Part shown: positions 1-64,000 of the stretch, in pieces | How positions within the stretch are numbered: the stretch's first letter is position 1 | Layout: each line of letters opens with the position of its first letter | From: Thermococcus aggregans | GTDB taxonomy: Archaea > Methanobacteriota_B > Thermococci > Thermococcales > Thermococcaceae | Direction of reading: 5' to 3' | Assembly: GCF_024022995.1 (NCBI RefSeq) | Contig: NZ_CP099582.1 | Coordinates: forward strand, 930,001-994,000 | DNA length: 64,000 bases | Translations under genes and position numbers: made by a program | The notes under the pieces: generated by a model | What the model saw: the letters and a program-made list of their open reading frames with translations, nothing else | Databases searched by the model: none | Told to the model about the DNA's origin: nothing

Positions 1-160
1 CGCTTTCAAGGATTTTGAGGTGCTCAAGGATAGCCTTTTGCCCTACCCCCAACTCCTTCGAGAGCTCGCTTACAAAGTAAGGCCTCCTAGTAAGTAGGAG
101 CAATATCCTTCTCCTTGTTTCATTTCCAAGGACATCGAGTAGCTTTCCATGCTCTTCCAT
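1..160 (-). CDS. ArsR-type winged-helix regulator, N-terminal part
   Basis: The gene starts at 160 on the minus strand and runs off the left edge; 53 residues are visible. The start has a GAGGTGA ribosome binding site a few bases upstream. The visible part is a classic ArsR-like winged helix: a first helix '[13 protein letters not shown]', then '[19 protein letters not shown]', which is the helix-turn-helix and recognition helix. Family members act as dimeric transcription factors. The effector domain is outside the window, so the signal it senses cannot be told. The family call is secure from the HTH; the function is inferred. Confidence 0.85.
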
Positions 161-405
161 GATCTCACCTCGTAGTCATCGCGACATCCTTACTTTACTC
201 AACTCATTTTTATCTAACCTAATGTAAATAAAAATCCTACTTAAATTTTTCGGTTTTGATTACATAAATTTACTTTTCCTTGCGAGCCTCGACTCTCGGA
301 GAGGGAAGACCCAACTCGTCGCCAATAGCGAGGAAGATTCCTTCACAATGAAAAAAGAGATCAATTTTTAAGGATAACTGAATAATACATTTTGGTGAAT
401 TTGTT
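161..405. other. Intergenic stretch with a short coding-like remnant
   Basis: This gap holds the divergent promoters of the ArsR-like gene and the MBL gene. It also has an odd minus-strand reading frame ending with TAA at 270-272, which reads '...CEGIFLAIGDELGLPSP...RKEK'. That run looks like the C-terminal end of a real globular protein rather than random sequence, but it has no start or ribosome binding site of its own. It may be the tail of a decayed gene. The + strand promoter for the gene at 406 probably uses the T-rich run near 366-374. Confidence 0.3.
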
Positions 406-1029
406 ATGAGAGTTATTGGAGATATCCACTTGGTGGATGAAACCTTTGCAAACGTCTACCTAATTGTAAGGGGAGAAAAGCTCTTGGTTGTGGATGCAGG
501 CCTTCCAGAGGAATACAAGAAGGTTTTAAAGTACATAGAGAAGCTCGGACACCTTCCAGAGGATGTGGAGACAATAATCGTCACCCATGCCCACTACGAC
601 CATGTGGGTTCTCTGAAAGACCTTAAAGATGCAACCGGAGCCAATATAGCGGCACATAAAGATGAGGTGCCCTATTTGAAGGGAGAGAAAACCTTCAGAA
701 GTGAGATCGAGCCGGTTGATGTGGAAATAGAGCTGAACGATGGAGACGAGATTCATGGGTTAAAAGTTATCCATTCTCCGGGGCATACCCCGGGAAGTAT
801 TTGCCTGCTAGATCTAAAAACAAAGGCCCTCTTTGTTGGGGATTTGATTATGGAAGAGAATGGAAAGCTGGAGGAGATCCCACATCATTATTCTCTCGAT
901 CCAATGAAGAACAGGGAAGCGATAAAGAGGCTTCTGGACTTTGATTTTGTGCATTTATTGCCAAGTCACGGAAAGCCGATCTTGAACGAGGGTAAGGAGA
1001 AGGTGAAGGAGCTGGTGGAGAGGCTTTGA
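406..1029 (+). CDS. MBL-fold metallo-hydrolase
   Basis: This is a 207-residue single-domain metallo-beta-lactamase-fold hydrolase of the glyoxalase II-like group. The metal site is 'THAHYDHVG' (HxHxDH), followed by 'HSPGHTPGS' with the next metal His, 'FVGDLI' with the bridging Asp, and 'LLPSHGKP' with the last His. It is cytosolic: there is no signal peptide or membrane segment. The start ATG is preceded by GGTGA. The substrate cannot be deduced; thiol esters, lactones or phosphodiesters are all known for the fold. It sits just left of the defence island with its own promoter and a 113-bp gap after it, so membership in the island is not implied. Confidence 0.85.
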   Translation: MRVIGDIHLVDETFANVYLIVRGEKLLVVDAGLPEEYKKVLKYIEKLGHLPEDVETIIVTHAHYDHVGSLKDLKDATGANIAAHKDEVPYLKGEKTFRSEIEPVDVEIELNDGDEIHGLKVIHSPGHTPGSICLLDLKTKALFVGDLIMEENGKLEEIPHHYSLDPMKNREAIKRLLDFDFVHLLPSHGKPILNEGKEKVKELVERL

Positions 1030-1142
1030 ATGTTAACTCAAGTTTCATTACTTGTTTTTGAATTCGGGATTACCAAAAAAAGATTAAAATTATAGAAATT
1101 CCTAAATATTTAACAAAGTTTAACAGTAATGGAGGTATTAAG

Positions 1143-4100
1143 ATGGAAGTAGAATTGAAAGATAGAGTCAAGAACATCCTCGAGAACCTTAAACCAAAAA
1201 TGAGAGCTGATGATGCAATCAACATTTTTAGGGATATTTTCGTTGATGTATGGGGCTTCGATTACCATGATGAGCCAATTCCAGAAGGTGAGCTCAATGA
1301 ATTTGTTGCTCAAAACACGAGGATGATCAAGATAATCGCAAAGACCAATCCACCAGAGGGGGACAGCTTCTACATTGTTTATGCCCAAAGCAGAAGCGAT
1401 ACTGTAAAGTACAGGCAAAGAATGGTGAAAGATTTACTCAACTTTACCTATTCTCCCGGCCTGGAATTTGCAAATTTCTTAATTATTCTCGATTATGATG
1501 GATACTGGAAGCTCGTGGTGCCGATTTATAGAAGAGAGCTCGAAAATGCCAAGCTTAACATCTATGTAATTGATCCCGAAGAGAAGAAGTTCAGAACACT
1601 TGTCGAAAATTTAGCCGCTGTTGCTGAAGAATTGAAGAAGTTTAAGGAACATCCATCAGCAATCCAAATAAAAGCAATCATTGATGAGTACATGCAGGTT
1701 AAGCCTCTCACGGAAGAGTTTTTCAAGGAATACAAGGAGTACTACTACAAACTTAAGGGAGAGATAAAGAAGCTCTACGGGAAAAAGCTTGAAGAAGTTT
1801 ACATGGGAGAGTTACCAAAAGAGATATTCGTTGAAAGGGCCGCCAAGACATTTGCCCACACTTTCTTTAACAGGTTGATGTTTGTTTATTTCCTCCAGAA
1901 GAAGGGTTGGATTGTTGAAAAATCAGCTCTTAGAAAGGATCTCCAAGAAAAAGTTAACGTTAAGAACTTTGTGAGATGGCTTCATGACCAATGGGAAGAG
2001 CACGGGGGCGAATTATACAGGGATTACCTTAGGGTTCTGTTCCTCTACGCAATGAACACTCCGAGGGTTGGATACGAAAGAAGAAATGTGAAGGAAATTC
2101 AAAATATTCCCTCTCCAATTGTTAGGGACGTATTCACTTATGGAGTTCCTTACTTCAACGGCGGTCTTTTCAGCCATGTTAAGATAGAGGATATTGATTT
2201 AGATGAAATAATCACTTCTCTTCCAAATGTTTTAGTAAGAGAGCTCATATTCAACTTCTTCGAGGAGTACAACTTTACGGTAACGGAAGAGACACCTTAT
2301 GAGGTTGAGGTTGCAGTTGATCCAGCAATGCTTGGAAAGATTTACGAGTCTTTGATTGCCGAGGAAGAGAAAGCTTTGGAGGAAGAAGAGAGAAGGGTTT
2401 CGGGAATCTTTTACACGCCGAGAGCAGAAGTAGATTTCATGTGCAGGATGGCGATTTATGAATATTTAAGGAGAAATACCAAAGTCGACGATAAGCTCTT
2501 GAGAGAGTTTGTCTTTAAACCGGTTCATGAATGGGAGCCGAGATCGTTGCCATGGGAGATAGTTGAGGCACTTGAGGAGGTCAAGATAGTTGACCCTGCA
2601 GCTGGAAGCGGTGCTTTTCTGGTTGGCATGTATCATCTTTTAACGGAGCTCTATGAGAAAGCCAACGTTTCGGTAGATTACAAAAAGAAGCTTGAGATAA
2701 TCAGGGAAAACATCTATGGTGTTGACATCAAGGAATGGGCAATAAGGGTTGCTAAGCTCAGGCTCTGGTTAGCACTAATTGAGAAAGAGGAGAGAATTCC
2801 AAACGAGCCTATTCTGCCCAACTTAGAAGCTAAGTTAGTCGTCGGTGATTCCCTTGCTCCACCACACATAATTATTAAGGGGGAGGATGGAAAGAAAATT
2901 GTTCTTGATATTCCCCTCTCCAAATGGCGTGAAAGCTTAAAACAGAGAGCCGCAAGAAGCGGGCCAGCCTTCTGGATAGTTCAGTACAAAGAGCTTGCGA
3001 AGAAGTACTATGAGGGTAGGGGAGTCAGCTGGAAGGATTTAGAGGAAACTAAGTGGCATGTCCTTGAAGCTTTTGCGGAGGATGTTCTGGAAGAGCTAAA
3101 GGATTCAAGAGAAACTAAGGACAAGAAAGCGTTTAAACTTCTGTTATCAGCGATTAGAGAAGGCAGAATTGAGAAACCACCCTTCATCTGGGAGCTTGAC
3201 TTTCCAGAGGTAATGCTCTACAAGAAGGGTTTTGACATTGTCATAGCGAATCCTCCATATGTTAGGCAAGAGAAGATTTATCCAGAGTATTATGACTTGG
3301 CAGAGTTCGAGATGCTCAGCAAGAAGGAGCAGGAGAAACTAAAGAAGGAATACAAGGAAAAGATAATCAACCACATGGAAACAATAATCAAGGAGAAGTT
3401 TGAGCATGAGATGAAGTTAAATAAAAGGAGCGACCTCTATGCTTACTTCTTCATTCAGGGTGTTAACTTGCTTAATCCTAAAGGTGTGTTGGTTTTCATT
3501 ACATCAAACTCTTGGCTCGACGTTGATTACGGAACTCAGCTGCAGGAGTTCTTCTTGAGGTTTACCAATCTGAGGAGAATTATTGACTACACAACAAGGT
3601 CTTTCGAGCAGGCTGACGTTAATACGGTGATTACAGTTCTGACGAGAAAGCCTAAAGAGCTGTTTAATACTATTGGTGAAGAGTGCGTGAACTTCATCCT
3701 TCTAAAGAAAAACTTTGACGAGCTTAGTCTTGAGATAATAAACAAGATGCTCGACTGCTATGTTGGGAAAGTAAAGGAGGTTGAGGTTTTTGGCGGGAAA
3801 GTTTACAGCCACGAAGACGATGACGTTAGGGTTAGGAGCGTCAAAGCTGTAGATTTGGCTAAGATGGGCGGTCTCGAAATCGGCAAAAGGAGTATGCTTC
3901 TTGGTACATACAACATCTTCGGCGAATACAAGGGCATGAAATGGGGCGGAATTTTGATTAGGGCCCCACAAATATTCCATATTGCGTTAGAAAGAGGGAA
4001 AAATAAGATTATTCTTCTAGAGACAGCAGCAGATACAAAATTTGGAATTAAAACTGGAGCAAACGAATTTTTCTATTTAACTCCAATAAAGACTTCTGAG

Positions 4101-5108
4101 GACTTAAAGAGAGCTATTAATAATGCAGAAAAAGTTCTTAGGGATCTCAAAAAGAAGCCTAAAGAGAATGCAAAAGTAATAGAAGAGCTTAAGCACATAA
4201 TCGAGAATATCACAAAGGGAGTTTGTCCTGTTTGTGGAAAGAGCCATCAGGGAGTTGATGAGTATGTTTGGGTTTATAGTAGCTCTGGATGGATAGGATA
4301 TTTAGAAAAGGAATTTCTAAAACCAGTCATCACGAATACCCGCGAGATAAGTACATATTTAATTTCCCCTTCAACTCCAAGCAAGGTAATGTTTTATTGC
4401 CATTTAAGCAGAGAGGAATTAGAAAAAAGAGGGTTAGTACATGCAAAAGAATACATTAAATGGGGAGAACTTAGAGGATACAACACACGTAGAAGTGTTC
4501 AAGGTAGAAAATATTGGTGGGCATTACCAATTCAAGAAAAACAAGACTTCATTGTACTAAGATTTAGAGACCAAAGAAATTGGACACCAATCTTGCCAGA
4601 AGATGTTCAGATCTATGCTGGGGATGTTGTTTTTGTGGGTATTTACAAAGAAAAATACAAATCCAAAAAGAAAGTTTTGGATGCAGTACTTAACTCAACA
4701 TTACATATTCTTAGCACGGAAGTTGTTGGAAGAGCCAATCTTGGAGATGGACTATTAACAGTTTATGGGCCAGAAATTCAGGTTACTTTGGTTATTGATC
4801 CATACAAACTTTCTCCAATCACTGAGCAACAGCTAATTGATATCTTTACTCAAATGGCAAACCGAGAAGTAAAGAGCATCTTCGAGGAGCTCGGCCTTCC
4901 AAAGCCCAACCGCGACTTAAGCAACATCAATCCAGATGACGTTAGCTTGGATAAAGTCATGCCCGATAGGAGAGCTTTGGATAAAGTCATCTTTGAAGCG
5001 CTCGGCTTAACTGAGGAAGAGCAGCTGGAGGTTTACAAAGCTGTCGTGGAGCTGGTAAAGCAGAGACTTGCTAAAGCAAAGACGTTCTCAAATAAGAAGA
5101 AAAAGTAG
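1143..5108 (+). CDS. Large Eco57I/PglX-like DNA adenine methylase, possible R-M fusion
   Basis: This 1321-residue protein has a gamma-type N6-adenine methyltransferase core: SAM motif I 'DPAAGSGAFLVGM' near residues 483-495 and catalytic 'NPPY' near 703. An alpha-helical part with 'FLQKKGW' (about 255) is typical of type IIG and BREX PglX-like enzymes. Residues 800-1320 form the target-recognition half, with one 'CPVCG' near 1028. The first 170 residues are a separate mixed alpha/beta domain; type IIG enzymes carry a PD-(D/E)xK nuclease there, but I cannot identify a convincing catalytic triad. The start has GGAGGT upstream and a TATA element near 1101-1114. The next gene begins 12 bp downstream, so this heads an operon. 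It could be a bifunctional restriction-modification enzyme or only the self-marking methylase of a multi-gene system. Confidence 0.9.
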   Translation: MEVELKDRVKNILENLKPKMRADDAINIFRDIFVDVWGFDYHDEPIPEGELNEFVAQNTRMIKIIAKTNPPEGDSFYIVYAQSRSDTVKYRQRMVKDLLNFTYSPGLEFANFLIILDYDGYWKLVVPIYRRELENAKLNIYVIDPEEKKFRTLVENLAAVAEELKKFKEHPSAIQIKAIIDEYMQVKPLTEEFFKEYKEYYYKLKGEIKKLYGKKLEEVYMGELPKEIFVERAAKTFAHTFFNRLMFVYFLQKKGWIVEKSALRKDLQEKVNVKNFVRWLHDQWEEHGGELYRDYLRVLFLYAMNTPRVGYERRNVKEIQNIPSPIVRDVFTYGVPYFNGGLFSHVKIEDIDLDEIITSLPNVLVRELIFNFFEEYNFTVTEETPYEVEVAVDPAMLGKIYESLIAEEEKALEEEERRVSGIFYTPRAEVDFMCRMAIYEYLRRNTKVDDKLLREFVFKPVHEWEPRSLPWEIVEALEEVKIVDPAAGSGAFLVGMYHLLTELYEKANVSVDYKKKLEIIRENIYGVDIKEWAIRVAKLRLWLALIEKEERIPNEPILPNLEAKLVVGDSLAPPHIIIKGEDGKKIVLDIPLSKWRESLKQRAARSGPAFWIVQYKELAKKYYEGRGVSWKDLEETKWHVLEAFAEDVLEELKDSRETKDKKAFKLLLSAIREGRIEKPPFIWELDFPEVMLYKKGFDIVIANPPYVRQEKIYPEYYDLAEFEMLSKKEQEKLKKEYKEKIINHMETIIKEKFEHEMKLNKRSDLYAYFFIQGVNLLNPKGVLVFITSNSWLDVDYGTQLQEFFLRFTNLRRIIDYTTRSFEQADVNTVITVLTRKPKELFNTIGEECVNFILLKKNFDELSLEIINKMLDCYVGKVKEVEVFGGKVYSHEDDDVRVRSVKAVDLAKMGGLEIGKRSMLLGTYNIFGEYKGMKWGGILIRAPQIFHIALERGKNKIILLETAADTKFGIKTGANEFFYLTPIKTSEDLKRAINNAEKVLRDLKKKPKENAKVIEELKHIIENITKGVCPVCGKSHQGVDEYVWVYSSSGWIGYLEKEFLKPVITNTREISTYLISPSTPSKVMFYCHLSREELEKRGLVHAKEYIKWGELRGYNTRRSVQGRKYWWALPIQEKQDFIVLRFRDQRNWTPILPEDVQIYAGDVVFVGIYKEKYKSKKKVLDAVLNSTLHILSTEVVGRANLGDGLLTVYGPEIQVTLVIDPYKLSPITEQQLIDIFTQMANREVKSIFEELGLPKPNRDLSNINPDDVSLDKVMPDRRALDKVIFEALGLTEEEQLEVYKAVVELVKQRLAKAKTFSNKKKK

Positions 5109-5120
5109 GGGTGTTATCTT

Positions 5121-6425
5121 ATGGGGGAGCTCAAAGTAGATTTCAAGTTCCATAACGTTGGCCAAGGACTGTTTTACACTGGCCGACTAACTTATGGTAA
5201 GGCCTCCTTTAATTTTGTTTATGATTGTGGTTCTGAAAAAACTAATCTAGTAAATAAAGCCATTAACCGAGAGTTTTCGGGTAACAAGAAGGGCATTGAT
5301 CTGTTAATCATTTCTCATCTACACAAAGATCATGTTAGTGGTATTCCTCATCTACTGAAAATTACCCATGTAGACACTGTAATTCTTCCATATCTAACTC
5401 CGATTGAACGATTGCTTGTAGCACTTCAGACACCGGTTGCCCCAAGAGAGTTTTATGAATTCTTAGCTGACCCGGTGATGTTCCTTTTAGATAGTAGGAA
5501 GGTCAATAGAGTAATTTTAGTTGGCGGTGGAGAGCCAAGTGATAGAGAAAACTGGTTGCAAACTCATGATATGCCCTCTGACCTTCCACCAAATGGAGAG
5601 TTTATCATTGATCTCGAAAGATTACCTAACGATGAAATTTTAAGATCCGAGATAAAGAAACTAGAACCTAATGTAGTTGGAGACAGGAGAGTGCTAGTAA
5701 AGAATCATTCTGGAGTTCTGCCGGTACTTATTACTAAATCCCCCATCTGGATTTTTAGGTTTTTTAACTACAAAGTTAGATCCAATAAGATTTTTCAATT
5801 TGAAAACTGTGTAAAACGAATCTTGGGTGACATAACTCCTGAAACAATTAAGGACGCGATTCGGGATAGAAACATAAAATCCGAGCTGGAAGATTGCTAT
5901 AAATCCAATATACACTCAAAGTTAAACGAAACTTCATTACTGACGCTACATCTTCCGGTATTTAATCCTCGTAATAACATTCTCTGCTATAATTGTGGTT
6001 GTTTCAGAATAATAAATATAAATTTCGTAAATTTCAATATAAATTCCCACAATTTAATGAGTACCAATCAGCCAAGAGAGGCATTTTCACAATTTTTAAC
6101 AGGAGACATCAATTTAAATCGTAAACGTAAATATAAAGAAATTGCCAAACATTTTGGGTTTAAGAGTTATACTTCTAAGAAACCATTGATAACAGACACT
6201 ATGGTTACATTAATTCCCCATCATGGTGCCAAAGGATATTGGAACAATGCTATTTGTATGGATATTTCTAGTAGATTTTGGGTGGTTTCTGCAGGGATTA
6301 ACAACAAGTATGGCCATCCATCTTTAAAGGTTCTCTGGGACATCTGGCAGAACTGCCAGGATTCCTGTGTGGTGTGGGTCAATGAGGCAGTCTACTTTAG
6401 ACTCATGGGTATTCTTCAATTCTGA
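5121..6425 (+). CDS. ComEC-like MBL-fold hydrolase in defence operon
   Basis: This 434-residue protein has an MBL fold of the ComEC/Rec2 type without membrane segments. It opens with 'HNVGQG', as ComEC hydrolase domains do. The metal ligands are 'HLHKDH' (66-71), 'LTGDINL', 'IPHHG' (about 365-369) and a final 'YGHPSLKVL'. Between the first and second half lies an insertion of some 200 residues, with scattered cysteines including 'CYNCGC', that I do not recognise. Stand-alone ComEC-like MBL proteins occur in several anti-phage loci as candidate nucleases. It starts 12 bp after the methylase and ends 13 bp before the ATPase-TOPRIM gene, so these three are surely co-transcribed. Nuclease activity is inferred. 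Confidence 0.8.
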   Translation: MGELKVDFKFHNVGQGLFYTGRLTYGKASFNFVYDCGSEKTNLVNKAINREFSGNKKGIDLLIISHLHKDHVSGIPHLLKITHVDTVILPYLTPIERLLVALQTPVAPREFYEFLADPVMFLLDSRKVNRVILVGGGEPSDRENWLQTHDMPSDLPPNGEFIIDLERLPNDEILRSEIKKLEPNVVGDRRVLVKNHSGVLPVLITKSPIWIFRFFNYKVRSNKIFQFENCVKRILGDITPETIKDAIRDRNIKSELEDCYKSNIHSKLNETSLLTLHLPVFNPRNNILCYNCGCFRIININFVNFNINSHNLMSTNQPREAFSQFLTGDINLNRKRKYKEIAKHFGFKSYTSKKPLITDTMVTLIPHHGAKGYWNNAICMDISSRFWVVSAGINNKYGHPSLKVLWDIWQNCQDSCVVWVNEAVYFRLMGILQF

Positions 6426-6438
6426 GGAGGAACCAAAA

Positions 6439-8166
6439 ATGCAGGAGAACATCAATCAAAAGCTGGAATTAGTTGGGATTAGATTAGAAAACTACCGTTC
6501 TTATAAGAAATTTCCGGAAGATGAAGATTATCTAGAGCTTGGCAGGTTTACAACTCTTATCGGGAAAAATGACGTTGGGAAATCCAATCTCCTAAGGGCA
6601 ATTAAGGCTTTTCTTGAGAATGAAGATATATCTCCTGATGACATACATAAAGGGCACAACGCTAAATGCGAAATAACATTAGTTTTTAAAGTTTCTGAGG
6701 AGCTCAAGCCTAAATTGAAAGAAAAATTCGCTAATGTGTATGATGGTGGAAATGTTTTATTCATCTCAAAAATAGTTGAAGAGGATGAATTTAGTAATGG
6801 AAAATCTAAGTCCCGCGGAAAGTATTATATCAATTCAAAAAAGGTTGCTTACAACTCAATACAACCTTTTCTCCCAAAAGTACTCTTTATCCCTGCAGTA
6901 AAGAATGTTGAAGACGAACTCAAATTTGGAAGAGACACTCTAATCTCAAAGTTGCTCTTTCCAATAATTGAAAAAACCAGCCAAGAGAAAGCCCAAACAG
7001 ATAGTGTAGCTGACCTAAAAAGACGTCTAACAAATGCAATAAAACGAGAAACAATGAGTATCAGAAAGAAATTGAAAAAAGAGCTCTCTAAAATGTGGAG
7101 CGACGTAGAAGAAGTAACCATTGAGGTACCCGAATTAAAGCTAGAAAAGGCGTTTACACCAATAATAAAAGTCAAAGACAAGTACACAAAAAAAGAAACC
7201 CCCATAACATACAGAGGAAGTGGCATGCAAAGATATTTTATTCTTGCATTACTTGAGATTTACAGAGCACAAAAAATTGGTAAGGGGTATGTTTTACTGT
7301 TTGAAGAACCCGAGATTTACCTCCATGTTGGAGCTCAAAAGAAACTATGTGGCATCCTTCAAGAGTTCAGCAAAGAAGGTCAGGTTATCATATCTACTCA
7401 CTCAAGTGTCTTTGTAAATAGTGGAGAGCTTTCCACCTCATATCTTCTTGTCAAAGAAAATGGTGAAACTAAATTACGCAAATTCACTGGAAGCAAAGAA
7501 ATACTGGAAGAACTTGGGATGTCTCCAAGTGATATTTTCCTGACAGATGGGATAATCTTCGTTGAGGGACCCTCCGATAGAGAAATACTCCAGATATTCG
7601 CTAAAGCATTGTTTTCCAAGTGGGAAGAATACAACATAGCCATAATTCCCATAGGGGGATCTAATATAAACCATCAAGATCCAGAAATTCTCTCTAAAGT
7701 CAATCCAAATATTGCTGTTATTTTGGATTCTGATATCAAAAATGAGGGTTCTGATTTGTCTCCAAAGAAAAAAGAACTCAAACAGAAGTTCGAGGAAAAA
7801 AGTATTCCTGTATACTTCTGGGAGAAGAATGGGAAGATTGTTAGGGCTATAGAAAACTTATTCACGAGAAATGCCGTAAATTCTGCATTTCCTATATTGA
7901 AGGAGAATGAAATTGAACTTGAAAATGAAATAGGGCCTTATGATGATGTTCCTTTAATATTGGGTAAGAAATTTGCTGAAATTGCCGCTAGAAAGAATCC
8001 AAAATTGGATATCTCTAGTCTGAGTGATAAGGAATTTCGAGAATACTATGATAAGATAAAGCATGGGAGAAAGATTGCTCAAAAAATGGTGGAGTTGAAC
8101 GAGATCCCTACAGATGTAAAGGAGTTACTTAAGGATATCCTCAACAGATTTGGAATGAACAACTAA
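6439..8166 (+). CDS. OLD-like ATPase with TOPRIM nuclease domain
   Basis: This is a 575-residue OLD-family protein. The N-terminal ABC/SMC-type ATPase has Walker A 'GKNDVGKS' (42-49), a signature-like 'YRGSGMQRYF', Walker B 'LLFEEPE' (about 286-292) and an H-loop 'STHSS'. The C-terminal TOPRIM domain has 'FVEGPSDRE' (about 374-382), 'IGGSN' and 'LDSD' (about 428-431), the acidic residues that bind metal in OLD nucleases such as GajA. The frame is open back to 6367, but the ATG at 6439 has a GAGGAGG ribosome binding site ending 8 bases upstream and follows the previous stop by 13 bp, so I use it. Likely role: nucleotide-gated DNA nuclease of the defence operon. Confidence 0.88.
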   Translation: MQENINQKLELVGIRLENYRSYKKFPEDEDYLELGRFTTLIGKNDVGKSNLLRAIKAFLENEDISPDDIHKGHNAKCEITLVFKVSEELKPKLKEKFANVYDGGNVLFISKIVEEDEFSNGKSKSRGKYYINSKKVAYNSIQPFLPKVLFIPAVKNVEDELKFGRDTLISKLLFPIIEKTSQEKAQTDSVADLKRRLTNAIKRETMSIRKKLKKELSKMWSDVEEVTIEVPELKLEKAFTPIIKVKDKYTKKETPITYRGSGMQRYFILALLEIYRAQKIGKGYVLLFEEPEIYLHVGAQKKLCGILQEFSKEGQVIISTHSSVFVNSGELSTSYLLVKENGETKLRKFTGSKEILEELGMSPSDIFLTDGIIFVEGPSDREILQIFAKALFSKWEEYNIAIIPIGGSNINHQDPEILSKVNPNIAVILDSDIKNEGSDLSPKKKELKQKFEEKSIPVYFWEKNGKIVRAIENLFTRNAVNSAFPILKENEIELENEIGPYDDVPLILGKKFAEIAARKNPKLDISSLSDKEFREYYDKIKHGRKIAQKMVELNEIPTDVKELLKDILNRFGMNN

Positions 8167-8179
8167 AAGGAGGGCCTAA

Positions 8180-8956
8180 ATGCACGAGCTCGATAAAGCC
8201 ATCTTCAAATTTCTCATGAGCTCAAGTGGAACTATTGCGAGCAATTTAAAGCCTTATTTGAGTCTTGCTCTCGAAATCTACGGAATATTTGAGATTATCT
8301 CCAAATTCATTCAATGGAGAAGGGAGGTAGAGAGAAAGAGACGGCTTAGAAAGTCACTTGCCAATACATTCCAGAAAAAGTTAGACAAAGCAAAAAGGGA
8401 TTTAGAACAATTGGCAGATGATATTGCCTATGCATTCGGGGCACTGTTTATGTACTCCATAACAATACCACCCTTTGAACCAAAAGAAAAAGCTCAGAGA
8501 ATAGTGAATCAAATTGAGAGAGATTACAAAGAGCTGACAAAAAGCATGTATGAACTTATGAAGCTCGTTAGAAGGCACAGGAACATGATTATCGATGCTC
8601 TTGATTTGGACGAAACTCAGATTTTATTGTTGGATGGCTTAGCTATTGCGTTTAAAAATAAGACCCCAGATATTGAGTCTCTCACTGATTATCTACCTCT
8701 TATCGCAGAAGAGATGCAGAAGAGTGAGAAGGAGAGACAAATATTTAGTCAAGAGTTAGGCAAGCAAATTGGAAAATTTAACTCCACTTATGGACTAGTT
8801 ATCATAAATCACGCTCTGGGAATTAACCGTCAATACAAACAGTGCTTTAAAAAAGCAGCCAGATATGGGATTGAAGAGTTCCTACGGAGATTTAATGAAT
8901 GCCGTACACGACCCAAGCAAAAATATGTTCCTCCTAAGAGAAAGAAAAGATTATGA
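8180..8956 (+). CDS. Uncharacterised helical protein of the defence operon
   Basis: I do not recognise this 258-residue protein. It starts 13 bp after the OLD-like gene with AGGAGGG upstream, so it belongs to that operon. It is predicted to be nearly all alpha-helical. Residues 1-45 are amphipathic to hydrophobic ('LSLALEIYGIFEIISKFI'), then come a strongly basic coiled-coil-like stretch ('RREVERKRRLRKS'), helical repeats, and a very basic tail ending 'PPKRKKRL'. No catalytic motif is visible. The short hydrophobic helices plus basic tail would suit membrane or nucleic-acid association, so it could be an effector or an adaptor for the ATPase. Both are guesses from composition and position. 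Confidence 0.75.
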   Translation: MHELDKAIFKFLMSSSGTIASNLKPYLSLALEIYGIFEIISKFIQWRREVERKRRLRKSLANTFQKKLDKAKRDLEQLADDIAYAFGALFMYSITIPPFEPKEKAQRIVNQIERDYKELTKSMYELMKLVRRHRNMIIDALDLDETQILLLDGLAIAFKNKTPDIESLTDYLPLIAEEMQKSEKERQIFSQELGKQIGKFNSTYGLVIINHALGINRQYKQCFKKAARYGIEEFLRRFNECRTRPKQKYVPPKRKKRL

Positions 8957-9020
8957 AATAAGGTAAAATAGAAAAGTCCTAAATAAGTGAAGCCCCATTA
9001 CCAGTGAGTGGGTGTTCCCC

Positions 9021-9033
9021 CTGTTCAGAACAG
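9021..9033. promoter_or_regulatory. Inverted repeat upstream of abiE-like operon
   Basis: CTGTTC-A-GAACAG is a perfect 6-bp inverted repeat, and a second overlapping one, AGAAC-AGC-GTTCT, follows at once. It lies in the 157-bp gap between the defence operon and the AbiEi/AbiEii-like pair, about 50 bp before the TATA box. AbiEi-type antitoxins are known to bind inverted repeats in their own promoter, so this is a candidate autoregulatory site. It could also be a terminator hairpin for the upstream operon, though no long T run follows it. Confidence 0.4.
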
Positions 9034-9076
9034 CGTTCTCCTAATACATTTATCCAGAGTTGCTCACAAACTTCAC

Positions 9077-9113
9077 GAAAACTTTAAATATCTTTGAAGT
9101 AAAAATGAAAAAT
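9077..9113 (+). promoter_or_regulatory. BRE/TATA promoter of abiE-like operon
   Basis: A BRE-like 'GAAAAC' followed directly by TTTAAATA (9083-9090) lies about 26 bp ahead of position 9113. That spacing predicts transcription starting at or next to the ATG at 9114, so the mRNA would be leaderless. This decides the start codon of the antitoxin gene in favour of 9114 (or 9105) over the TTG at 9060, which lies upstream of the TATA box. Confidence 0.55.
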
Positions 9114-9866
9114 ATGAGCAAAAGCATTGAGGTTTTAAGCAAGCTCATGGAGCTAGGGGAGGTCTTTACAACCGACGAAGCAAAAAGAAGGCTTGGATTA
9201 AAGGAAAGTGCTCTTTATTATCATCTCAGACGGCTCGTTGAGCTCGGCTTTTTGGAAAGAATAGGAAGAGGAAAGTATCTGATCAAGCCAAACCCGAACG
9301 TAAGCATTTCACCGGATGCATTTCTCCTAGCATCTCTCTTAGTAAAGCCGGGTGCAATAGCCTATTGGAGTGCCCTGAACTATTACGGCCTTACAGAACA
9401 AATTCCAAGCACGATTTTCATTCAAACCCCGCGAAGAACAGGTATCTCAAAGTTCCCAAATATTAAAATTGTCTCTGTAAAGACTCACAAGTTCTTTGGC
9501 TTCAACGAGGTGAAAATCAGCGAGAAAATTATTAAAATAACTGACCCGGAAAAAACGATAGTGGACTGTCTCGATAAGCCCAAATACTGCGGTGGAATTA
9601 TTGAGGTTGCAAAAGCCCTAAAAAACGGGAGCTTTGATTTTGATAGGATGCTGGACTATGCCAAAAAAATGGAAAACGTGACCATTTTAAAGAGGCTTGG
9701 CTTTCTATGCGAAAAGCTTGGACTTGGTGTTGAGGTGAAAATTGAGAGGAGATATTTGAGAAGCTATCCCCTCCTTGATCCAACGATGCCAAAAGCGGGG
9801 GAAATAAACCCCCGTTGGGGATTGATAATTAATATTCCCGAAAATTATCTGGAGGAGCTGGAATGA
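9114..9866 (+). CDS. AbiEi-type antitoxin / winged-helix regulator
   Basis: This protein of about 250 residues has an N-terminal winged helix ('GEVFTTDEAKRRLGLKESAL' then 'RRLVELGFLERIGRGKYLI'). The C-terminal domain is the AbiEi antitoxin type: 'AIYWSALNYYGL'-like helix, 'RRTGISKFPNIKIVSVK', 'KITDPEKTIVDCLDKP'. Family members repress their own operon and neutralise the partner nucleotidyltransferase (type IV toxin-antitoxin logic). The start is chosen from the TATA box at 9083-9090; the reading frame is open to 9060, and 9105 is an alternative ATG. Its stop overlaps the next ATG by 4 bp (ATGA), the usual layout of the pair. Confidence 0.85.
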   Translation: MSKSIEVLSKLMELGEVFTTDEAKRRLGLKESALYYHLRRLVELGFLERIGRGKYLIKPNPNVSISPDAFLLASLLVKPGAIAYWSALNYYGLTEQIPSTIFIQTPRRTGISKFPNIKIVSVKTHKFFGFNEVKISEKIIKITDPEKTIVDCLDKPKYCGGIIEVAKALKNGSFDFDRMLDYAKKMENVTILKRLGFLCEKLGLGVEVKIERRYLRSYPLLDPTMPKAGEINPRWGLIINIPENYLEELE

Positions 9867-10711
9867 TTGCCGAAGAAATTAAATCAAAAGCAAGGGAATT
9901 AAACATGAATCCCGACATTATCGAGAAAGATTATGTCATCAGCTGGCTGCTCTATGGTATCTGGAGGGCCGGATTATGGAAGGTGCTTGCCTTCAAGGGT
10001 GGAACGTGCATAAAGAAGGCTTATATAAAAGATTATCGTTTCTCGGAGGATCTGGATTTCAATCTCCTTGATGCCATGAGTATCGAAAAACTCGAAGAAT
10101 CAATAATAAAAGCCGTTGAATATGCTTCTACGAATTCAGAAATTGAGTTCTTTCCAGAGGAAATTAAAATTAAGGAGAGAATCGCAAGAAGAGAACGTAT
10201 TAAAGGAAAACTTATCGGTTATGAAGTGAGCATCCCTTATTTACTTCTAAGGAAAGGTAGAAAAGTTAGCAAGCCAAGAATTAGGGCCGATATTACTTTA
10301 AAAGCGTTTGAACCAGTCCTTGATGAGCTTAAAGTAAAGGGCATTTTTCATGAATATTCTGATGCCCTGAAGTTAGCTCAAGTTCAAATTAGCGCATATT
10401 CTCTTGAGGAAATTTTTGCCGAAAAAGTTAGAACTCTTTTTGAACGAGTTCGTCCAAGAGATTTGTATGATGTATGGAGATTATGGTACTCTAAGAACCT
10501 GGATAAAGATAAAGTAACTGAACTAGTTCCGCTAAAGTTCGATGTCAAGGGAGTTAAACCAGATTTAATGACATTTGAAAATAAAAAGGAATTCTATAGG
10601 CGTTCTTGGGAGTCAATAGTAGGGGTCACACTTTGGAAGAGAGTTGATTTTGAGAGCGTCTGGGATGAGGTGATTGGCATTGTCAGGGAAATTTTGAATA
10701 ACAATCCATGA
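9863..10711 (+). CDS. AbiEii-type nucleotidyltransferase toxin
   Basis: This 282-residue protein of the AbiEii/AbiGii family has a DNA polymerase beta-like nucleotidyltransferase fold. The signature is 'FKGGTCIKKAY' (44-54) followed by 'RFSEDLDF' (59-66), giving the GG and DxD-like catalytic motifs; 'RADITL' supplies the third acidic residue. A C-terminal helical part includes 'EEIFAEKVRTLFERVRPRDLYDV', split here as the conserved K/R-D block. Known relatives transfer nucleotides to RNA, for example tRNA acceptor ends, and stop growth during phage infection. It is translationally coupled to the antitoxin gene. A sequence resembling its last 24 bp and the following DNA recurs at 14840-14881. 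Confidence 0.88.
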   Translation: MIAEEIKSKARELNMNPDIIEKDYVISWLLYGIWRAGLWKVLAFKGGTCIKKAYIKDYRFSEDLDFNLLDAMSIEKLEESIIKAVEYASTNSEIEFFPEEIKIKERIARRERIKGKLIGYEVSIPYLLLRKGRKVSKPRIRADITLKAFEPVLDELKVKGIFHEYSDALKLAQVQISAYSLEEIFAEKVRTLFERVRPRDLYDVWRLWYSKNLDKDKVTELVPLKFDVKGVKPDLMTFENKKEFYRRSWESIVGVTLWKRVDFESVWDEVIGIVREILNNNP

Positions 10712-10729
10712 AAATTTGGTGGTTGTTAT
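10688..10729 (+). repeat. Left copy of imperfect 42-bp direct repeat (abiEii end)
   Basis: The last codons of the AbiEii-like gene ('EILNNNP' and stop) and the 18 bp after it match 14840-14881 at about 34 of 42 positions with no gaps. The right copy can be read as '...EFLNNNQ' plus stop. The two copies bracket the PLD-helicase and EVE genes in the same orientation, which looks like the trace of a duplication or of an insertion next to an abiEii gene. Confidence 0.6.
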
Positions 10730-10817
10730 CCAAAGCAAACTCACAAAACACTCTCTAACTTTTGAAGAAAATGTTATTAGGTTTTTATTTCAGATGTAAT
10801 GATGGAAGGTGATTCCT

Positions 10818-13800
10818 ATGTCTGCGATCAGTCTCCTAAATAAATATGGTCTTGTTGACAATCAAAGGGTTAAACTTCTTGATGTTTTGAAGGAAGTTCT
10901 AACATCCGGGCACTACAAAGGGATAGATGCTGCAGTCGGCTTTCTCTTTATAAGCGGATTAAAGGAGATTCAGCAGGAGCTTGATGAATTTTTCTCCCAA
11001 GGAGGGAAGATGAGAATAGTAATTGGAAACCAAACAGACAGAGAAACATATGAGCAGCTCAGCATGGCTTATCACTCCCTTGAAGCATTAAGGAAACTCA
11101 AGGAAAAGAACCAGAGAAATAAATCTAACCTTGACGAACAAGTTGAGGATTTAGAAAAGAATACAAACTTTATGGAGCAGACTGAAGAAAATGAGAAGTT
11201 TTTAAATAAACTTGTCAGCTGGTTAGACAATGGAAATATTGAAATTAAAGTGTACATTAAGGAGTTCATGCACGCTAAGGCCTACCTATTCTATCCAAAG
11301 AGTGAGTCTATCGCTCCAATAGGTCTCGTTGGTTCGAGCAACTTCACACTTGCTGGATTTTATGGCAACACAGAGTTGAATGCTGGCTTATTTGCGACAC
11401 ACTTTGAGAGCTTGAGGGAATGGTACGAATGGCTGTGGGAGGAAGCGGAACCATTCAATCCAAAGCTGGTTGAGGTCATTAAAAGAAGCTGGTCTGGGCA
11501 AAAGCCCGGAAGCTTTCCATCCCCCTATGAGGTTCTAATTCGGGGTCTATACGAACTTTACAAAGACATTGTTGAAAAAGATACTGGTTTTTTGGTCAGG
11601 AGCCTCTATGATGTTCTCTATGATTTTCAATTGGATGCCGTCAAAAGGGCTATCTCAATAGTGAACAAGTATGGCGGCGTTTTAATAAGTGATGTCGTTG
11701 GTTTGGGGAAAAGCTACATTGGTCTGGCAATCTTGGAGCATTTCTCACTTCTGGATTTACTTAATGGCAGGTCAAACAGAGTTGCTGTAATTGCTCCGCC
11801 AGAACTTGTTAGATACTGGGAGGAACTACTCAGGAACTACAACATAGAGGGGAAGGTGTTCTCTTCGGGACTGTTGCCAAGAAAAGAAACGTCCCCAGAA
11901 AAGTATGCTGAAATGGAGGACTACATTAAAAATCAAGTAAATACTGTTTTGGTTGATGAGTCCCATCACTATGCAAATCCCCTAACAAAATCTTACAAAA
12001 ACCTCCAGGAACTTCTGGTTGGAAAGAGAGTTATCCTGCTCACGGCGACTCCATACAGAAAGCAGTATCGTGATATTATCAACCAAATTCGTCTCTTTAG
12101 GCCTGAAAGAAGGCACCCCTTCCCAATAACACCTCAAACCTGGGATGATTTGGTTAGAGCTGTTGAAAAAGGTGAAATTGATCCATCATATGTTCTTAGA
12201 GAAATTATGATAAGAAGGACCAGACATGACATCCTGAAGCTCTATGGAGGAAAAGACAACTGCATCAAAGTTGGGAGAAAGAAACTCTGTTTCCCAAGGA
12301 GAGAGTTATCCGTTATTGAATACAAAATATCCGAAGTTTATCCAATAGAAAAAGTTCCCAAAGAGATTGTAGAGGAAATTTCAGAAGGCTCAACTATCGA
12401 GCCGGTGGACATTTACACTTTATTCTTGGCGGGCATAAATTCAATGAAGTATGCAAGGTTTGCCCTTCATGATTACGTTAAGCCACAATTTAAAGACAAA
12501 AATCCGTACTCTGATCTGTCCGTTGCCGGAAGGAATTTGAGAGGATTGGAGAGAATACTCTACCTGAAACGTCTTGAGAGTTCATGGTATTCAATGTATC
12601 AGACTCTCAAGAGGGATATAATTAAAACAGAGAACTTCCTGAGGTTTGTGAAGCAAGGATTTATCCCTGCTGGCGATGAGTTTGATGATGTCTTATTGGG
12701 CAAAATAAATGGTAGAGAACCACATGTCCTAAGCGACGAAGAAATAGAGGAGTTCATTGAAAATTACAAGAAAAAGAAGGAGCCAGAATACAAAGCCGGT
12801 GCTTTTGACATAAAACGGCTGATATCCGATTTGGAGCATGATTTGAAGAAGCTTAAAGCTATGGGGGAAGTGCTGAAGCCTCTCAAGGAAGATCTTGAAA
12901 CAAAGCCATGGAAAGACCCAAAACTGTTAAAGTTAGCATCACTGATAGATGATCTAACGAGGTATCAAAAAAGAAAAATTCTAATCTTTAGTGAATTCGA
13001 AGAGACCGTCCAGTGGATTTACAGGGGGTTAGAAAAACTTGGTTACACTCAAAAACACAAAATTGAGATGGTAAGTTCAAATACAAAGGGAATAGTGGAC
13101 AAAATCAAACGTTTTGCCCCCAGATCTAATGAATATGAAACAGAGGATGAGATTGATATCTTAATTTCCACCGATATACTCAGCGAAGGCTTGAACCTCC
13201 AAGATGCTAATGTTGTGATTAACTATGACCTACATTGGACGCCAATAAAGCTGATCCAGAGAATTGGTAGGGTTGACAGAATTGGAACAGAGCACGACAA
13301 GATATTAGTTTACAATTTCTTCCCCGAAAAAGCCCTTGAGGAAAACTTGGGCCTGCTTGAAAAAGTTAGAAGGAGAATAGCTGAGTTCAACAATACATTA
13401 GGTGCAGATGGCAAGATTCTTGAGGAGAGTGAAGAATGGAATCCTTCAGCAATTGAGGCTATTTACAAGGGACAAATTGACGCTCTTGAAACCACCACGG
13501 ATATTCTTTCAGTAACAACATTGGCTGAAAAGCTTGTTAGAGAATTCAAAGAGAACAACAAAGAGCGCTTTGAGGAGCTAACGAAAAGATATTCAATGAG
13601 GAGTGTGGCTAAATATAAAGGGAAAGACTATTACGCCTTCTTTGTGTGTAGTGATGGTATTATCTCTCAGTACTTCATCTACAAAAAGCAAGGAGATGCA
13701 TGGGTTCAGCAAAATGTCTCTTTAGAAGAATTACTAGGAATTACAGGATTAAATGAGAACACAGAGCCATTCAACGAGTTTAAAGAAATGAGCATTTATT

Positions 13801-14210
13801 ATGAAGTTGCAGGAAAAGCCTTGGAGAATTTTGAAGAGCTTAGAGTGATCAAGGAGAGCAGTCTAACTTTCAAGAAAAGAATGAAACATCCCAAAAATGT
13901 AAAAAGAATACTTGGAAAGCTATACAACAGAATGAGGAAAAGCAAAAAGGACCCCGAGAAAGAGTATCTGGGAAGACTAATAGACTTGGTTAAATGGGGT
14001 TATGCAAATCATGAGCTGTTTGCAAGGGCACTTAGAGAGGTAAATCCAAATATGAGTGTCGAGAAGATAATCTCAGCATGTGAACGACTAATTCAAAAGT
14101 ATGGCATTCCACTGCGGAAAGAGGAGCTTGAAGCAAAGAAAGAGGAACTGGGTGCCAAAGGGGTTAAACCTCATATTGTTGCTGGCATATTATTTGTGCC
14201 TGAGAGTTAG
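10818..14210 (+). CDS. PLD-nuclease / SNF2-type helicase
   Basis: This 1130-residue protein has an N-terminal phospholipase D-like nuclease domain with one HKD-type motif ('HAKAYLF' about 152, 'GSSNFT' about 173), then a complete SNF2-like SF2 helicase: 'VVGLGKSYIGLA' (about 293-304), 'VDESHHY' (about 378), 'LTATPYRK', 'FSEFEETV', 'STDILSEGLNLQ' and 'QRIGRVDRIG' (about 813-822). The C-terminal 250 residues are helical and not recognised. The ATG at 10818 has GGAAGGTGAT, near-perfect to the 16S tail, so I prefer it to the in-frame GTG at 10809. Proteins of this build accompany DNA methylases in defence islands and are thought to translocate on and cut foreign DNA. PLD plus SNF2 modules occur as separate proteins in DISARM. 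It is 106 bp from the AbiEii gene and probably has its own promoter. Confidence 0.88.
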   Translation: MSAISLLNKYGLVDNQRVKLLDVLKEVLTSGHYKGIDAAVGFLFISGLKEIQQELDEFFSQGGKMRIVIGNQTDRETYEQLSMAYHSLEALRKLKEKNQRNKSNLDEQVEDLEKNTNFMEQTEENEKFLNKLVSWLDNGNIEIKVYIKEFMHAKAYLFYPKSESIAPIGLVGSSNFTLAGFYGNTELNAGLFATHFESLREWYEWLWEEAEPFNPKLVEVIKRSWSGQKPGSFPSPYEVLIRGLYELYKDIVEKDTGFLVRSLYDVLYDFQLDAVKRAISIVNKYGGVLISDVVGLGKSYIGLAILEHFSLLDLLNGRSNRVAVIAPPELVRYWEELLRNYNIEGKVFSSGLLPRKETSPEKYAEMEDYIKNQVNTVLVDESHHYANPLTKSYKNLQELLVGKRVILLTATPYRKQYRDIINQIRLFRPERRHPFPITPQTWDDLVRAVEKGEIDPSYVLREIMIRRTRHDILKLYGGKDNCIKVGRKKLCFPRRELSVIEYKISEVYPIEKVPKEIVEEISEGSTIEPVDIYTLFLAGINSMKYARFALHDYVKPQFKDKNPYSDLSVAGRNLRGLERILYLKRLESSWYSMYQTLKRDIIKTENFLRFVKQGFIPAGDEFDDVLLGKINGREPHVLSDEEIEEFIENYKKKKEPEYKAGAFDIKRLISDLEHDLKKLKAMGEVLKPLKEDLETKPWKDPKLLKLASLIDDLTRYQKRKILIFSEFEETVQWIYRGLEKLGYTQKHKIEMVSSNTKGIVDKIKRFAPRSNEYETEDEIDILISTDILSEGLNLQDANVVINYDLHWTPIKLIQRIGRVDRIGTEHDKILVYNFFPEKALEENLGLLEKVRRRIAEFNNTLGADGKILEESEEWNPSAIEAIYKGQIDALETTTDILSVTTLAEKLVREFKENNKERFEELTKRYSMRSVAKYKGKDYYAFFVCSDGIISQYFIYKKQGDAWVQQNVSLEELLGITGLNENTEPFNEFKEMSIYYEVAGKALENFEELRVIKESSLTFKKRMKHPKNVKRILGKLYNRMRKSKKDPEKEYLGRLIDLVKWGYANHELFARALREVNPNMSVEKIISACERLIQKYGIPLRKEELEAKKEELGAKGVKPHIVAGILFVPES

Positions 14211-14302
14211 CGTTTTCGTTGTGCTCTTTCTCTTTTACTCCTCAATCGTAGGATAGAAAACTTAATATCCCTCCAATAGGATCTTCTTAATGGTGATACT
14301 CA

Positions 14303-14734
14303 ATGAAATACTGGCTTTGCATTACAAATCGTGACAATTGGGAGGTTATTAAAGAGAAGAACATCTGGGGCGTGCCGAAGAGGCATAAGAACACCATCGC
14401 CAAAGTTAAGCCCGGTGATAAGCTCCTCATCTACGTGAAACAAGAGCGCAAAGACAAGCAAATTCTTGAGCCGAAGATCGTTGGAATTTTTGAGGTTGTT
14501 AGCGAGCCTTATGAGGACTCAAAGAGGATTTTCAAAAGCCCACCGCATTTAAACGAAACTTATCCCTTGAGGGTCAAAATAAAGCCCGTGAAACTCGGCG
14601 AAATTGATTTCAAACCGCTCATTCCAAAGCTGAAGTTCATCACTAACAAAAAGAAGTGGAGCGGCCACTTGATGGGCAAAGCAATGAGAGAAATCCCAGA
14701 GGAGGATTACAAACTAATCGAGAGCCTGCTCTGA
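14303..14734 (+). CDS. EVE-domain protein (UPF0310-type)
   Basis: This 143-residue protein is a single EVE domain of the PUA-like superfamily. It starts '[20 protein letters not shown]' as UPF0310 proteins do, then has '[20 protein letters not shown]' and '[14 protein letters not shown]'. Some EVE domains bind modified bases such as methylated or hypermodified cytosine, and they are frequent in defence loci, where they guide nucleases to modified DNA. Position next to the PLD-helicase suggests such a reader role; that is inference. A TATA-like 'AACTTAATATC' about 30 bp upstream suggests its own promoter. It closes the rightward part of the island. Confidence 0.88.
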
Positions 14735-14839
14735 CTGTATCTAAAATGTTAATTCCTTAACATTCCTTCATTATTTTGTCTTCTTTGTTAATCTGTTAGC
14801 AAGTCTTTGGCCCAAGGCCATTTAGGGTGAAATTTCGGA

Positions 14840-14881
14840 GAATTTTTGAATAACAACCAATAAAAATTTGAAGGTTGGTAT
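14840..14881 (+). repeat. Right copy of imperfect 42-bp direct repeat
   Basis: This copy matches 10688-10729 without gaps. Its reading frame ends 'EFLNNNQ' plus stop, close to the true AbiEii C-terminus, but the sequence upstream (14735-14839) carries stops and no longer codes. It abuts the stop codon of the convergent PIN toxin gene at 14882. A short hairpin TGGCC-CAA-GGCCA lies just before it at 14808-14820. Confidence 0.55.
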
Positions 14882-15519
<638 letters not shown>

Positions 15520-15523
15520 TCAA

Positions 15524-15545
15524 TAGTAGGTTATAATTTCTACTA
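15524..15545 (-). promoter_or_regulatory. vapBC promoter with inverted repeat operator
   Basis: A perfect TAGTAG-N10-CTACTA inverted repeat spans a TATA-like ATTATAA (minus strand) placed about 26 bp before the vapB start at 15507. AbrB-type antitoxins bind such repeats in their own promoter, so this is the expected autoregulatory site. The link to VapB is inferred from position. Confidence 0.55.
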
Positions 15546-15642
15546 TATTAGCTTTTCTCCTAGGCACTATAGTACTTAATGGAAATTAAAAAATACTTTA
15601 AAGCCAGCACTCTTGGATTTTAAGAAGAAAAAAGCTCAAAGA

Positions 15643-16809
15643 TCACTTCCTAAAAATCCTCGCCATCAGCAGCAAGCCTAAGATAAGCCCGGGACCGCAG
15701 ATGCCTTCATTTTGTGGAGTGCTTTGAGGAAGCTCAACTTTGCCCTCGGGAAGCTTGAGCTCAAAAGGTTCGCCAACGCACCTGAGCAAAGCTGGATTGT
15801 CGCTCTCATCGTAAGGAACCCACATATAAACTCCACCTTTCTTATACCAGCCTATGTGAGAATTATGCCCTGCTTTTCCCTTCTCTGCAACCTCAACGAT
15901 TGCTTCAATATCCTCGTCACTTATCTTTATTATTCCGTTCTCCCTCAGCCACCCGAGCTCTACCTGTAAAGCCTCCTTAAAGTCAAAGGAATACGGATCA
16001 ACAGCTCCCACGGGAGCGTTCGTGGTTTGTGTCTTAAACTCTATTTCCTCAAAGGAACACGAAATGCCAAGTTCTTCAAAAAGAGCCTTCAGCTCGGCTA
16101 TATCGCCTTCACTCGGCTTCTCTTTTCCATAATCAGCTATGTAAACCTCGGCAAGAGGGAACTTAATGACCTTTGAGGGATCAATGCTGTGCTCTCTCAA
16201 GCACTTCTCGAAATCTGGATTGGGCTTCCATGTGCAGAGCCCATTATAACAGCCACAGCTCGTTAGCCGTAAGCAATTATACCACTCCCTGTAAACACAT
16301 GGGGTGACTATTTCCTTTGCAGCTTCCCTAGTGGTACACACTTCTCCGGAGCATCCGCCTGCTGCACAATCAGAGTCGCTTTTGCACTCGCTCCCCTTCG
16401 CCGGGCTTATTTGAACGAAGAGCGAGCCTTTCCTAAAGGTGTGCTCTTCCACTTCCCAGCCCAAAGCTTTAATCCGCTCCAGGCTTTCATTGGAAATCAG
16501 CAGGGGTGTTTTAAAAGAAGTGTAGGCATAGGAGGAGTTAAAGCCCTTCGCGGGTATCTGAATTCTAACCCACAAAGAAGAGTTTACTTCCTTTAAAATA
16601 ACCCCCACCCTCTCATCGTAGTGAGAACGGTAGATTATGTTCCCATTGTCAATAATTACGTTTTTGGCATTTTCCAATGGAGTAAGGTCGTAAGAAATCC
16701 CCGGCTTGTTTAGATGAACTTCCACAGCTAAGGAATCCATTGGGCTGTAGCATGCACTAACTAGAGGTGCAGCCAATAAAAGTAATGTCAAAATAACCGC
16801 TCGCTTCAT
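15643..16809 (-). CDS. CGP-CTERM surface protein with cysteine cluster
   Basis: This 388-residue secreted protein has an N-terminal signal peptide ('MKRAVILTLLLLAAPLVSA' then CYSP) and a C-terminal 'CGPGLILGLLLMARIFRK'. The latter is the CGP-CTERM sorting signal found only in Thermococcales and near relatives: Cys-Gly-Pro, a hydrophobic helix and a basic end, probably a lipid-anchoring site. A central segment (about 140-200) holds eight closely spaced cysteines ('CKSDSDC', 'CSGEVC', 'CVYREWYNC', 'CGCYNGLC'), likely disulphide-bonded outside the cell. The gene has a GGGATGATAAC leader and stands alone. The molecular role is unknown. Confidence 0.88.
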   Translation of the reverse strand: MKRAVILTLLLLAAPLVSACYSPMDSLAVEVHLNKPGISYDLTPLENAKNVIIDNGNIIYRSHYDERVGVILKEVNSSLWVRIQIPAKGFNSSYAYTSFKTPLLISNESLERIKALGWEVEEHTFRKGSLFVQISPAKGSECKSDSDCAAGGCSGEVCTTREAAKEIVTPCVYREWYNCLRLTSCGCYNGLCTWKPNPDFEKCLREHSIDPSKVIKFPLAEVYIADYGKEKPSEGDIAELKALFEELGISCSFEEIEFKTQTTNAPVGAVDPYSFDFKEALQVELGWLRENGIIKISDEDIEAIVEVAEKGKAGHNSHIGWYKKGGVYMWVPYDESDNPALLRCVGEPFELKLPEGKVELPQSTPQNEGICGPGLILGLLLMARIFRK

Positions 16810-16879
16810 GTTATCATCCCGCTACTAGTTTCTTATTCAAAGTATATACGTCTATCGAAAGGTTCAAGGTGAGCTGAAG

Positions 16880-17137
16880 TCATCCCCCCGCTGCAACGGG
16901 CATTATTATAACTTTGTCCATGTCTTTGAGCCTGGCTTTAGTTCCGCCAAGAAATTCCGCTGAGCGACCGTTTATTAGAATGACGATGTTCCTTTTTTCA
17001 TCTATTTTAATCCCCCTTTCGCGCTCCAGCTTTTTTAAAAGGTCACCTAACGTAGAGTTCTCTTCAAGAAAAACCCAGAATTCTGGCTTATCTACTCCCT
17101 CTGCCGCCTGAGCTATAAGCTTGACGAACACCTTCAT
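16880..17137 (-). CDS. MoaD/ThiS-family sulfur carrier protein
   Basis: This 85-residue beta-grasp protein ends in 'PVAAGG'; the terminal Gly-Gly is the site that is adenylated and thiocarboxylated in MoaD and ThiS. Its start lies 30 bp downstream of the stop of the tungsten oxidoreductase gene, so the two form one operon. In this context its likely job is to supply sulfur for the pyranopterin dithiolene of the tungsten cofactor. A SAMP-like modifier role is the alternative for archaeal MoaD homologues. Confidence 0.9.
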   Translation of the reverse strand: MKVFVKLIAQAAEGVDKPEFWVFLEENSTLGDLLKKLERERGIKIDEKRNIVILINGRSAEFLGGTKARLKDMDKVIIMPVAAGG

Positions 17138-17167
17138 ATTGTCACCTAAAAAATAATTAGAAAGGTA

Positions 17168-19006
17168 TCAGAGTTTTTCCGCGACTTCCTCAAGTCCCAG
17201 CTCCTTAAGCTTCTCCTTCGTTGGGACACCGTTTTCGTCCCAGCCCCTGACTTTGTAGTAGTCCTTGAGAAGGACTTCTTCCTCAAAGACCTGGCCTTTT
17301 GAGGGCTCCCTCAACACGGGCTCTTTTACGATCCTTTCCGGCATTCTGTCGTACCTGCCGTCAATGCCTTCCCTGACGTTGATTGCTCTTTCAAGGTTGA
17401 ATATCCTCTCACCTACGAGCCATAAGTACTTCGGGTCTTTGAACTCCTCGATACCGGTTGCAGCATAAAGCATCTTTGCATAGAGATCGATGGTCATCAT
17501 TTCGAAGTTGAACGGGAACAGGCAGAAGATAGCCGTTTCAGCTATCGCAGTCTCGTCCTGAACGTACTTTGTAAGCTCCCCTTTGTTCTCTACTGAAAAC
17601 GGGTCTACTTTCTTGGGAACGCCGGTTATCTCAAACTTGTTCCATCCTATACAGTGACTTGCACCTATTGGGGATGTGACAAAGTTCAAGCCGTGGGCCT
17701 TTGCAGACCTCGGGTCGTATGCAGGGAATTCAAGGCCCTTAACATGAATGGCATACTTCTCGGCACCCCTACCAATTTTTTCGGCGGCTTTTCTAGTTCC
17801 CTCTGCGAGTAGGTCGCCTATGCCTATCCTCAGGGCTATCCTCTTGACCAGTTCTGGGATAACGTCGGGGTCTCCCCATCTCAGCTCAAGGCCGTCAGTT
17901 TCGCTCTTTCCGATTATTCCCTTCTCGTAAAGCTCGATCGCAAAGCCTATCGCAACGCCCGTAGAAATCGTGTCGAGGCCGTAGAGGTCGCAGAGCATGT
18001 TGGCATAGACTATGGACTCTATGTTTATGTTGCCCAGGTTTCCTCCAAACGACCAGTGGGTCTCGTATTCTGGGAAGTCCCAAACCGTTCCCGCGTATGG
18101 CCCTTTGGTTAACTTGAATACTTTTCCGCACCTTATCATACAGCCCCAGCAGCCGCTGTGCTTTACCACGTACTCAGACAGCACTTCCGCCTGAAATCTC
18201 TCTGCGCCATCGAGCTCTTTCTGCTTGAAGTTATACGTGGGGAAATGTCCAAGGGCGTAGAACGGATACACAGCGGAGTTAGTTCCTAGAGCGTGGAATC
18301 CTTCGAATCCCGGATTGTTCTTGTAGGACTCGATCTGCTCCCTAACGGCCTCGTTAAATGCGTCTTCATTGTAAATCTCCGGCCTTTTGCTCCCCTTGAC
18401 CACAATTGCTTTGAGGTTCTTTGAGCCCATTACAGCACCGCCACCGCCTCTAGAGGCAGTTCTAAAGTCAACATCTGTTACAATGGCGGATAACTTCACT
18501 AGATTTTCTCCAGCAGGCCCTATCATGACCATGTGGGCATTTTTATCCGTCTCCTCTTTGAGGAAGTCCCTCGTGGCTAGAGTATTCATGCCCCAGATTT
18601 TCTGCGCGTCCCTAAATTCGACGTCCCCATCGTTTATGTAGATGTACGTAGGCTTCTCGGCCTTTCCCTCGATTATCACCGCGTCGTAGCCCGCAAACTT
18701 GAGTTCCGCGCCAAAAAAGCCCCCTCCAACGCTCCTGAAGTACGTTCCCGTGAGTAGGGACTTGAACTGAACCATCCACCTTGATGCGGACTGAGCCTTT
18801 GTACCAGTCAGAGGTCCCACAGTGAAAATAATTTTGTTTTCAGGACTTAGAGGACAAATCCCCGGCTTCAACTCGTCCCACAGAATCTTTGCTCCAAACC
18901 CGCGTCCACCTATAAATTTTTTGACGAGTTCTTCTTTTAATGATTCCACTGTGGCTTTTTTATTTGTCAAATCTATTCTCAATATTTTCCCCATGTAGCC
19001 ATACAT
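17168..19006 (-). CDS. Tungsten aldehyde:ferredoxin oxidoreductase family enzyme
   Basis: This 612-residue enzyme of the AOR family carries a tungsto-bispterin and one [4Fe-4S] cluster and oxidises aldehydes with ferredoxin as acceptor. The family start 'MYGYMGKILRIDL' is present. Cluster ligands are 'CWGCMIRC' (about 284-291) with a fourth Cys in 'AIFCLFPF' (about 495). 'GPAGENLVKLSA' and 'GAVMGSKNLKAI' are family blocks. It differs clearly from the Pyrococcus AOR and FOR sequences as I remember them, so a WOR-type paralogue with unknown substrate is likely. The frame is open on to 19837, but the ATG at 19006 has GGTGAT and matches the family N-terminus. It is cotranscribed with a MoaD-like gene and divergent from an acetamidase/formamidase. 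Confidence 0.92.
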   Translation of the reverse strand: MYGYMGKILRIDLTNKKATVESLKEELVKKFIGGRGFGAKILWDELKPGICPLSPENKIIFTVGPLTGTKAQSASRWMVQFKSLLTGTYFRSVGGGFFGAELKFAGYDAVIIEGKAEKPTYIYINDGDVEFRDAQKIWGMNTLATRDFLKEETDKNAHMVMIGPAGENLVKLSAIVTDVDFRTASRGGGGAVMGSKNLKAIVVKGSKRPEIYNEDAFNEAVREQIESYKNNPGFEGFHALGTNSAVYPFYALGHFPTYNFKQKELDGAERFQAEVLSEYVVKHSGCWGCMIRCGKVFKLTKGPYAGTVWDFPEYETHWSFGGNLGNINIESIVYANMLCDLYGLDTISTGVAIGFAIELYEKGIIGKSETDGLELRWGDPDVIPELVKRIALRIGIGDLLAEGTRKAAEKIGRGAEKYAIHVKGLEFPAYDPRSAKAHGLNFVTSPIGASHCIGWNKFEITGVPKKVDPFSVENKGELTKYVQDETAIAETAIFCLFPFNFEMMTIDLYAKMLYAATGIEEFKDPKYLWLVGERIFNLERAINVREGIDGRYDRMPERIVKEPVLREPSKGQVFEEEVLLKDYYKVRGWDENGVPTKEKLKELGLEEVAEKL

Positions 19007-19145
19007 AAAAATCACCACATAAAAATATCGAATTAAGTCTATATAAACCTTTGCTGTTAGTCGAGTGCTATTTTTAAATTTAGCCACTATAACAATGGAA
19101 AATGTTTTTATCTTTCCATTTTGCAGGTAATAATTGGTGATTTCC
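19007..19145. promoter_or_regulatory. Divergent promoter, tungstoenzyme / amidohydrolase
   Basis: The 139-bp gap drives both directions. Leftward, TTTATATA (minus strand, 19039-19046) lies about 36 bp before the ATG at 19006. Rightward, a T-rich TATA-like GTTTTTATC near 19104-19112 lies about 36 bp before 19146. Both genes have GGTGAT ribosome binding sites. The shared region suggests joint control, but I see no clear palindromic operator. Confidence 0.5.
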
Positions 19146-20447
19146 ATGGTAGTTGAGGATGAGATTTTTAATGATGTACAAACAAACGGAATTATTGGGC
19201 CCCATTCAAAGATGCTTGGGCCTGTTGCAGACGGGGGAAGAATAGTCTTCTTAACGGCTCCAGGGTGCTGGGGTCCAATGATAACTCCGACTTTAAGAGG
19301 TGGCCACGAAGTCAACGTCCCCGTTGCCGTGGAAGGAGCAGAAGTCGGGGATGGAATTGTAATCAAGATACAGAGCATAAAGGTGCTCTCAAAGGCTGCA
19401 TCTTCTGGCGTTGACACCGTTAGGGAAGGAGCGTTTGTCGGCGATCCTTTCGTTGCTAAGAAATGTCCCGTCTGTAACGAGCCGTGGCCCGAATTCGAAG
19501 TGGTCGGCATAGGTGAAGATGCAATAAGGTGCAAACGCTGTGGCTCCCCAGCCGCGCCCTTCAAAATGGTAAACGGATACACGATGGTCTTTGACCACAA
19601 CCTCGGAGTCGGTGTCACAGTAAACAAAGAGACGGCCGAGATGATAGCCAAAGACGCTTGGGAGTGGCATTCCCTCCCCAAGAACTCAAAGCAAGTCCCA
19701 ATACTCATATTTGCCAAGGCAGACATAGTCGGAGTACCTTCAAGGATGAGGCCTTTCCTGGGACAGCTCGGAACGGTTCCGGCCGTGGACATCCCCGACT
19801 CCCACAACGCCGGAGACTTCGGTTCATTCCTAATCAATGCCCCCCATCCATATGGAATAACAAAAGAGGACTACGAGACCAAGCTGACGGATGGGCACCT
19901 AGATGTTGACTCAGTCAGAGAGGGGGCGATAATAATAGCGCCTGTAAAGGTCAAAGGCGGAGGAGTTTATGCAGGAGACGCACACGGAATGCAGGGGGAC
20001 GGAGAGGTAGCTGGACACACAACCGATGTATCGGCTGAGAGCGTTCTTGAGGTTTCAGTTGTCAAGAACATAAACCTCGACGGCCCGATTCTGCTTCCTC
20101 CTGAGGAAGACCTGCCGCCGCTCGCCAAGCCATGGAGAAAGGACGAGTGGGAAAGGGTGCAGAGCTTGGCCAAGAGGTTCGGAATCGAACCCGAGCCGGT
20201 AGCTCCAGTGCAGATAATCGGTTCGGGCCCGACCATAAACGAAGCCGCAGTTAGAGGTTTCGAGAGGGCGGCAAAGCTCTTCGGGATGAGCGTTGAGGAA
20301 GTCAAGAACAGGGTGACAATAAGCGGTGCCGTCGAGATTGGAAGGCTTCCGGGAATAGTGCAGGTCTCAATGCAGGTTCCGCTGAGTGCTCTGGAGAAAT
20401 TAGGGATAGACGATATAGTGGTTAAGCACTACGGGCTTCCCTACTGA
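19146..20447 (+). CDS. Acetamidase/formamidase family amidohydrolase
   Basis: This 433-residue protein of the FmdA/AmdA family hydrolyses small amides such as formamide or acetamide to ammonia and the acid. It shows 'GGGVYAGDAHGMQGDGE', the family's catalytic block with conserved H, Q and E, and an early 'GPHSKMLGPVADGG'. It also has a CxxC pair repeated ('CPVCNEPW', 'CKRCGSP'), a zinc-ribbon-like insertion not typical of bacterial FmdA. The ATG at 19146 has GGTGATT; in-frame GTG and TTG codons lie upstream without a site. Divergent pairing with an aldehyde oxidoreductase hints that amide-derived acids or aldehydes share a pathway; that is inference. Confidence 0.88.
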   Translation: MVVEDEIFNDVQTNGIIGPHSKMLGPVADGGRIVFLTAPGCWGPMITPTLRGGHEVNVPVAVEGAEVGDGIVIKIQSIKVLSKAASSGVDTVREGAFVGDPFVAKKCPVCNEPWPEFEVVGIGEDAIRCKRCGSPAAPFKMVNGYTMVFDHNLGVGVTVNKETAEMIAKDAWEWHSLPKNSKQVPILIFAKADIVGVPSRMRPFLGQLGTVPAVDIPDSHNAGDFGSFLINAPHPYGITKEDYETKLTDGHLDVDSVREGAIIIAPVKVKGGGVYAGDAHGMQGDGEVAGHTTDVSAESVLEVSVVKNINLDGPILLPPEEDLPPLAKPWRKDEWERVQSLAKRFGIEPEPVAPVQIIGSGPTINEAAVRGFERAAKLFGMSVEEVKNRVTISGAVEIGRLPGIVQVSMQVPLSALEKLGIDDIVVKHYGLPY

Positions 20448-20776
20448 TCTTTCTGTTTTTATTTTAATTTCAACTGGAGTTGGGTTTGGTGTTATCACTA
20501 ACTGAACAGTGCTCTTCAACTTTTCTCACCTATTCCTCAAGTTCAGATTCGCATATTTTTTAAGGATTACATTAGCAACAAAGAAAAGATTTGAGTACAC
20601 GATTCTCATCCAGTGCCTTAGCCAAGAAAGGGATTTTGTTGCGGAGTATGATGATGCATTATTCAACGAGTACACGAACGGGGAAGGTATCATCAATTTA
20701 AGGGCTTTTTCATTATTTTTTCATTCCGAAAAGGGCTTCTTTTCAGCATGGCAAAAGAAGAAATAAAAAGAGAGAT
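20448..20776. other. Intergenic stretch, no supported gene
   Basis: There are 329 bp between the amidohydrolase and the convergent secreted protein gene. A GTG-initiated frame at 20509-20766 stays open for 85 codons but has no ribosome binding site, an odd composition and no recognisable family, so I do not call it. T-rich runs at 20450-20470 and 20705-20725 are plausible terminators, and a small hairpin GAAAAG-N5-CTTTTC lies at 20729-20745. Confidence 0.4.
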
Positions 20777-21181
20777 TCAACTTTCGTTCTCTTTGAGAAT
20801 GATGCCCTCTTCTCGGAGTTCCTCTACAATTGCCTGCAAGAGTTCTACTGCTTCCCTCTCGCAGAGGAATGCTTTTCTGTACCAGATGTACTTGCCAATG
20901 AAGAAGGCTTTTTCAGCCCTCTCGACATATGCCAAGGATTCCTCGTGGAGTTTTGTTGCGTTTGTAAACAACTCTTGGAGTTCTGGTGAGAGGGTTACGT
21001 TGTAGGTTGCAAGGGCTGCGTTGAGGTCGAGATACTTCTTAGCGTATGCGCGGTACAAGTACTCCCAAGCAACCATACGACTGTACTTTTCTGAGAATGG
21101 AACTTGCTCTGCTGAGGCCAGTGGCATCAAGGGTGCCAATACTAATAGGCTTGCTACCAAAAGGACACCTACCTTCTTCAT
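20777..21181 (-). CDS. Secreted helical protein, unknown function
   Basis: This 134-residue protein has a clear signal peptide ('MKKVGVLLVASLLVLAPLMP' then 'LASA'). The mature part is all-helical with many Glu, Ala and Tyr residues ('YLYRAYAKKYLDLNAAL', 'ELFTNATKLHEESLAYVERA'). It has a single mature Cys and no anchor or sorting signal, so it is probably released or loosely bound to the envelope. I recognise no family. It is monocistronic, with 420 bp of non-coding DNA upstream. Confidence 0.75.
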   Translation of the reverse strand: MKKVGVLLVASLLVLAPLMPLASAEQVPFSEKYSRMVAWEYLYRAYAKKYLDLNAALATYNVTLSPELQELFTNATKLHEESLAYVERAEKAFFIGKYIWYRKAFLCEREAVELLQAIVEELREEGIILKENES

Positions 21182-21601
21182 TTTACCACCCTGGCTCTGC
21201 TGATATGCGATGGGTGCTTTGCTCTATTGGACTAAATAAATTTTTTGTGTATGTCTCAGAGTATTTTTTATCCAACGGCTACAAGTGATGAGGTGTTTGA
21301 TCCGCATCAAGGCAAACCAAAATAAAAGGGACACATGCTTCAAGGGACATAAAAATAAAGCCGGCTTTAAGTTTTTCTATTCTCTCAACTTCATTAAATG
21401 CCAAAGAAAAAATAAAAGAACTTCCTCCTCAATAATATTAATATTTTAGTTTCAATTTTCTTGATGCTCGATACTCTTTATCTAGAGCTGGGCTGAACGA
21501 GAACAGCAGTTCAGCGCATTAATGGCGACGGTAACTTTTTCTAAAGTCCTAAGGAGCTCATTGAACCCATTGTACAAGCTATTTTGCGCATAACACAGAT
21601 T
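21182..21601. other. Long intergenic region with a stem-loop
   Basis: This 420-bp gap has no supported ORF on either strand. It is AT-rich with several A/T runs. At 21492-21515 a perfect 7-bp stem GCTGAAC ... GTTCAGC encloses a 10-nt loop, preceded by a weak TATA-like CTTTATC near 21469 (+ strand). It could be a small structured RNA or a terminator. I saw no C/D or H/ACA signature. Confidence 0.35.
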
Positions 21602-22387
21602 TTAGACAACCTCAATTTCAACAACATCCCCAACTTCAAAATCTCCACCGATAAGCTTAACCCTTTCTTCATTGCAGTAAACTCCGACCCCTTTAACCTT
21701 AATTCCATTGGCAAAAACTCCAAAATTTGCCTTGAAGATTCCAACTCCATTGGGAAGGAGTTCATCTGGCCTAAAGGTTTTTCCGAAGAGCTCCGCTACT
21801 TTTCCATCGAATATCGCCCCGTATCGATAGTGAGGCAAACCTCCTTCAATGTTCCCAAAAGGTGTCATGCCTTTGCCTTTGGTTTTTAGAGGCTTAAGCC
21901 AGAGGTAGCTTGTTTTTTCAATGACCTCAAACTCTCTTCCCCCAACAACGGGGACGAGGGGCTTAACCTCGGGAAAAATTGTTAATCCTCCTCTCGCTCT
22001 ATACCGGTCTTCACATCTCCTGAGCTCGAAATGAGCATGCTTGTCGCTCCAAGGAGAGAAAAACCCCGAAAGTCTTAAGCTTCCAATTTCATCTCCTAGA
22101 GAAACTTTTTCGCCAACTTTAAGCTCCGGCTCCACATGGAGAACCTTTAAGCAAACATCCCCGACCTCAAAGATTAGAAGGTAATCATCGCTAACAGGAA
22201 TGTGTCTGGGAGTTCTTATCCTTCTTATCTCAACCAGTTTGCCTTCCTCAAAGGGAAAAATGGCTTTCTCATCGAAATATACATCGACCGCCGTCCCAAG
22301 CTTATGGGGAGCGTAAGGTGTGTCAAAGAAAGAATATCTAACGTCTGGGATTTCTAACCACAGATCGTTTATTCGAGCTATCTTCAT
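21602..22387 (-). CDS. Peptidase M23-like fold protein
   Basis: This 261-residue protein resembles the LytM/M23 fold: an early 'HKLGTAVDVYF' (H and D), then a lipoyl-like strand run 'LKVLHVEPELKVGEKVSLGD' and 'HAHFELRR', which carries the HxH motif. There is no signal peptide, and archaea of this group lack peptidoglycan, so another role, such as acting on a peptide or cofactor, is more likely. The start follows the radical SAM stop directly (TAAATG) with GAGGTGAAAT, so it is cotranslated with that gene. The call is at fold level only. Confidence 0.65.
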   Translation of the reverse strand: MKIARINDLWLEIPDVRYSFFDTPYAPHKLGTAVDVYFDEKAIFPFEEGKLVEIRRIRTPRHIPVSDDYLLIFEVGDVCLKVLHVEPELKVGEKVSLGDEIGSLRLSGFFSPWSDKHAHFELRRCEDRYRARGGLTIFPEVKPLVPVVGGREFEVIEKTSYLWLKPLKTKGKGMTPFGNIEGGLPHYRYGAIFDGKVAELFGKTFRPDELLPNGVGIFKANFGVFANGIKVKGVGVYCNEERVKLIGGDFEVGDVVEIEVV

Positions 22388-23185
22388 TTATTTCACCTCT
22401 ATTAACTCCCAACCTCTTCTGTGCACCTCAACCCCCTCTGCCCTTATGTTCAAGCGTTTTATTAAGGCTATAAGCTCCTTAACGAACCGCCAGAATTTTT
22501 CATCATTAACCATAATCTCGTAGCTTTCGGGAAAGTTCTCCATTAAGAGCTCCCGGAACTTTTGACCAGCGACTTTCAAATTGAGCACCTCAAAGAAGTA
22601 GTAGTCAGCAATGTCTTTGGTTTCTCGGATTATTTCTTCAACGTCGGTTATTCCCGGGATAATCGGGCTTACAAAGGCATAGTTTTTCACACCCCTCTCT
22701 TTGAGGTTTTTTAAGGCATCTATTCGGAGCTTCTGTGAGGGTGTAAAAGGCTCTATAAGCTGCTTCTCCTTTCCTTCGAAACTGTTTATCGTTAATCCGA
22801 CGTCGATTTCATTAAAGAGCTTGAAAAGGTCAATATCCCTCACCACTAAGGGAGACTTCGTTAGGATGCTGATTTTATTCCTTTTGTTCATCATCTCGAG
22901 GGTTCTCCTTGTAAGCTTGAGCTCCCGTTCTATGGGCTGATAAGGGTCAGAGATTGTTGACATGACAACCTCTCCATAAACCCTCTTCCTTGCCAGCTCA
23001 GGGGCGTTGATCTTTACCTCCACCCATGTACCCCACTCACCATAGGGCTTCCACTTGCAGATGAACTTTGCATAGCAGTATTTGCACGCAAATTGACAGC
23101 CAACGTATTGGTTTACACCATAGTCTACCCCGGGAATTCTGCTCTTTGTGTAGATGGTCTTCGCCTTGGTTTTAATGACTTTCAT
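22388..23185 (-). CDS. Radical SAM protein, SplB-like
   Basis: This 265-residue radical SAM enzyme has the cluster motif 'CQFACKYCYA' (CxxxCxxC) near 31-39, preceded by 'VDYGVNQYVG' as in spore-photoproduct-lyase-like archaeal and bacterial proteins, and 'STISDPYQPIERELKLTR'. The TIM-barrel blocks 'LTKSPLVVRD' and 'SPIIPGITD' follow. It is cytosolic and oxygen-sensitive by family. It overlaps the upstream membrane-protein gene by 4 bp and touches the downstream M23-like gene, so all three form one operon. The substrate is unknown; DNA repair is one possibility for the family. Confidence 0.88.
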   Translation of the reverse strand: MKVIKTKAKTIYTKSRIPGVDYGVNQYVGCQFACKYCYAKFICKWKPYGEWGTWVEVKINAPELARKRVYGEVVMSTISDPYQPIERELKLTRRTLEMMNKRNKISILTKSPLVVRDIDLFKLFNEIDVGLTINSFEGKEKQLIEPFTPSQKLRIDALKNLKERGVKNYAFVSPIIPGITDVEEIIRETKDIADYYFFEVLNLKVAGQKFRELLMENFPESYEIMVNDEKFWRFVKELIALIKRLNIRAEGVEVHRRGWELIEVK

Positions 23186-23748
23186 TTGAACACCTCGGCA
23201 ACTTTTAAAAGGCCAAAGAAAGTCGAAAAGAGCATTAAACCCAGAAAAATTCTGTAAACTGTCAAAATTCTCTCTTCTTCAAACTTCTTAAGCCCGAGGA
23301 AGATATAAAATGAAGCGATCCAGAGACCGAGCTGGGCTACAAGCAAAGGTGTATCATAGGGGTAATAGGGCGGGGAGAATATAGCCGGAAGGGATAGCAT
23401 TATGCTCAGCTGAAAGCTGAGAAAAGTCAAAAAGAAAAAATCCGTAATCGAAATGATTGGATTGATCTCTCCAATAACCATTAGATTCAAAAAGTACGTA
23501 AGAACAAACAAAACCACATAATGCAGCCCATAGAGAGAAAGAAACCTAAATCCAAGTTCTCTCCGCTTTAGAAGTCCATATATTCCCAAAATCACGACCC
23601 CTCCAAGATAAGCGGAGAGCCATGCAGCTAAATCCTTGTAAAATCCGTATGGAGCATCGAAGTTAGCAAAAGCTATCGCTCCGGGCTGTGTTATCATTAA
23701 AACTCCCAGAGTGAGGAACAGAAACTTCAACTTCTCCTTCTGCTTCAT
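23182..23748 (-). CDS. Polytopic membrane protein
   Basis: This 188-residue protein has about five to six transmembrane helices and a short basic N-terminus 'MKQKEKLK'. I recognise no family. The ATG at 23748 has GGTGTTCAC upstream, and a promoter placed to give a short leader; the open frame continues to 23823 but would cross the divergent promoter. It is the first gene of the operon with the radical SAM and M23-like genes (4-bp overlap), which suggests a membrane partner for that enzyme pair. Confidence 0.75.
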   Translation of the reverse strand: MKQKEKLKFLFLTLGVLMITQPGAIAFANFDAPYGFYKDLAAWLSAYLGGVVILGIYGLLKRRELGFRFLSLYGLHYVVLFVLTYFLNLMVIGEINPIISITDFFFLTFLSFQLSIMLSLPAIFSPPYYPYDTPLLVAQLGLWIASFYIFLGLKKFEEERILTVYRIFLGLMLFSTFFGLLKVAEVFK

Positions 23749-23758
23749 GTGAACACCA

Positions 23759-23790
23759 AACTTAAATAAGGCTTGAAGTTTATATCCCTT
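23759..23790. promoter_or_regulatory. Overlapping divergent promoters
   Basis: Two TATA boxes cross each other. CTTAAATAAG (23761-23770) with BRE-like CAAA before it serves the + gene, predicting a start about 8 nt ahead of ATG 23799. GATATAAAC (minus strand, 23778-23786) serves the minus gene, predicting a start about 9 nt ahead of ATG 23748. Only one of the two polymerases could load at a time, so the two genes may be expressed in a mutually exclusive way. Confidence 0.45.
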
Positions 23791-23798
23791 GATGTTTG

Positions 23799-24539
23799 AT
23801 GTTTGGCAGTGAGGCATACTCAAAGCGCTTTTGGGAAATTGATTTTGTTAGGGGAGTAGCGCTAATCATGATGCTAATATCTAACTTTGTCACAGACCTG
23901 CAGTTCTTTCTTGGGTATTCTGAGCACAAGCTTTTCTGGAGGATTTTTGCCTATGCAACCGCTTCCCTTTTTGTTTCAATCTCCGGTCTTTCACTTTGGA
24001 TAAGCCATGCAAGGAGTAAAAAGAGCATAAGAAAGTATCTCCTGAGGTTCGCAAAACTTTTCGGTCTTGGCTTACTTATAACCCTAACCACATATCTTCT
24101 TCTGGAAAGAGGAACGATTTACTTTGGAGTTCTGCACTTCTTGGGAGTTGCAAGTTTGCTCGTAATCCCCTTTTATAGGTTGGGTTGGAAAAACATCCTC
24201 CTTGCAATTCTCTTCCTCCTAGGAGGGCAAGTTGTAGATAATATCCACGCAGAGACGCTTCTTCTCATTCCCTTAGGGGTAACTCCTCAAAACTTCTTCA
24301 CCTTGGATTACTTCCCAATCTTTCCGTGGTTTGGAGTCTTCCTTTTGGGAACTGCTATGGGCGCGCCCATCTATCCCGACGGAAAAAGGAGATTCAAGAT
24401 TAAAACACCGAGAAATCCTCTTATCGAGTTCGTTTGCTTTATGGGACGGAACACCCTTAAGGTTTACCTCCTCCATCAGCCCGTATTCGTGGGCTTCCTC
24501 TTACTCTTATACGGTGGACTGCCCAATCTAAGCTTATGA
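23799..24539 (+). CDS. DUF1624/HGSNAT-like membrane acyltransferase
   Basis: This 246-residue integral membrane protein is of the DUF1624 (heparan-alpha-glucosaminide N-acetyltransferase catalytic domain-like) family. The diagnostic start is 'RFWEIDFVRGVALIMMLISN' with a family Asp and Arg, followed by about seven hydrophobic helices and a late 'GRNTLKVYLLHQPVFV', the conserved 'LYLLHQP' block. Such proteins probably move acetyl groups across the membrane to glycans. The ATG at 23799 is preferred over the TTG at 23796. It is followed after 9 bp by an NfeD-like gene, so these two are an operon. Confidence 0.85.
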   Translation: MFGSEAYSKRFWEIDFVRGVALIMMLISNFVTDLQFFLGYSEHKLFWRIFAYATASLFVSISGLSLWISHARSKKSIRKYLLRFAKLFGLGLLITLTTYLLLERGTIYFGVLHFLGVASLLVIPFYRLGWKNILLAILFLLGGQVVDNIHAETLLLIPLGVTPQNFFTLDYFPIFPWFGVFLLGTAMGAPIYPDGKRRFKIKTPRNPLIEFVCFMGRNTLKVYLLHQPVFVGFLLLLYGGLPNLSL

Positions 24540-24548
24540 GGGAGGAAA

Positions 24549-24938
24549 ATGAAGAGGTATGTCAAAAACATCCTCAAAATCATTAGCATTTTGGCCGATG
24601 AAATAGTCGTTGGGTTATTTCTGTTCTTTATTTTGCCGAGGGCTGGAATAGAAGTCCCCTTAAAGCCTGCCTTAGCTGTAATAGGGTTTCTAATCTTTAA
24701 AGACGTTATTGCCGTTAAATTCCTCTGGGAGGTCTTTGATAAAAGGGTAGAGGTTGGGCCTGAGGCATTGATTGGAAAGGAGGTAGTGGTCGTTGAAGAA
24801 CTGAACCCAAAGGGAATTGTAAAAGTTGGCAACGAGCTCTGGATTGCCGAATGCATAAACGGGACAGCTAGAAGGGGAGAAAAAGTCAAAATAATAGAGG
24901 TTAAGGGCACTAAGCTTCTCGTGGAACGCCAAGGGTAG
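24549..24938 (+). CDS. NfeD-like membrane protein
   Basis: This 129-residue protein has two transmembrane helices (about 10-35 and 38-58) followed by a small beta-barrel of the NfeD C-terminal OB type ('GPEALIGKEVVVVEEL', 'GIVKVGNELWIAECI', 'ARRGEKVKIIEVKGTKLLVE'). Short NfeD proteins usually work with a stomatin or membrane protease, but none is next to it here. It has GGGAGGAAA before the start and follows the acyltransferase by 9 bp. Its 3' end overlaps the convergent gene by 29 bp. Confidence 0.85.
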   Translation: MKRYVKNILKIISILADEIVVGLFLFFILPRAGIEVPLKPALAVIGFLIFKDVIAVKFLWEVFDKRVEVGPEALIGKEVVVVEELNPKGIVKVGNELWIAECINGTARRGEKVKIIEVKGTKLLVERQG

Positions 24939-25341
24939 TTAAGATCATTGCAATTTCCTCTGGGTTATCTGTTGTGAAGGCTACATCCCATCCCCTTCTG
25001 TGGATTACTATGCAACCTTTGGCTGGAAAATTGAATCTTATTGGGGCCCAACAATCTACCCACCCCATTTTAACCTCAAAACTAATAATTTCATCTATCC
25101 TTATTGTTTTTCTGACGATAAAGCCAATTGTGCCTCGAAGCCGTATTTCGTTTTCATCAATTTCAATTCTGAAGGCCATGAGGTCTATCAGAATAAGAAG
25201 TAGGGGAACGAAAATTGTCAGCATAATTTCGAACCCTTCTCCCTCAACATACGTAGCCCAAAGTCCAGCTGAAAGCCCTATGAAGCCCGGGAGTGTTACC
25301 AGAAGCATGAATTTACTGAATCGCTTCTCTTCATAGAGCAT
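24910..25341 (-). CDS. Membrane protein with PH-like domain
   Basis: This 143-residue protein has two transmembrane helices near the N-terminus (about 11-30 and 37-54) and a C-terminal beta-rich domain ('RIEIDENEIRLRGTIGFI', 'IRIDEIISFEVKMGW', 'VAFTTDNPEEIAMIL') typical of bacterial PH-like (bPH) membrane proteins. Function is unknown. It is convergent with the NfeD-like gene, with a 29-bp overlap at the 3' ends. Confidence 0.7.
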   Translation of the reverse strand: MLYEEKRFSKFMLLVTLPGFIGLSAGLWATYVEGEGFEIMLTIFVPLLLILIDLMAFRIEIDENEIRLRGTIGFIVRKTIRIDEIISFEVKMGWVDCWAPIRFNFPAKGCIVIHRRGWDVAFTTDNPEEIAMILTTLGVPREA

Positions 25342-25365
25342 AGGACATCAAAAATAAGAAAAGGG

Positions 25366-26535
25366 TTAGAGTTTAATAAAACTTTCCCAGGTTTTTATGT
25401 CCTTCAAGCCATGACCGGTTGCAACGATAACAACGCTTTCGTCCTTATCAATTATTCCCTCTTCTCTCATGGTTTTAGCGAGGGCGAGGGCTGTTGCTGA
25501 AGAGGGCTCCACGAAGAGTCCTTCTTTTCCAAGCATCATTCCAGCTTCCATAGTTTCTTCGTTCGTTACCGCACCAAGGTATCCTTCACTTTCATCAATC
25601 GCCTTTATGACGTTCTCCCCATCTACTGGAGCTTTAACCGCTATTGCAGAGGCAACCGTTGGCTTCTTTTCTTTTATGGGCGTGATTGGCTTTCTCTCTT
25701 TCCAAGCTCTAACTATTGCATCGTAACCTTCAATCTGAGCTCCGGCAATTTTTGGCAGTTTTTCAATAAGACCTAGCTCGTAAAATTCCTTCGCAGCCTT
25801 CCAAATGGCCCTTAAATGAGTCCCCGCTCCAATGGGCACTACAATCCAGTCAGGAGAATCAAATCTGAGCTGATCAAAGATTTCAAACCCTGTGCTTTTT
25901 TGACCTTCAACCCTATAGTGATAGTTGCCCGTAAGGTAGTAGCCTTCCTCCCTTGCCATCCTTTCGCTCTCTGCTAAGGATTCGTCGTAGGTGCTCCCAT
26001 GAATTTTTATCTTCGCACCATAAACAACTGCTTGAACAAGCTTTCCAATTGGAGTCCCTTCTGGGACAACTATCGTTACTTCAAGCCCCGCCTTAGACCC
26101 GTAGGCAGAAACACTGGCGGCCATGTTCCCTGTTGAAGCCACGACAACTTTTTTTGCGTGGAATTCAAGAGCCTTCGTTATCTCTACACTCGAACCTCTG
26201 TCCTTGAATGCCCCCGTTGGATTTTCTCCCTCATTTTTGACGTAAAGCTTTCCGAAGCCAAGCTTTTTCTCAAGGTTTTTCATTCTGTAAAGCCTTGTAC
26301 CTCCTTCGTTGAGGCTAACGATCTTCCTGAGGTTTGAAACCGGATAGAACATCCAGTACTTCCATACCCTTGGAGGCTCTCTAAACCATGAGTCGTTGTC
26401 TTCTATAAGATCTCTAATCGAATCGTAATCGTACTGAACATCCAAAGGAGCGCCGCACTTTTCACATTTGTAAATTCCGCTTGCCAGAGAATACTCTTTG
26501 CCACATTTGGTACATTTTAGTACTGTTTCGAACAT
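25366..26535 (-). CDS. thrC: Threonine synthase
   Basis: This 389-residue PLP enzyme converts O-phosphohomoserine to threonine. The N-terminal rubredoxin-like zinc ribbon (two CxxC pairs, 'CTKCGKEY' and 'CEKCGAP') is typical of archaeal threonine synthases. The PLP lysine lies in 'NPTGAFKDRGSS' and the phosphate loop is 'GAGTHLRAIW'. Length and start are as in the family. It is monocistronic here; no other aspartate-family gene is nearby. Confidence 0.93.
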   Translation of the reverse strand: MFETVLKCTKCGKEYSLASGIYKCEKCGAPLDVQYDYDSIRDLIEDNDSWFREPPRVWKYWMFYPVSNLRKIVSLNEGGTRLYRMKNLEKKLGFGKLYVKNEGENPTGAFKDRGSSVEITKALEFHAKKVVVASTGNMAASVSAYGSKAGLEVTIVVPEGTPIGKLVQAVVYGAKIKIHGSTYDESLAESERMAREEGYYLTGNYHYRVEGQKSTGFEIFDQLRFDSPDWIVVPIGAGTHLRAIWKAAKEFYELGLIEKLPKIAGAQIEGYDAIVRAWKERKPITPIKEKKPTVASAIAVKAPVDGENVIKAIDESEGYLGAVTNEETMEAGMMLGKEGLFVEPSSATALALAKTMREEGIIDKDESVVIVATGHGLKDIKTWESFIKL

Positions 26536-26677
26536 TCTAAATCACCTCCTCAGTCTTTGCTCAGAAGTTTACAATTATAAATCTTGGGGTAACATGAAAT
26601 TTTGTTGAATTTATTTAGAAACCTCCAAAGAAAGCACAACAGAAGAGGGAAAAATAGGTGGAAAAGTTCCAATAGCT

Positions 26678-27772
26678 CTATCCTCTAAATCTCAAGACGT
26701 GGATGTCTCTAACAACCTTGTGTCTCTCCTCAAAGTCTGTATATTTAGCTAACACCTCAAAGCCAAGCTTTTCGAGCCACTTCCTATCTTTGCGGTAAAT
26801 TCTTCCATCGCTGAGCTTGTATGCAGGAAAAACGAAAACAACTCTCCCGTTTCTTTTTAAAACGTTTCTAAAGCTGTCAAAAACTTGATAATAAAAACAG
26901 TCAAGCTCATTGGCTAGCTGGATAGCTTCTCCTCTCGTGGGGCGATACTTTAGGGGCTTGCCCATATACGGCTCCGTAACTATTGCGTCGAATTTAATTC
27001 TAAAGCAACGCTTGAGCTTCCTTGCATCGCAAACCTCAAGGTGAGCACTTTTCTTAGTTCTAAATTCCTTTCTTAACCACCTTAGGTTTTCTTTAGCTCC
27101 TTTAATTGCCCTCTCATCGGAATCGCTTCCATAAGCATTGAGCCCTTGAAGCAGGAACTCCTGCACTATGGTGCCTATTCCGCAGAAGGGATCGAGAAAA
27201 TTGCCTTGCCTTACCTCTGTAAGGTTTACCATTATCCTAGCCAAACGTGGGGGAATTGAGAAGATAGCCCTCTGAACTGGCCTCTCAACGTCGAGCTTTT
27301 TGAGCTCAAATGGATCCGCAACAGCTGCAGTCTCTCCAACGTAAAGTCTCTCCCCAAATATGAAGACAAAATCCTTTACTTCAGGAAAGCCCTTTAGGAT
27401 AAGTTCAGAAGGCATCGCATATACTTTGGCGGGCTTGAAGAACTTTGCAGGGCCGTGGGATTTAAAGTTTTTCTTTATTTCGCTCCCCAGCTTCCTCCAG
27501 AGTTTCCAGTCATCTTTCCCATAAAGGCTCAGGGTAAAGAGCTTTGCATAATCTAGGTCTTTTATAGCTTCTTCGCTCTCACCAATGATTCTAACCAGCT
27601 TTAAAGAACCGCCGAGCCTGTGGAAAAGTCTTTCTATGCTCTTGTCACTCTCAAAAACTATCCAATGCGTTGAATTCTCGACGAGTTTAACCTTTAACCT
27701 AAACCTTCTTACGAAAGCCCAAAATTCCGCCTCACTCAGCCTTGGGTTCTTTCCGTAGATGATCGCATACAT
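26678..27772 (-). CDS. TRM11/TrmG10-like RNA methyltransferase
   Basis: This 364-residue protein has an N-terminal THUMP-type RNA-binding region (about 1-150) and a C-terminal Rossmann methyltransferase with SAM motif 'DPFCGIGTIVQEF' and 'VTEPYMGKPLK', where a TEPY-type tetrapeptide replaces the DPPY of N2-guanine tRNA methylases. The likely role is base methylation of tRNA. The altered catalytic motif means the site cannot be fixed by homology alone. I start at ATG 27772 ('MYAIIYGKNPRL'), about 20 bp after a TTTTTAAAT box; the longer frame to 27865 overlaps the divergent gene. It is divergent from another methyltransferase gene. Confidence 0.82.
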   Translation of the reverse strand: MYAIIYGKNPRLSEAEFWAFVRRFRLKVKLVENSTHWIVFESDKSIERLFHRLGGSLKLVRIIGESEEAIKDLDYAKLFTLSLYGKDDWKLWRKLGSEIKKNFKSHGPAKFFKPAKVYAMPSELILKGFPEVKDFVFIFGERLYVGETAAVADPFELKKLDVERPVQRAIFSIPPRLARIMVNLTEVRQGNFLDPFCGIGTIVQEFLLQGLNAYGSDSDERAIKGAKENLRWLRKEFRTKKSAHLEVCDARKLKRCFRIKFDAIVTEPYMGKPLKYRPTRGEAIQLANELDCFYYQVFDSFRNVLKRNGRVVFVFPAYKLSDGRIYRKDRKWLEKLGFEVLAKYTDFEERHKVVRDIHVLRFRG

Positions 27773-27854
27773 GGTTTGAAGTTCAGTGGGGGATTTAAAA
27801 AGGTTTGGAGAAACCCTTAAATAAATTCTCAATAATACTCCTTGGTGAATTCTT

Positions 27855-28646
27855 ATGAGCCTCAAAGAACTTTATCGCTATCTTCAATGGAGAATGAATC
27901 CAGATGATAAGAGGGCAATTCTGAGGTTCCATCGAATAGTGGAGGCATTTGAGAAGTTGGATGAAGAGGGACTGCTCCCTAAAGCGCCAAGAGTTCTCGA
28001 CATATGTGCCGGCACGGGAATAGCTGGCGTGGCAATGGCCAAAGCGACCGATGCCAAAGCCCTTACAGTCCTCGATGCAAGAGAGGAAGACCTCAAAAAG
28101 GTTGAAAAGTGGATTGAGATAGCAGGTTTAAATTTGAAGCCAGAAATAGTTGCAGGAGATGCGAGGGAAGTCGCAAAACTCGTTGGTAAGCACGATGTAG
28201 CCATTCTATGGGGTCTCACAATGCCACATTTTGATGCTTTCGATGCCGTAAAGCTCTTCGCTAACGTGGCTTTAACGCTAAGTGACAATGGAGTTTTCCT
28301 TCTTGAAGAGGCAGACAGGGTTTATGGAATATTTTACCAAGTGGGGTACAAGGACATGCTTGTGGAAACCAAAAGCGATGAATACACACTAATCTCTCTT
28401 CACGAAGGCTACGACCCAATTAGAGGAGTGTTCAAGAGAACCTACTATAAACTTCCCGGGTTTGAGAAAATCAGTGAGCAGGAACACCGGCTCTGGGACT
28501 TAGCTTCCCAGCTCGCACTTGGGAGCGTGTTCTTTAAGGAGCAGCGGCTCATATCCCGCGCAGAGCATGGAGTAAACGGGGTTTCGCATATAATTTATTT
28601 AAAAACTCCGAGGAGAAAAGTTGCTAAAGAAATTTTGGGGGAGTAA
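27855..28646 (+). CDS. Class I SAM-dependent methyltransferase
   Basis: This 263-residue protein has a Rossmann methyltransferase core: motif I 'VLDICAGTGIAGVAMA' (about 45-60), 'LTVLDAREEDLKKVEKW' for the ribose-binding acidic residue, and 'VAGDAREVAKL'. No methyltransferase substrate domain is recognisable. GGTGAATTCTT precedes the ATG and a TTAAATAA box lies near 27820-27827. It is followed after 3 bp by a YjbQ-family gene, so they are cotranscribed. Confidence 0.85.
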   Translation: MSLKELYRYLQWRMNPDDKRAILRFHRIVEAFEKLDEEGLLPKAPRVLDICAGTGIAGVAMAKATDAKALTVLDAREEDLKKVEKWIEIAGLNLKPEIVAGDAREVAKLVGKHDVAILWGLTMPHFDAFDAVKLFANVALTLSDNGVFLLEEADRVYGIFYQVGYKDMLVETKSDEYTLISLHEGYDPIRGVFKRTYYKLPGFEKISEQEHRLWDLASQLALGSVFFKEQRLISRAEHGVNGVSHIIYLKTPRRKVAKEILGE

Positions 28647-28649
28647 GGC

Positions 28650-29051
28650 ATGCTCTTTGAGATCGAGATCCCAACGAGAGAGGAGTTTGAGCTGATTGAC
28701 ATCACCCACTTAATAAACCAGAAAATAAGGGAAGCTGACGTGAAAGAAGGGATAGCAGTAATTTTTACGCAGCATACAACCACGGCCCTTTTCATCAACG
28801 AAAACGAAAGCGGACTCCTTGAAGACCTTAAAGAATTCCTTCAAAGTCTTATCCCCAAAGGGAAAGGCTACAAGCACGACAGGATAGATAGGAACGCACA
28901 TTCCCATTTGAGGAGTATCCTCCTAAATCCGAGCCTTGCAATCCCAATAAAAGAGGGGAAGCTTTTGCTTGGCACTTGGCAGAGCGTTATCTTTGTAGAG
29001 CTTGATGGACCGAGGAGAAGGAGAGTTTTCATAAAGCTTTGCCAGTGTTGA
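28650..29051 (+). CDS. YjbQ/UPF0047 family protein
   Basis: This 133-residue protein of the YjbQ (UPF0047) family has the signature 'FTQHTTTALFINENESGLLEDL', quoted here in part, followed by 'RNAHSHLRSILL' with the conserved His residues and 'LGTWQSVIFVELDGPRRRR' near the C-terminus. The fold is a trimeric jelly roll with a metal-like His site. Some members have weak thiamine-phosphate synthase activity; the physiological role is not settled. It has GGGGGAG upstream and is coupled to the methyltransferase gene. Confidence 0.9.
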   Translation: MLFEIEIPTREEFELIDITHLINQKIREADVKEGIAVIFTQHTTTALFINENESGLLEDLKEFLQSLIPKGKGYKHDRIDRNAHSHLRSILLNPSLAIPIKEGKLLLGTWQSVIFVELDGPRRRRVFIKLCQC

Positions 29052-29148
29052 TTTTTTTCTTTTCAAATCCATATTTAAGCAAAAAATAAATCTGCAAGAC
29101 AAAAATCTTAAATTTTGTAACGTCATGGATAATATTAGAGGTGGTACA

Positions 29149-29769
29149 GTGTTAGAAGTCTTTGACAAGCTGAAACCGGGAGAGATTGTGTTAGTAGAAT
29201 ATTCATCCAAAGATGACCCAATACCATTCACCACTGAAGCAGTAAAGTGGGCTGATGCCAAGAAATACCAAGTGCTGGTAACTGATTTCTTTAATCGGGT
29301 GGAGTTATGCCTAAGGCGAACGAAACTAGAAATCCCCCAGTGTGAAGAGTTGAAAAAAGCAAAATTCATTGAAATTGGATACCATGAAATATCTGAAGTA
29401 AATATGGTTGGATTTTTGAGAGGAGATAGAGATTTGCCTGCATTAGTCAGTGAATACCGTCAGATTTTTGATAAGATAGTAAGTGAAAAGTTTACAGTTG
29501 TGTTTCTCTTTGGAATAGAAAGATGGTGCATTATAAGAGACGAAGAGATACAGCTTATCAATGTGCTCGCAACATTTTTGGGAGACACTCGCAGGATCGC
29601 CTTCTACTTTGTGAACCGAGATATTCTAAATGCAACTAAGCCAGAAGTCCTCGCTTTACTAGAAGAATTGGCCACAACCATTATAGAATTCAAAAAAGAC
29701 AAGAGAAGAAAGCTTGTGGTTACTAAAGCCCTTAACAGGGAATTAGAAGACTATGAAGTGGAGCTGTAA
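29149..29769 (+). CDS. DUF257 family protein (RecA-like fold)
   Basis: This protein of 206 residues belongs to DUF257, a family I associate with Thermococcales. The typical start 'LEVFDKLKPGEIVLVEY' is present; later blocks are 'WADAKKYQVLVTDFFNRVEL' and 'CIIRDEEIQLINVLATF'. The fold is probably RecA/KaiC-like but lacks a clear Walker A. I prefer GTG 29149, which has AGAGGTGG 6 bases upstream and matches the family start, over the ATG at 29125. Function unknown. Confidence 0.8.
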   Translation: MLEVFDKLKPGEIVLVEYSSKDDPIPFTTEAVKWADAKKYQVLVTDFFNRVELCLRRTKLEIPQCEELKKAKFIEIGYHEISEVNMVGFLRGDRDLPALVSEYRQIFDKIVSEKFTVVFLFGIERWCIIRDEEIQLINVLATFLGDTRRIAFYFVNRDILNATKPEVLALLEELATTIIEFKKDKRRKLVVTKALNRELEDYEVEL

Positions 29770-29868
29770 GGGTAGCAAAGTTAAAGCCCTTTTCTTCATC
29801 TTTTCTGCCCATTTTTGACCAGTATTTCCTTGTAGTTTGAGCATTCTATTAATTATTGGTGATGTGTG

Positions 29869-29979
29869 ATGTTTGGCTTTGAGAGTTTGAGAAGGTTTTG
29901 GGAGAAGGAGAGGAAGCCTGAAGTTGAGAGAGAGTACGCGAGATACGAGGCGATGAACTTCCAGAGAAAAATCATGTGA
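29869..29979 (+). CDS. Short ORF, possible truncated gene
   Basis: This 36-codon frame starts with ATG and has a good ribosome binding site (GGTGAT about 6 bases upstream). It reads 'MFGFESLRRFWEKERK' and continues highly charged to 'NFQRKIM' and TGA. The composition looks like a genuine protein start, and the reading frame is not resumed after the stop. It may be a real small protein or the leftover 5' end of a deleted gene. I cannot decide between the two. Confidence 0.4.
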   Translation: MFGFESLRRFWEKERKPEVEREYARYEAMNFQRKIM

Positions 29980-30209
29980 GGATCGAAATAATACTCACAC
30001 CAAAAGCCAGAAACTATGTTTTGATTTCCGGTTATTCTATTCTTTATTTCAAAAACTTCTCCAAAGGAAATATTTAAATACTGGAAAGACATTACTAATA
30101 TTAATTAGAAGCCAATTTGTACAATTAAGATAAGTTCATCTAAGAACTGATCAGTTCTAATCAGAAACCCTATATGAATTGACCAACATAATATGAAAGT
30201 GGGATAAAG
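29980..30209. promoter_or_regulatory. Promoter region with perfect 16-bp palindrome
   Basis: In the gap before the winged-helix gene at 30210, AGAACTGATCAGTTCT (30143-30158) is a perfect palindrome. A TATA-like TATTTAAATA lies at about 30071-30080 and a second AT-rich element CTATATGAA near 30170. If transcription starts from the second, the palindrome sits just upstream of its TATA; if from the first, it lies in the leader. It is a good candidate binding site for the winged-helix protein encoded next to it. Confidence 0.5.
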
Positions 30210-30656
30210 ATGCCAGAAGAACAGGATGTCAAGAAGCTTTCAGAGGAAGTTAAAACCCTAAGAAAAGCCTTAGATGACCTTATGACAAGCTTTGAAATGG
30301 TCTCAAGACTTGCAGACAATTATCTCCGCCTGATTAACATTTACGCCCAGTATGGTGGATTGGGAATAGATGTCGTCGTGCCGGAGATAAGAAATGACCC
30401 AATAGCGAGAGAAATCGTGAGAATTCTCTTCGATTTAAAAGTTGCAAACATAAGCCAGATCACACAGGAATTAAAGAGACGAAGAGGCAAAGCTTCGAGA
30501 AATACCGTTAGGGAGAGGATTCACTACTTACTCGACCTTAATGTTGTTGAAGAAGTTGATGGAGATAAAGGAAAAGCCTACACACTCAGAAAGGAAGTGC
30601 TCAATAAGTGGTTTGATTTGATCGGAATCCCAATTAAGTTTGACCAGACAAAGTAG
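30210..30656 (+). CDS. Winged-helix DNA-binding protein with coiled coil
   Basis: This 148-residue protein has an N-terminal helix with heptad character ('DVKKLSEEVKTLRKALDDLM') and a C-terminal winged helix ('IVRILFDLKVANISQITQEL', 'RNTVRERIHYLLDLNVVEEV', 'GKAYTLRKEVLNKW'). It probably binds DNA as a dimer through the coiled coil. A perfect palindrome at 30143-30158 in front of it may be its operator. It is followed after 17 bp by an uncharacterised acidic protein, so it heads a three-gene operon. Confidence 0.8.
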   Translation: MPEEQDVKKLSEEVKTLRKALDDLMTSFEMVSRLADNYLRLINIYAQYGGLGIDVVVPEIRNDPIAREIVRILFDLKVANISQITQELKRRRGKASRNTVRERIHYLLDLNVVEEVDGDKGKAYTLRKEVLNKWFDLIGIPIKFDQTK

Positions 30657-30673
30657 TTATTGAGGTGATTGAA

Positions 30674-31261
30674 ATGGAATTTAATGAAAAATTTGGTGAA
30701 GAGATAAAGAAAAAGATTGAAGAAGCAATGGAAAGCGAAATAGGAGCAAAAAAATTCATAGAAGATACCATTAAAGAGCTCACACAACAACTCAGAGAAG
30801 CAAAGAGCGAAGAGGACATAAAGCTCATCGAGAAAAAAATAGAAATGCTCGAAGACATGCTTTATACAGTCCCAAAGAAGAAAGAAGGCGGAGATGATGC
30901 GGAAGAAGTTAGCGAAATCCTTAGTGCAGTCTCAGAGCACTTGCCAAAGATTATGGAGTCCATTTTCGGGCCAATAAAAGACCTCCTAAACGATGTATAT
31001 GATCCAGAAAAGGCAGAGAAGTTTGGGAAAAACGTTGCAAACTTCTACAAGGAGCTTGTCGGGGCTGGAATGGATCCGGATAAAGCTTTTGAGCTTACAA
31101 AGGAGTACATGGAAAGCATGAACATCATAAAGACCCTTGTGGGAGCTTTTATGAAAGAGAAAATGGGCAAACTTGAGGGCCTTAAAGAGCTCCAAAACCT
31201 CGGAAAGAAAAAGAAGAGCGAGATAGAGATTGAGGAGGACGAATTTGAGGAGGAGCTTTGA
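30674..31261 (+). CDS. Uncharacterised acidic helical protein
   Basis: This 195-residue protein is Lys/Glu-rich and almost entirely helical, with coiled-coil-like parts ('EEIKKKIEEAMESEI', 'LTQQLREAKSEEDIKLIEKK') and an acidic C-terminus ('EIEEDEFEEEL'). No catalytic motif is seen. ATG 30674 has GAGGTGATT and is preferred to the GTG at 30665. Its stop overlaps the next ATG (TGATG), so it is translationally coupled to a small partly hydrophobic protein. Together with the winged-helix gene this may be a small regulatory complex; function unknown. Confidence 0.75.
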   Translation: MEFNEKFGEEIKKKIEEAMESEIGAKKFIEDTIKELTQQLREAKSEEDIKLIEKKIEMLEDMLYTVPKKKEGGDDAEEVSEILSAVSEHLPKIMESIFGPIKDLLNDVYDPEKAEKFGKNVANFYKELVGAGMDPDKAFELTKEYMESMNIIKTLVGAFMKEKMGKLEGLKELQNLGKKKKSEIEIEEDEFEEEL

Positions 31262-31536
31262 TGGGTCTTTCTCTCTTTCTATCTTTCCTGCGATTAATGT
31301 GGATTCTGCCCAAAACGTTATGGCAGCTGGCTGGAATGAAAAGGGCTATCAAGAGGGGGAAAAGAAAGTTTAAGAAAGCACTGATCAAAAACGGCCTTCC
31401 CAAAGAACTAGCAGAAGAGCTTGCGAAGGAATATGCCCCTTTGGATGAAATGCTGAGCATTGAAGGAATTCTAAAATTGGTTAAGACTTCTTGGCGTACT
31501 GGGCGTAATATGCCAGCTTTTCCAAAAGTTCGTTAA
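31261..31536 (+). CDS. Small basic protein with hydrophobic N-terminus
   Basis: This 91-residue protein begins with a hydrophobic helix ('MGLSLFLSFLRLMWILPKTL') and continues strongly basic ('MKRAIKRGKRKFKKALIK'), then 'GLPKELAEELAKEY'. It may be membrane-attached with a cytosolic basic part. The ATG overlaps the stop of the preceding acidic protein, and the opposite charge of the two suggests they bind each other. The 3' end overlaps the convergent GTPase gene by 56 bp, which is unusual but both frames look real. Confidence 0.65.
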   Translation: MGLSLFLSFLRLMWILPKTLWQLAGMKRAIKRGKRKFKKALIKNGLPKELAEELAKEYAPLDEMLSIEGILKLVKTSWRTGRNMPAFPKVR

Positions 31537-32047
31537 ATCCTTCGTAGGTAACCAGTGACAGCATTATTGGTTCTTGCTCAAGCCTCTTCTTGATGATTTC
31601 CCTAAGCTCTTCAACTTTTTCTCTCGGCACGAGGTCTATTTTATTGACAACCACTATTATCGGCTTTTCATAGCGGAACTTGAGGAGGTGATGGAGCTTT
31701 TCCATTCCCCTGTGAAGACCGTACTGGGCATCTATCATGTGGATAATTATGTCCGCTGAAGCGATTTCATTCAAGAGCTCTTTGAACTTCTCCTCGCTCA
31801 AAACTTTTCCTCTAAGTTCATGTTGTGGATCATAAAGACCAGCAGTGTCGATTAAAACCAGCTCATCCGCGCCTCCAAAGGGATTCTTCATTGTTTTTGG
31901 TATCTTCACAGTTCCAAAGGCCCTTTTTATAACTCCCTTTGTGGTGCCGGGAATAGGCTGTGTTTCGGATACCTTCCTTCCCAAGAGGGCATTCATGAGC
32001 GTTGACTTGCCAACGTTTTCGGCACCAATAATCGCAACCTTTATCAT
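31481..32047 (-). CDS. Era/TrmE-like small GTPase
   Basis: This 188-residue P-loop GTPase has G1 'GAENVGKSTL', G2 'PIPGTTKG', G3 'DTAG' and G4 'NKID'. It is a single G domain without the KH domain of Era, in the Era/FeoB/TrmE-like translation-factor class. The start ATG 32047 ('MIKVAIIGAENVGKS') has GGTGAG upstream; the frame continues to 32071. The likely role is in ribosome or RNA maturation, by family only. It is divergent from an OB-fold gene. Confidence 0.88.
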   Translation of the reverse strand: MIKVAIIGAENVGKSTLMNALLGRKVSETQPIPGTTKGVIKRAFGTVKIPKTMKNPFGGADELVLIDTAGLYDPQHELRGKVLSEEKFKELLNEIASADIIIHMIDAQYGLHRGMEKLHHLLKFRYEKPIIVVVNKIDLVPREKVEELREIIKKRLEQEPIMLSLVTYEGFNELLEKLAYYAQYAKKS

Positions 32048-32093
32048 CTCACTCACCCAAATTATTCTCACGAGATTGCAAGTTATAAGGGTG

Positions 32094-32411
32094 ATGGGAG
32101 TGAGGAAAACTAAGCTCGGTCACAACTATTATTACATCCTTACGATTGACGAGCTCAAAAATGGAAAATTCAGAGGAAAGAACGTCGTGGTGGAAGGAAT
32201 TGTCGAGGACAAACCAAAAATAGAATTCCTACCCATGGAACTGCCAAGTTACAGAACGACTTTCCATATTTCCAACTTAAGAATAGAGTTCTCAGGAACT
32301 CCAAACATCGGCAAGGGGGAGAGCGTTAGAGTTTATGGGAGATTCGTTGGGGATGGAATAATAGCCAAGGCCATTGAAACGGAAAGAGCCCTCTACGTAA
32401 CGGAGGAATAG
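32094..32411 (+). CDS. OB-fold nucleic-acid-binding protein
   Basis: This protein of about 105 residues is one OB fold ('RGKNVVVEGIVEDKPKIEF', 'TTFHISNLRIEFSG', 'GESVRVYGRFVGDGIIAKAI'), as in small ssDNA/RNA-binding or RPA-related proteins. The start is either ATG 32094 or GTG 32100; the latter has GGTGAT at 32090-32095 with good spacing. The longer frame from 31845 is the complement of the GTPase gene and is rejected. It runs into an HD-domain gene after 2 bp, forming an operon. Confidence 0.75.
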   Translation: MGVRKTKLGHNYYYILTIDELKNGKFRGKNVVVEGIVEDKPKIEFLPMELPSYRTTFHISNLRIEFSGTPNIGKGESVRVYGRFVGDGIIAKAIETERALYVTEE

Positions 32412-32413
32412 GG

Positions 32414-32947
32414 ATGTTAGACCTTTTTATAGAGGCGGGAAAATTAAAAAAGCTCCCCCGAATGGGATGGCTGCTTAGAGGCGTTGCCAACCCAGAAAGC
32501 GTTGCCGAACACACCTTTAGAGTGGCTCTGATAACCCTTTTCTTAGGAGACGAGCTGAAGAAAAAGGGAATAGACATAAACGTTGAGAAAGCCCTAAAGA
32601 TAGCCCTCCTCCACGACCTTGGCGAAGCAAGGATTACAGATTTGCCCCTTGAGGCGCAGAACTATGTGGATAAAAAGAAAGCCGAGAGGAAGGCCATGGT
32701 AGACATTCTTGGTGCTGAAAGAGTTGAATATTTCAGACTTTTTCAAGAGTACGAAGATGAAAAAAGCTTGGAAGGCAGGCTTGTTAAGTTTGCTGATAAG
32801 CTAGAAATGGTTCTCCAAGCTTGGGAGTATGAAAAGAGCGGAGCTAAGGGGTTGGACGAATTTTGGGGGGCTCTGGATTACTTAAAGAAAAGCGAGATCT
32901 ATGCACATTTTAAAGATCTTATCGATGAATTGGAAAAGCTGAGGTGA
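32414..32947 (+). CDS. HD-domain phosphohydrolase (YfbR-like)
   Basis: This 177-residue HD-domain protein has metal ligands 'SVAEHTFRVA' (H), 'LLHDLGEARITDLP' (HD) and a later 'LVKFADKLEM' (D). This pattern matches YfbR-type 5'-deoxynucleotidases and related eukaryotic HDDC2 proteins, which dephosphorylate deoxynucleoside monophosphates. It is the second gene of an operon: 2 bp after the OB-fold gene, 4 bp before an MBL hydrolase. Confidence 0.88.
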   Translation: MLDLFIEAGKLKKLPRMGWLLRGVANPESVAEHTFRVALITLFLGDELKKKGIDINVEKALKIALLHDLGEARITDLPLEAQNYVDKKKAERKAMVDILGAERVEYFRLFQEYEDEKSLEGRLVKFADKLEMVLQAWEYEKSGAKGLDEFWGALDYLKKSEIYAHFKDLIDELEKLR

Positions 32948-32951
32948 TTTT

Positions 32952-33824
32952 ATGGCCCTTGAAAAACTCGGAGAGAACCTTTATCTTTACCCCGGGAGCC
33001 CTTCAACAATGATAAAAGCCGGAGAGGATGTAGTAGTTGTTGACCCGGGAAATGGGAGCAAGAGACACAAAGACCTCAGGCGAGAGCTGAGAAAGATAAA
33101 CCTTGAGATTGATTACATGCTCTCCACTCATGGGCATGCTGACCACATAGCCATCGCCCCAAAGCTTGGAAAGCCCCTTTTCATTCACCGATATGAGTTC
33201 TCCATAGCAGAGAGCCCAATCAACAGAGAACTCTTGACCTTCGGCTCAAAAGCACCAAAAGGGTTTTTAGTTTACCAGTTTTCGGATGAGATTAAAGTCC
33301 ACGGTATTTTTGAATGGGGAGACGAGCTCTTTGGGCTGAAAACAGTAGAGCTTTCTGGACACTCCCCGGGAATGACGGGTTTCCTCGATGAAGAGAACGG
33401 TGTTTTATATGCAGGCGACAGCTTTTTTGGAGAGAGGGTTATTCAATCGGTGGGCTTACCTTATCTTGTTGAGCCAGAGGTTTTCAAGGAGTCCATAAGA
33501 AAATTAATGAGCTATGCAGAGGAAGGAATTCTGCTTATACCGTCTCATGGAAGAGCCGTAAAGGGAGAGGAGGCTTTAAAACTGCTTGAATTTAATCTCC
33601 AGAGGGTTGAAGAAGGAGAAAGGAAAATCCTCGAGCTGTTAAAGGAACCAAGGAGCATAAGTGAGCTCAGCTATGCCCTTGCAAAGGAATTTGGAGCAAA
33701 GATAACGCCTCAAGCACTTGCGCTGAACCAAGTTCCAATAAGGGCAATTATAGCAGGACTATACAATAGAGAACTTATAGAGGCGGTTGTGGAAAAAGAC
33801 CTCAAGTGGAAAGCTAAGGAGTGA
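32952..33824 (+). CDS. MBL-fold hydrolase with C-terminal helical domain
   Basis: This 290-residue protein has an MBL domain ('STHGHADHIA' HxHxDH, 'LSGHSPGMTGF', 'YAGDSFFG', 'IPSHGRAVKG') and a C-terminal region of about 70 residues resembling a winged helix ('ERKILELLKEPRSISELSYA'). The C-terminal part recalls the LACTB2-like group of MBL enzymes, which includes RNases. It ends the operon with the OB-fold and HD genes and overlaps the convergent Cas4-like gene by 11 bp. Confidence 0.85.
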   Translation: MALEKLGENLYLYPGSPSTMIKAGEDVVVVDPGNGSKRHKDLRRELRKINLEIDYMLSTHGHADHIAIAPKLGKPLFIHRYEFSIAESPINRELLTFGSKAPKGFLVYQFSDEIKVHGIFEWGDELFGLKTVELSGHSPGMTGFLDEENGVLYAGDSFFGERVIQSVGLPYLVEPEVFKESIRKLMSYAEEGILLIPSHGRAVKGEEALKLLEFNLQRVEEGERKILELLKEPRSISELSYALAKEFGAKITPQALALNQVPIRAIIAGLYNRELIEAVVEKDLKWKAKE

Positions 33825-34434
33825 ATCCGTTTCCAAAGCAGATGTAATAGTAGGGGCAGAATTTGCAGGTGTAGTCATGCCATCCCTCCGGAGGGATGTC
33901 CTTTTCATAATGTTTTTTTATCAGGTAGAACCGCTTCACGGTCTCTTTGAAAAGCTTCTCGTCGTAGGGCACTTCAAACGCTTTAAAGCCCTTGCCCTTG
34001 ACTATTGGAAACCTGGAAAAATCTATGCCTTTTAAAACCTTTTTCGGCTCTTCATGCAGCTTAACGTAGTACAAATAGCCGTATTCACTTTCCGCCCACC
34101 TCAAATAAACGTTCAGCTGTGCCAAATGATAATCGTAGGGAATTCTTGGGAGGTAAGTTTTTCCCTTTATCTCTATTGGAAACTGCCTGAAAGCATCTAT
34201 CCTTCCGTGGATTTCAAGCCCGAGGCGGGGGGACTTAAGCACGATGTGCTTTTCAAGCTCAAAACCAAATCTCTTCTTAAGAATCTCGCCAAGAACGTTG
34301 TGGGTATTAACCCCTCGCTCAAGCCTGACCCTTACAAACTCAGGCCATTTTTCTTTGTATCCTTTAAGACGAAAGTAAACCCTTCTGGGGCACGTCATCG
34401 CCTCGCTTGCATAAAACTCAAGTAGCTCGGTCAT
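33814..34434 (-). CDS. Cas4-like PD-(D/E)xK exonuclease
   Basis: This protein of about 206 residues is a Cas4/RecB-type nuclease. An N-terminal Cys lies in 'EAMTCPRRVYF'; the PD-(D/E)xK core is 'HGRIDAF' and 'PIEIKGKTY'; 'HLAQLNVYL' is the QxxxY-like motif; a C-terminal cysteine group 'CKFCPYYYIC' completes a [4Fe-4S] cluster. No CRISPR array or cas operon is in this window, so it is a solitary copy, perhaps in DNA repair. I start at ATG 34434 with GAGGGAG upstream. The frame is open to 34512, but that extension is a C/D sRNA gene. Confidence 0.85.
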   Translation of the reverse strand: MTELLEFYASEAMTCPRRVYFRLKGYKEKWPEFVRVRLERGVNTHNVLGEILKKRFGFELEKHIVLKSPRLGLEIHGRIDAFRQFPIEIKGKTYLPRIPYDYHLAQLNVYLRWAESEYGYLYYVKLHEEPKKVLKGIDFSRFPIVKGKGFKAFEVPYDEKLFKETVKRFYLIKKHYEKDIPPEGWHDYTCKFCPYYYICFGNGFTP

Positions 34435-34456
34435 TCTTGCTCCCTCAAAGATATTT

Positions 34457-34519
34457 AAAGCGTCAGCTAATACCGACGTCATCATCGACTCAGACTGGGC
34501 AAGGCCCATCATCCGCTAA
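34457..34519 (-). ncRNA. C/D box guide sRNA
   Basis: On the minus strand the boxes are: C ATGATGG (34512-34506), 12-nt guide, D' CTGA (34493-34490), 4-nt spacer, C' ATGATGA (34485-34479), 12-nt guide, D CTGA (34466-34463). The outer ends AGCG (34517-34514) and CGCT (34462-34459) pair to close the k-turn. Both guides have exactly the 12-nt length usual in archaea. A TATA element TTTTAAA near 34541 predicts a start at about 34515. Predicted targets are 5'-ACUGGGCAAGGC and 5'-CUAAUACCGACG, where the nucleotide paired five bases from each D box would be 2'-O-methylated (G and U). I cannot check which rRNA or tRNA carries them. Confidence 0.82.
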
Positions 34520-34578
34520 CTAAAATACCCGTGTAAGGTTTAAAATATTTGAGGTGAGGTAAGGCAAAAAAGAAAAAA

Positions 34579-34923
34579 TTAACCCCTGGTTTTTAGAAGA
34601 GAACCTTTCTTTATCGAGTAGCTTAAACCATAGGCAGGCCAGAGGCCAGGAGGCAGCGAATAGTGGTGGAGATTCCTGAGTATTTTCTCGGCATGCTCTT
34701 TTTTATCTGCCACTACCCTAAGCTTTTCCCGTGTTAGCTCAACAGTTCCATGCGGGAGCCTTAGAACAATTTTGTCTCCTACTATATCTGGCTTAGCCCT
34801 TATTAGAAGAGCCCTCAAGTCTCTATAGGCATCTTCGGTTATTTTCTGCTCAATGATGCCTTCCTTCTTTTTGGATTTTAATATCTTGGTCAACCAAAAA
34901 CTACTCGAGGATTCATCATCCAT
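34579..34923 (-). CDS. Uncharacterised small protein
   Basis: This protein of 114 residues starts with a Ser/Asp-rich segment ('MDDESSSSFW'), then a basic part and a compact alpha/beta region ('EDAYRDLRALLIRAKPDIVG', 'IVLRLPHGTVELTREKLRVV'). I do not recognise it. A GGAGGT lies 11 bases before ATG 34923 and 5 before an in-frame TTG at 34929, so TTG could be the true start. It stands alone between the sRNA and the divergent Taw2 gene. Confidence 0.65.
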   Translation of the reverse strand: MDDESSSSFWLTKILKSKKKEGIIEQKITEDAYRDLRALLIRAKPDIVGDKIVLRLPHGTVELTREKLRVVADKKEHAEKILRNLHHYSLPPGLWPAYGLSYSIKKGSLLKTRG

Positions 34924-35075
34924 TGTCAAACTCTACCTCCGGTGAGGTTCTCAAATAATTCTGGGGAATACTCCTTTTTAAGCTTTTTCCATCGTTCTTT
35001 GCCGAAATGACTGATTTGATATTATTTGCACAATAAACCAAAAGGTTTTAAGGAAGTTCTTGAAGTTTACATTGC

Positions 35076-35921
35076 ATGAAAAAGAGAAAGACCCAGCTTA
35101 TAAAGCCCAGAATTCGGGAGATACTAAGCAAAACTCTTCCTCCCAGGTTAGTTGACTTTCTTCCAAAGCATTGGGTCCAGCTGGGAGATGTTTTAATTCT
35201 CCCTCTTAGAGAAGAACTTCTGCCCTATAAGCATGAGATTGCAAAGGTTTATGCTGAAGTATTAGGCGTCAAAACGGTCTTAAGGAAGGGGAGAATCGGT
35301 GGAGAGTTCAGAGAAACGAATTACGAAATAATTTATGGGAACAACCCGATAACAATCCACAAAGAGAACGGCATCCTCTACAAGTTTGATGCATCCAAGG
35401 TGATGTTCTCTCCAGCAAACGTCAAGGAAAGAGTCAGAATGGCAAGCATAGCAAAGCCAGATGAGCTTGTAGTTGATATGTTCGCTGGAATAGGGCATTT
35501 AAGCCTGCCCATAGCAAAACACTGTGGAGCAAAAGTTATAGCCATCGAAAAGAGCCCCTACACATTTAGATTTCTCGTAGAAAACATTGAGCTTAACAAA
35601 GTGCAGGACAGAATGACTGCTTACAACATTGACAACCGTGAGTTTAAGGGGGAGAACATAGCCGACAGAATCCTAATGGGCTATGTTGTAAAGACTCACG
35701 AGTTCATCCCCAAAGCCCTTGAAATAGCCAAAGACGAAGCAATAATTCACTATCACAACACAGTTCCCGAAAGGCTGATGCCAGAAGAGCCTTTCAAAAC
35801 TTTTCAAGAAACTGCAAGGGAATACAACTACGAGGCGGAGCTACTGGAGAGCAGAATAATCAAGCGCTACGCCCCCGGAGTGTGGCATGTGGTTTTAGAT
35901 GTAAGAGTCTTCAAAAAGTAG
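35076..35921 (+). CDS. taw2: Taw2, tRNA-Phe wyosine aminocarboxypropyltransferase
   Basis: This 281-residue protein matches archaeal Taw2, which transfers the 3-amino-3-carboxypropyl group of SAM to 4-demethylwyosine at position 37 of tRNA-Phe. Recognised blocks are 'GIKPRIREILSK'-like N-terminus, 'MFSPANVKERVRMA', SAM loop 'VVDMFAGIGHLSLPIA', 'NIADRILMGYVVKTHEF' and 'IIHYHNTVPE'. The Trm5-like fold and length agree with the Pyrococcus enzyme. It is monocistronic with a TATA-like AAAGGTTTTAAGG about 25 bp upstream of the start. Confidence 0.92.
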   Translation: MKKRKTQLIKPRIREILSKTLPPRLVDFLPKHWVQLGDVLILPLREELLPYKHEIAKVYAEVLGVKTVLRKGRIGGEFRETNYEIIYGNNPITIHKENGILYKFDASKVMFSPANVKERVRMASIAKPDELVVDMFAGIGHLSLPIAKHCGAKVIAIEKSPYTFRFLVENIELNKVQDRMTAYNIDNREFKGENIADRILMGYVVKTHEFIPKALEIAKDEAIIHYHNTVPERLMPEEPFKTFQETAREYNYEAELLESRIIKRYAPGVWHVVLDVRVFKK

Positions 35922-36072
35922 AGCTCTCATAGGTAGCCCAGACAGTGTAGCAGCCTTTTTCATCTTCCTCAATGTTTATGGCTTTTAAGGAGCTCCCGTA
36001 TTCATTAACAAGCTTCTCAACTACTCTCGGCAGCTCCTCAAGGAAAGCTTTTCTCTTCACGGTTATCTTCAT
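35911..36072 (-). CDS. Small conserved-looking protein, 53 residues
   Basis: This short gene runs from ATG 36072 (GGTGATC right upstream) to TGA at 35911-35913 and reads 'MKITVKRKAFLEELPRVVEK', then 'NEYGSSLKAINIEEDEKGCY' and 'VWATYESSTF'. The sequence has a normal beta-helix-beta type pattern with good codon use, so I think it is expressed. It overlaps the convergent taw2 3' end by 11 bp and is divergent from a radical SAM gene. I do not recognise the family. Confidence 0.65.
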   Translation of the reverse strand: MKITVKRKAFLEELPRVVEKLVNEYGSSLKAINIEEDEKGCYTVWATYESSTF

Positions 36073-36139
36073 TTGATCACCACAGGCCCAACAACGTCAA
36101 GTTTTTTAATGCTTTCCCAAAGCATTTCTAGGTGAGAAA

Positions 36140-37045
36140 ATGAAATACAGCTGGGAAGAATTTGCGAGAAAAATGGGTGTTGAACCAAAAATCCTGGAAA
36201 ATAAAGAGGCGAGATTGTTAAAGAAGTTTGTTGATGATCTAATCCCTCCAACTCACTGTCAAGGATGCCAGGGCTTAGATTTGAGCATAGAAAATCCCGT
36301 ACACCATCCTTCTTATGAGCTCACCCCAGCATGCAACCACGACTGTATATTCTGCTATTCAAACGTTGCCTTAAAGCTCGGAAAGGTTCCAGAGCCGGGC
36401 TACTACGGATGGGAAAACCCTTATGCGATTACCGTTTCCCAATATGGCGAGCCCCTCATAAGCCCAAGAATAGTTGAGGTCAACAAAATGCTTCGCGAGA
36501 GGTTTCCGGATGCGAGGCTGGACTTACAAACAAACGGCTCCCTTTTAACGAAAGAACTGTGGCAGAAGCTCGACTTTGACCTCGTAATGGTAAGCCTCGA
36601 TGCAGCGAGCAGAGAAAAGCACAAGATGATAACAAATGCAGACACCTTCAAAAACGTTGTAAATGCCCTTAAAATTGTCGGGGCAGACAAATCAGTGCGC
36701 TCCATAGTGAGAACTATCTTCATGCCTGGCATAAACGATGAGGACATACCGAAGATAGCAGAGCTAGCCGCTTCGCTCGGTGTTGACGAGATGATGCTCC
36801 AGCCGTTAACAATCCACAAGCTCAACGAAGAACGCCTGAAAAAAGCAGGTCTGGATTTTGAGAGTGCCGAAAGCATAAGAGAATACCTAAAGGCGGCAAT
36901 GGAAGCTAAAAAGTACATAGACATTAGGATAAGTGGCTGCCAGCTGGCAATATACCGCACAATGGATCCCTTAACGCTCTTTAGCGCAAGAAGGGTTGCG
37001 AGAGACGTTGTCCCCATTGTCAAGAGAAACAGAAAAGAATTCTAA
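36140..37045 (+). CDS. Radical SAM protein
   Basis: This 301-residue radical SAM enzyme has cluster motif 'CNHDCIFCYS' (CxxxCxxC) near 67-75, preceded by a CxxC pair 'CQGCQGL' (about 39-45) that may bind a second metal. 'VSQYGEPLISP' is the GGE-like block and 'DLQTNGSLLT' and 'VMVSLDAA' follow as in MoaA/PflA-like proteins. AGGTGAGAAA precedes the start. The substrate is unknown. A further Cys ('SGCQLA') near the end could complete an auxiliary cluster. It stands alone. Confidence 0.87.
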   Translation: MKYSWEEFARKMGVEPKILENKEARLLKKFVDDLIPPTHCQGCQGLDLSIENPVHHPSYELTPACNHDCIFCYSNVALKLGKVPEPGYYGWENPYAITVSQYGEPLISPRIVEVNKMLRERFPDARLDLQTNGSLLTKELWQKLDFDLVMVSLDAASREKHKMITNADTFKNVVNALKIVGADKSVRSIVRTIFMPGINDEDIPKIAELAASLGVDEMMLQPLTIHKLNEERLKKAGLDFESAESIREYLKAAMEAKKYIDIRISGCQLAIYRTMDPLTLFSARRVARDVVPIVKRNRKEF

Positions 37046-37156
37046 TCGAAAGCTATGTTCCCTGACGTTTTATCCTTCTTTTAATTCCAATCAAAACTCA
37101 ACTGCAATATTGCTCACACAAAAATCTTAAAAAGTAAGCAAATTTACTCAAACTAG

Positions 37157-38224
37157 GTGGTTAAACTGCTGGGGAGGGTAGTTCAAAACATTGCACTACT
37201 TATTGTTGTACTTCTGGTTACGGGCATCGCGATCCAAGTTGCCACTGAAAAAGTGGGAGACCCAGAAAAAATCTCATACTGCGTTAAATCTGGAGAACTT
37301 AATCCCGACGAGGAAGGGCTTGTGAACATGGTTCGGGGGGTAAAGTGCTATCTAAAGTTTTCATTAGGAGTTTTTAAGGACGAAGAAAAGATCCTCATCT
37401 CAAGAACCTATGAAGGCAAAACATACCAGTTCTATATCCTTTCTCCGAGAGGACTCTTCACCACGTGGCTAAAAATAACCCCTGAAAAGTCTATTGCGAT
37501 GACAATCTCGCTTTTGCTCCTTAGCATGGCGATTATATTCCCCCTAGGTCTTTACTGGGGACTAAGAGCTGGACACAGGGGCGAAATTTCCGACAGGATT
37601 CTCCTCCTGCTTGCCCCCGTCTTCTCAGGGGTTCCGGGATGGTTTTGGGGCCTCATGTTCCTCTGGATTCTGTGGTGGAGGTTTGACATGGGGGCAGTCA
37701 GTTATATGAACTACATTCAGAGAGCGGAAGCTCACGGCTCGGCAGGGCTCATCGACCATTTCATTGCCCTCCTCATACCCGTGCTCGCCCTGACCTTTGC
37801 AAACATCGTGATATACGCTTTCAGCGTTAGGAATCTTGTAAAACAGGAGGCCCATGAAGAGTACTTCCTGGTGGACTCCCTCAAGGGACTTCCCGACAGG
37901 AGGATTCGCAGAAAGCTCCTCAGAACAGTCCTTCCTTCTTTCTTGACATTCACCAGCTACAACTTCCTAAACCTCATGATAAACGGGATGGCCATCGAGA
38001 AGCTCTTCGATGTTCCCGGGCTCGGATACACCCTGAGTTACTTCTTGGGCAGATACTTCGTGGAGACAGATGAAGGGACGTGGGCCCCCAAACTTCAGTT
38101 TTTCCCTGAGGGCATCTTTTTCGTTGCATTAGTTATGGCAGTCCTCTACTTCTTAAATTCCACCATAATGGAGGCCCTTTACCTCCGCCTTGACCCCAGG
38201 AGGGAGGCCTATGAAGAAGCGTAA
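37157..38224 (+). CDS. DppB-like ABC transporter permease, orphan
   Basis: This 355-residue inner-membrane permease of the DppB/OppB class has an N-terminal helix, an extracytoplasmic insertion of about 85 residues ('DPEKISYCVKSGELNPDE' onward), then five helices with the EAA-type coupling loop 'VDSLKGLPDRRIRRKLLRTV' and the typical 'FDVPGLGYTL'. The start is GTG 37157, with a TATA-like CTTAAAAAG about 25-35 bp upstream. It overlaps the partner permease by 14 bp. No binding protein or ATPase gene lies next to it, and its GC content is visibly higher than its neighbours', so it may be the remainder of a larger or transferred operon. Confidence 0.85.
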   Translation: MVKLLGRVVQNIALLIVVLLVTGIAIQVATEKVGDPEKISYCVKSGELNPDEEGLVNMVRGVKCYLKFSLGVFKDEEKILISRTYEGKTYQFYILSPRGLFTTWLKITPEKSIAMTISLLLLSMAIIFPLGLYWGLRAGHRGEISDRILLLLAPVFSGVPGWFWGLMFLWILWWRFDMGAVSYMNYIQRAEAHGSAGLIDHFIALLIPVLALTFANIVIYAFSVRNLVKQEAHEEYFLVDSLKGLPDRRIRRKLLRTVLPSFLTFTSYNFLNLMINGMAIEKLFDVPGLGYTLSYFLGRYFVETDEGTWAPKLQFFPEGIFFVALVMAVLYFLNSTIMEALYLRLDPRREAYEEA

Positions 38225-39536
38225 AGTCCCGAAAAGAATTGCAGTGGCAGCAACAATAATCTCCCTGTACGTCATCTTGGCAATCTTTGCGCCTTACCTC
38301 ACAAACCCGGAACACATTCAAAACTGGAACAATAAGGCTTACTGGGAGCACAACCCTTCCAATGCAGTGCCAACATTTTATGGTCGCCTGAAAAACCTTC
38401 CCCCTACAGAGTGGCTTGAGGGAACTTACGCCAACGGCAAGCTTATCTTTGAGTACAATTTTAGTTACAGTGAAGTCCCAACCGATATTATCCTGTTCTC
38501 GGACGTCAAAAAACAGCTGAAAGTAACCATTGTGACTCCCCTAAACGACAGCATAGCCATCTTCAAGGGTTACCCCTACGGGTTGGACGAAGGAGTGTTT
38601 TTAGCCAGAAACTATCCATTCTATTATAAACTCATGACGGAAAGGTGCGGCGTTGCCCCGGCCTATTTCATAGTCTTCAAGCCTGTCCTTAACATAATCT
38701 TTTCGAAGCCAAAGGAGGACTGCCTTGAAAACCCTAATCTCGTGCACGGGACGTATAAGATCATTGTCGAAGCGGTTTCCAAGAGGCAGAACGTACGCCT
38801 TGAGCCCAACGAGACCGTCAGAATAATGATTCAGGGAAAGAGCTATGGTATTCTTGGCACCGACCCCCTTGGCAGGGATGTGTGGGCAGGGTTCGTCGGG
38901 AGTACAAGGGAAAGCATTCTGATTGCTGTCATGGGGGCAATTATGGCACTCCTCTTCGCCCTCATCCTCGGAACAATCGGAGCCGTTCCGGGAATCGCTG
39001 GCAGGTTCGCGAACCTCATTTCTAGGAGTATAACTGTCATTCCCCTCCTCCCGTTTGCAGGTGCCATGGCCATCGTTATTGGAAACATCACTCTCGACTA
39101 CATCATAGATGTAAACCCGGTGTGGCTCTCTGTGCTCCTGGGCTTTCTGCTCTCCGGAGAAGCCTCCAGAAACATTCGGACTATTGTTAAGGGAGAACTC
39201 AAGAAGGGATATGCGGAGTCCTCTGTAGCCCTTGGTGGAAACATGTGGTGGGTTCTCAGGAAGCACATCTCAAAAGTTCTCTTCCCGTACTCCCTCTACC
39301 AGCTTTCCATTGCAATTCCGCGGGTTCTGGCCCTCCTTACCATAATGGGGTTCTTTTCCATAGCACCGGGCTTCAACTGGGGCAGCTTAATGTCCCAAAC
39401 GATAATTATGGGAGCTACATACACTTACCGCCTCAACTGGTGGCAGGTTCTGCCGGTGGGAGTCTCCATAGCGGTGCTCTCGATATCGTTCACACTCATC
39501 GCAACCTGGATAGAGGATGAGTTTATTAAAGTTTGA
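38211..39536 (+). CDS. DppC-like ABC transporter permease, orphan
   Basis: This 441-residue partner of the preceding permease has one N-terminal helix, a long extracytoplasmic domain (about 35-205), then the DppC core beginning 'GILGTDPLGRDVWAGFVGST' (the family hallmark) and an EAA loop 'YAESSVALGGNMWWVLRKHI'. DppC proteins are usually about 300 residues, so the extra 130-150 residues are unusual. ATG 38211 has AGGAGGGAGG and lies inside the 3' end of the dppB-like gene. Substrate unknown; peptides or oligosaccharides are both imported by this class in Thermococcales. Confidence 0.85.
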   Translation: MKKRKVPKRIAVAATIISLYVILAIFAPYLTNPEHIQNWNNKAYWEHNPSNAVPTFYGRLKNLPPTEWLEGTYANGKLIFEYNFSYSEVPTDIILFSDVKKQLKVTIVTPLNDSIAIFKGYPYGLDEGVFLARNYPFYYKLMTERCGVAPAYFIVFKPVLNIIFSKPKEDCLENPNLVHGTYKIIVEAVSKRQNVRLEPNETVRIMIQGKSYGILGTDPLGRDVWAGFVGSTRESILIAVMGAIMALLFALILGTIGAVPGIAGRFANLISRSITVIPLLPFAGAMAIVIGNITLDYIIDVNPVWLSVLLGFLLSGEASRNIRTIVKGELKKGYAESSVALGGNMWWVLRKHISKVLFPYSLYQLSIAIPRVLALLTIMGFFSIAPGFNWGSLMSQTIIMGATYTYRLNWWQVLPVGVSIAVLSISFTLIATWIEDEFIKV

Positions 39537-39606
39537 AACGAGCCAAAAGACACAACTTCCTGAACCGCTCCCCAAGGTTTTTAACTGCTACTTCATTTCT
39601 TCTATC

Positions 39607-40431
39607 ATGCTCAAGTGCTCACTCTGCATAAACGATGAAAGGACAGCAAAAATCAAAATCGTTGATGGGAATCCAATATGCAAGGAGTGCATAAACTACC
39701 TAGCCCATAAACCAGACAAAGAAAAAATAAGAGCCGAACTTGAAGAGCTAATGAGCAAAGTGGACAAAGCCATAGTAGCTTTTTCGGGCGGAAAAGACAG
39801 CACAGTGGCTCTTTACTTAGCAAAAGAAGTCTACAAGGTTCCAGAGCTTGAGGCTGTGATGATAGACCACGGGTTCATGGCTAAAGAAGCCATAGAGAAC
39901 GCAAAGAGGATAGCCGAACATCTGGGTGTTCCCTTAACGGTTCTTCGCTATGATTACTCCGATATCTTTAGAGACGCCCTCCTTAAGGCAAAATCTCCCT
40001 GCAAAAAGTGCTCTTCAAGGACAATGGAGAGACTTAGAAAGTACGCTCTGAGGAAGGGAGTCAGATACATAATAACTGGGCATGAGTTGCCTTTCGGCCA
40101 TCATCCATACAGGTTAATGAGCGATGGAGTGATACAAATTCGGTTATTGAGCCTCATGTCCGAGGAAGAGCGCTTTAAAATTCTCAAAAAACTTCCCTTT
40201 AAACCTCCCGAGCTTGCCGGCTATACAACAAACTGCCTTATCTTAGGCCCTGCACTCAAGAGATACTATGAGAAGCATGGCTACAGCTTTGAAACGAGAA
40301 GGATAGCAGCTCTGGTGAGATATGGACTGATAGACAAGGAGAAGGTCCTAAAAAAGGTCAACAAACCTGAAATCCCAGAGGACATTGAAAAGGAAGTGTA
40401 CAAAAGACTCGGAATAGAGAAAAAAGATTAA
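39607..40431 (+). CDS. PP-loop ATPase, TtcA/TtuA-like
   Basis: This 274-residue N-type ATP pyrophosphatase has an N-terminal zinc motif ('CSLCIND', 'CKEC'), PP-loop 'FSGGKDST' (about 60-67), 'SPCKKCSSRTME' with a CxxC that could hold a cluster, and 'ITGHELPFGHH'. This order fits the TtcA/TtuA class that thiolates tRNA, though the C-terminal zinc finger of TtuA is not evident. A TATA box GGTTTTTAAC near 39575-39584 predicts a leaderless transcript at ATG 39607; the frame open back to 39517 is ignored. Confidence 0.85.
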   Translation: MLKCSLCINDERTAKIKIVDGNPICKECINYLAHKPDKEKIRAELEELMSKVDKAIVAFSGGKDSTVALYLAKEVYKVPELEAVMIDHGFMAKEAIENAKRIAEHLGVPLTVLRYDYSDIFRDALLKAKSPCKKCSSRTMERLRKYALRKGVRYIITGHELPFGHHPYRLMSDGVIQIRLLSLMSEEERFKILKKLPFKPPELAGYTTNCLILGPALKRYYEKHGYSFETRRIAALVRYGLIDKEKVLKKVNKPEIPEDIEKEVYKRLGIEKKD

Positions 40432-40467
40432 TATACTACCAAAACCAACTCAAATAATGGGAAACTC

Positions 40468-41460
40468 ATGAAGGCGGAAGAAATCATATGGGGGGCTGTT
40501 GCACTTATAATCCTTTATCTCTCGTGGAAAACAATAGCCCCTCTCTTGTCAGCAATATTCTTTGCTGGAATCTTGGCCTATGCGGTCTTGCCACTTCACA
40601 AACGGCTCATACAAAAGACAACACCAAAAAACTCTGCCTTAATATTAACGGCACTCGTAATTGGAGGCTCTGCCCTAATAACTGTCGAGCTTATTCTGAT
40701 TATAAAAAACCTCATCGTGTCTTTCTATGAGGATATAATGGCATTTCTTTCATGGAGTTTGAAGCTTGAACTCCCGTTTGGCATGCACGATCTTCTTCAG
40801 AAACTCTACTCCCAGTTAACTCCAAAGCTAAGCGAGTACGTGCAGAACTATGCCTTTTCGATTCCCAGCTACCTTATTCAGCTTGTCGTATTCTTTGCGG
40901 CCTTTTACGCCTTTCTCGTAAATTCGGAAGAAATAAAAAGACAAATACATGCTTTAATTCCTAGGGGGCACGAACATCTGGCGGAAAAGCTATTAAAGAG
41001 GGCAGATATCACACTGCAGGCACTCATAAGGGCATGGCTTCTCCTTAATATTGCCAAGGGCATCATAATGACCCTCGGCCTCTGGGGATTAGGTATTACA
41101 GATTTCCCGACCGCTTTACTAGCCGGACTTTTAACAATACTCTTCAGCTTTATTCCGCTTTTCGAGGGATGGATGATATGGGTCGTTGCGGCAATATATC
41201 TCCTAAAACAGGGAGATATACTAAGAGCACTCGCGATATCAACTTATGGGGCTTTGTTTGTGTCTCCGGTTCCAGATTTCACAATTAGGCCCAAGCTCGT
41301 TGCAAAAGAGGCCAAACTCGATGAGATAATGGTGCTCGTAGGGATGATAGGAGGAGTATGGGCTTTTGGGGTTAAAGGCCTTATAATTGGCCCAATAGTG
41401 CTTAACCTTGTATCCGCACTGACGAAAGAGTGGAAAAGACTCAAAGCTCAGCAGAGCTGA
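40468..41460 (+). CDS. AI-2E family transporter
   Basis: This 330-residue membrane protein is of the AI-2E (PerM/UPF0118) family, with about eight helices. The early 'FAGILAYAVLPLHKRLI' and late 'LLTILFSFIPLFEGWMIWV' regions are the family blocks; 'VSPVPDFTIRPKLVAKEAKL' is close to the usual 'D..lrP.li' motif. Substrate is unknown in archaea; Na+/H+ exchange and small-molecule export have been shown for relatives. Its 3' end overlaps the convergent nicotinamidase gene by 20 bp. Confidence 0.88.
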   Translation: MKAEEIIWGAVALIILYLSWKTIAPLLSAIFFAGILAYAVLPLHKRLIQKTTPKNSALILTALVIGGSALITVELILIIKNLIVSFYEDIMAFLSWSLKLELPFGMHDLLQKLYSQLTPKLSEYVQNYAFSIPSYLIQLVVFFAAFYAFLVNSEEIKRQIHALIPRGHEHLAEKLLKRADITLQALIRAWLLLNIAKGIIMTLGLWGLGITDFPTALLAGLLTILFSFIPLFEGWMIWVVAAIYLLKQGDILRALAISTYGALFVSPVPDFTIRPKLVAKEAKLDEIMVLVGMIGGVWAFGVKGLIIGPIVLNLVSALTKEWKRLKAQQS

Positions 41461-41986
41461 TAATTTTTGCTCCATTCTCTTCTAATTCTTTGAGAGCTTT
41501 TTCCTCATCCTCAGGCTTTATTCCCTTAACTGCATCCCTGATGATATAGACATCAAAGCCGTGCTTGAGGGCATCTAGGGCTGTGGCCTTAACGCAGTAC
41601 TCCGTTGCTACACCGCAGATGTAAACCTTTTTAACATCTTTTTCCTTCAATATCCCCGCCAAATTCGTGCCTTCAAAGCCGGAATACGCCTCTTTATCTG
41701 GCTTATCAGCTTTTGAAATTATTATCGCATTTTGAGGCAGCTTTACTACGATTTCCGCACCTTCGGTGTTTTGAACACAGTGCTTCGGCCATGGCCCACC
41801 TTGCTCCTTGAAGCTTATGTGGTTAGGAGGGTGCCAGTCCCTAGTGGCAACGATCAAAGCCCCTTTCTTCTTAAACTTCTCAATAAGCTCTTCAATTGTT
41901 GGAATTATCTTGTCGCCATCAGGGACTGGAAGAGCCCCACCGGGCATAAAATCTCTCTGCATGTCAACTATTATCAGGGCTTCCAT
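41441..41986 (-). CDS. pncA: Nicotinamidase/pyrazinamidase
   Basis: This 181-residue isochorismatase-fold amidase converts nicotinamide to nicotinate in NAD salvage. The catalytic triad is visible: Asp in 'IVDMQRDFMPGGAL', Lys in 'ISKADKPDKEAYSGF', Cys in 'GVATEYCVKATALDA'. Metal ligands are in 'TRDWHPPNH'. Length equals the Pyrococcus enzyme of known structure. It is separated by 2 bp from a DUF2240 gene upstream, so the two are cotranscribed. Confidence 0.93.
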   Translation of the reverse strand: MEALIIVDMQRDFMPGGALPVPDGDKIIPTIEELIEKFKKKGALIVATRDWHPPNHISFKEQGGPWPKHCVQNTEGAEIVVKLPQNAIIISKADKPDKEAYSGFEGTNLAGILKEKDVKKVYICGVATEYCVKATALDALKHGFDVYIIRDAVKGIKPEDEEKALKELEENGAKIISSAEL

Positions 41987-41988
41987 CC

Positions 41989-42387
41989 TTATACCTCCAG
42001 TTTATTTTTAAATTTCGACATATCTATACCTTTGTCCAAACCATAAAGGTATGCGACTATTTTCTTATCCAGATTCCCATATCTCTCGGAAAACTTCTCC
42101 AAGTCCTCAAGAACCTCCAAGTGGCTCCAGCCAAGATTTTTGGCAATGTAATCTATCATCTCACCAAAAACGTCCTCACTCTCTTCTTGCTCTTTAAGAG
42201 CGTCCTCTCTGATTACGAGCTTCTCTCCCTTTTGCTCAATGATACCCCTTTTTATGGCTTCTTCAATAAGGTTTTTAGCCTCAGAATAATCCATAAGGCC
42301 GAGCTTGAGTACAATAATGCCTATTAACTCGGGCTTTGAAAATTCATTCGAACCCTTATAGATGATCGCATGCCTCAAAGCCTCCAC
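41989..42387 (-). CDS. DUF2240 family protein
   Basis: This protein of about 132 residues starts 'VEALRHAIIYKGSNEFSKPEL' (DUF2240 type, an archaeal family of unknown function), with 'EAKNLIEEAIKRGIIEQKGE' as a winged-helix-like part and a C-terminal helical half. I choose GTG 42387, which has GGTGGGA at suitable spacing; the frame is open to a TTG at 42417. It lies directly before pncA in one operon. A DNA- or RNA-binding role is suggested by the fold only. Confidence 0.78.
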   Translation of the reverse strand: MEALRHAIIYKGSNEFSKPELIGIIVLKLGLMDYSEAKNLIEEAIKRGIIEQKGEKLVIREDALKEQEESEDVFGEMIDYIAKNLGWSHLEVLEDLEKFSERYGNLDKKIVAYLYGLDKGIDMSKFKNKLEV

Positions 42388-42549
42388 AAATCCCACCAAG
42401 AATGAATAGGAACTCAAAAAATAAAAACGTTTGCTAGGCTAGTGTTGCTCCACCCAGAAGAAATACCTTAACCTTAATTGAAAGTTAAAAAGCTCCAAAA
42501 TGTGAAAGCTTTATAATTCAGTGAAGCCAAATGTCTACTGGTGGTTAGT

Positions 42550-42936
42550 ATGGAGCAGAGAACCCACCTGCTAACTTCCAAAGAGCTTGTGGGAGAGCCC
42601 GTAAAAATTGAAAAAGGCTATGCAGAAGTGAAACTCAAAACAAAGGACGAGATGAAGGTTGATGAATACGGCCTAGTTCATGGGGGCTTTACCTTCGGTT
42701 TAGCCGATTATGCCGCAATGCTCGCGGTTAATGAGCCCACGGTAGTTTTGGGAAAAGCAGAGGTTAGGTTCACAAAGCCCGTAAAAGTGGGAGACGAGCT
42801 TTTAGCTAAAGCAAAAGTTGTGGAAGATCAAGGAAAGAAGAAGGTCGTATTTGCTGAAGTCTTCAATCAAAAGGGCGAGAAAGTCCTAGAGGGCAAATTC
42901 TACTGCTATGTTCTGGAGAAGCATGTACTCAAGTGA
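42550..42936 (+). CDS. Hotdog-fold thioesterase (PaaI-like)
   Basis: This 128-residue hotdog-fold protein has the family helix 'GLVHGGFTFGLADYAAMLAV' with the HGG catalytic loop, then 'LGKAEVRFTKPVKVGDELLA'. It likely hydrolyses an acyl-CoA or similar thioester; substrate unknown. ATG 42550 follows GGTGGTTAG and a TTTATAAT box near 42508. It is a separate unit 52 bp before the PadR regulator. Confidence 0.88.
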   Translation: MEQRTHLLTSKELVGEPVKIEKGYAEVKLKTKDEMKVDEYGLVHGGFTFGLADYAAMLAVNEPTVVLGKAEVRFTKPVKVGDELLAKAKVVEDQGKKKVVFAEVFNQKGEKVLEGKFYCYVLEKHVLK

Positions 42937-42950
42937 CCTTTCAAAAAATT

Positions 42951-42988
42951 TTTATAGTTAAACTCGAAATTCGACATCGGTGTTCGAT
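42951..42988 (+). promoter_or_regulatory. Promoter and TCGA-rich operator of padR-MFS
   Basis: A TATA box TTTATAG (42951-42957) is followed by three TCGA boxes (42964, 42971, 42984). Two of them form TCGACATCGGTGTTCGA, and the first two TCGAAATTCGA, both near-palindromic. They cover the predicted start of transcription (about 42979), the right place for a repressor. PadR regulators usually control their own operon, so this is a candidate autoregulatory site. Confidence 0.4.
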
Positions 42989-43294
42989 ATGATGCGACGC
43001 ATTATCCTCGGCTTCATGGGACTGCATATCTTACACCACGCAAGCAAAGAACCAATAACCGGGGCTTTTATGATAAAAGAGCTCGAATCTCACGGCTACA
43101 AAGTAAGTCCTGGAACACTTTACCCTTTGCTTCAAAAAATGGAAAAAACCGGGCTCCTTAAGAGCAGATGGGAAGTTCGGAATGGAAAAAGAGTGAGGCT
43201 CTATGAGATAACCCAAGAGGGCATTAGAGTATTAGAAGAAGGGAAAAAGAAAGTTAAAGAGCTCTGCATGGAAATTCTGGGTGATGAAAAATGA
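42989..43294 (+). CDS. PadR family transcriptional regulator
   Basis: This 101-residue PadR winged-helix protein has 'HASKEPITGAFMIKELESHG' for the HTH and 'VSPGTLYPLLQKMEKTGLLK' for the recognition helix, the PadR signature. The C-terminus supplies the dimerisation helix. It overlaps the following MFS gene by 4 bp (ATGA), so it very likely controls that exporter. The start may also be GTG 42980 or the second ATG at 42992. Confidence 0.9.
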   Translation: MMRRIILGFMGLHILHHASKEPITGAFMIKELESHGYKVSPGTLYPLLQKMEKTGLLKSRWEVRNGKRVRLYEITQEGIRVLEEGKKKVKELCMEILGDEK

Positions 43295-44466
43295 AAGAAA
43301 GGAAAATCTTCGGAATAAGCTGGAACGTTTTTCTCCTTGGCATTGTCAGCTTTCTCAACGATATGAGCAGTGAAATGATAGCGCCCATAGTCCCGACTTA
43401 CTTAACCGACGTCTTAGGGGTTGGAAAAGCGGCAAGTGGTTCAATAATGGGGCTCATAGAAAGCCTAAGCTCCCTTTTCAAAGTCGTTTTTGGCTATGTA
43501 AGTGATTTATTCAGAAAAAGAAAAATCTTTGTCGCCTTTGGATATCTCCTCTCAACAGTTTCAAAAGGAGCTCTTGCCTTTACGCGCTCATGGTGGGACT
43601 TTTTAACGCTTAGAGTTTTGGATAGGGTTGGAAAGGGCATAAGAACAGCTCCAAGAGATGCTCTAATAGCGGAATCGAGTGAAAAGGGAAAAAGCGGCAA
43701 ATCTTTCGGCTTCCACAGGATGATGGATACCCTTGGAGCCGTGGCGGGTCCTTTGGTTGCCATGGGATTATTGGCGTTTCTGAAAAGCTACCCCCTAGAG
43801 AGGGCATATCGCCATATATTCCTGCTTTCAGCGGTTCCTGGCATCGTAGGGGTTCTCCTCGTGCTGTTTCTAGTCAAAGATAAGGGAAAGGAAGTTAAAA
43901 AGAAGGTAAAAGGGATCTCTGCTTTAAAAAGCAGAAACCTCAGAATGTTCCTAGTGATTGTTGCCTTAGCTGCCCTTGGAAGATACAGCTATGCCTTTAC
44001 CCTATGGAAAGCCAAGGAGCTTGGATACAGCGTCCTTCAAGGGTTGGGGTTTTATGCAGTATTTAATGCAATCTACGCCCTTTCAGCATACCCGATAGGC
44101 TACTACTCGGATAAGGTCAGCAAAAAGGTTGTTATAACAGCAGGGTTTGGAGTAGCAGCATTAGCTTCGCTTCTTTTTGCATACTCTAAAAGCTTGTCGA
44201 TGCTTCTTCTCGCTTTTGTGTTCTATGGGGTTTATATAGCCATTGAAGACACAATTCCAAGGGCTTACATGGCAGACCTAGCTGGAGAATTCGAGAAGGG
44301 AACTGTAATAGGGGCATACCATACGGTCTTTGGGATTTTTGTTTTTCCCGCATCTATGATAGTCGGGTATTTATGGCAGACGTACTCTCTAAAAGTGGGC
44401 TTTGTCTATGCAGCAACTGTGAATCTCCTAGCGATGCTTCTCATGGCCTTCCTTGTTAAAGACTAA
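43291..44466 (+). CDS. MFS transporter
   Basis: This 391-residue major facilitator has twelve predicted helices. The loop 2-3 motif is 'GYVSDLFRKRKIFVAFGYLL', and 'VSFLNDMSSEMIAPIVPTYL' near the start marks the drug/arabinose-efflux-like subgroup. Coupling to a PadR regulator suggests an exporter induced by a small toxic compound. The compound is unknown. Confidence 0.88.
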   Translation: MKERKIFGISWNVFLLGIVSFLNDMSSEMIAPIVPTYLTDVLGVGKAASGSIMGLIESLSSLFKVVFGYVSDLFRKRKIFVAFGYLLSTVSKGALAFTRSWWDFLTLRVLDRVGKGIRTAPRDALIAESSEKGKSGKSFGFHRMMDTLGAVAGPLVAMGLLAFLKSYPLERAYRHIFLLSAVPGIVGVLLVLFLVKDKGKEVKKKVKGISALKSRNLRMFLVIVALAALGRYSYAFTLWKAKELGYSVLQGLGFYAVFNAIYALSAYPIGYYSDKVSKKVVITAGFGVAALASLLFAYSKSLSMLLLAFVFYGVYIAIEDTIPRAYMADLAGEFEKGTVIGAYHTVFGIFVFPASMIVGYLWQTYSLKVGFVYAATVNLLAMLLMAFLVKD

Positions 44467-44593
44467 TATCCTCCAATTTTCTTTTATTTTTCGCCTTTTG
44501 TTGAATATATGTCAAGATTGAGAGAGATAAAACACAAATTTTTTGTCAGAAAGACTAAAAAACAATGAGTGGAAAAACATAGGGGCTGAGAAG

Positions 44594-45589
44594 ATGAAAA
44601 AAATTTTAATCATTGGGACGGGTGGGACGATAGCGAGTGCAAAGACCGATGCCGGATTTAAAAGTGTTCTTACAATAGACGAGATTCTTGAAAAAGCCAA
44701 TATAAGGTTGAAAAACGGATATAAGATAGATACAATGGACGTTTTAAATATCGACAGCACTCTTATCCAGCCCGAGGATTGGGAGGTAATAGCAAAAGAA
44801 ACATACAAAGCACTAGAAGATTACGATGGGATAGTTATAACTCACGGCACTGATACTCTGGCTTATACTGCCTCCATGCTGACGTTCATGATTAGAGGGA
44901 TTGACAAACCCGTGGTTCTAACGGGTTCAATGCTCCCGGTTACCGAGAAGGAAAGCGATGCTCCAAGAAATCTAAAAACGGCTATAAGATTCGCGATGGA
45001 AGATGTTTCCGGGATTTTTGTGGCTTTTATGGATAAAGTAATGCTCGGCTGTAGAACCTCAAAAGTAAGAGCTCTCGGCTTAAATGCTTTTATGAGCATA
45101 AATTACCCCGACGTTGCTTATGTAAAAGGAGAAGAAGTCATATACAACATCCCCAAAGAAAAATTCAAGCCCAAAGGGGAACCACAACTCGACACAAAAT
45201 ACGATCCGCGGGTGGTCTTCATTAGGCTTACTCCCGGATTGGATGGAGATGCAATAGATGCCCTTGTAAAAACTGGATACAGAGGAATAGTGCTCGAAGG
45301 CTATGGTGCGGGAGGAATTCCTTATAGAAAAAGGAACATCTTGGGCAAGATAAAAGAGATCACCCCAAGGATTCCAGTTGTAATGAATACACAAGCCCTT
45401 TACGACGGTGTTGACTTAAGCAAGTATGAGGTTGGAAGGAAGGCTCTTGAAGCGGGAATTATTCCTGCAAAGGACATGACAAAAGAAACGACAATAACAA
45501 AGCTCATGTGGGCATTGGGACATACAAAAAACGTTGAAGAAGTGAAAAAGATAATGCACACAAATTATGCCGATGAAATAAGGAGTTAG
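44594..45589 (+). CDS. L-asparaginase, archaeal type I
   Basis: This 331-residue enzyme hydrolyses asparagine to aspartate and ammonia. It shows the first catalytic motif 'IIGTGGTIAS' (Thr), the second 'VITHGTDTLAYT' (Thr-Asp) and the Lys in 'CRTSKVRA'. Size and sequence are close to the thermostable Pyrococcus asparaginase. ATG 44594 is used; the frame is open to 44543 without a ribosome binding site. The last 4 bp overlap a convergent small gene. Confidence 0.92.
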   Translation: MKKILIIGTGGTIASAKTDAGFKSVLTIDEILEKANIRLKNGYKIDTMDVLNIDSTLIQPEDWEVIAKETYKALEDYDGIVITHGTDTLAYTASMLTFMIRGIDKPVVLTGSMLPVTEKESDAPRNLKTAIRFAMEDVSGIFVAFMDKVMLGCRTSKVRALGLNAFMSINYPDVAYVKGEEVIYNIPKEKFKPKGEPQLDTKYDPRVVFIRLTPGLDGDAIDALVKTGYRGIVLEGYGAGGIPYRKRNILGKIKEITPRIPVVMNTQALYDGVDLSKYEVGRKALEAGIIPAKDMTKETTITKLMWALGHTKNVEEVKKIMHTNYADEIRS

Positions 45590-45804
45590 GCTTTTTCGAG
45601 CTTCTCTACCATTTCTTCAGTTATTGTGAGGGGCTTTTCAACCTCGTAGATGTCGTTAAGCTCCCAGACAACTTCTCCCTTGTTTATTGCCTTAACGTAG
45701 CGCTCTGCAAGTTCTTTGGCTTTTTCAAAAGAATCAGCCTCAACGATTCTCCTAACATACCATTTTCTTTCCCCATATTTAAGTTTGAATTCCGCCATAT
45801 ACAT
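45586..45804 (-). CDS. Small uncharacterised protein
   Basis: This 72-residue protein reads 'MAEFKLKYGERKWYVRRIVE' early, then 'ADSFEKAKELAERYVKAINK' and an acidic end. The beta-beta-alpha layout with aromatic and basic residues would suit a small RNA- or protein-binding unit, but no family is recognised. ATG 45804 has GGTGGTTGCC directly upstream; a second ATG at 45798 is possible. It lies 42 bp before the start side of the DHH protein gene's end and is transcribed the same way. Confidence 0.7.
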   Translation of the reverse strand: MYMAEFKLKYGERKWYVRRIVEADSFEKAKELAERYVKAINKGEVVWELNDIYEVEKPLTITEEMVEKLEKA

Positions 45805-45846
45805 GGCAACCACCAAAGAAAAATTGTTGTATGGGTATAAAAAGGT

Positions 45847-48069
45847 TTAACTTTTCTTCAGCTTTACGACCTGCTTGGCAAACTCTTCAAGAACTTCCTT
45901 TCTCTTGCCCTCAAAGAACTTTATTGAACCTGCAAAGCTGTGCCCACCACCCTCTACTCCAGCATCAGGGAGCTTTTCCTGGAGGATTTTTATTATCTCG
46001 TTGAGGTCAAAACCGTAAGCCTGCATCCCGTCGCTTGCCCTGACAACCGCAAAGTCTGGACCATAAGCTAGAGTCAAGATTGGGGAATCCTCTCCATACT
46101 GCTCCTTAAAGTAGTCGTGAATCAGTCCGCTCAGCTTCCCTGGGGATGGGTATTCAAACTTCGGAGCATACAGCTCTACATCAATTGTATTGAACCTTAT
46201 TCCGTTGGGCAGTACAACGCTCTTGACGTGAGGCAGAGACGCTCTAAGAGCTTTCTCTTGCTTTGCTTTCACCTCGGGATATATTGAGTCTATTAGCTTT
46301 CTGTGCCTTTCCAAATTGCCGGTAAGGAGAAGGAGCTCATCTATAATGCCATGTCCATCCATGAACTTCCAGTAGTAGGCCTCATGGTCAATTACTTCCG
46401 CTATTTTCTTCAAGTCTTCTTCCTCAAGCCCTTTGCTTTCTTTGGCTATTTTGAGGTACTGCTGAAACTCCGGAGCGTCACTCCTATCTCCGGTTCCAGC
46501 TATAGCGGGAAGATGCTTTATTTTCTCTTCAACTGGCGGATAGATAAATCTGGCTATTTCCGTTGCAAGCATTCCAGCCGTTAGCTCATAGTAACCGCGT
46601 TTAACTAAGTGGGGGTTGACGTGAACATCCACGTATTCATCAACCGCCGCTTTGTCCTCGCTGATGAAGTCTCTTGGATCATGGTGGTCAATGACGACTA
46701 TTGGGACACCGTAGGCTTTTATACGTTTGTAAGCCGGGATATCTTCGGTTGTTCCTCCGTTATCGACTATTACAAGAAGCGGAAGCGGGTCTCCAAAGCG
46801 CTCGTGATCCTCTATCATAAAGATTATGTCCTTGAGAACGTCTTCAAGTTCATAAAACGGAGCCCTGCTTGGTCTTCTCTTAAAGAACTTCCATCTAGCT
46901 TGAGGGTCGGGAGAAATCTCCTCTAGGAGGGGCACTATAGCGTATTCAAGGGCTAAACCGGCAGTATATCCATCCGTATCTGCGTGGTGTCTCACTATTA
47001 TGGGTCTTCCTTCGAATATCGCCTTTCTTATTATAAACGCAGCTTTCATAATCTTTGGTTTAAGCTTTTCCAAGACCTCGCTTTCAACTAAAAAGCCAAT
47101 GTCTTCAGGTTGTGCCTTTTTGTTAAGCTCCTCTTCTATCTTTTTCTTCACTTCTGCTGCATCTGGACCCCAGAGACGGGACATGTCACTTATTTCTATC
47201 TGAATCTCTCCCGCATGGAATGAGACCTTTCCAATGACCTCCACTATATCTCCAACTTCAATATTTGGATAAGCCCTAACGCCCGGTGCTTCAAAGGCAG
47301 CGGCCCACGTTATGCCGGTTCCATCGGTTATTGTAAACACCGTTGGGCCACCAGTTACTTGTATTTGAGTCACTTTACCCCTAATCCTAACGGTCTTTCC
47401 TGCCATTTCCTTGGTTAATGCACCAATATCAGTGACAGGAAGCTCTTTCCTAACGACTACTTCCTTGTAGTGTCTCAAAGCAGACTCTATAAGGTCTATC
47501 TCCTTCTTCTCAGGCCTAACATCCAAAACTTGGACGAGAATTTCTTCCCCGGGAGTGTATTCCTTCTTCCCAAGGAGGTCTTTCCTTTTTATCAGACCTA
47601 CAACGTGTGGATTAAGCCTCACGAACACTCCAAAGCGCTCGACTCTATCTACCACACCCTTGTAAACCTTACCAATCTCCACATCTTCATAGTCACAGGT
47701 TTTATCAAGGACGTAAACCACTTTATACTTCCTCTCGCAATCTGGACATACCCACGAAGTCTCCATTCCGGGTTCCCAGGGCTCCTTAATCTTTCCACAG
47801 ATATCACAAACTAAAACTCTCCCAGTTCCCCCACATGTTGGGCAAGTGTCATAGACAGGAACAACGCCTTTTCCATGGCACTCCGGACAAGGAATCTCAT
47901 CAACTTCTTCCTCTACTCCAAAATAGTCCAGGTTGCGGTAACCTTTGAGCTTATCACCTACTTTAAAATCTGCTGGGACGTAACCCCACCCATTGCAGAC
48001 CTCGCACTCTTTCTCACCGCTTTTTACTTTCCCACTACCGTGACACTCCGGGCAGTCTTTAACTGCCAT
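45847..48069 (-). CDS. Multi-domain DHH phosphoesterase (RecJ-like)
   Basis: This 740-residue protein carries, in order: a DnaJ-type zinc finger with CxxCxGxG repeats (about 5-95, 'CPECHGSGKV', 'CEVCNGWG', 'CPECHGKG', 'CPTCGGTG') and another zinc pair to 120; an S1 RNA-binding domain (about 130-190, 'YKGVVDRVERFGVFVRLNPH'); an OB fold (about 215-300); and a DHH/DHHA1 phosphoesterase ('RHHADTDGYTAG', 'VIDHHDP', 'GGGHSFAGS'). The DHH site binds two metals in RecJ and nanoRNase enzymes. The build points to a nuclease acting on RNA or DNA ends. Archaeal relatives are annotated variously as RecJ-like or alanyl-tRNA-synthetase-related. Monocistronic. Confidence 0.88.
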   Translation of the reverse strand: MAVKDCPECHGSGKVKSGEKECEVCNGWGYVPADFKVGDKLKGYRNLDYFGVEEEVDEIPCPECHGKGVVPVYDTCPTCGGTGRVLVCDICGKIKEPWEPGMETSWVCPDCERKYKVVYVLDKTCDYEDVEIGKVYKGVVDRVERFGVFVRLNPHVVGLIKRKDLLGKKEYTPGEEILVQVLDVRPEKKEIDLIESALRHYKEVVVRKELPVTDIGALTKEMAGKTVRIRGKVTQIQVTGGPTVFTITDGTGITWAAAFEAPGVRAYPNIEVGDIVEVIGKVSFHAGEIQIEISDMSRLWGPDAAEVKKKIEEELNKKAQPEDIGFLVESEVLEKLKPKIMKAAFIIRKAIFEGRPIIVRHHADTDGYTAGLALEYAIVPLLEEISPDPQARWKFFKRRPSRAPFYELEDVLKDIIFMIEDHERFGDPLPLLVIVDNGGTTEDIPAYKRIKAYGVPIVVIDHHDPRDFISEDKAAVDEYVDVHVNPHLVKRGYYELTAGMLATEIARFIYPPVEEKIKHLPAIAGTGDRSDAPEFQQYLKIAKESKGLEEEDLKKIAEVIDHEAYYWKFMDGHGIIDELLLLTGNLERHRKLIDSIYPEVKAKQEKALRASLPHVKSVVLPNGIRFNTIDVELYAPKFEYPSPGKLSGLIHDYFKEQYGEDSPILTLAYGPDFAVVRASDGMQAYGFDLNEIIKILQEKLPDAGVEGGGHSFAGSIKFFEGKRKEVLEEFAKQVVKLKKS

Positions 48070-48145
48070 CTCTCACACCTCTCACAAAATTAGCATTTTT
48101 CTCATCTAATGAGACCAACTTGCTTAGGCTTATAACTCTTTCTTT

Positions 48146-49306
48146 TCATTCCTCCTTTGCGAAAAGCATCCAGAAGCTGATCATAGAGAGGGCATAAAGC
48201 GCCCCAGTTATGAAGAAGGGCCAAGTTAAAGAGATATCAAATAGTCCCCCACCTACAACCTGCCCAAGAGCATAGGTAGTCGTCCATGCAAAGCTCCTTA
48301 GGGCTATAGCCGTTGATCTTTCTTCCGTGGTGAAAAAGCGCATCATAAAGGCATCCCATATTGGGTTCACTATATTCATTAAGATTGTTCTGATGATGTA
48401 TATTACCGCCGCAACAGGAAAAGCTGGTGAGAAGGGCATTGCAAATATCAATAAACTCGCACTTCCATTGAAGCCGACTATCGTCCTAACGCTTCCGATT
48501 TTATCGGATATCATGGGGAGAATGAACATTCCAAGCCCCATTATAAACTCCTGGAGGGCAAAAAGACCGCCAATACTCTCTAAACTAGTTCCAAAGCGTC
48601 TATTGAACCACAACCCAACATAGGGTATCGTTACCCCAGCTCCTATGCCTATTAAAGCCGATGGAAAAGAGAACTTGGCAATTTTAACTAACAGGTCTTT
48701 TTCAAGTCTGAGTTTCCTCTCTTCCCTCTTTAAAACAGGAGAAACTAAAAAGATGAAAAGTCCTTGAAGCGGAATCAACAAGGTAGCAACTAAAAGGGTC
48801 ATCTTATAGGGATTCAACCCATCAAGAAGGCTTGGTAAAGCTCCGCCCAAATACATCCCCAGCGCAGAGCCTATAGTGCCCACTGCGGCATTTAAACTGA
48901 AAAGGTAATGTCTATTCCTCTCATTCGCTTCTTCACTCAACAAAGACATCGAAGCAGGCATTTCAAGTGCCATTCCCACTCCTAATATTGCAGATGCAAT
49001 TGCAAATATCCAAAATTCCGGAATAAACACCTGGAGAAGCCTTGCAATGAAAAACATGCCTACAGCAAGCAGTATGGTTCTCCTATAGCCTAGTTTAACA
49101 CTGACATGACCCGAAACCAAAAGAACTATGGCTTCGACTAGAGTAGAGATTGAAAAGAGAACTCCCATGTCAGAGAAACTCATCCCAAGGGAAGAATAAT
49201 AGAACGGCAAAATAAACCACGCTATACTGTCACCTAACCTGCCCAGAAGAGAGTAAGCAATAACAAGCTTTGCATCTTTGCTGAATCCCCTATAGCTCTG
49301 CAACAT
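48146..49306 (-). CDS. MFS transporter, paralogue A
   Basis: This 386-residue twelve-helix major facilitator shares the layout and many blocks with the next gene upstream (49351-50523): 'DAKLVIAYSLLGRLGD', 'VKLGYRRTILLAVG', 'YIIRTILMNIVNPIWDAFMM', 'FTTEERSTAIALR'. They are tandem duplicates that have diverged. Each has its own promoter with a nearly identical 22-bp element. Substrate unknown; efflux is the most common role in the group. Confidence 0.87.
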   Translation of the reverse strand: MLQSYRGFSKDAKLVIAYSLLGRLGDSIAWFILPFYYSSLGMSFSDMGVLFSISTLVEAIVLLVSGHVSVKLGYRRTILLAVGMFFIARLLQVFIPEFWIFAIASAILGVGMALEMPASMSLLSEEANERNRHYLFSLNAAVGTIGSALGMYLGGALPSLLDGLNPYKMTLLVATLLIPLQGLFIFLVSPVLKREERKLRLEKDLLVKIAKFSFPSALIGIGAGVTIPYVGLWFNRRFGTSLESIGGLFALQEFIMGLGMFILPMISDKIGSVRTIVGFNGSASLLIFAMPFSPAFPVAAVIYIIRTILMNIVNPIWDAFMMRFFTTEERSTAIALRSFAWTTTYALGQVVGGGLFDISLTWPFFITGALYALSMISFWMLFAKEE

Positions 49307-49327
49307 CGCTTCTTTCCTTCTTTTCCC

Positions 49328-49349
49328 CGTTTATAAACTTATCGAAACG
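49328..49349 (-). promoter_or_regulatory. Promoter element shared by the two MFS paralogues
   Basis: This 22-bp element reads, on the minus strand, TTTCGATAAGTTTATAAAC with one or two flanking bases; the copy at 50544-50565 differs at 2 of 22 positions. It contains the TATA box (TTTATAAAC) about 28 bp before the ATG at 49306 and an upstream TTTCGATAAG that extends past a normal BRE. The upstream half is a candidate binding site of a shared regulator. Confidence 0.55.
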
Positions 49350-49350
49350 C

Positions 49351-50523
49351 TTAAACCTCATTATACTTTGCAAAGAAGAAGTAGAATATCAAAGTTGCCG
49401 TCACATAGAGTGTTGCAGTGACATAGAATGGATAACTTAATGAAAGCGAGAAAAGCACCCCTCCTATGTAATTCCCAAGCCCTCTCATAAAAGTTGAGAA
49501 AGCCCTTCTAATCCCCGCCGCGGTGGCTTTTTCTTCTGTTGTAAAGAATCCCATCATAAAGGCATCATTTATAGGCCAAACTATGTTCATGAGAATTGAG
49601 CGGATGATGTAAACCAAAGCTGCCAAGAGAAAGAGCTCTACTGATGGAAAAATCCCAAAGAGGAAAGCAGCAGTTAGCTGGAAGAGAGATATCGTCTTTA
49701 CTGGCCCAATTTTATCCACAAGCTTTGGAAGTATGAATGATCCTAAGCCCATAACAAGCTGCTGAGCGAAGTAGACTCCACTTATAACGGCCAGTGTTTG
49801 TCCAAAGCGGAGATTGAAGTAAAGGCTCATGTAGGGAATTGTTATCCCGGCCCCCAATCCTATAATTACCGAAGGAAGGGAAAACTTGAGAATTTTCACA
49901 ACCAGCTCTTTTCTCCAGTTTATACGTGGATTTTTTACGGGAACGTCTTTAATTATCAAAAGGATTGGTATTACAATGGCAAACTGAAGAACTGCCAGCG
50001 AAATAACAAGCCTATACGCCAACTCGGTAGTTAGTCCAAAAGTCTCCACGAAGAAGTCTGGGGCAAAACCAGCAATCAAAACTCCCAAAGCGTTTAAAAT
50101 CGTTCCAAGACCAAAGCTTATAGAGAAAGCGTGATGCCTCTGTTTTTCTCCTACCTCTTCACTCAGTAAAGCGTAAAAGTTGGGCTGTCTTATCCCCATG
50201 TTGGCTCCAATGAGGAAGAATCCCAGAGCAAGAACGTAAAAATTGGGGGCCAAAACTTGCAGTATTCTTCCCATTAACCCTAAAAATGCCCCGAGAATTA
50301 AAGTTTTTTTATAACCAAGTTTGAGAGAGAGCTGACCGGCAATCAAAAAGAAAATCCCACCAACAAAGGTCTGAATTGAGAAGAAAATTCCCATTTCGTC
50401 CATTCCATAACCTAAAGCACTAAGATAGAACGGCATTATGAATGTGGAAAACTGCAGGAACAGCTGGCCGGTTGCATTGGCAGCTATTAGTAGTTTTGCG
50501 TCTCTGTTGTAGCTTCCAAGCAT
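49351..50523 (-). CDS. MFS transporter, paralogue B
   Basis: This 390-residue major facilitator is the tandem paralogue of the gene at 48146-49306 ('DAKLLIAANATGQLFLQFST', 'LKLGYKKTLILGAFL', 'YIIRSILMNIVWPINDAFMM', 'FTTEEKATAAGIRRAF'). I start at ATG 50523 ('MLGSYNRDAKLL'), about 27 bp after the TATA box; the open frame to 50541 would begin almost inside the promoter. Substrate unknown. Confidence 0.87.
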   Translation of the reverse strand: MLGSYNRDAKLLIAANATGQLFLQFSTFIMPFYLSALGYGMDEMGIFFSIQTFVGGIFFLIAGQLSLKLGYKKTLILGAFLGLMGRILQVLAPNFYVLALGFFLIGANMGIRQPNFYALLSEEVGEKQRHHAFSISFGLGTILNALGVLIAGFAPDFFVETFGLTTELAYRLVISLAVLQFAIVIPILLIIKDVPVKNPRINWRKELVVKILKFSLPSVIIGLGAGITIPYMSLYFNLRFGQTLAVISGVYFAQQLVMGLGSFILPKLVDKIGPVKTISLFQLTAAFLFGIFPSVELFLLAALVYIIRSILMNIVWPINDAFMMGFFTTEEKATAAGIRRAFSTFMRGLGNYIGGVLFSLSLSYPFYVTATLYVTATLIFYFFFAKYNEV

Positions 50524-50543
50524 GGTTGAATTATATATCATAG

Positions 50544-50565
50544 CGTTTATAAGCTTATCGAAATG
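50544..50565 (-). promoter_or_regulatory. Second copy of the shared MFS promoter element
   Basis: On the minus strand this copy reads TTTCGATAAGCTTATAAAC at its core and precedes ATG 50523 by about 27 bp. It matches the element at 49328-49349 in 20 of 22 positions, while the sequences on either side differ. That argues for selection on the element rather than mere remains of the duplication. Confidence 0.55.
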
Positions 50566-50607
50566 AAACAGAAAAGCTTAAATATGTTCTCGACACGTCC
50601 AAAAACA

Positions 50608-50668
50608 GGTAAAATAAGCAAGAGATATTCTAATCGGTGCTATAATCAGAACATGGTAAAATAAGCAA
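50608..50668. repeat. Pair of 14-bp direct repeats
   Basis: GGTAAAATAAGCAA occurs at 50608-50621 and again at 50655-50668, in the non-coding gap between the S-layer-like gene and the MFS paralogue. The bases before each copy (ACA and ACAT) are also similar. The copies are 47 bp apart, four to five helical turns. They could be binding sites upstream of the leftward MFS promoter. No other function is visible. Confidence 0.5.
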
Positions 50669-50692
50669 TCTTTAAAAAATTGAAGAAGAGAA

Positions 50693-52156
50693 TCAAGCTT
50701 TAGACATAAACTCATCAACAGCCTTCTTCGTGTGTATGTAATCTTTTCCTGCCAATATTATAACTTTAAAGGCTGTGTTGAGCGGATTGTCCAAAATTGC
50801 GACCACATAACCTTTGTTCATTATTTCGTTTTTGAGACTCTCTATTGTTGCTGAATCGTAGTTCTGTTCCAAGATTTTCCAAGCTTTGTTGCTGACCCAT
50901 CCTCCTATTATTATCACATGTTTGTCGGTTGGAAGGTTTGAGAGCTCCTCATCAGTTATTATAAGGGAGTTGACGTCACTTACAACGTTGGCCTTTGTTG
51001 TCTCTACTGTGACCTTCTTCTTGACCGTTACAGTCCTTAGAAATCTATAGCCCTCTATTCCTGTTATATCCCCATTATCATCCTTTTCAAACACTGGCGA
51101 GATGCTGAGCTCGAATATAGGAAGATCCAAAACGTCTCCCTCTCCTAAGGTTACGACAGGGAAGTCGTTATCAGGGTCAACGTGGGGATACAATGTGAAT
51201 ATGTAGTTCGAGGGATCAATATCCCAGACCCATTGTCCTTTATATACATCCCCATCTTGGTATGTTTTGGTTTTTTCGTAGTATTCATACTCATAAGTTA
51301 CCTGCTTGGTGCCCCCAATACCTATGAAGAAGTCGGAGGGAGTAAACACAAGAACCTTTTTGGCACCCTCTTTTAACAAAGTCTCAATTCTTCCACTCGG
51401 ATAAGTGTCGTAAACTTCAAAATCCTCCAACCCTCCCGAATCTACGTACATGATGTAATACTTCCCTCTGTAAAGTGTTTGGGTTTTCTCTATTCCGCTC
51501 GGGTAAGTTATTTCCACAAGAGTTTTCTTCTGCTCGGTATCGATGTCATGGAAGTAGAGCTTCCAGCCATTTACAATCACACTGCTTCCAAGAGACTTCG
51601 AATCGCTTTTCTCTTCGTAGGAGTATATGTAGAGGATGTCTTTCCCATCTTTAACTGTTGATACGAGTTTTGTGTTTTCTCCACCGAGACTTAATGGTGT
51701 CGTGTTCTCATTGAATATTATCTCCACGCTTCTGTCTCCAAATTGAGCTTTCTTTGACGTTGAATTGTATGAGACTCTGGAGAAGTTCACTGCGATGACA
51801 ATCTTATTTCCTTCTGGGGTCTCTCCAAGGGTCAAGCCCACATCAGGCATGTCGGTTTCACTTAGTTTGTAATATTGATCATTATCTGGAATAATGACAC
51901 TTCTATACGTTACGGGGACATTGACATAAGTTGAATACACACTCGGCCTTATGCCTTTAAGAACTAAAAACGCGCCAAGCCGTGCCCCTGCAATTGCATC
52001 TTCGTTTATGTGAAGAGGTTGATCGTTCACAACCTTAGTAGTGGGAAGCACGATGACAGCGTTTGTTGAGTCTATTGAAAAGCTGTATGCATTTGCAATT
52101 CCCCCAATAGAGAAGAAAACCAGCAGTACAACTACAAAGCTTAGAGTTCTCTTCAT
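50693..52156 (-). CDS. S-layer-like secreted protein
   Basis: This 487-residue protein has a signal peptide ('MKRTLSFVVVLLVFFSIGGI', cleavage near 'ANA'), beta-rich repeats and many acidic and aromatic residues. The C-terminal part ('DKHVIIIGGWVSNKAWKILE', 'GYVVAILDNPLNTAFKVIIL', 'AGKDYIHTKKAVDEF') resembles the C-terminal S-layer domain of Thermococcales S-layer proteins, where a similar 'vGGP.aN' and 'aG.d..at..A' pattern occurs. No CGP anchor is present. GAGGTGACAAAT precedes ATG 52156. It is either a minor S-layer component or an S-layer-derived surface protein. Confidence 0.75.
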   Translation of the reverse strand: MKRTLSFVVVLLVFFSIGGIANAYSFSIDSTNAVIVLPTTKVVNDQPLHINEDAIAGARLGAFLVLKGIRPSVYSTYVNVPVTYRSVIIPDNDQYYKLSETDMPDVGLTLGETPEGNKIVIAVNFSRVSYNSTSKKAQFGDRSVEIIFNENTTPLSLGGENTKLVSTVKDGKDILYIYSYEEKSDSKSLGSSVIVNGWKLYFHDIDTEQKKTLVEITYPSGIEKTQTLYRGKYYIMYVDSGGLEDFEVYDTYPSGRIETLLKEGAKKVLVFTPSDFFIGIGGTKQVTYEYEYYEKTKTYQDGDVYKGQWVWDIDPSNYIFTLYPHVDPDNDFPVVTLGEGDVLDLPIFELSISPVFEKDDNGDITGIEGYRFLRTVTVKKKVTVETTKANVVSDVNSLIITDEELSNLPTDKHVIIIGGWVSNKAWKILEQNYDSATIESLKNEIMNKGYVVAILDNPLNTAFKVIILAGKDYIHTKKAVDEFMSKA

Positions 52157-52206
52157 ATTTGTCACCTCTATATTTTTTCGGCTTTGAATTTTATTAAGAT
52201 TTTTGT

Positions 52207-52935
52207 TTAAACTATTAAATCCTTCAGAAGATTAATTACAGTCAAGATAGAAATACCAACGAATACTCCCTTGAGGTACTTGGGATCCATTTTAAGGGCA
52301 GTCGTAGCACCTAACCACGAACCAGCAATAACAGGGAAAATTAGGAGCATTCCAATGGAATAGTCAACACTTCCGTTTTCTGCATAGTTTATAAAGGCAA
52401 TAAGGTTGTTAAAGAAAATTATGACTTTTGCCATCGCGTTTGCCCTTAAAAGCTCCAGTCTAAAGAACATCCTCAGAAGGGAGATAACTACAAGCGTTGA
52501 CGCTATTCCCAAGACTCCTATGTAAATACCAATTGCAAGTCCCACAATGGATTGATGCAGCTTGCCTTTAAGTATTGGTTCTCCTTGGGGCTCTTTCAAC
52601 GTAAAATACACACCCATTATAAGAAACAGCATTACCACAACGTTAGCGGCTTCTTCAGGCATACTCAGCAAAAAAGAACTTCCAATATATGAACCAATTA
52701 GAGAAAAGAGCACCATAGTCAAAACCACCCTCAAATTCAAGATGCCCGCTTTAAGGTAAGTGAGAGAAGAGACAAGAGTCAATGCCGCAATGACCATTTT
52801 TAACGTCCCGACAGCAGTTTTTGCGGGAAGATCAAAGAGCGTGAGAATAAAGAAAGTTACCATACTCCCTCCGCTCATCAGAGACCCTATGAAACCTCCA
52901 AGTGCAGCTATAAATAAAAGAAGAACTTTTTCCAT
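52207..52935 (-). CDS. TauE/SafE-type sulfite/anion exporter
   Basis: This 242-residue membrane protein of the TauE/SafE family has about eight helices. The first, 'AALGGFIGSLMSGGSMVTF', carries the family's GGG-like motif, and 'LGIASTLVVISLLRMFF' begins the second half of the internal repeat. Members move sulfite, sulfonates or other organosulfur anions. ATG 52935 fits the family N-terminus; the longer frame to 52995 overlaps the divergent promoter. Confidence 0.87.
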   Translation of the reverse strand: MEKVLLLFIAALGGFIGSLMSGGSMVTFFILTLFDLPAKTAVGTLKMVIAALTLVSSLTYLKAGILNLRVVLTMVLFSLIGSYIGSSFLLSMPEEAANVVVMLFLIMGVYFTLKEPQGEPILKGKLHQSIVGLAIGIYIGVLGIASTLVVISLLRMFFRLELLRANAMAKVIIFFNNLIAFINYAENGSVDYSIGMLLIFPVIAGSWLGATTALKMDPKYLKGVFVGISILTVINLLKDLIV

Positions 52936-53010
52936 ATTGACTCGCCACAGATATTTTTGGCGCAGAAAAATAAAAAGTTTTATATGAGGTTTCATAACTC
53001 AGATAGTGCG

Positions 53011-53553
53011 ATGATGAATGAATCCAATGCTGAAGGGATGATTGACCCCAGAGTGGCTGAGCGTGAAAAAATGGAAAGTGAACTCAAAAAATTAAACGAA
53101 AATGTGGCAAGGCTTTCTAAACAGATGGGTGAGATACAGGAAGAGCTGGATAGAAAAAACAAGCCCGATAAACTTGGATGGGATGACGTGGTTCAGGAAA
53201 TCATCGGTGCAATGACGTTTTCTCTCCCATTCCTCTTTACCGAAGAGATATGGGACATAGCAAAAACGATAGACGTATGGCGAACACTTGCCATCTTCCT
53301 AATGACTCTTTTTATGGCCTACCTCTTTATTTCAAAGGCCAAACTTTCAAACATAGAAAAGGAAGAGTGGCATCACATACCTAAAAGACTACTTACTGTC
53401 ACGGCTGTTTCCTATATGACCTCACCCCTTTTGATCTACCTTTACGGCGTAAGCAGCATCGCCAACTTCTCATTAGGGCAGTATATTAGCGCCACAATCA
53501 TCGTAAGTACTTTTGCTGTTATCGGAGCTATAGCGGTTGATCTGGTGAAGTAG
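53011..53553 (+). CDS. Membrane protein with N-terminal coiled coil (DUF2391-like)
   Basis: This 180-residue protein has a coiled coil (about 18-50, 'MESELKKLNENVARLSKQMG') followed by four hydrophobic helices ('IIGAMTFSLPFLF', 'LAIFLMTLFMAYLFI', 'LTVTAVSYMTSPLLIYLY', 'SATIIVSTFAVIGAIAVD'). It resembles the DUF2391 group of putative integral membrane proteins; that call is tentative. A TATA box TTTTATATG at 52977-52985 predicts a leaderless transcript at ATG 53011. The stop is followed at once by the TOPRIM gene, so these two are one operon. Its first 50 bp also match a C/D sRNA pattern. Confidence 0.7.
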   Translation: MMNESNAEGMIDPRVAEREKMESELKKLNENVARLSKQMGEIQEELDRKNKPDKLGWDDVVQEIIGAMTFSLPFLFTEEIWDIAKTIDVWRTLAIFLMTLFMAYLFISKAKLSNIEKEEWHHIPKRLLTVTAVSYMTSPLLIYLYGVSSIANFSLGQYISATIIVSTFAVIGAIAVDLVK

Positions 53554-54576
53554 ATGATAATAGTTACCGGAGATAAATACGACGAAATCCTAAAAGAGAA
53601 AAACTCTGAAAAAATCTTGTTTCCAGAGTACGGAAAGAACAAAGAAAAGCTGAAAGAATTTGTTAGCAATCTGAATGGCAATGAAATAATAGTAACTGCA
53701 AGCTTAGAGCTTATCGACCTCATACTGAACAGATTTCAAGGAGAGGGGCATTTCTTAATTTATTCGAACACAGGGGAAGAACTAACGTTCAAAGAAGCTT
53801 ATGAGCTAAGAAAATACCTTGATTTCGACCTGAGAGGAGCAGAAATTAACGAAACAGAAAAAGTTAGCGTTCTATTCTGCGAAGGAAAGACTGACTCAAA
53901 GTTTTTCAAGGCCAGTTATAAGAAGCTCTTTGGCTTTAAAGAGGCCAGAGAAGTTCCTCCTAACTTGACGTTAATTGAAAGGCTTTTCAAAAGGGACAAC
54001 TACGAGCTGATAAAAAATGATGGATACATCGCTATAATCCCCAGCGAAGGAAGCGCGGGAGTAATAAGGAATCTTGGAAATTTCTTGAGAGCGATGGAAG
54101 TTTTTGAATTTCAGGTTGAAAAGATAGGCGTGGCAATTGATATAGATGAAAGTGAAGAAGCCGTAATGGACTCCATAAAGGGCAAACTCTCATCTTTCAG
54201 TTATAACCAAACTGAAGAAGGCTTTAAAGTCGGAAAAGTTACAGTGATTCCCCTTTTAATTGGAACAAAAATAGACCTCGGCCCCTGTGTAGAGTGGCAA
54301 AAACCAACTATCGAAGACTTTATGCTGGCAATTCTTAAGGGAGATAGGACATTCAAAAAGCTTGAGAGAGCCATAAACATTCTCTGTATAGACCTAAAAC
54401 GAAAATTAAAGCCAAAAGAGGTTATTTATTTGGCTATGGCAGCCAAGAAGTTCTGGGGAAACCTTGAAGGCTTTTATGAGATGAGCATAATGAGAACTCC
54501 AAAGTGGAAAGTTGAGAAAGTCGTAAAAGAAAGCAAAATATATGAGAAAATGGAGGCTTTACTCCCATCTCGCTAG
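53554..54576 (+). CDS. TOPRIM-domain protein (DUF3226-like)
   Basis: This 340-residue protein has a TOPRIM-type domain in its middle: 'LFCEGKTDSKFFKASYKKL' (Glu), 'IPSEGSAGVIRNLGNFLRAM' (Gly), 'VAIDIDESEE' (DxD). It resembles DUF3226, OLD-like nucleases without the ATPase. The N-terminal 95 residues form a separate alpha/beta unit. The start codon directly follows the stop of the membrane-protein gene, so translation is coupled. A metal-dependent nuclease or phosphotransfer role is likely from the fold; the pairing with a membrane protein is reminiscent of two-gene defence modules but this is inference. Confidence 0.78.
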   Translation: MIIVTGDKYDEILKEKNSEKILFPEYGKNKEKLKEFVSNLNGNEIIVTASLELIDLILNRFQGEGHFLIYSNTGEELTFKEAYELRKYLDFDLRGAEINETEKVSVLFCEGKTDSKFFKASYKKLFGFKEAREVPPNLTLIERLFKRDNYELIKNDGYIAIIPSEGSAGVIRNLGNFLRAMEVFEFQVEKIGVAIDIDESEEAVMDSIKGKLSSFSYNQTEEGFKVGKVTVIPLLIGTKIDLGPCVEWQKPTIEDFMLAILKGDRTFKKLERAINILCIDLKRKLKPKEVIYLAMAAKKFWGNLEGFYEMSIMRTPKWKVEKVVKESKIYEKMEALLPSR

Positions 54577-55704
54577 AAGGTAATCCTTCTCCTTCAAGAA
54601 CGTCTCTGCTCTCTTCAGGACTAGCTTTTCAGCTTCTTCTGTTGTCATGTCTTTTGTTTTCTCCACGAAGTCTGCAGTTTTTGCAAAGTAGAGCGGCACT
54701 AAGGGTTCAGCGTTTTTGAGTATTCCTTTCTTATACGCTACAGCACTATCAAAGAGAACATGGCTCCAAAGGACGTCATCGAAGTCAAATGTCTTCAAGG
54801 CTTCTTTGACTTCTTCAAACGTCTCTTCTGAGAGTGCCTTCTCCAAAATCTTTTCATTCTCTTCAAAGAGCTTCCTTGCCTTCTCCTTTAGCAATTCCAA
54901 AGTGACCTTGACAGGTTCTGGTTCTCTAACATCCATCTCCCCGAAAACGGGAACAGGTTTTATCTCCCTTACATTCTTCCATTTGTCCTCATACTTGCCC
55001 ATCAGCATAAAGAGTGTTCCTACAACTTGGTTGAACATAGGTCCCAAGGAAGCCGCCGGATCCTTTGGATTATGGATTTTAACTCCAAGTGCTGTCTGGA
55101 TTACCTTGAAACCTTCTGCTATTGCGGTGGTTGTTAGGAATATGTCTACTCCGAATCTCGCTACATCGGTTTTCCAAATTTCTTCGTCTCTAAGATAGAC
55201 ATCTATAAGCTCTGCGCTGATCCCAAAGTCTCCTCCTATTGGCTGTCTAACGTTGTAGCCATAGAGAGATGCTGTCATCGGATAAGCAATGTTATTAGTT
55301 ATCGTCCCATCGTATTTGTGCCTCAGATACAGGGGGACAACGAAGTGATATCCTTCCTCAATTGGCTTGACGAATTTGTAGATCCACTCCGGAGTAATGC
55401 TTCTTAGGTCGCTATCAACAAACACTACTACATCTGCACCCTCATCTCTTGCTATCTCTAGGACTTCCTTCATAGCACTGCCCTTTCCTGGTATTGGCCA
55501 CCTGTAAACTACGCTCCTTACCTCAACTCCTTCGGGAACGGGAGTTTCCATGACGACTTTTCTTGTACCATCAGTGCTTCCACCGTCTGAGTTGATAATT
55601 ATTCCCCCTCCAAAATACTTCTTTAGTCCCTCTGCAGCTTGTCTAACGACGTATCCGATGGTATCGGCGTTGTTATAGCTTGGAATACACACGATAATTT
55701 TCAT
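54559..55704 (-). CDS. GT-A glycosyltransferase, glucosylglycerate synthase-like
   Basis: This 381-residue cytosolic family-2-like glycosyltransferase has 'VCIPSYNNADTIGYVV' for nucleotide binding, 'VVFVDSDLRSITPEW' with the DxD metal site, 'GGDFGISAELID' and 'HNPKDPAASLGPMFNQVV'. The C-terminal helical 130 residues resemble glucosyl/mannosyl-glycerate synthase type enzymes (GT81-like) more than polysaccharide synthases. It would join a sugar nucleotide to a small acceptor, for example to make a compatible solute. It is divergent from the Gfo/Idh genes, with a candidate operator between them. Its 3' end overlaps the TOPRIM gene by 18 bp. Confidence 0.8.
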   Translation of the reverse strand: MKIIVCIPSYNNADTIGYVVRQAAEGLKKYFGGGIIINSDGGSTDGTRKVVMETPVPEGVEVRSVVYRWPIPGKGSAMKEVLEIARDEGADVVVFVDSDLRSITPEWIYKFVKPIEEGYHFVVPLYLRHKYDGTITNNIAYPMTASLYGYNVRQPIGGDFGISAELIDVYLRDEEIWKTDVARFGVDIFLTTTAIAEGFKVIQTALGVKIHNPKDPAASLGPMFNQVVGTLFMLMGKYEDKWKNVREIKPVPVFGEMDVREPEPVKVTLELLKEKARKLFEENEKILEKALSEETFEEVKEALKTFDFDDVLWSHVLFDSAVAYKKGILKNAEPLVPLYFAKTADFVEKTKDMTTEEAEKLVLKRAETFLKEKDYLLARWE

Positions 55705-55722
55705 TGCTCATCACCAAAATAC

Positions 55723-55739
55723 AACCATTCATAGTGGTT
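55723..55739. promoter_or_regulatory. Candidate TrmB-type operator, copy 1
   Basis: AACCAT-N5-GTGGTT is an inverted repeat with one mismatch, within a longer stretch shared with 57845-57861 (TACAACCA and AGTGGTTTA flanks identical). For the leftward glycosyltransferase it lies between a TATA-like TTTTAAACC (about 55742 centre) and the start codon, the place for repression. For the rightward oxidoreductase it lies just upstream of the TATA ACTTATATA (about 55752-55760). The 6-N5-6 geometry equals that of the TATCAC-N5-GTGATA box bound by TrmBL1/Tgr. Confidence 0.6.
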
Positions 55740-55794
55740 TAAAATTAAGAAAACTTATATACCTTTTGGTGTGTAGTAATCATGAGGGATCCCG

Positions 55795-56820
55795 ATGGGG
55801 AAGCTAAAAGTTGGAGTAATAGGATGTGGAAATATATTCAACCTTGCCCACAAAAATGCCCTCAAAAACCTAAAGGAAGTAAAAGTCGTCGCTTGCATGG
55901 ATATAAAAGCAAAAAAGGCAAAAGAGGTCGCAAAAGAGTTCAATGCAAAGGCATATACAGATTTAGATGAATTTTTGGACTTGGATTTAGATGTTGTTGA
56001 GATTCTAACACCCACGTACACTCACGCCGAGCTGGCTATAAAGGCCTTGAAAAGCGGTAAACATGTAATTGTGGAAAAACCCATAGCTCTTACGACTGAA
56101 GAGGCCCAAAAGATGATAAAAACAGCAGAAAAAGAAGGATTGTGGCTTTTGGTTGGCCATACAAGAAGATTTGACAAGCGGTGGGTGCAGATAAAGGAAG
56201 TCATAAAAAAGAGAAATATACTCCCAGTGCAGATAAGGAAAGCAGAAGTCCAAAGACTGCCATTTCCGGAAACTGCGTGGTACTGGAAGCCCAACAAAGG
56301 AGGCGGCGTTGCAATAGATTTAGGCGTTCATGTTACGGACTTTCTCAGGTGGTACTTTGAAAGTGAGCCGGTAAAAATCCTTGGAATAGGGAAAGCCATA
56401 AGAAAGGAGGCAAAAGTAAATGGAACGTACGACCACTTCTTAATGATGATACAGTTTAAGGGAGGAAAAACCGGCTTGGCAGAGGTAAGCTGGGCGTATT
56501 CCTATCCAGCACGTTATGGGGTCTTTTACCACCACTTGGACATTCTGGGGAAGAATGGAAGGATACGATACACCCCCTTAGATACACCAGTGGTTGGAGT
56601 AGTAAAGAGCCACTTCGAAATGCCGCGCTTCTCGCCGTTGCTTTCAGCATTCCCAGAAGCATTTGAAACAGAGCTAAGACATTTCTTCAGAGTGATCATG
56701 GGCAAAGAAGAACCAAGAATAACCGCAAAAGATGCACTAATAGCACTCCAAATGGCAGAGATGGCAATAGAGTCTGCAAAAAGAGGAGAACCCTTGGAGT
56801 TTAAGGGGGTGGTAGAATGA
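55795..56820 (+). CDS. Gfo/Idh/MocA family oxidoreductase, first copy
   Basis: This 341-residue NAD(P)-dependent oxidoreductase has the Rossmann start 'VGVIGCGNIFNLAHKNAL', the catalytic Lys in 'IVEKPIALTTEEAQ' and the C-terminal beta-sheet domain with 'GGGVAIDLGVHVTDFLRW' (Asp and His of the active site). Members oxidise or reduce sugars, inositols or sugar-nucleotides. The ATG at 55795 has GAGGGAT. It overlaps the second Gfo/Idh gene by 4 bp (ATGA). The context suggests handling of the sugar imported by the ABC system downstream. Confidence 0.9.
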   Translation: MGKLKVGVIGCGNIFNLAHKNALKNLKEVKVVACMDIKAKKAKEVAKEFNAKAYTDLDEFLDLDLDVVEILTPTYTHAELAIKALKSGKHVIVEKPIALTTEEAQKMIKTAEKEGLWLLVGHTRRFDKRWVQIKEVIKKRNILPVQIRKAEVQRLPFPETAWYWKPNKGGGVAIDLGVHVTDFLRWYFESEPVKILGIGKAIRKEAKVNGTYDHFLMMIQFKGGKTGLAEVSWAYSYPARYGVFYHHLDILGKNGRIRYTPLDTPVVGVVKSHFEMPRFSPLLSAFPEAFETELRHFFRVIMGKEEPRITAKDALIALQMAEMAIESAKRGEPLEFKGVVE

Positions 56821-57818
56821 TAAATGTTGGAATAATCAGCTATGCCCATCCACATGCGTTAAGATACGGAACCACTTTTGCCTCTAACCCCAAAGCAAAG
56901 CTTTACGCAATCTCGGGGGACGGTGCAAACGCCGATGTTGCAAGAGCTGAAGCCCAAAAGCTTAATGCAAAATTCTACAAGAGCTACGAAGATCTTCTCA
57001 AAGATAAGAAAATAGATGCAGTTTACATAGCTATTGAAACCTACAGGCACAAAGAAGTCGCCATAAGAGCTGCTGAGGAGGGGAAGCACATACTCCTGGA
57101 AAAGCCAATTGCCCTAACCCTTGAAGATGCCGACGAGATTATCAAAGCGGCTAAAAAAGCCGGTGTTAAGCTTATGGTACCATTCAATCCAAGGTTCACT
57201 ATTCCTCTCAAGAAGGCGAAAGCCATGATAGAAGCTGGGGAGATAGGAGAGCTGGAGTATATATATTCAATCTCAGAGTACGTAAAGCCCCCCATATTCC
57301 TTGAGGGCTTAGATACGAGCTGGTTCTTAGACGTTAAAAAAGCGGGCGGCGGAGGATTCATGGATACTGCACCCCATGGAGTGGATTCTTTACTTTGGCT
57401 TACAAACAGCGAGCCGAAGAGCGTTTACGCAGATATAGGCTCAAAAATCTATGGGTTCCCTGTAGATGATATAGGTACTGCAGTGCTAGAGTTCAAAAAC
57501 GGCGTTGTAGCAGTTCTTAATGCTGGATGGGGCAATCCAAAGGGATACGCATATGGGCTGGAAATCAAATATTATATCCTCGGAAAAGAGGGATTCCTTG
57601 ATATCAGAACTGCATATCCCGACTTTACTGTATATCAAGACAAGGCAGAAAAAATATACTGGGAGAGAGCTGATGTCAACGGCATTGTTGACTCATTCTT
57701 GGAGTCAATAATAGAGGATAAAGAGCCTCCGATAACTGGAGAGATTGCCAAAAAGAACCTAGAAATAATTCTAGCTGCTTACGAGTCTTCAAGAACTGGA
57801 AAAACTATTAAACTTTGA
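56817..57818 (+). CDS. Gfo/Idh/MocA family oxidoreductase, second copy
   Basis: This 333-residue paralogue of the preceding enzyme begins 'NVGIISYAHPHALRY', an unusual Rossmann loop in which the GxGxxG glycines are replaced, followed by the standard 'LLEKPIALTLEDADEIIKAA' and 'GGGGFMDTAPHGVDSLLWL'. The altered nucleotide loop suggests a changed cofactor mode or loss of dehydrogenase activity. The two could act in series or as a heteromer. Coupled by a 4-bp overlap to the first copy; 109 bp separate it from the binding-protein gene, which has its own promoter. Confidence 0.88.
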   Translation: MINVGIISYAHPHALRYGTTFASNPKAKLYAISGDGANADVARAEAQKLNAKFYKSYEDLLKDKKIDAVYIAIETYRHKEVAIRAAEEGKHILLEKPIALTLEDADEIIKAAKKAGVKLMVPFNPRFTIPLKKAKAMIEAGEIGELEYIYSISEYVKPPIFLEGLDTSWFLDVKKAGGGGFMDTAPHGVDSLLWLTNSEPKSVYADIGSKIYGFPVDDIGTAVLEFKNGVVAVLNAGWGNPKGYAYGLEIKYYILGKEGFLDIRTAYPDFTVYQDKAEKIYWERADVNGIVDSFLESIIEDKEPPITGEIAKKNLEIILAAYESSRTGKTIKL

Positions 57819-57844
57819 GTTTCCATTTTTACTCTTTTAAATAC

Positions 57845-57861
57845 AACCACAAGAAGTGGTT
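57845..57861. promoter_or_regulatory. Candidate TrmB-type operator, copy 2
   Basis: AACCAC-AAGAA-GTGGTT is a perfect 6-N5-6 inverted repeat. It lies just before the promoter of the ABC importer. TATA candidates are TTTATATC (57860-57867), touching the operator, and TTTATATAT (57871-57879). In the Tgr/TrmBL1 model, a site upstream of BRE/TATA gives activation and one overlapping or downstream gives repression; both readings are open here. Best candidate binding protein: the TrmB-like product of 62050-63081. Confidence 0.65.
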
Positions 57862-57927
57862 TATATCACAAGATTTATATATTTTGAGTTAGCAAAATTA
57901 GGATGAGCAATTCAGAGGTGATAGGCC

Positions 57928-59232
57928 ATGAACCGAAAAGTAAGATTAGCGGGAGTTTTAGTTCTGGTTCTTTTAGGAGCGATAGTAAGTGGATGCATTG
58001 GTGGTGAAGAAACAACAAGCCCAACCACCACAGAACAAGTAACAATTAGCTGGCTTTCAACACAGCTAAACCCACCTGAGGAGAGAGCTTTTGTACAAGA
58101 GCAGTTACTTAAGGAATTTAAAGATCAATATGGAATTGATGTAAACTTTGTACCTATCAGCTATGCCGATTTGGCCACGAGGCTTGAGGCTGAGGAAAAA
58201 ACCGGTAAGGTAACTATCGATTTGATAGCCGATCTCCACGGTGGATTGGACTTCTTTGCCTCCAAAGGATGGCTTGAAGATTTAAGCGGAAAAACCCTTG
58301 AAGGAAGAACTTTCATAAGCACCTTTGAAAAATACGCAACAATAGACGGAAAGAAAATCTACATTCCATGGATGAGTGCTACATATGTAATGGTAGTCAA
58401 CAAGAAAGCCTTTGACTACCTTCCAGCTGGACTTACACAAGAGGATGTTATGAAAGGAACCGAGAAGTGGACATACGACGCCCTTCTTGAGTGGGCCAAG
58501 AATTTGAAAGAAGCTACCGGCCAACCACAACTTGGCTTCCCGGCTGGGCCAAAAGGTCTCTTGCACAGATTCCTCCACGGTTACATCTACCCAAGCTTCA
58601 CAGGCTACCAAGCTAAGAACTTCGACAGCCCAGAGGCAGTTGAGATGTGGAAGTACCTCAGAGAGCTCTGGCAATACGTAAACCCAGCAAGCACAACATG
58701 GGATGCTATGGGTGAACCACTCCTAAGAGGAGAAGTTATGATCGCTTGGGACCACACCGCAAGAATAAAGAATGCAATAGAGACAAACCCAGATCAGTTC
58801 GTGGTCGTTCCAGTGCCAAGAGGGCCAAAGGGAAGAGGATTTATTCTGGTAGTAGCTGGATTGGCAATTCCAAAGAACGCTCCTCACCCAGAGGAAGCCT
58901 GGAAACTAATTGACTACCTTACAAAGCCAGAGACACAAGTAAAAATCCTCGAAAAAGTTGGATTCTTCCCAACTGTACAGGAAGCGACGGGAGCAATCCC
59001 AAGTGGACCTCTTAAGATATTAGCCGAAGGTGTTGCGGCTCAATCAGCAACGCCCGATGCAGTTGTAGCAATGATTCCAAACCTTGGTGAGAAGGGAGGA
59101 CAATTCACAGACGCTTACAGAACTGCATTCCAAAGAATTGTACTTAAAGGGGAAGATCCAGAAACTGTGGTCAAAGAACTCGGCCCACAAGTAAAGCAAC
59201 TCTTCCAAGAGATGGGACAAGAAATTCCATGA
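57928..59232 (+). CDS. ABC sugar-binding lipoprotein
   Basis: This 434-residue extracellular solute-binding protein of family 1 (MalE-like) has a lipoprotein signal: 'VLVLVLLGAIVSGCIGG' with the lipobox Cys, followed by a Thr/Ser-rich linker ('EETTSPTTTEQ') that would be glycosylated at the cell surface. The mature protein has 'LSTQLNPPEERAFVQEQLLK', 'ADLHGGLDFFASKGWLEDL' and a C-terminal 'AWKLIDYLTKPETQVKILEK', standard for carbohydrate-binding proteins. GAGGTGATAG is a strong ribosome binding site. It is the first gene of a five-gene operon (binding protein, two permeases, ATPase, regulator). Ligand unknown. Confidence 0.92.
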   Translation: MNRKVRLAGVLVLVLLGAIVSGCIGGEETTSPTTTEQVTISWLSTQLNPPEERAFVQEQLLKEFKDQYGIDVNFVPISYADLATRLEAEEKTGKVTIDLIADLHGGLDFFASKGWLEDLSGKTLEGRTFISTFEKYATIDGKKIYIPWMSATYVMVVNKKAFDYLPAGLTQEDVMKGTEKWTYDALLEWAKNLKEATGQPQLGFPAGPKGLLHRFLHGYIYPSFTGYQAKNFDSPEAVEMWKYLRELWQYVNPASTTWDAMGEPLLRGEVMIAWDHTARIKNAIETNPDQFVVVPVPRGPKGRGFILVVAGLAIPKNAPHPEEAWKLIDYLTKPETQVKILEKVGFFPTVQEATGAIPSGPLKILAEGVAAQSATPDAVVAMIPNLGEKGGQFTDAYRTAFQRIVLKGEDPETVVKELGPQVKQLFQEMGQEIP

Positions 59233-59242
59233 GGGAGGTGCC

Positions 59243-60097
59243 ATGAGGGTAAAATCCTCCTACCTTCCTTATTTTTTAATTTTGCCTGCATTTGCGTACC
59301 TACTGTTTTTTGTAGGATATCCACTTGTTCAAGCCCTTTATATTGCGTTTACTCAAAACGGACAATTTTCCCTTGCAACTGTTAGAAAGACCTTTGCTGA
59401 CCCATATTTTTGGGAAGCTTTGAAATATACCCTTGCCCTTGCGGGAGTCATTGTCCCAACTCAAGTTGGGTTGGCTATCATATTAGCCCTCGCTGTTAAT
59501 AGGGCGTTTAAAGGAAAAGACCTTACTATTTATGCTCTCACAATCCCCCTAACTATAAGTGATGTTGCTGCCGGTTTGATATGGTACTCCATGCTTTCCC
59601 CAAGTGGATTTTTGAATAAGCTTCTTCTGAATATTGGGCTTATTCACCAGCCTATTTACTTCTTTGGGTATCAATACCGCCACATGGAGTTTCTGGCTAT
59701 TGTTTTAGCCGAGCTTTGGAGAGCAACCTCAATAGTCTTTGTTATAATCCTCGCTGGACTTCAGATGATAAGCAACGAATATCTAGAGGCAGCAGAAGTG
59801 TTTGGAGCAGACTACTGGACTAGGTTAAGGAAGATAGTGATTCCCCTCTTAAAGCCAAGCATCCAGAGTGCACTAATAATCAGAACACTCTTTGCAATGC
59901 AGATATTCGGTATAGTCTGGATACTTGCCGGAAGAGACATTCCAATCCTCGCTGGAGAAGGGTTCTACAGGCTAACCGAGCTAAAAGAGTACGATGTGGC
60001 CTCAATTTACGCCTTGGTAATAGCGGGGCTTTCAATACTGCTCGGAGCGCTCTATATTAAGTTCATGAAGGCTGAATACCTGGAGGTGAGAAGATGA
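59243..60097 (+). CDS. ABC sugar permease, MalF-type
   Basis: This 284-residue permease has six helices. It starts 'YLPYFLILPAFAYLLFFVGY' as MalF/UgpA proteins do. The EAA loop is 'EYLEAAEVFGADYWTRLRKI' followed by 'VIPLLKPS'. It is 10 bp after the binding-protein gene with GGGAGGTGCC upstream, and overlaps the second permease by 4 bp. It forms the membrane channel with the next gene. Confidence 0.92.
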   Translation: MRVKSSYLPYFLILPAFAYLLFFVGYPLVQALYIAFTQNGQFSLATVRKTFADPYFWEALKYTLALAGVIVPTQVGLAIILALAVNRAFKGKDLTIYALTIPLTISDVAAGLIWYSMLSPSGFLNKLLLNIGLIHQPIYFFGYQYRHMEFLAIVLAELWRATSIVFVIILAGLQMISNEYLEAAEVFGADYWTRLRKIVIPLLKPSIQSALIIRTLFAMQIFGIVWILAGRDIPILAGEGFYRLTELKEYDVASIYALVIAGLSILLGALYIKFMKAEYLEVRR

Positions 60098-60927
60098 ACG
60101 ACGAAACAAAGTTCATGCTAAAAAGGCTAGCCTTTTACACGTTTATTTTTACCGTGATTGCTTGGATAATAATCCCAATAATAATCTCAACGCTCTATGG
60201 ATTTGCCCTTCCAAAGGACTATTATGACCCAAAGAAAGTCATCCCAACAAGCTTTACAACACAGTACGTTAAGACCCTCCTCTTTACGCTCGGAGCTTTA
60301 GATGGAATTAAGAACAGTATTATTGTTGCGTTGATTACAATAGTCATAAGTTTTACCCTCGGAATTCCAGCAGGATACGCAGTCGCAAAGTTCATCTTCC
60401 CCGGAAAAGACACCATAAAGCTTTCGATAGTGGCCCTTAGGATGTTTCCAATACCCGTAATGGCAATTCCTCTTGTAGTCCTTTACATAAGGCTCAACCT
60501 TATCGATACATTACTCGGAGTTGCCCTCGCCCATACTGCTATGGCACTTCCATTTGTAGTTTTAATAACCTCAAGCATCTTTGCAGGGGTTTCCACTGAG
60601 CTCGAGGAAGCCGGTATGGTGTTTGGACTCACAAGATTAGGATCGTTCTTCAGAATTACCCTCCCCCTAGCACTACCAGGTTTAGCGGCAGCTGCAATGT
60701 TCACTTTCGTCATGTCGTGGAACGAAGTTTTCGTAGCTTCAATTCTAACCCTGTCCCATAGAACCCTTCCGGCTCAAATTTTATCAATAATGGCAGGAGC
60801 AAGCGGAGGAGCGGCGCCGGATTATTACAAATTCGCGGCAGCATTTATTATGATATTGCCGGCCATAACGTTCATATTCTTCGCTAGGAAGTATCTGGTA
60901 ACAATGTGGGGTATAACACTAAAATGA
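60094..60927 (+). CDS. ABC sugar permease, MalG-type
   Basis: This 277-residue permease has six helices and the EAA loop 'ELEEAGMVFGLTRLGSFFRI' followed by 'TLPLALPG', the MalG/UgpE pattern. The periplasmic side and C-terminus ('RKYLVTMWGITLK') are normal in length. It is coupled by a 4-bp overlap to the MalF-type gene and precedes the ATPase by 10 bp. Confidence 0.92.
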   Translation: MNDETKFMLKRLAFYTFIFTVIAWIIIPIIISTLYGFALPKDYYDPKKVIPTSFTTQYVKTLLFTLGALDGIKNSIIVALITIVISFTLGIPAGYAVAKFIFPGKDTIKLSIVALRMFPIPVMAIPLVVLYIRLNLIDTLLGVALAHTAMALPFVVLITSSIFAGVSTELEEAGMVFGLTRLGSFFRITLPLALPGLAAAAMFTFVMSWNEVFVASILTLSHRTLPAQILSIMAGASGGAAPDYYKFAAAFIMILPAITFIFFARKYLVTMWGITLK

Positions 60928-60937
60928 GGTGTAAAAA

Positions 60938-62049
60938 ATGGTGGAAGTTAGACTTGAGAACCTCAAGAAGTATTTTGATAATGGAAGAGTAAAAGCTGTT
61001 GATGGAGTAAACCTAACCATAAAGGACGGAGAATTCCTTGTACTCCTTGGACCTAGTGGTTGTGGAAAGACTACAACTCTCAGAATGATAGCGGGTTTGG
61101 AAACGCCAACAAGCGGAAGGATATGGTTTGGAGACAAAGATGTAACTTATCTTCCCCCTAAGGACAGAAACATCTCGATGGTTTTCCAGAGCTATGCAGT
61201 TTGGCCCCACATGACAGTTTACGATAACATAGCCTTCCCGCTGAAGATTAAAAAGTATCCAAAAGAGGAGATAGACAAAAAGGTCAAATGGGCTGCAGAA
61301 CTGCTTCAAATAGGAGAGCTCCTCGACAGGTATCCTGCTCAGCTCAGTGGTGGTCAGAGGCAGAGAGTCGCCGTTGCAAGAGCGATAGTTGTTGAGCCGA
61401 ACGTTTTGCTTATGGACGAGCCGCTTTCAAATCTTGATGCCAAGCTTAGGGTTGCAATGAGGGCAGAGATTAAAAAGCTCCAAACAAAGTTAAAGGTCAC
61501 TACAATCTACGTTACCCACGACCAAGTTGAAGCTATGACAATGGGTGACAGAATAGCAGTAATGAACCGAGGAAAGCTCCTCCAAGTTGGACCACCAACG
61601 GAAGTTTATCTGAAGCCCAACTCAATCTTCGTGGCAACGTTCATAGGGGCTCCTGAGATGAACTTACTTGAGGTGACTGTTAAAGAAACGGGAGACTCAA
61701 TTGTCTTAGAAGGGGAGGGGTTTGAAATCCCGCTGCCAAGTGATTTCAAAGAGCTTTTAGGGAAGTACATAGACAAAACAGTTATTTTTGGTATAAGACC
61801 AGAGCACATGACCATAGAAGGTGTATCATCTCTGGAGCATGTAAAAAGAAGTGCTATACTAGAAGGAATAGTAGATTTCATTGAAGCTTTAGGTACAGAT
61901 ACAATTGTACATGCCAATATAGGAAGTGGAAACATTATAAAAGTAAAGCTCCCTGGTCATATACCCCTTGAAGTGGGGAGTAAAGTTAAAATAGTAGTCG
62001 ACTTGGACAATATTCATGTATTCGATAAGAACACTGAAAAAGCCATAAT

Positions 62050-62053
<4 letters not shown>
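60938..62053 (+). CDS. ABC sugar transporter ATPase, MalK-type
   Basis: This 371-residue ATPase powers the importer. Walker A 'GPSGCGKTTTLR' (about 39-50), Q-loop 'VFQSYAVWPHM', signature 'LSGGQRQRVAVARAI', Walker B 'VLLMDEPLSNLD', H-loop 'YVTHDQVEAMT'. The C-terminal TOBE/MalK regulatory domain (about 240-371) is present. Its stop overlaps the regulator's start by 4 bp. The TOBE domain may contact the regulator or sense the uptake state, as in other MalK proteins. Confidence 0.93.
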
Positions 62054-63758
<1,705 letters not shown>

Positions 63759-63796
63759 CTATCACCTCTTTTGTCAACGAGATAAAAAGCAAAAAA

Positions 63797-64000
63797 CTAA
63801 AGCATCCAATCAACTCCTAATATTCTGCTGTATTCTGCTAAAACCCTTCTAAGGTACTCCTTTGCAGTCACAACTTTGTCTTTCTTAAACCGCTCTGCCC
63901 ATTTTTCGTTGCCAAACTCTTCCGCGCCCTTCGCGACCAAATCTATAACCCTCATTGAATCCCAGAATACCGGTTCATAGCCGGCTTTCTTGAGGAAATT
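63797..64000 (-). CDS. gor: Glyceraldehyde-3-phosphate:ferredoxin oxidoreductase, C-terminal end
   Basis: The last 67 residues are in the window and the gene continues past the right edge. 'AGYEPVFWDSMRVIDLVAKG' followed by 'FGNEKWAERFKKDK' and 'ILGVDWML' closely match the C-terminus of the Pyrococcus tungsten enzyme GAPOR. It oxidises glyceraldehyde-3-phosphate to 3-phosphoglycerate with ferredoxin in the modified glycolysis of Thermococcales. The neighbour tpiA supplies its substrate. Confidence 0.92.
   Translation of the reverse strand, partial: NFLKKAGYEPVFWDSMRVIDLVAKGAEEFGNEKWAERFKKDKVVTAKEYLRRVLAEYSRILGVDWML

Follow-up and report, generated by a model that had tools for sequence, protein, structure and literature searches.

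Double-guide C/D box sRNAs aimed at helix 18 of 16S rRNA have been predicted in crenarchaea (Dennis 2015, PMC4644070). The examples given there, Tte sR114, Iho sR21, Pca sR28 and Sac sR115, resemble the sRNA described here in that both guides address 16S helix 18. This likeness is one of targets: the crenarchaeal guides target archaeal A512 and G491, and the present sRNA positions 511 and 482 by count. The D' target of another double guide in that account, Iho sR206 G482 (PMC4644070), is by our count the same nucleotide as the G454 discussed below. Overlap with the 5' end of a gene is given for 7% of archaeal C/D genes, and an arrangement of this sort, with an sRNA at the 5' side of an mRNA, is said to be uncommon and to come at a cost to the gene downstream (PMC7994747, section 8). 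For Thermococcus kodakarensis, 11 C/D sRNAs are placed in 5' UTRs (PMC4247193). Compared with such 5'-leader sRNAs, the type described here stays paired with one gene, a solo cas4, across its family (59 of 62 loci). While this kind of sRNA is well known, one would less have expected it to stay so stably paired with cas4.

The closest Rfam family is RF00095 (snoPyro_CD, Pyrococcus C/D box sRNA), with which the sRNA has length, boxes and the core of the D' guide in common. The family model exceeds its cut-off both here and in a likely P. abyssi genome (56.1 bits), and it gives 15 matches at E ≤ 0.001 in the genome studied here, two of them above cut-off. RF00095 is thus a loose family that names neither the orthologue nor the targets of the sRNA. 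As a whole, the locus is very probably best explained as a double-guide C/D box sRNA of the Thermococcaceae that directs methylation of 16S helix 18 and whose transcription in part runs through into cas4.

The sRNA and its conservation

The window, i.e., the whole 64,000-nucleotide stretch of DNA that was analysed, carries an archaeal C/D box guide sRNA, whose elements follow one another 5' to 3' as closing stem GCG, C box, D' guide, CTGA, a short spacer, TGATGA, D guide, CTGA and closing stem CGC:

34460..34516, minus strand: C/D box guide sRNA, 57 nt, 5' end 34516 and 3' end 34460 (RF00095 46.2 bits, model R1 83.7 bits)
34514..34516, minus strand: closing stem, 5' strand GCG, pairing with 34460-34462 (sequence and alignment)
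34509..34514, minus strand: C box GGATGA (UGAUGA with U->G), invariant in 25 aligned sequences, in its inferred register
34494..34505, minus strand: D' guide, 12 nt, pairing with 16S 450-461 and predicting Gm454
34490..34493, minus strand: D' box CTGA (sequence and alignment)
34479..34484, minus strand: C' box TGATGA (sequence and alignment)
34467..34478, minus strand: D guide, 12 nt, pairing with 16S 480-490 and predicting Um483
34463..34466, minus strand: D box CTGA (sequence and alignment)
34460..34462, minus strand: closing stem, 3' strand CGC, pairing with 34514-34516 (sequence and alignment)

The assignment to this well-known kind of archaeal RNA, as originally predicted, is supported by the Rfam match, by orthologues that match strongly in 87 of the 94 genomes of the family and by the paired targets in helix 18. 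The Rfam score lies just 1.2 bits over the gathering cut-off of 45 (E 1.8e-6 for the whole window). A relaxed C-D'-C'-D pattern matches twice in the window, at the sRNA and at sR46, and gives five matches summed over 60 dinucleotide-shuffled windows. The host genome also encodes fibrillarin (343.4 bits). The second-best Rfam match, sR12, was rejected as the identity of the sRNA, scoring 30.0 bits against its cut-off of 38, and no exact sR number was found for it.

The original prediction (all four boxes, two 12-nt guides with a short D'-C' spacer, and an AGCG/CGCT closing stem) holds for the guides and spacer and for the D', C' and D boxes, which match exactly. The C box does not: in the kink-turn register it departs from consensus by one base (GGATGA for UGAUGA), and in the alternative register it reads ATGATGG against RUGAUGA. 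With G3 as the first C-box base, the ends of the sRNA fold as G1-C57, C2-G56 and G3-C55, a GAU bulge, tandem GA/GA and G10-C51. Both G10 and C51 are invariant in the 25 aligned sequences, which agrees with the kink-turn register, and a kink-turn is probably present at C/D, judging from the letters and from the known rules for kink-turns. The three GCG/CGC pairs of the closing stem are general, though changed or lost in a few sequences (TTG/CAG, CAG/CAC); the proposed fourth pair, A-T, is missing in many relatives.

A DNA search detected the sRNA in 23 of 41 genomes, which is 23 of the 25 belonging to the same family; completeness is 61% and 77% for the two family genomes missed. R1, a covariance model based on 25 sequences, scores at least 66 bits in 87 of the 94 genomes of Thermococcaceae, the next match falling to 47 bits, and matches strongly in 73 of the 74 that are high-quality. 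Among those with no strong match (G001, G004, G044, G081, G082, G085 and G097) G082 alone is high-quality. Outside the family, R1 found no sRNA in the 21 other genomes of the class at E 0.01 under stricter filters (115 genomes searched, 94 of them family). Across the 25 aligned sequences the D' and C' boxes and most guide positions are invariant, and the guide bases vary no more than the boxes do.

Predicted targets in 16S helix 18

All 12 positions of the D' guide pair with bases 450-461 of the genome's own 16S, the one beside the box as a G-U, and the pairing extends one base further. For the D guide the partner is 16S 480-490, with one internal G-U and a mismatch beside the D box. The fifth base from the D' box falls on G454 and the fifth from the D box on U483 (own numbering); both are Watson-Crick paired at this position, and they lie 29 nt apart. 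When ten pairs are required and no more than one may be G-U, the organism's own 16S and 23S rRNA offer a single site to each guide. Shuffled guides matched singly in 4.6% of cases, and in none of 1500 shuffled pairs did both match rRNA. The two target sequences originally put forward for a search of the rRNA do not occur in it exactly as written; the sites actually present in 16S are GCUGGGCAAGGC and GUAAUACCGGCG, the box-proximal base differing in both and the second containing one G-U. An exact genome-wide search for both targets returned the sRNA gene itself, 16S and one further place, G000:994743, only. This extra copy of the D' target, ACTGGGCAAGGC (G000:C1:994743-994754, L121), lies 743 bases beyond the window, and no Rfam family was found there.

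Counted from GCCGCGGUAAUAC, G454 is equivalent to approximately G505 of E. coli and U483 to U534, on opposite strands of helix 18 in the decoding centre. GCCGCGGUAAUAC is universal in 16S and contains G530. The archaeal number given for G530 is G507 (PMC4644070). Of the 13 16S loci read, all 11 from the family have the same target region, and the two from outside it, both from genomes without the sRNA, deviate: in L043 both target sites differ, and in L054 the D' site differs and there are changes outside the D core. Two such genomes are too small a sample to build on. Since the rRNA targets are invariant within the family, compensatory changes cannot support the guide pairing.

The sRNA most likely directs marking of the ribosome decoding region. 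L7Ae, Nop5 and fibrillarin would assemble on it; within helix 18, the D' guide would pair with the 5' strand and lead to ribose methylation of G454, whose approximate E. coli equivalent is the first base of the 530-loop pseudoknot, and the D guide would pair with the 3' strand and lead to methylation of U483. With both strands held by the sRNA, folding of helix 18 might be delayed until release, a chaperone-like step. Could this be the main role, with the sRNA binding both strands as a folding chaperone and methylating little or not at all? Both guides aim at one helix, and such a role has been proposed for double guides (PMC4644070). In addition, Tables 2-3 accompanying the 3.2 Å model of the P. 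abyssi 30S subunit list no 2'-O-methyl in helix 18 (PMC7005279), despite the presence of the sRNA in the likely P. abyssi genome. However, a map at this resolution may overlook ribose methyls, and Watson-Crick pairing of both predicted bases at the fifth position from the box is the setting for methylation. We therefore consider a chaperone with little or no methylation unlikely. P. furiosus RiboMeth-seq data exist (PMC7758197). The missing P. abyssi entry also speaks against guide-directed methylation, and a further point against the main reading is that the circular-RNA table for T. kodakarensis (PMC9014305, section 15) has no entry at the place of the orthologue in the likely T. kodakarensis genome. 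A literature search confined to main articles, among which the year-2000 Pyrococcus C/D paper cited by PMC7994747 did not turn up, found no published helix-18 target for this sRNA in Thermococcales. With guide-directed methylation as the preferred reading, an sRNA kept in most Thermococcaceae gains a predicted paired target in the decoding centre, and the prediction is that a single RNA accounts for two ribose methyls in helix 18, one on each strand.

Promoter and start of the solo cas4 gene

Upstream and downstream of the sRNA the following features were assigned:

34539..34547, minus strand: TATA box TATTTTAAA of the sRNA, probably also of cas4 (TTWAA at this distance in 59 of 62 loci)
34451..34459, minus strand: TTTAAATAT, originally proposed as a second TATA-like box, probably no promoter (not kept in relatives)
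34440..34446, minus strand: Shine-Dalgarno (SD) sequence GAGGGAG of cas4 (from sequence; SD-like motif in 59 of 59 cas4 loci)
34435..34512, minus strand: spurious lengthening of the cas4 frame by 26 codons (one of 59 loci is open through the sRNA)
33814..34434, minus strand: solo cas4, 206 aa, corrected start 34434 (TIGR00372, PADLOC)

The cas4 product matches TIGR00372 at 106.8 bits (curated cut-off 65) and the PADLOC Cas4 model at 1.8e-34; the Pfam PDDEXK_1 score of 20.3 is below the cut-off of 22. The sole cas1 match in the genome (G000:1472512) is about 0.5 Mb away, which places this Cas4 outside a CRISPR adaptation locus. P. furiosus Cas4-2 presumably also occupies a solo position, apart from the adaptation genes, a likeness of placement. 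Cas4-2 is described as controlling directional spacer integration (PMC9419969).

The leader was compared across 64 loci, of which L056 and L105 were dropped as duplicates to leave 62. In 59 of these, cas4 begins 15-55 nt past the sRNA and has an SD-like motif, scored by a loose pattern, ahead of its start. In the eight loci of genus g2 this gap is 15-21 nt, except for one at 32, and in three loci of genus g5 (L034, L035 and L038) the sRNA is present with no cas4 within 1 kb. The cas4 frame of the window is open from an ATG at 34512, and one could read the whole stretch as a true N-terminal extension of the nuclease, with the boxes arising by chance. The comparison already contradicts this, and we give it a negligible chance: the one locus with the frame open through the sRNA is the window itself, the stop falling inside the sRNA in 32 loci and in the spacer in 26, and an SD precedes the inner start in every cas4 locus. 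The boxes are kept and the frame is lost, the opposite of the pattern (boxes lost, frame kept) that had been named beforehand as refuting an RNA gene. The 26-codon extension is an accident, made of RNA-gene sequence as had been suggested, and the cas4 gene start is corrected. A second C/D sRNA of the window, sR46 (RF01130, 82.7 bits; 53007-53062, plus strand), likewise overlaps the beginning of a protein frame (52957-53553); the ATG just after the RNA is probably where this frame really starts.

The TATA box TATTTTAAA ends 22 nt before the sRNA. A TTWAA starting 32-24 nt upstream of the sRNA is found in 59 of the 62 loci (the others being L109, L110 and L113), compared with 427 of 12400 random positions, which bears out the claim of a TATA box at the right distance. 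In T. kodakarensis the TATA box lies a median of 23 bp before the transcript start (PMC4247193), so by analogy the 5' end of the sRNA may equal the transcript start. The second box, TTTAAATAT, reads TTTAAACAC in near relatives and is too close to the ATG to leave room for a leader with an SD, and is therefore probably no promoter. Given the short distance to an SD-led cas4 start, one promoter probably serves both sRNA and cas4. In genus g2 the gap is too short for a separate promoter and leader, and it carries an SD, so that read-through best explains cas4 transcription there. Transcription would begin at or near the 5' end of the sRNA, a part reading on into cas4, and the sRNA would be trimmed out of the cas4 leader. 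Of the two arrangements first envisaged, joint transcription with the nuclease is thus plausible and favoured by the short gap and the SD; tandem transcription from TTTAAATAT, a box not kept in relatives, is unsupported.

The cas4 leader in genus g3 and other guide RNAs

If the sRNA serves the ribosome, what does it do in front of a nuclease gene? In the sister genus g3, the base right after the sRNA is the first of a hairpin some 37 nt long (32 of 62 loci, 22 distinct sequences), for example:

L033:1962-1998, between sRNA and cas4: g3 hairpin
L098:1464-1500, between sRNA and cas4: g3 hairpin

Its nine pairs are formed in 98.5% of cells, three of them are changed on both sides (reached by 4 of 500 shuffles), and its covariation score exceeds all 500 shuffles. 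The minimum-energy fold of one member is no better than that of shuffles (z -0.51), so it is covariation and position that make the case for the hairpin. GA-GG ... CC-NAU-GA, its inner part, resembles a kink-turn. A model of the hairpin was run on 21 g3 genomes and matched next to the sRNA in all 21, but in none of 17 others, among them the genome studied here, which lacks the hairpin; one g3 genome has two more weak matches elsewhere. Rfam gave no match to it at cut-off in L033 and L036 and none at E 1 in L033, no complement of the loop of at least 9 nt was found in the organism's own 16S and 23S loci, and a literature search confined to main articles returned no report of it. The hairpin is a conserved single-locus element missing from Rfam. 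In the three g5 loci without cas4, an inverted repeat of another kind, rich in G+C, comes after the sRNA.

These leaders raise the question of whether the sRNA acts mainly in cis, its kink-turns binding L7Ae in the cas4 leader and controlling translation or mRNA processing. Placement of the sRNA before cas4 in 59 of 62 loci and the extra kink-turn-like hairpin in g3 are in line with this, and Sulfolobus L7Ae is described as autoregulating through a kink-turn in its 5' UTR (PMC5539422). However, the three g5 loci retain the sRNA with no cas4 nearby, and guide bases that are conserved like the boxes and match helix 18 are unneeded for a cis role. A mainly cis-acting sRNA is accordingly quite improbable, and control of this kind could come as a role added to guide function. 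It is similarly doubtful that the solo cas4 leader forms an L7Ae platform, made up of the sRNA and, in g3, the kink-turn hairpin before the SD; if true, the output of a CRISPR-type nuclease would be tied to free L7Ae and hence to ribosome assembly.

Other guide RNAs were seen in neighbouring or similar arrangements. The sRNA of the likely P. abyssi genome has a divergent neighbour, the H/ACA RNA HgcF, and sR52 lies about 1.1 kb away, a small guide-RNA group (L040:2132-2299 and 865-923). Elsewhere in the genome studied here, at G000:C1:1147131-1147277 (L015, L016), two C/D-like matches occur on opposite strands 33 nt apart, and several relatives carry similar close opposite-strand pairs of C/D-like matches.

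Follow-up and report, generated by a model that had tools for sequence, protein, structure and literature searches.

Paired palindromes in Thermococcus aggregans are candidate operators of TrmBL5, a TrmB-family regulator from the same gene cluster

The window, i.e., the whole 64-kb stretch of Thermococcus aggregans DNA that was analysed, carries a cluster of genes organised around two promoter regions. A glycosyltransferase of the GT2 fold (GT, 54559..55704, minus strand), distantly similar to glucosyl-3-phosphoglycerate synthase and mannosylglycerate synthase, is divergent from two plus-strand Gfo/Idh/MocA oxidoreductase genes, OX1 (55795..56820) and OX2 (56817..57818), which overlap by 4 nt and belong to the same operon. 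Further along the plus strand lie the genes of an ABC importer, composed of an extracellular solute-binding lipoprotein (SBP, 57928..59232), two permeases (59243..60097 and 60094..60927) and an ATPase of the MalK/UgpC/GlcV type (60938..62053). The last gene of the importer operon, the start of which overlaps the ATPase stop, encodes a TrmB-family regulator identified below as TrmBL5 (62050..63081, plus strand), whose conserved start is possibly the second ATG, at 62065. A DUF3226 protein gene (53554-54576) lies convergent with GT; across the loci examined, the two are neighbours in the window's genus alone.

Each of the two promoter regions contains an inverted repeat of the form AACCAY-N5-GTGGTT. 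Operator 1 (AACCATTCATAGTGGTT, 55723..55739, unstranded) lies between GT and OX1 in a conserved block, TACAACCA...AGTGGTTTA, at 55720-55741, and is found in 32/32 aligned orthologous intergenics. Operator 2 (AACCACAAGAAGTGGTT, 57845..57861, also unstranded) lies in the promoter of the importer-regulator operon, in a conserved block at 57842-57863 (34/34). Operator 2 is a perfect 6-N5-6 palindrome, and a single half-site position deviates in operator 1 (AACCAT). The two blocks read TACAACCATTCATAGTGGTTTA and TACAACCACAAGAAGTGGTTTA, respectively, with outer bases common to both sites. An earlier note on this DNA had described both repeats and their shared flanks, which the sequence bears out, and had suggested scanning the genome for the pattern. 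The pattern is not common outside promoters: a search of the single contig of 1,889,107 bases finds the exact form at two places only, operators 1 and 2. Allowing one mismatch adds 12 genome places, every one overlapping ORFs, so that this search for extra regulon members in the genome yields none; the whole-genome total of 22 strand-hits barely exceeds the 15 that the reversed pattern gives as a control. With two mismatches, the 64-kb window holds 6 matches for 6.8 expected, which is not above chance. The window alone is thus unremarkable, and significance is drawn from exactness, promoter position and conservation.

Both operators have a fixed place relative to predicted core promoter elements. 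A TATA box, TTATATA (55755..55761, unstranded), is probably common to GT on the minus strand and OX1 on the plus strand, start sites being predicted; it is flanked by BRE-like elements, AAGAAAAC upstream and CCTTTTGG (minus-strand CCAAAAGG) downstream. The importer operon has its own TATA box, TTTATATA (57874..57881, plus strand), preceded by a less consensus BRE (CACAAGA). The operators end about 11-16 nt upstream of the TATA box with conserved spacing; measured between centres, operator and TATA box are 26-28 bp apart at GT|OX1, compared with 24-26 bp at SBP. The symmetric BRE-TATA-BRE arrangement expected of a bidirectional promoter with a shared TATA box is predicted, mirror-symmetric, in 32/32 orthologous GT|OX1 intergenics, and a downstream-side BRE is found at SBP in 12/33. 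The BRE consensus RAAA is present in 2/33 SBP promoters vs 32/32 GT|OX1 intergenics. In P. furiosus, one TATA box has been found to serve both strands, with starts 49 bp apart (PMC6640164). By inference, the same spacing here would have OX1 transcription start near 55782 and that of GT near 55733, a position within operator 1.

Conservation was followed in 94 Thermococcaceae genomes, in which a TrmBL5 ortholog was defined as a close relative at E ≤ 1e-60. Such an ortholog is found in 46/94 genomes, and the order GT | OX1-OX2-SBP-permeases-ATPase-regulator is retained in nearly all assembled cases. The operator is present in the same two promoters of orthologous clusters in five genera, in every assembled orthologous promoter. 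Operator 1 is TACAACCAT-N5-GTGGTT in 32/32 aligned intergenics, and the left half of operator 2 reads AACCAC (17), AACTAC (11) or AACAAC (6) among 34; the right half GTGGTT is retained in 32/32 cases at site 1 and 33/34 at site 2. The exact pattern ACAACHAYNNNNAGTGGTT occurs in 44/94 genomes, typically in exactly two copies. Beyond Thermococcaceae, a single contig scan by a method that finds close relatives only returned Thermococcus-type MAG records only. Some clusters have been remodelled around the sites. At loci L047 (genome G011) and L088 (G033), the ATPase, regulator and operators are retained but SBP and permeases share only about 60-68% identity with those of the window, as though the core of the importer had been replaced while its regulator stayed. 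At L041 (G003), about 0.9 kb of extra DNA lies in the GT|OX1 intergenic (2271-3243) and an insert of about 2 kb lies within OX2 (4822-6796); both operators remain, and the extra DNA is possibly made up of mobile elements.

Inverted repeats might also act as RNA hairpins, i.e., as a terminator, an attenuator or a 5′ leader element, and site 2 indeed follows a T-rich stretch 3′ of the OX2 stop codon. Yet each site precedes a conserved TATA box, so that neither the OX1 nor the importer transcript is predicted to include it, and the left half varies toward unpairing, AACAAC facing an invariant GTGGTT in six genomes. Moreover, the flanks are conserved without being self-complementary, and the presence of the repeat follows that of the regulator gene. 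TATA position, unpairing variants and co-occurrence with the regulator led us to reject the hairpin reading, to which we give practically no weight.

The regulator belongs to the TrmB family, with an N-terminal winged HTH (PF01978, 80.7 bits vs a cut-off of 25.6) and a C-terminal effector domain (PF11495, 151 bits vs 22.2). None of the named TrmB subfamily models (TrmB, TrmBL1, TrmBL2 and haloarchaeal TrmB) scores it above the respective curated cut-off. The TrmBL1/Tgr equivalog model of NCBIfam, NF047390, gives it 131.9 bits vs a cut-off of 650, while the genome's own TrmBL1 scores 673; its best-scoring NCBIfam model is that of haloarchaeal TrmB, at 194.7 bits for a cut-off of 500. Separate TrmB, TrmBL1 and TrmBL2 proteins are encoded in this genome, each passing its own model. 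Domains, models and paralogs thus support the earlier suggestion of a distinct TrmB-like regulator at the end of the operon. Its name can be traced through T. barophilus, where TERMP_01835 was named TrmBL5 in 2023, with a role called unclear, and was considered a possible regulator of a pressure-responsive gene cluster (PMC10667668). Both RT-qPCR primers for TERMP_01835 from that study match exactly within an ORF of genome G086 that shares 59% identity with the window regulator and stands in the same gene order, which identifies the latter as TrmBL5. Our literature search found no paper joining TrmBL5 with an operator, a regulon or a mode of action.

The regulator's sequence matches that of structurally solved TrmB. 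The DNA-contact residues Y50/D51 and sugar-contact residues G320/E326 of TrmB (PMC4158304) correspond in TrmBL5 to Y54/D55 and G326/E332, all invariant in 42/42 orthologs. In the recognition helix, a Q50-P51 pair is invariant in the 42 TrmBL5 sequences, and the same two positions, which directly precede the helix's conserved arginine, are H-T in TrmBL1 and Y-N in TrmB. This difference is a correlate, not proof, of specificity for AACCAC, TATCAC and TACT, respectively. The 42 sequences were grouped by FastTree with a node support of 0.0, and the grouping is therefore based on subfamily models and on identity levels, which are at least 54% within TrmBL5 and at most 31% to paralogs.

The co-occurrence of box and regulator links the two across genomes: the box is present in 43/46 genomes with TrmBL5 vs 1/48 without it (Fisher p = 7e-22, with genomes treated as independent though related). 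Matches to the flank-extended exact pattern are confined to TrmBL5 genomes in the 94-genome sample, and its reversed control gives 0. The three TrmBL5 genomes without an exact box are G007, where the regulator is truncated and the cluster deleted, G073, where the contig ends within the importer genes, and G069, where the ATPase 3′ end alone remains next to the regulator. The deletion in G007 (L048, 10278-12122) extends from within GT across the oxidoreductase and importer genes and spares the ATPase 3′ end; neither operator is left, and the regulator is without its HTH. The box found without a regulator, in G061, was treated as a chance match, its contig holding no cluster genes bar a weak 26% ATPase match.

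Several relatives provide natural controls. All GT|OX1 intergenics of TrmBL5 genomes are boxed (33 and a further 3), and 0/9 are boxed without TrmBL5 (p about 2e-9 for 34 vs 9, a value that overstates independence given the kinship of the genomes). Eleven relatives keep the oxidoreductases, nine of them with GT too, but have neither TrmBL5 nor box: eight genomes of genus g3 and G037 retain the divergent GT|OX1 pair, with best matches at 5-8 of 12 positions, and G081 and G064, the latter just 81% complete, retain OX1-OX2 without GT. Conversely, operator 1 is still found at OX1 in G079, which has lost GT, and is retained with TrmBL5 in G005, which has lost the importer. Box presence in these genomes is better tracked by the regulator than by any target gene, although the co-occurrence is partly confounded, since TrmBL5 shares an operon with the importer genes and the two are separated in G005 only. 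At the genus g3 loci (L120-L126), the boxless GT|OX1 intergenics are mostly longer (108-218 bp), and most have in common a CCGTCACTTTTTTA-like element, possibly the site of another regulator.

One could also suppose that the boxes are variant sites of the Thermococcales glycolytic motif (TGM, TATCAC-N5-GTGATA), read by the global sugar regulator TrmBL1/Tgr. The geometry is indeed the same 6-N5-6, the CAC-N5-GTG core is shared with 4/6 half-site positions identical, the ChIP-derived TrmBL1 motif permits C at position 3 (PMC4706686), and a TrmBL1 gene is present in this genome. However, TrmBL1 is found in 83/94 genomes, including seven that are boxless despite carrying the GT|OX1 promoter (G017, G019, G021, G023, G024 and G037) or that of OX1-OX2 (G081); TrmBL1 therefore does not maintain the box. 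The flank-extended box occurs only alongside TrmBL5, and TGM and AACCAY boxes are separate populations in this genome. As the boxless TrmBL1 genomes have kept a target promoter, TrmBL1 is disfavoured as the reader, and we regard this reading as very unlikely. AACCAC-N5-GTGGTT does not match TGM, with which it has only CAC-N5-GTG and one more position in common. The earlier note had equated the geometry with that of the TrmBL1/Tgr box, which stands, and had called the operator new and its half-site different, which holds in part, the core being common to both; AACCAC is a diverged form of the TGM half-site TATCAC.

Altogether, these comparisons point to the two palindromes as almost certainly dyad-symmetric operators of TrmBL5, the putative sugar regulator encoded beside them. 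That the operator is read by TrmBL5 is very strongly favoured, and the proposal of the earlier note that the repeats are read by the regulator of the same operon gains comparative support from the 43/46 vs 1/48 distribution and the natural controls.

The regulon appears larger in many relatives. Many genomes of genera g4 and g2 have a third operator beside GT, in the divergent promoter between a PfkB kinase and a fucose-isomerase-like protein with an MGH1-like-domain glycosidase, where the layout of GT|OX1 recurs. The same operator is found there at seven loci (L088 11728-11746, L085 3512-3530, L070, L071, L078, L081 and L086), and four carry a symmetric variant, AACAAC-TTTTG-GTTGTT (L073, L076, L079 and L084). 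The operator is absent from L083 despite TrmBL5, and is degenerate or absent at two loci without TrmBL5, with 8/12 and 6/12 positions matching. Half-site position 4 is C, T or A in symmetric pairs (AACCAC/GTGGTT, AACTAC/GTAGTT and AACAAC/GTTGTT), and such variants argue for a predicted dyad recognition of AACNAC. The target list first proposed, i.e., GT, the oxidoreductases and the importer, is therefore right for its two promoters and is extended in many relatives by the third. Together with GT and the oxidoreductases, the MGH1-like neighbour hints, as speculation, at glycosylglycerate-like or other modified sugars.

Taken as a whole, TrmBL5 operators with position-dependent local regulation appear highly probable as the best explanation of the locus. 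A TrmBL5 dimer would bind the palindrome via its winged HTH and would respond to a sugar in its C-terminal effector domain. That the effector is a sugar or a sugar-like compound seems probable; expression of TERMP_01835 in T. barophilus is little changed by maltose (PMC10667668), so that maltose is probably not the effector. Bound TrmBL5 would activate the promoters downstream of it, i.e., that of the importer-TrmBL5 operon, creating an autoregulatory loop, and probably that of OX1-OX2. On operator 1, it would cover the predicted GT start (about 55733) and repress GT. The reasoning by analogy leans slightly toward activation of the importer operon and leaves repression of GT an even call. In vitro, TrmBL1 activates when bound upstream of BRE/TATA and represses when bound downstream, and both actions have been proposed by its authors for one divergent region, PF1538|PF1539 (PMC4706686). 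One of three upstream TGM templates had no effect in vitro (PMC4706686), and a position upstream of TATA is thus not proof of activation. TFB-RF1 activates promoters with BREs such as that of SBP by recruiting TFB (PMC5937170). Combined with the less consensus SBP BRE, the TrmBL1 position rule makes activation of the importer and oxidoreductases and repression of GT the preferred model.

The main rival is general repression, in which TrmBL5 would simply repress every gene until a sugar released it, its upstream binding getting in the way of TFB at the neighbouring BRE. Repression in the absence of substrate is common among sugar-uptake operons, the operator edge lies about 11-16 nt from TATA, adjoining the BRE, and TrmB itself represses the TM operon from a site that overlaps BRE and TATA (PMC4706686). 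Against this, the conserved gap keeps the BRE region clear of the operator, TrmBL1, whose box has the closest geometry, is an activator when bound upstream (PMC4706686), and the less consensus importer BRE (RAAA in 2/33 vs 32/32) is expected of an activator-dependent promoter, as in the TFB-RF1 precedent (PMC5937170). General repression is a serious but minority possibility. Within the preferred model of activation and repression by position, operator 1 and the TATA box common to GT and OX1 might together form a promoter-direction switch, TrmBL5 at 55723-55739 covering the GT start while recruiting TFB toward the oxidoreductases. We put this forward tentatively, as a suggestion with the balance somewhat against it; if true, a single binding event would turn a bidirectional archaeal core promoter away from a gene for glycoside synthesis and toward genes that handle sugars.

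Among known systems, TrmBL1/Tgr with TGM resembles TrmBL5 in its TrmB family membership, effector domain, 6-N5-6 palindrome and CAC-N5-GTG core, in having sites up- or downstream of TATA, and in its sugar-transport and sugar-metabolism targets. TrmBL5 differs from it in protein sequence (about 30% identity), half-site (AACCAC) and recognition helix (Q-P vs H-T), and its regulon is local (2-3 promoters at one locus) whereas that of TrmBL1/Tgr is global. TrmB of T. litoralis and P. furiosus (TACT-N3-AGTA), of which a separate ortholog exists in this genome, shares with TrmBL5 the family, the sugar-binding and DNA-contact residues and usually a position beside its own ABC importer, but has another operator and a site that overlaps BRE/TATA at the TM operon. 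Haloarchaeal TrmB (VNG1451C, TACT-N7-8-GAGTA) differs in both its operator and its global regulon. The protein family, geometry and regulator name were already known; what appears new is the proposed operator code and compact local regulon of TrmBL5, together with the third operator in relatives and the mirror-symmetric BRE-TATA-BRE at GT|OX1.

About half of Thermococcaceae have TrmBL5, to which a candidate operator code can now be assigned, along with a defined regulon confined to 2-3 promoters of a single locus. Published motif scans limited to TACT and TGM sites would miss its targets. The TrmB family may thus hold another specificity with a recognition-helix correlate (Q-P, H-T and Y-N), i.e., a DNA code testable by residue swaps.
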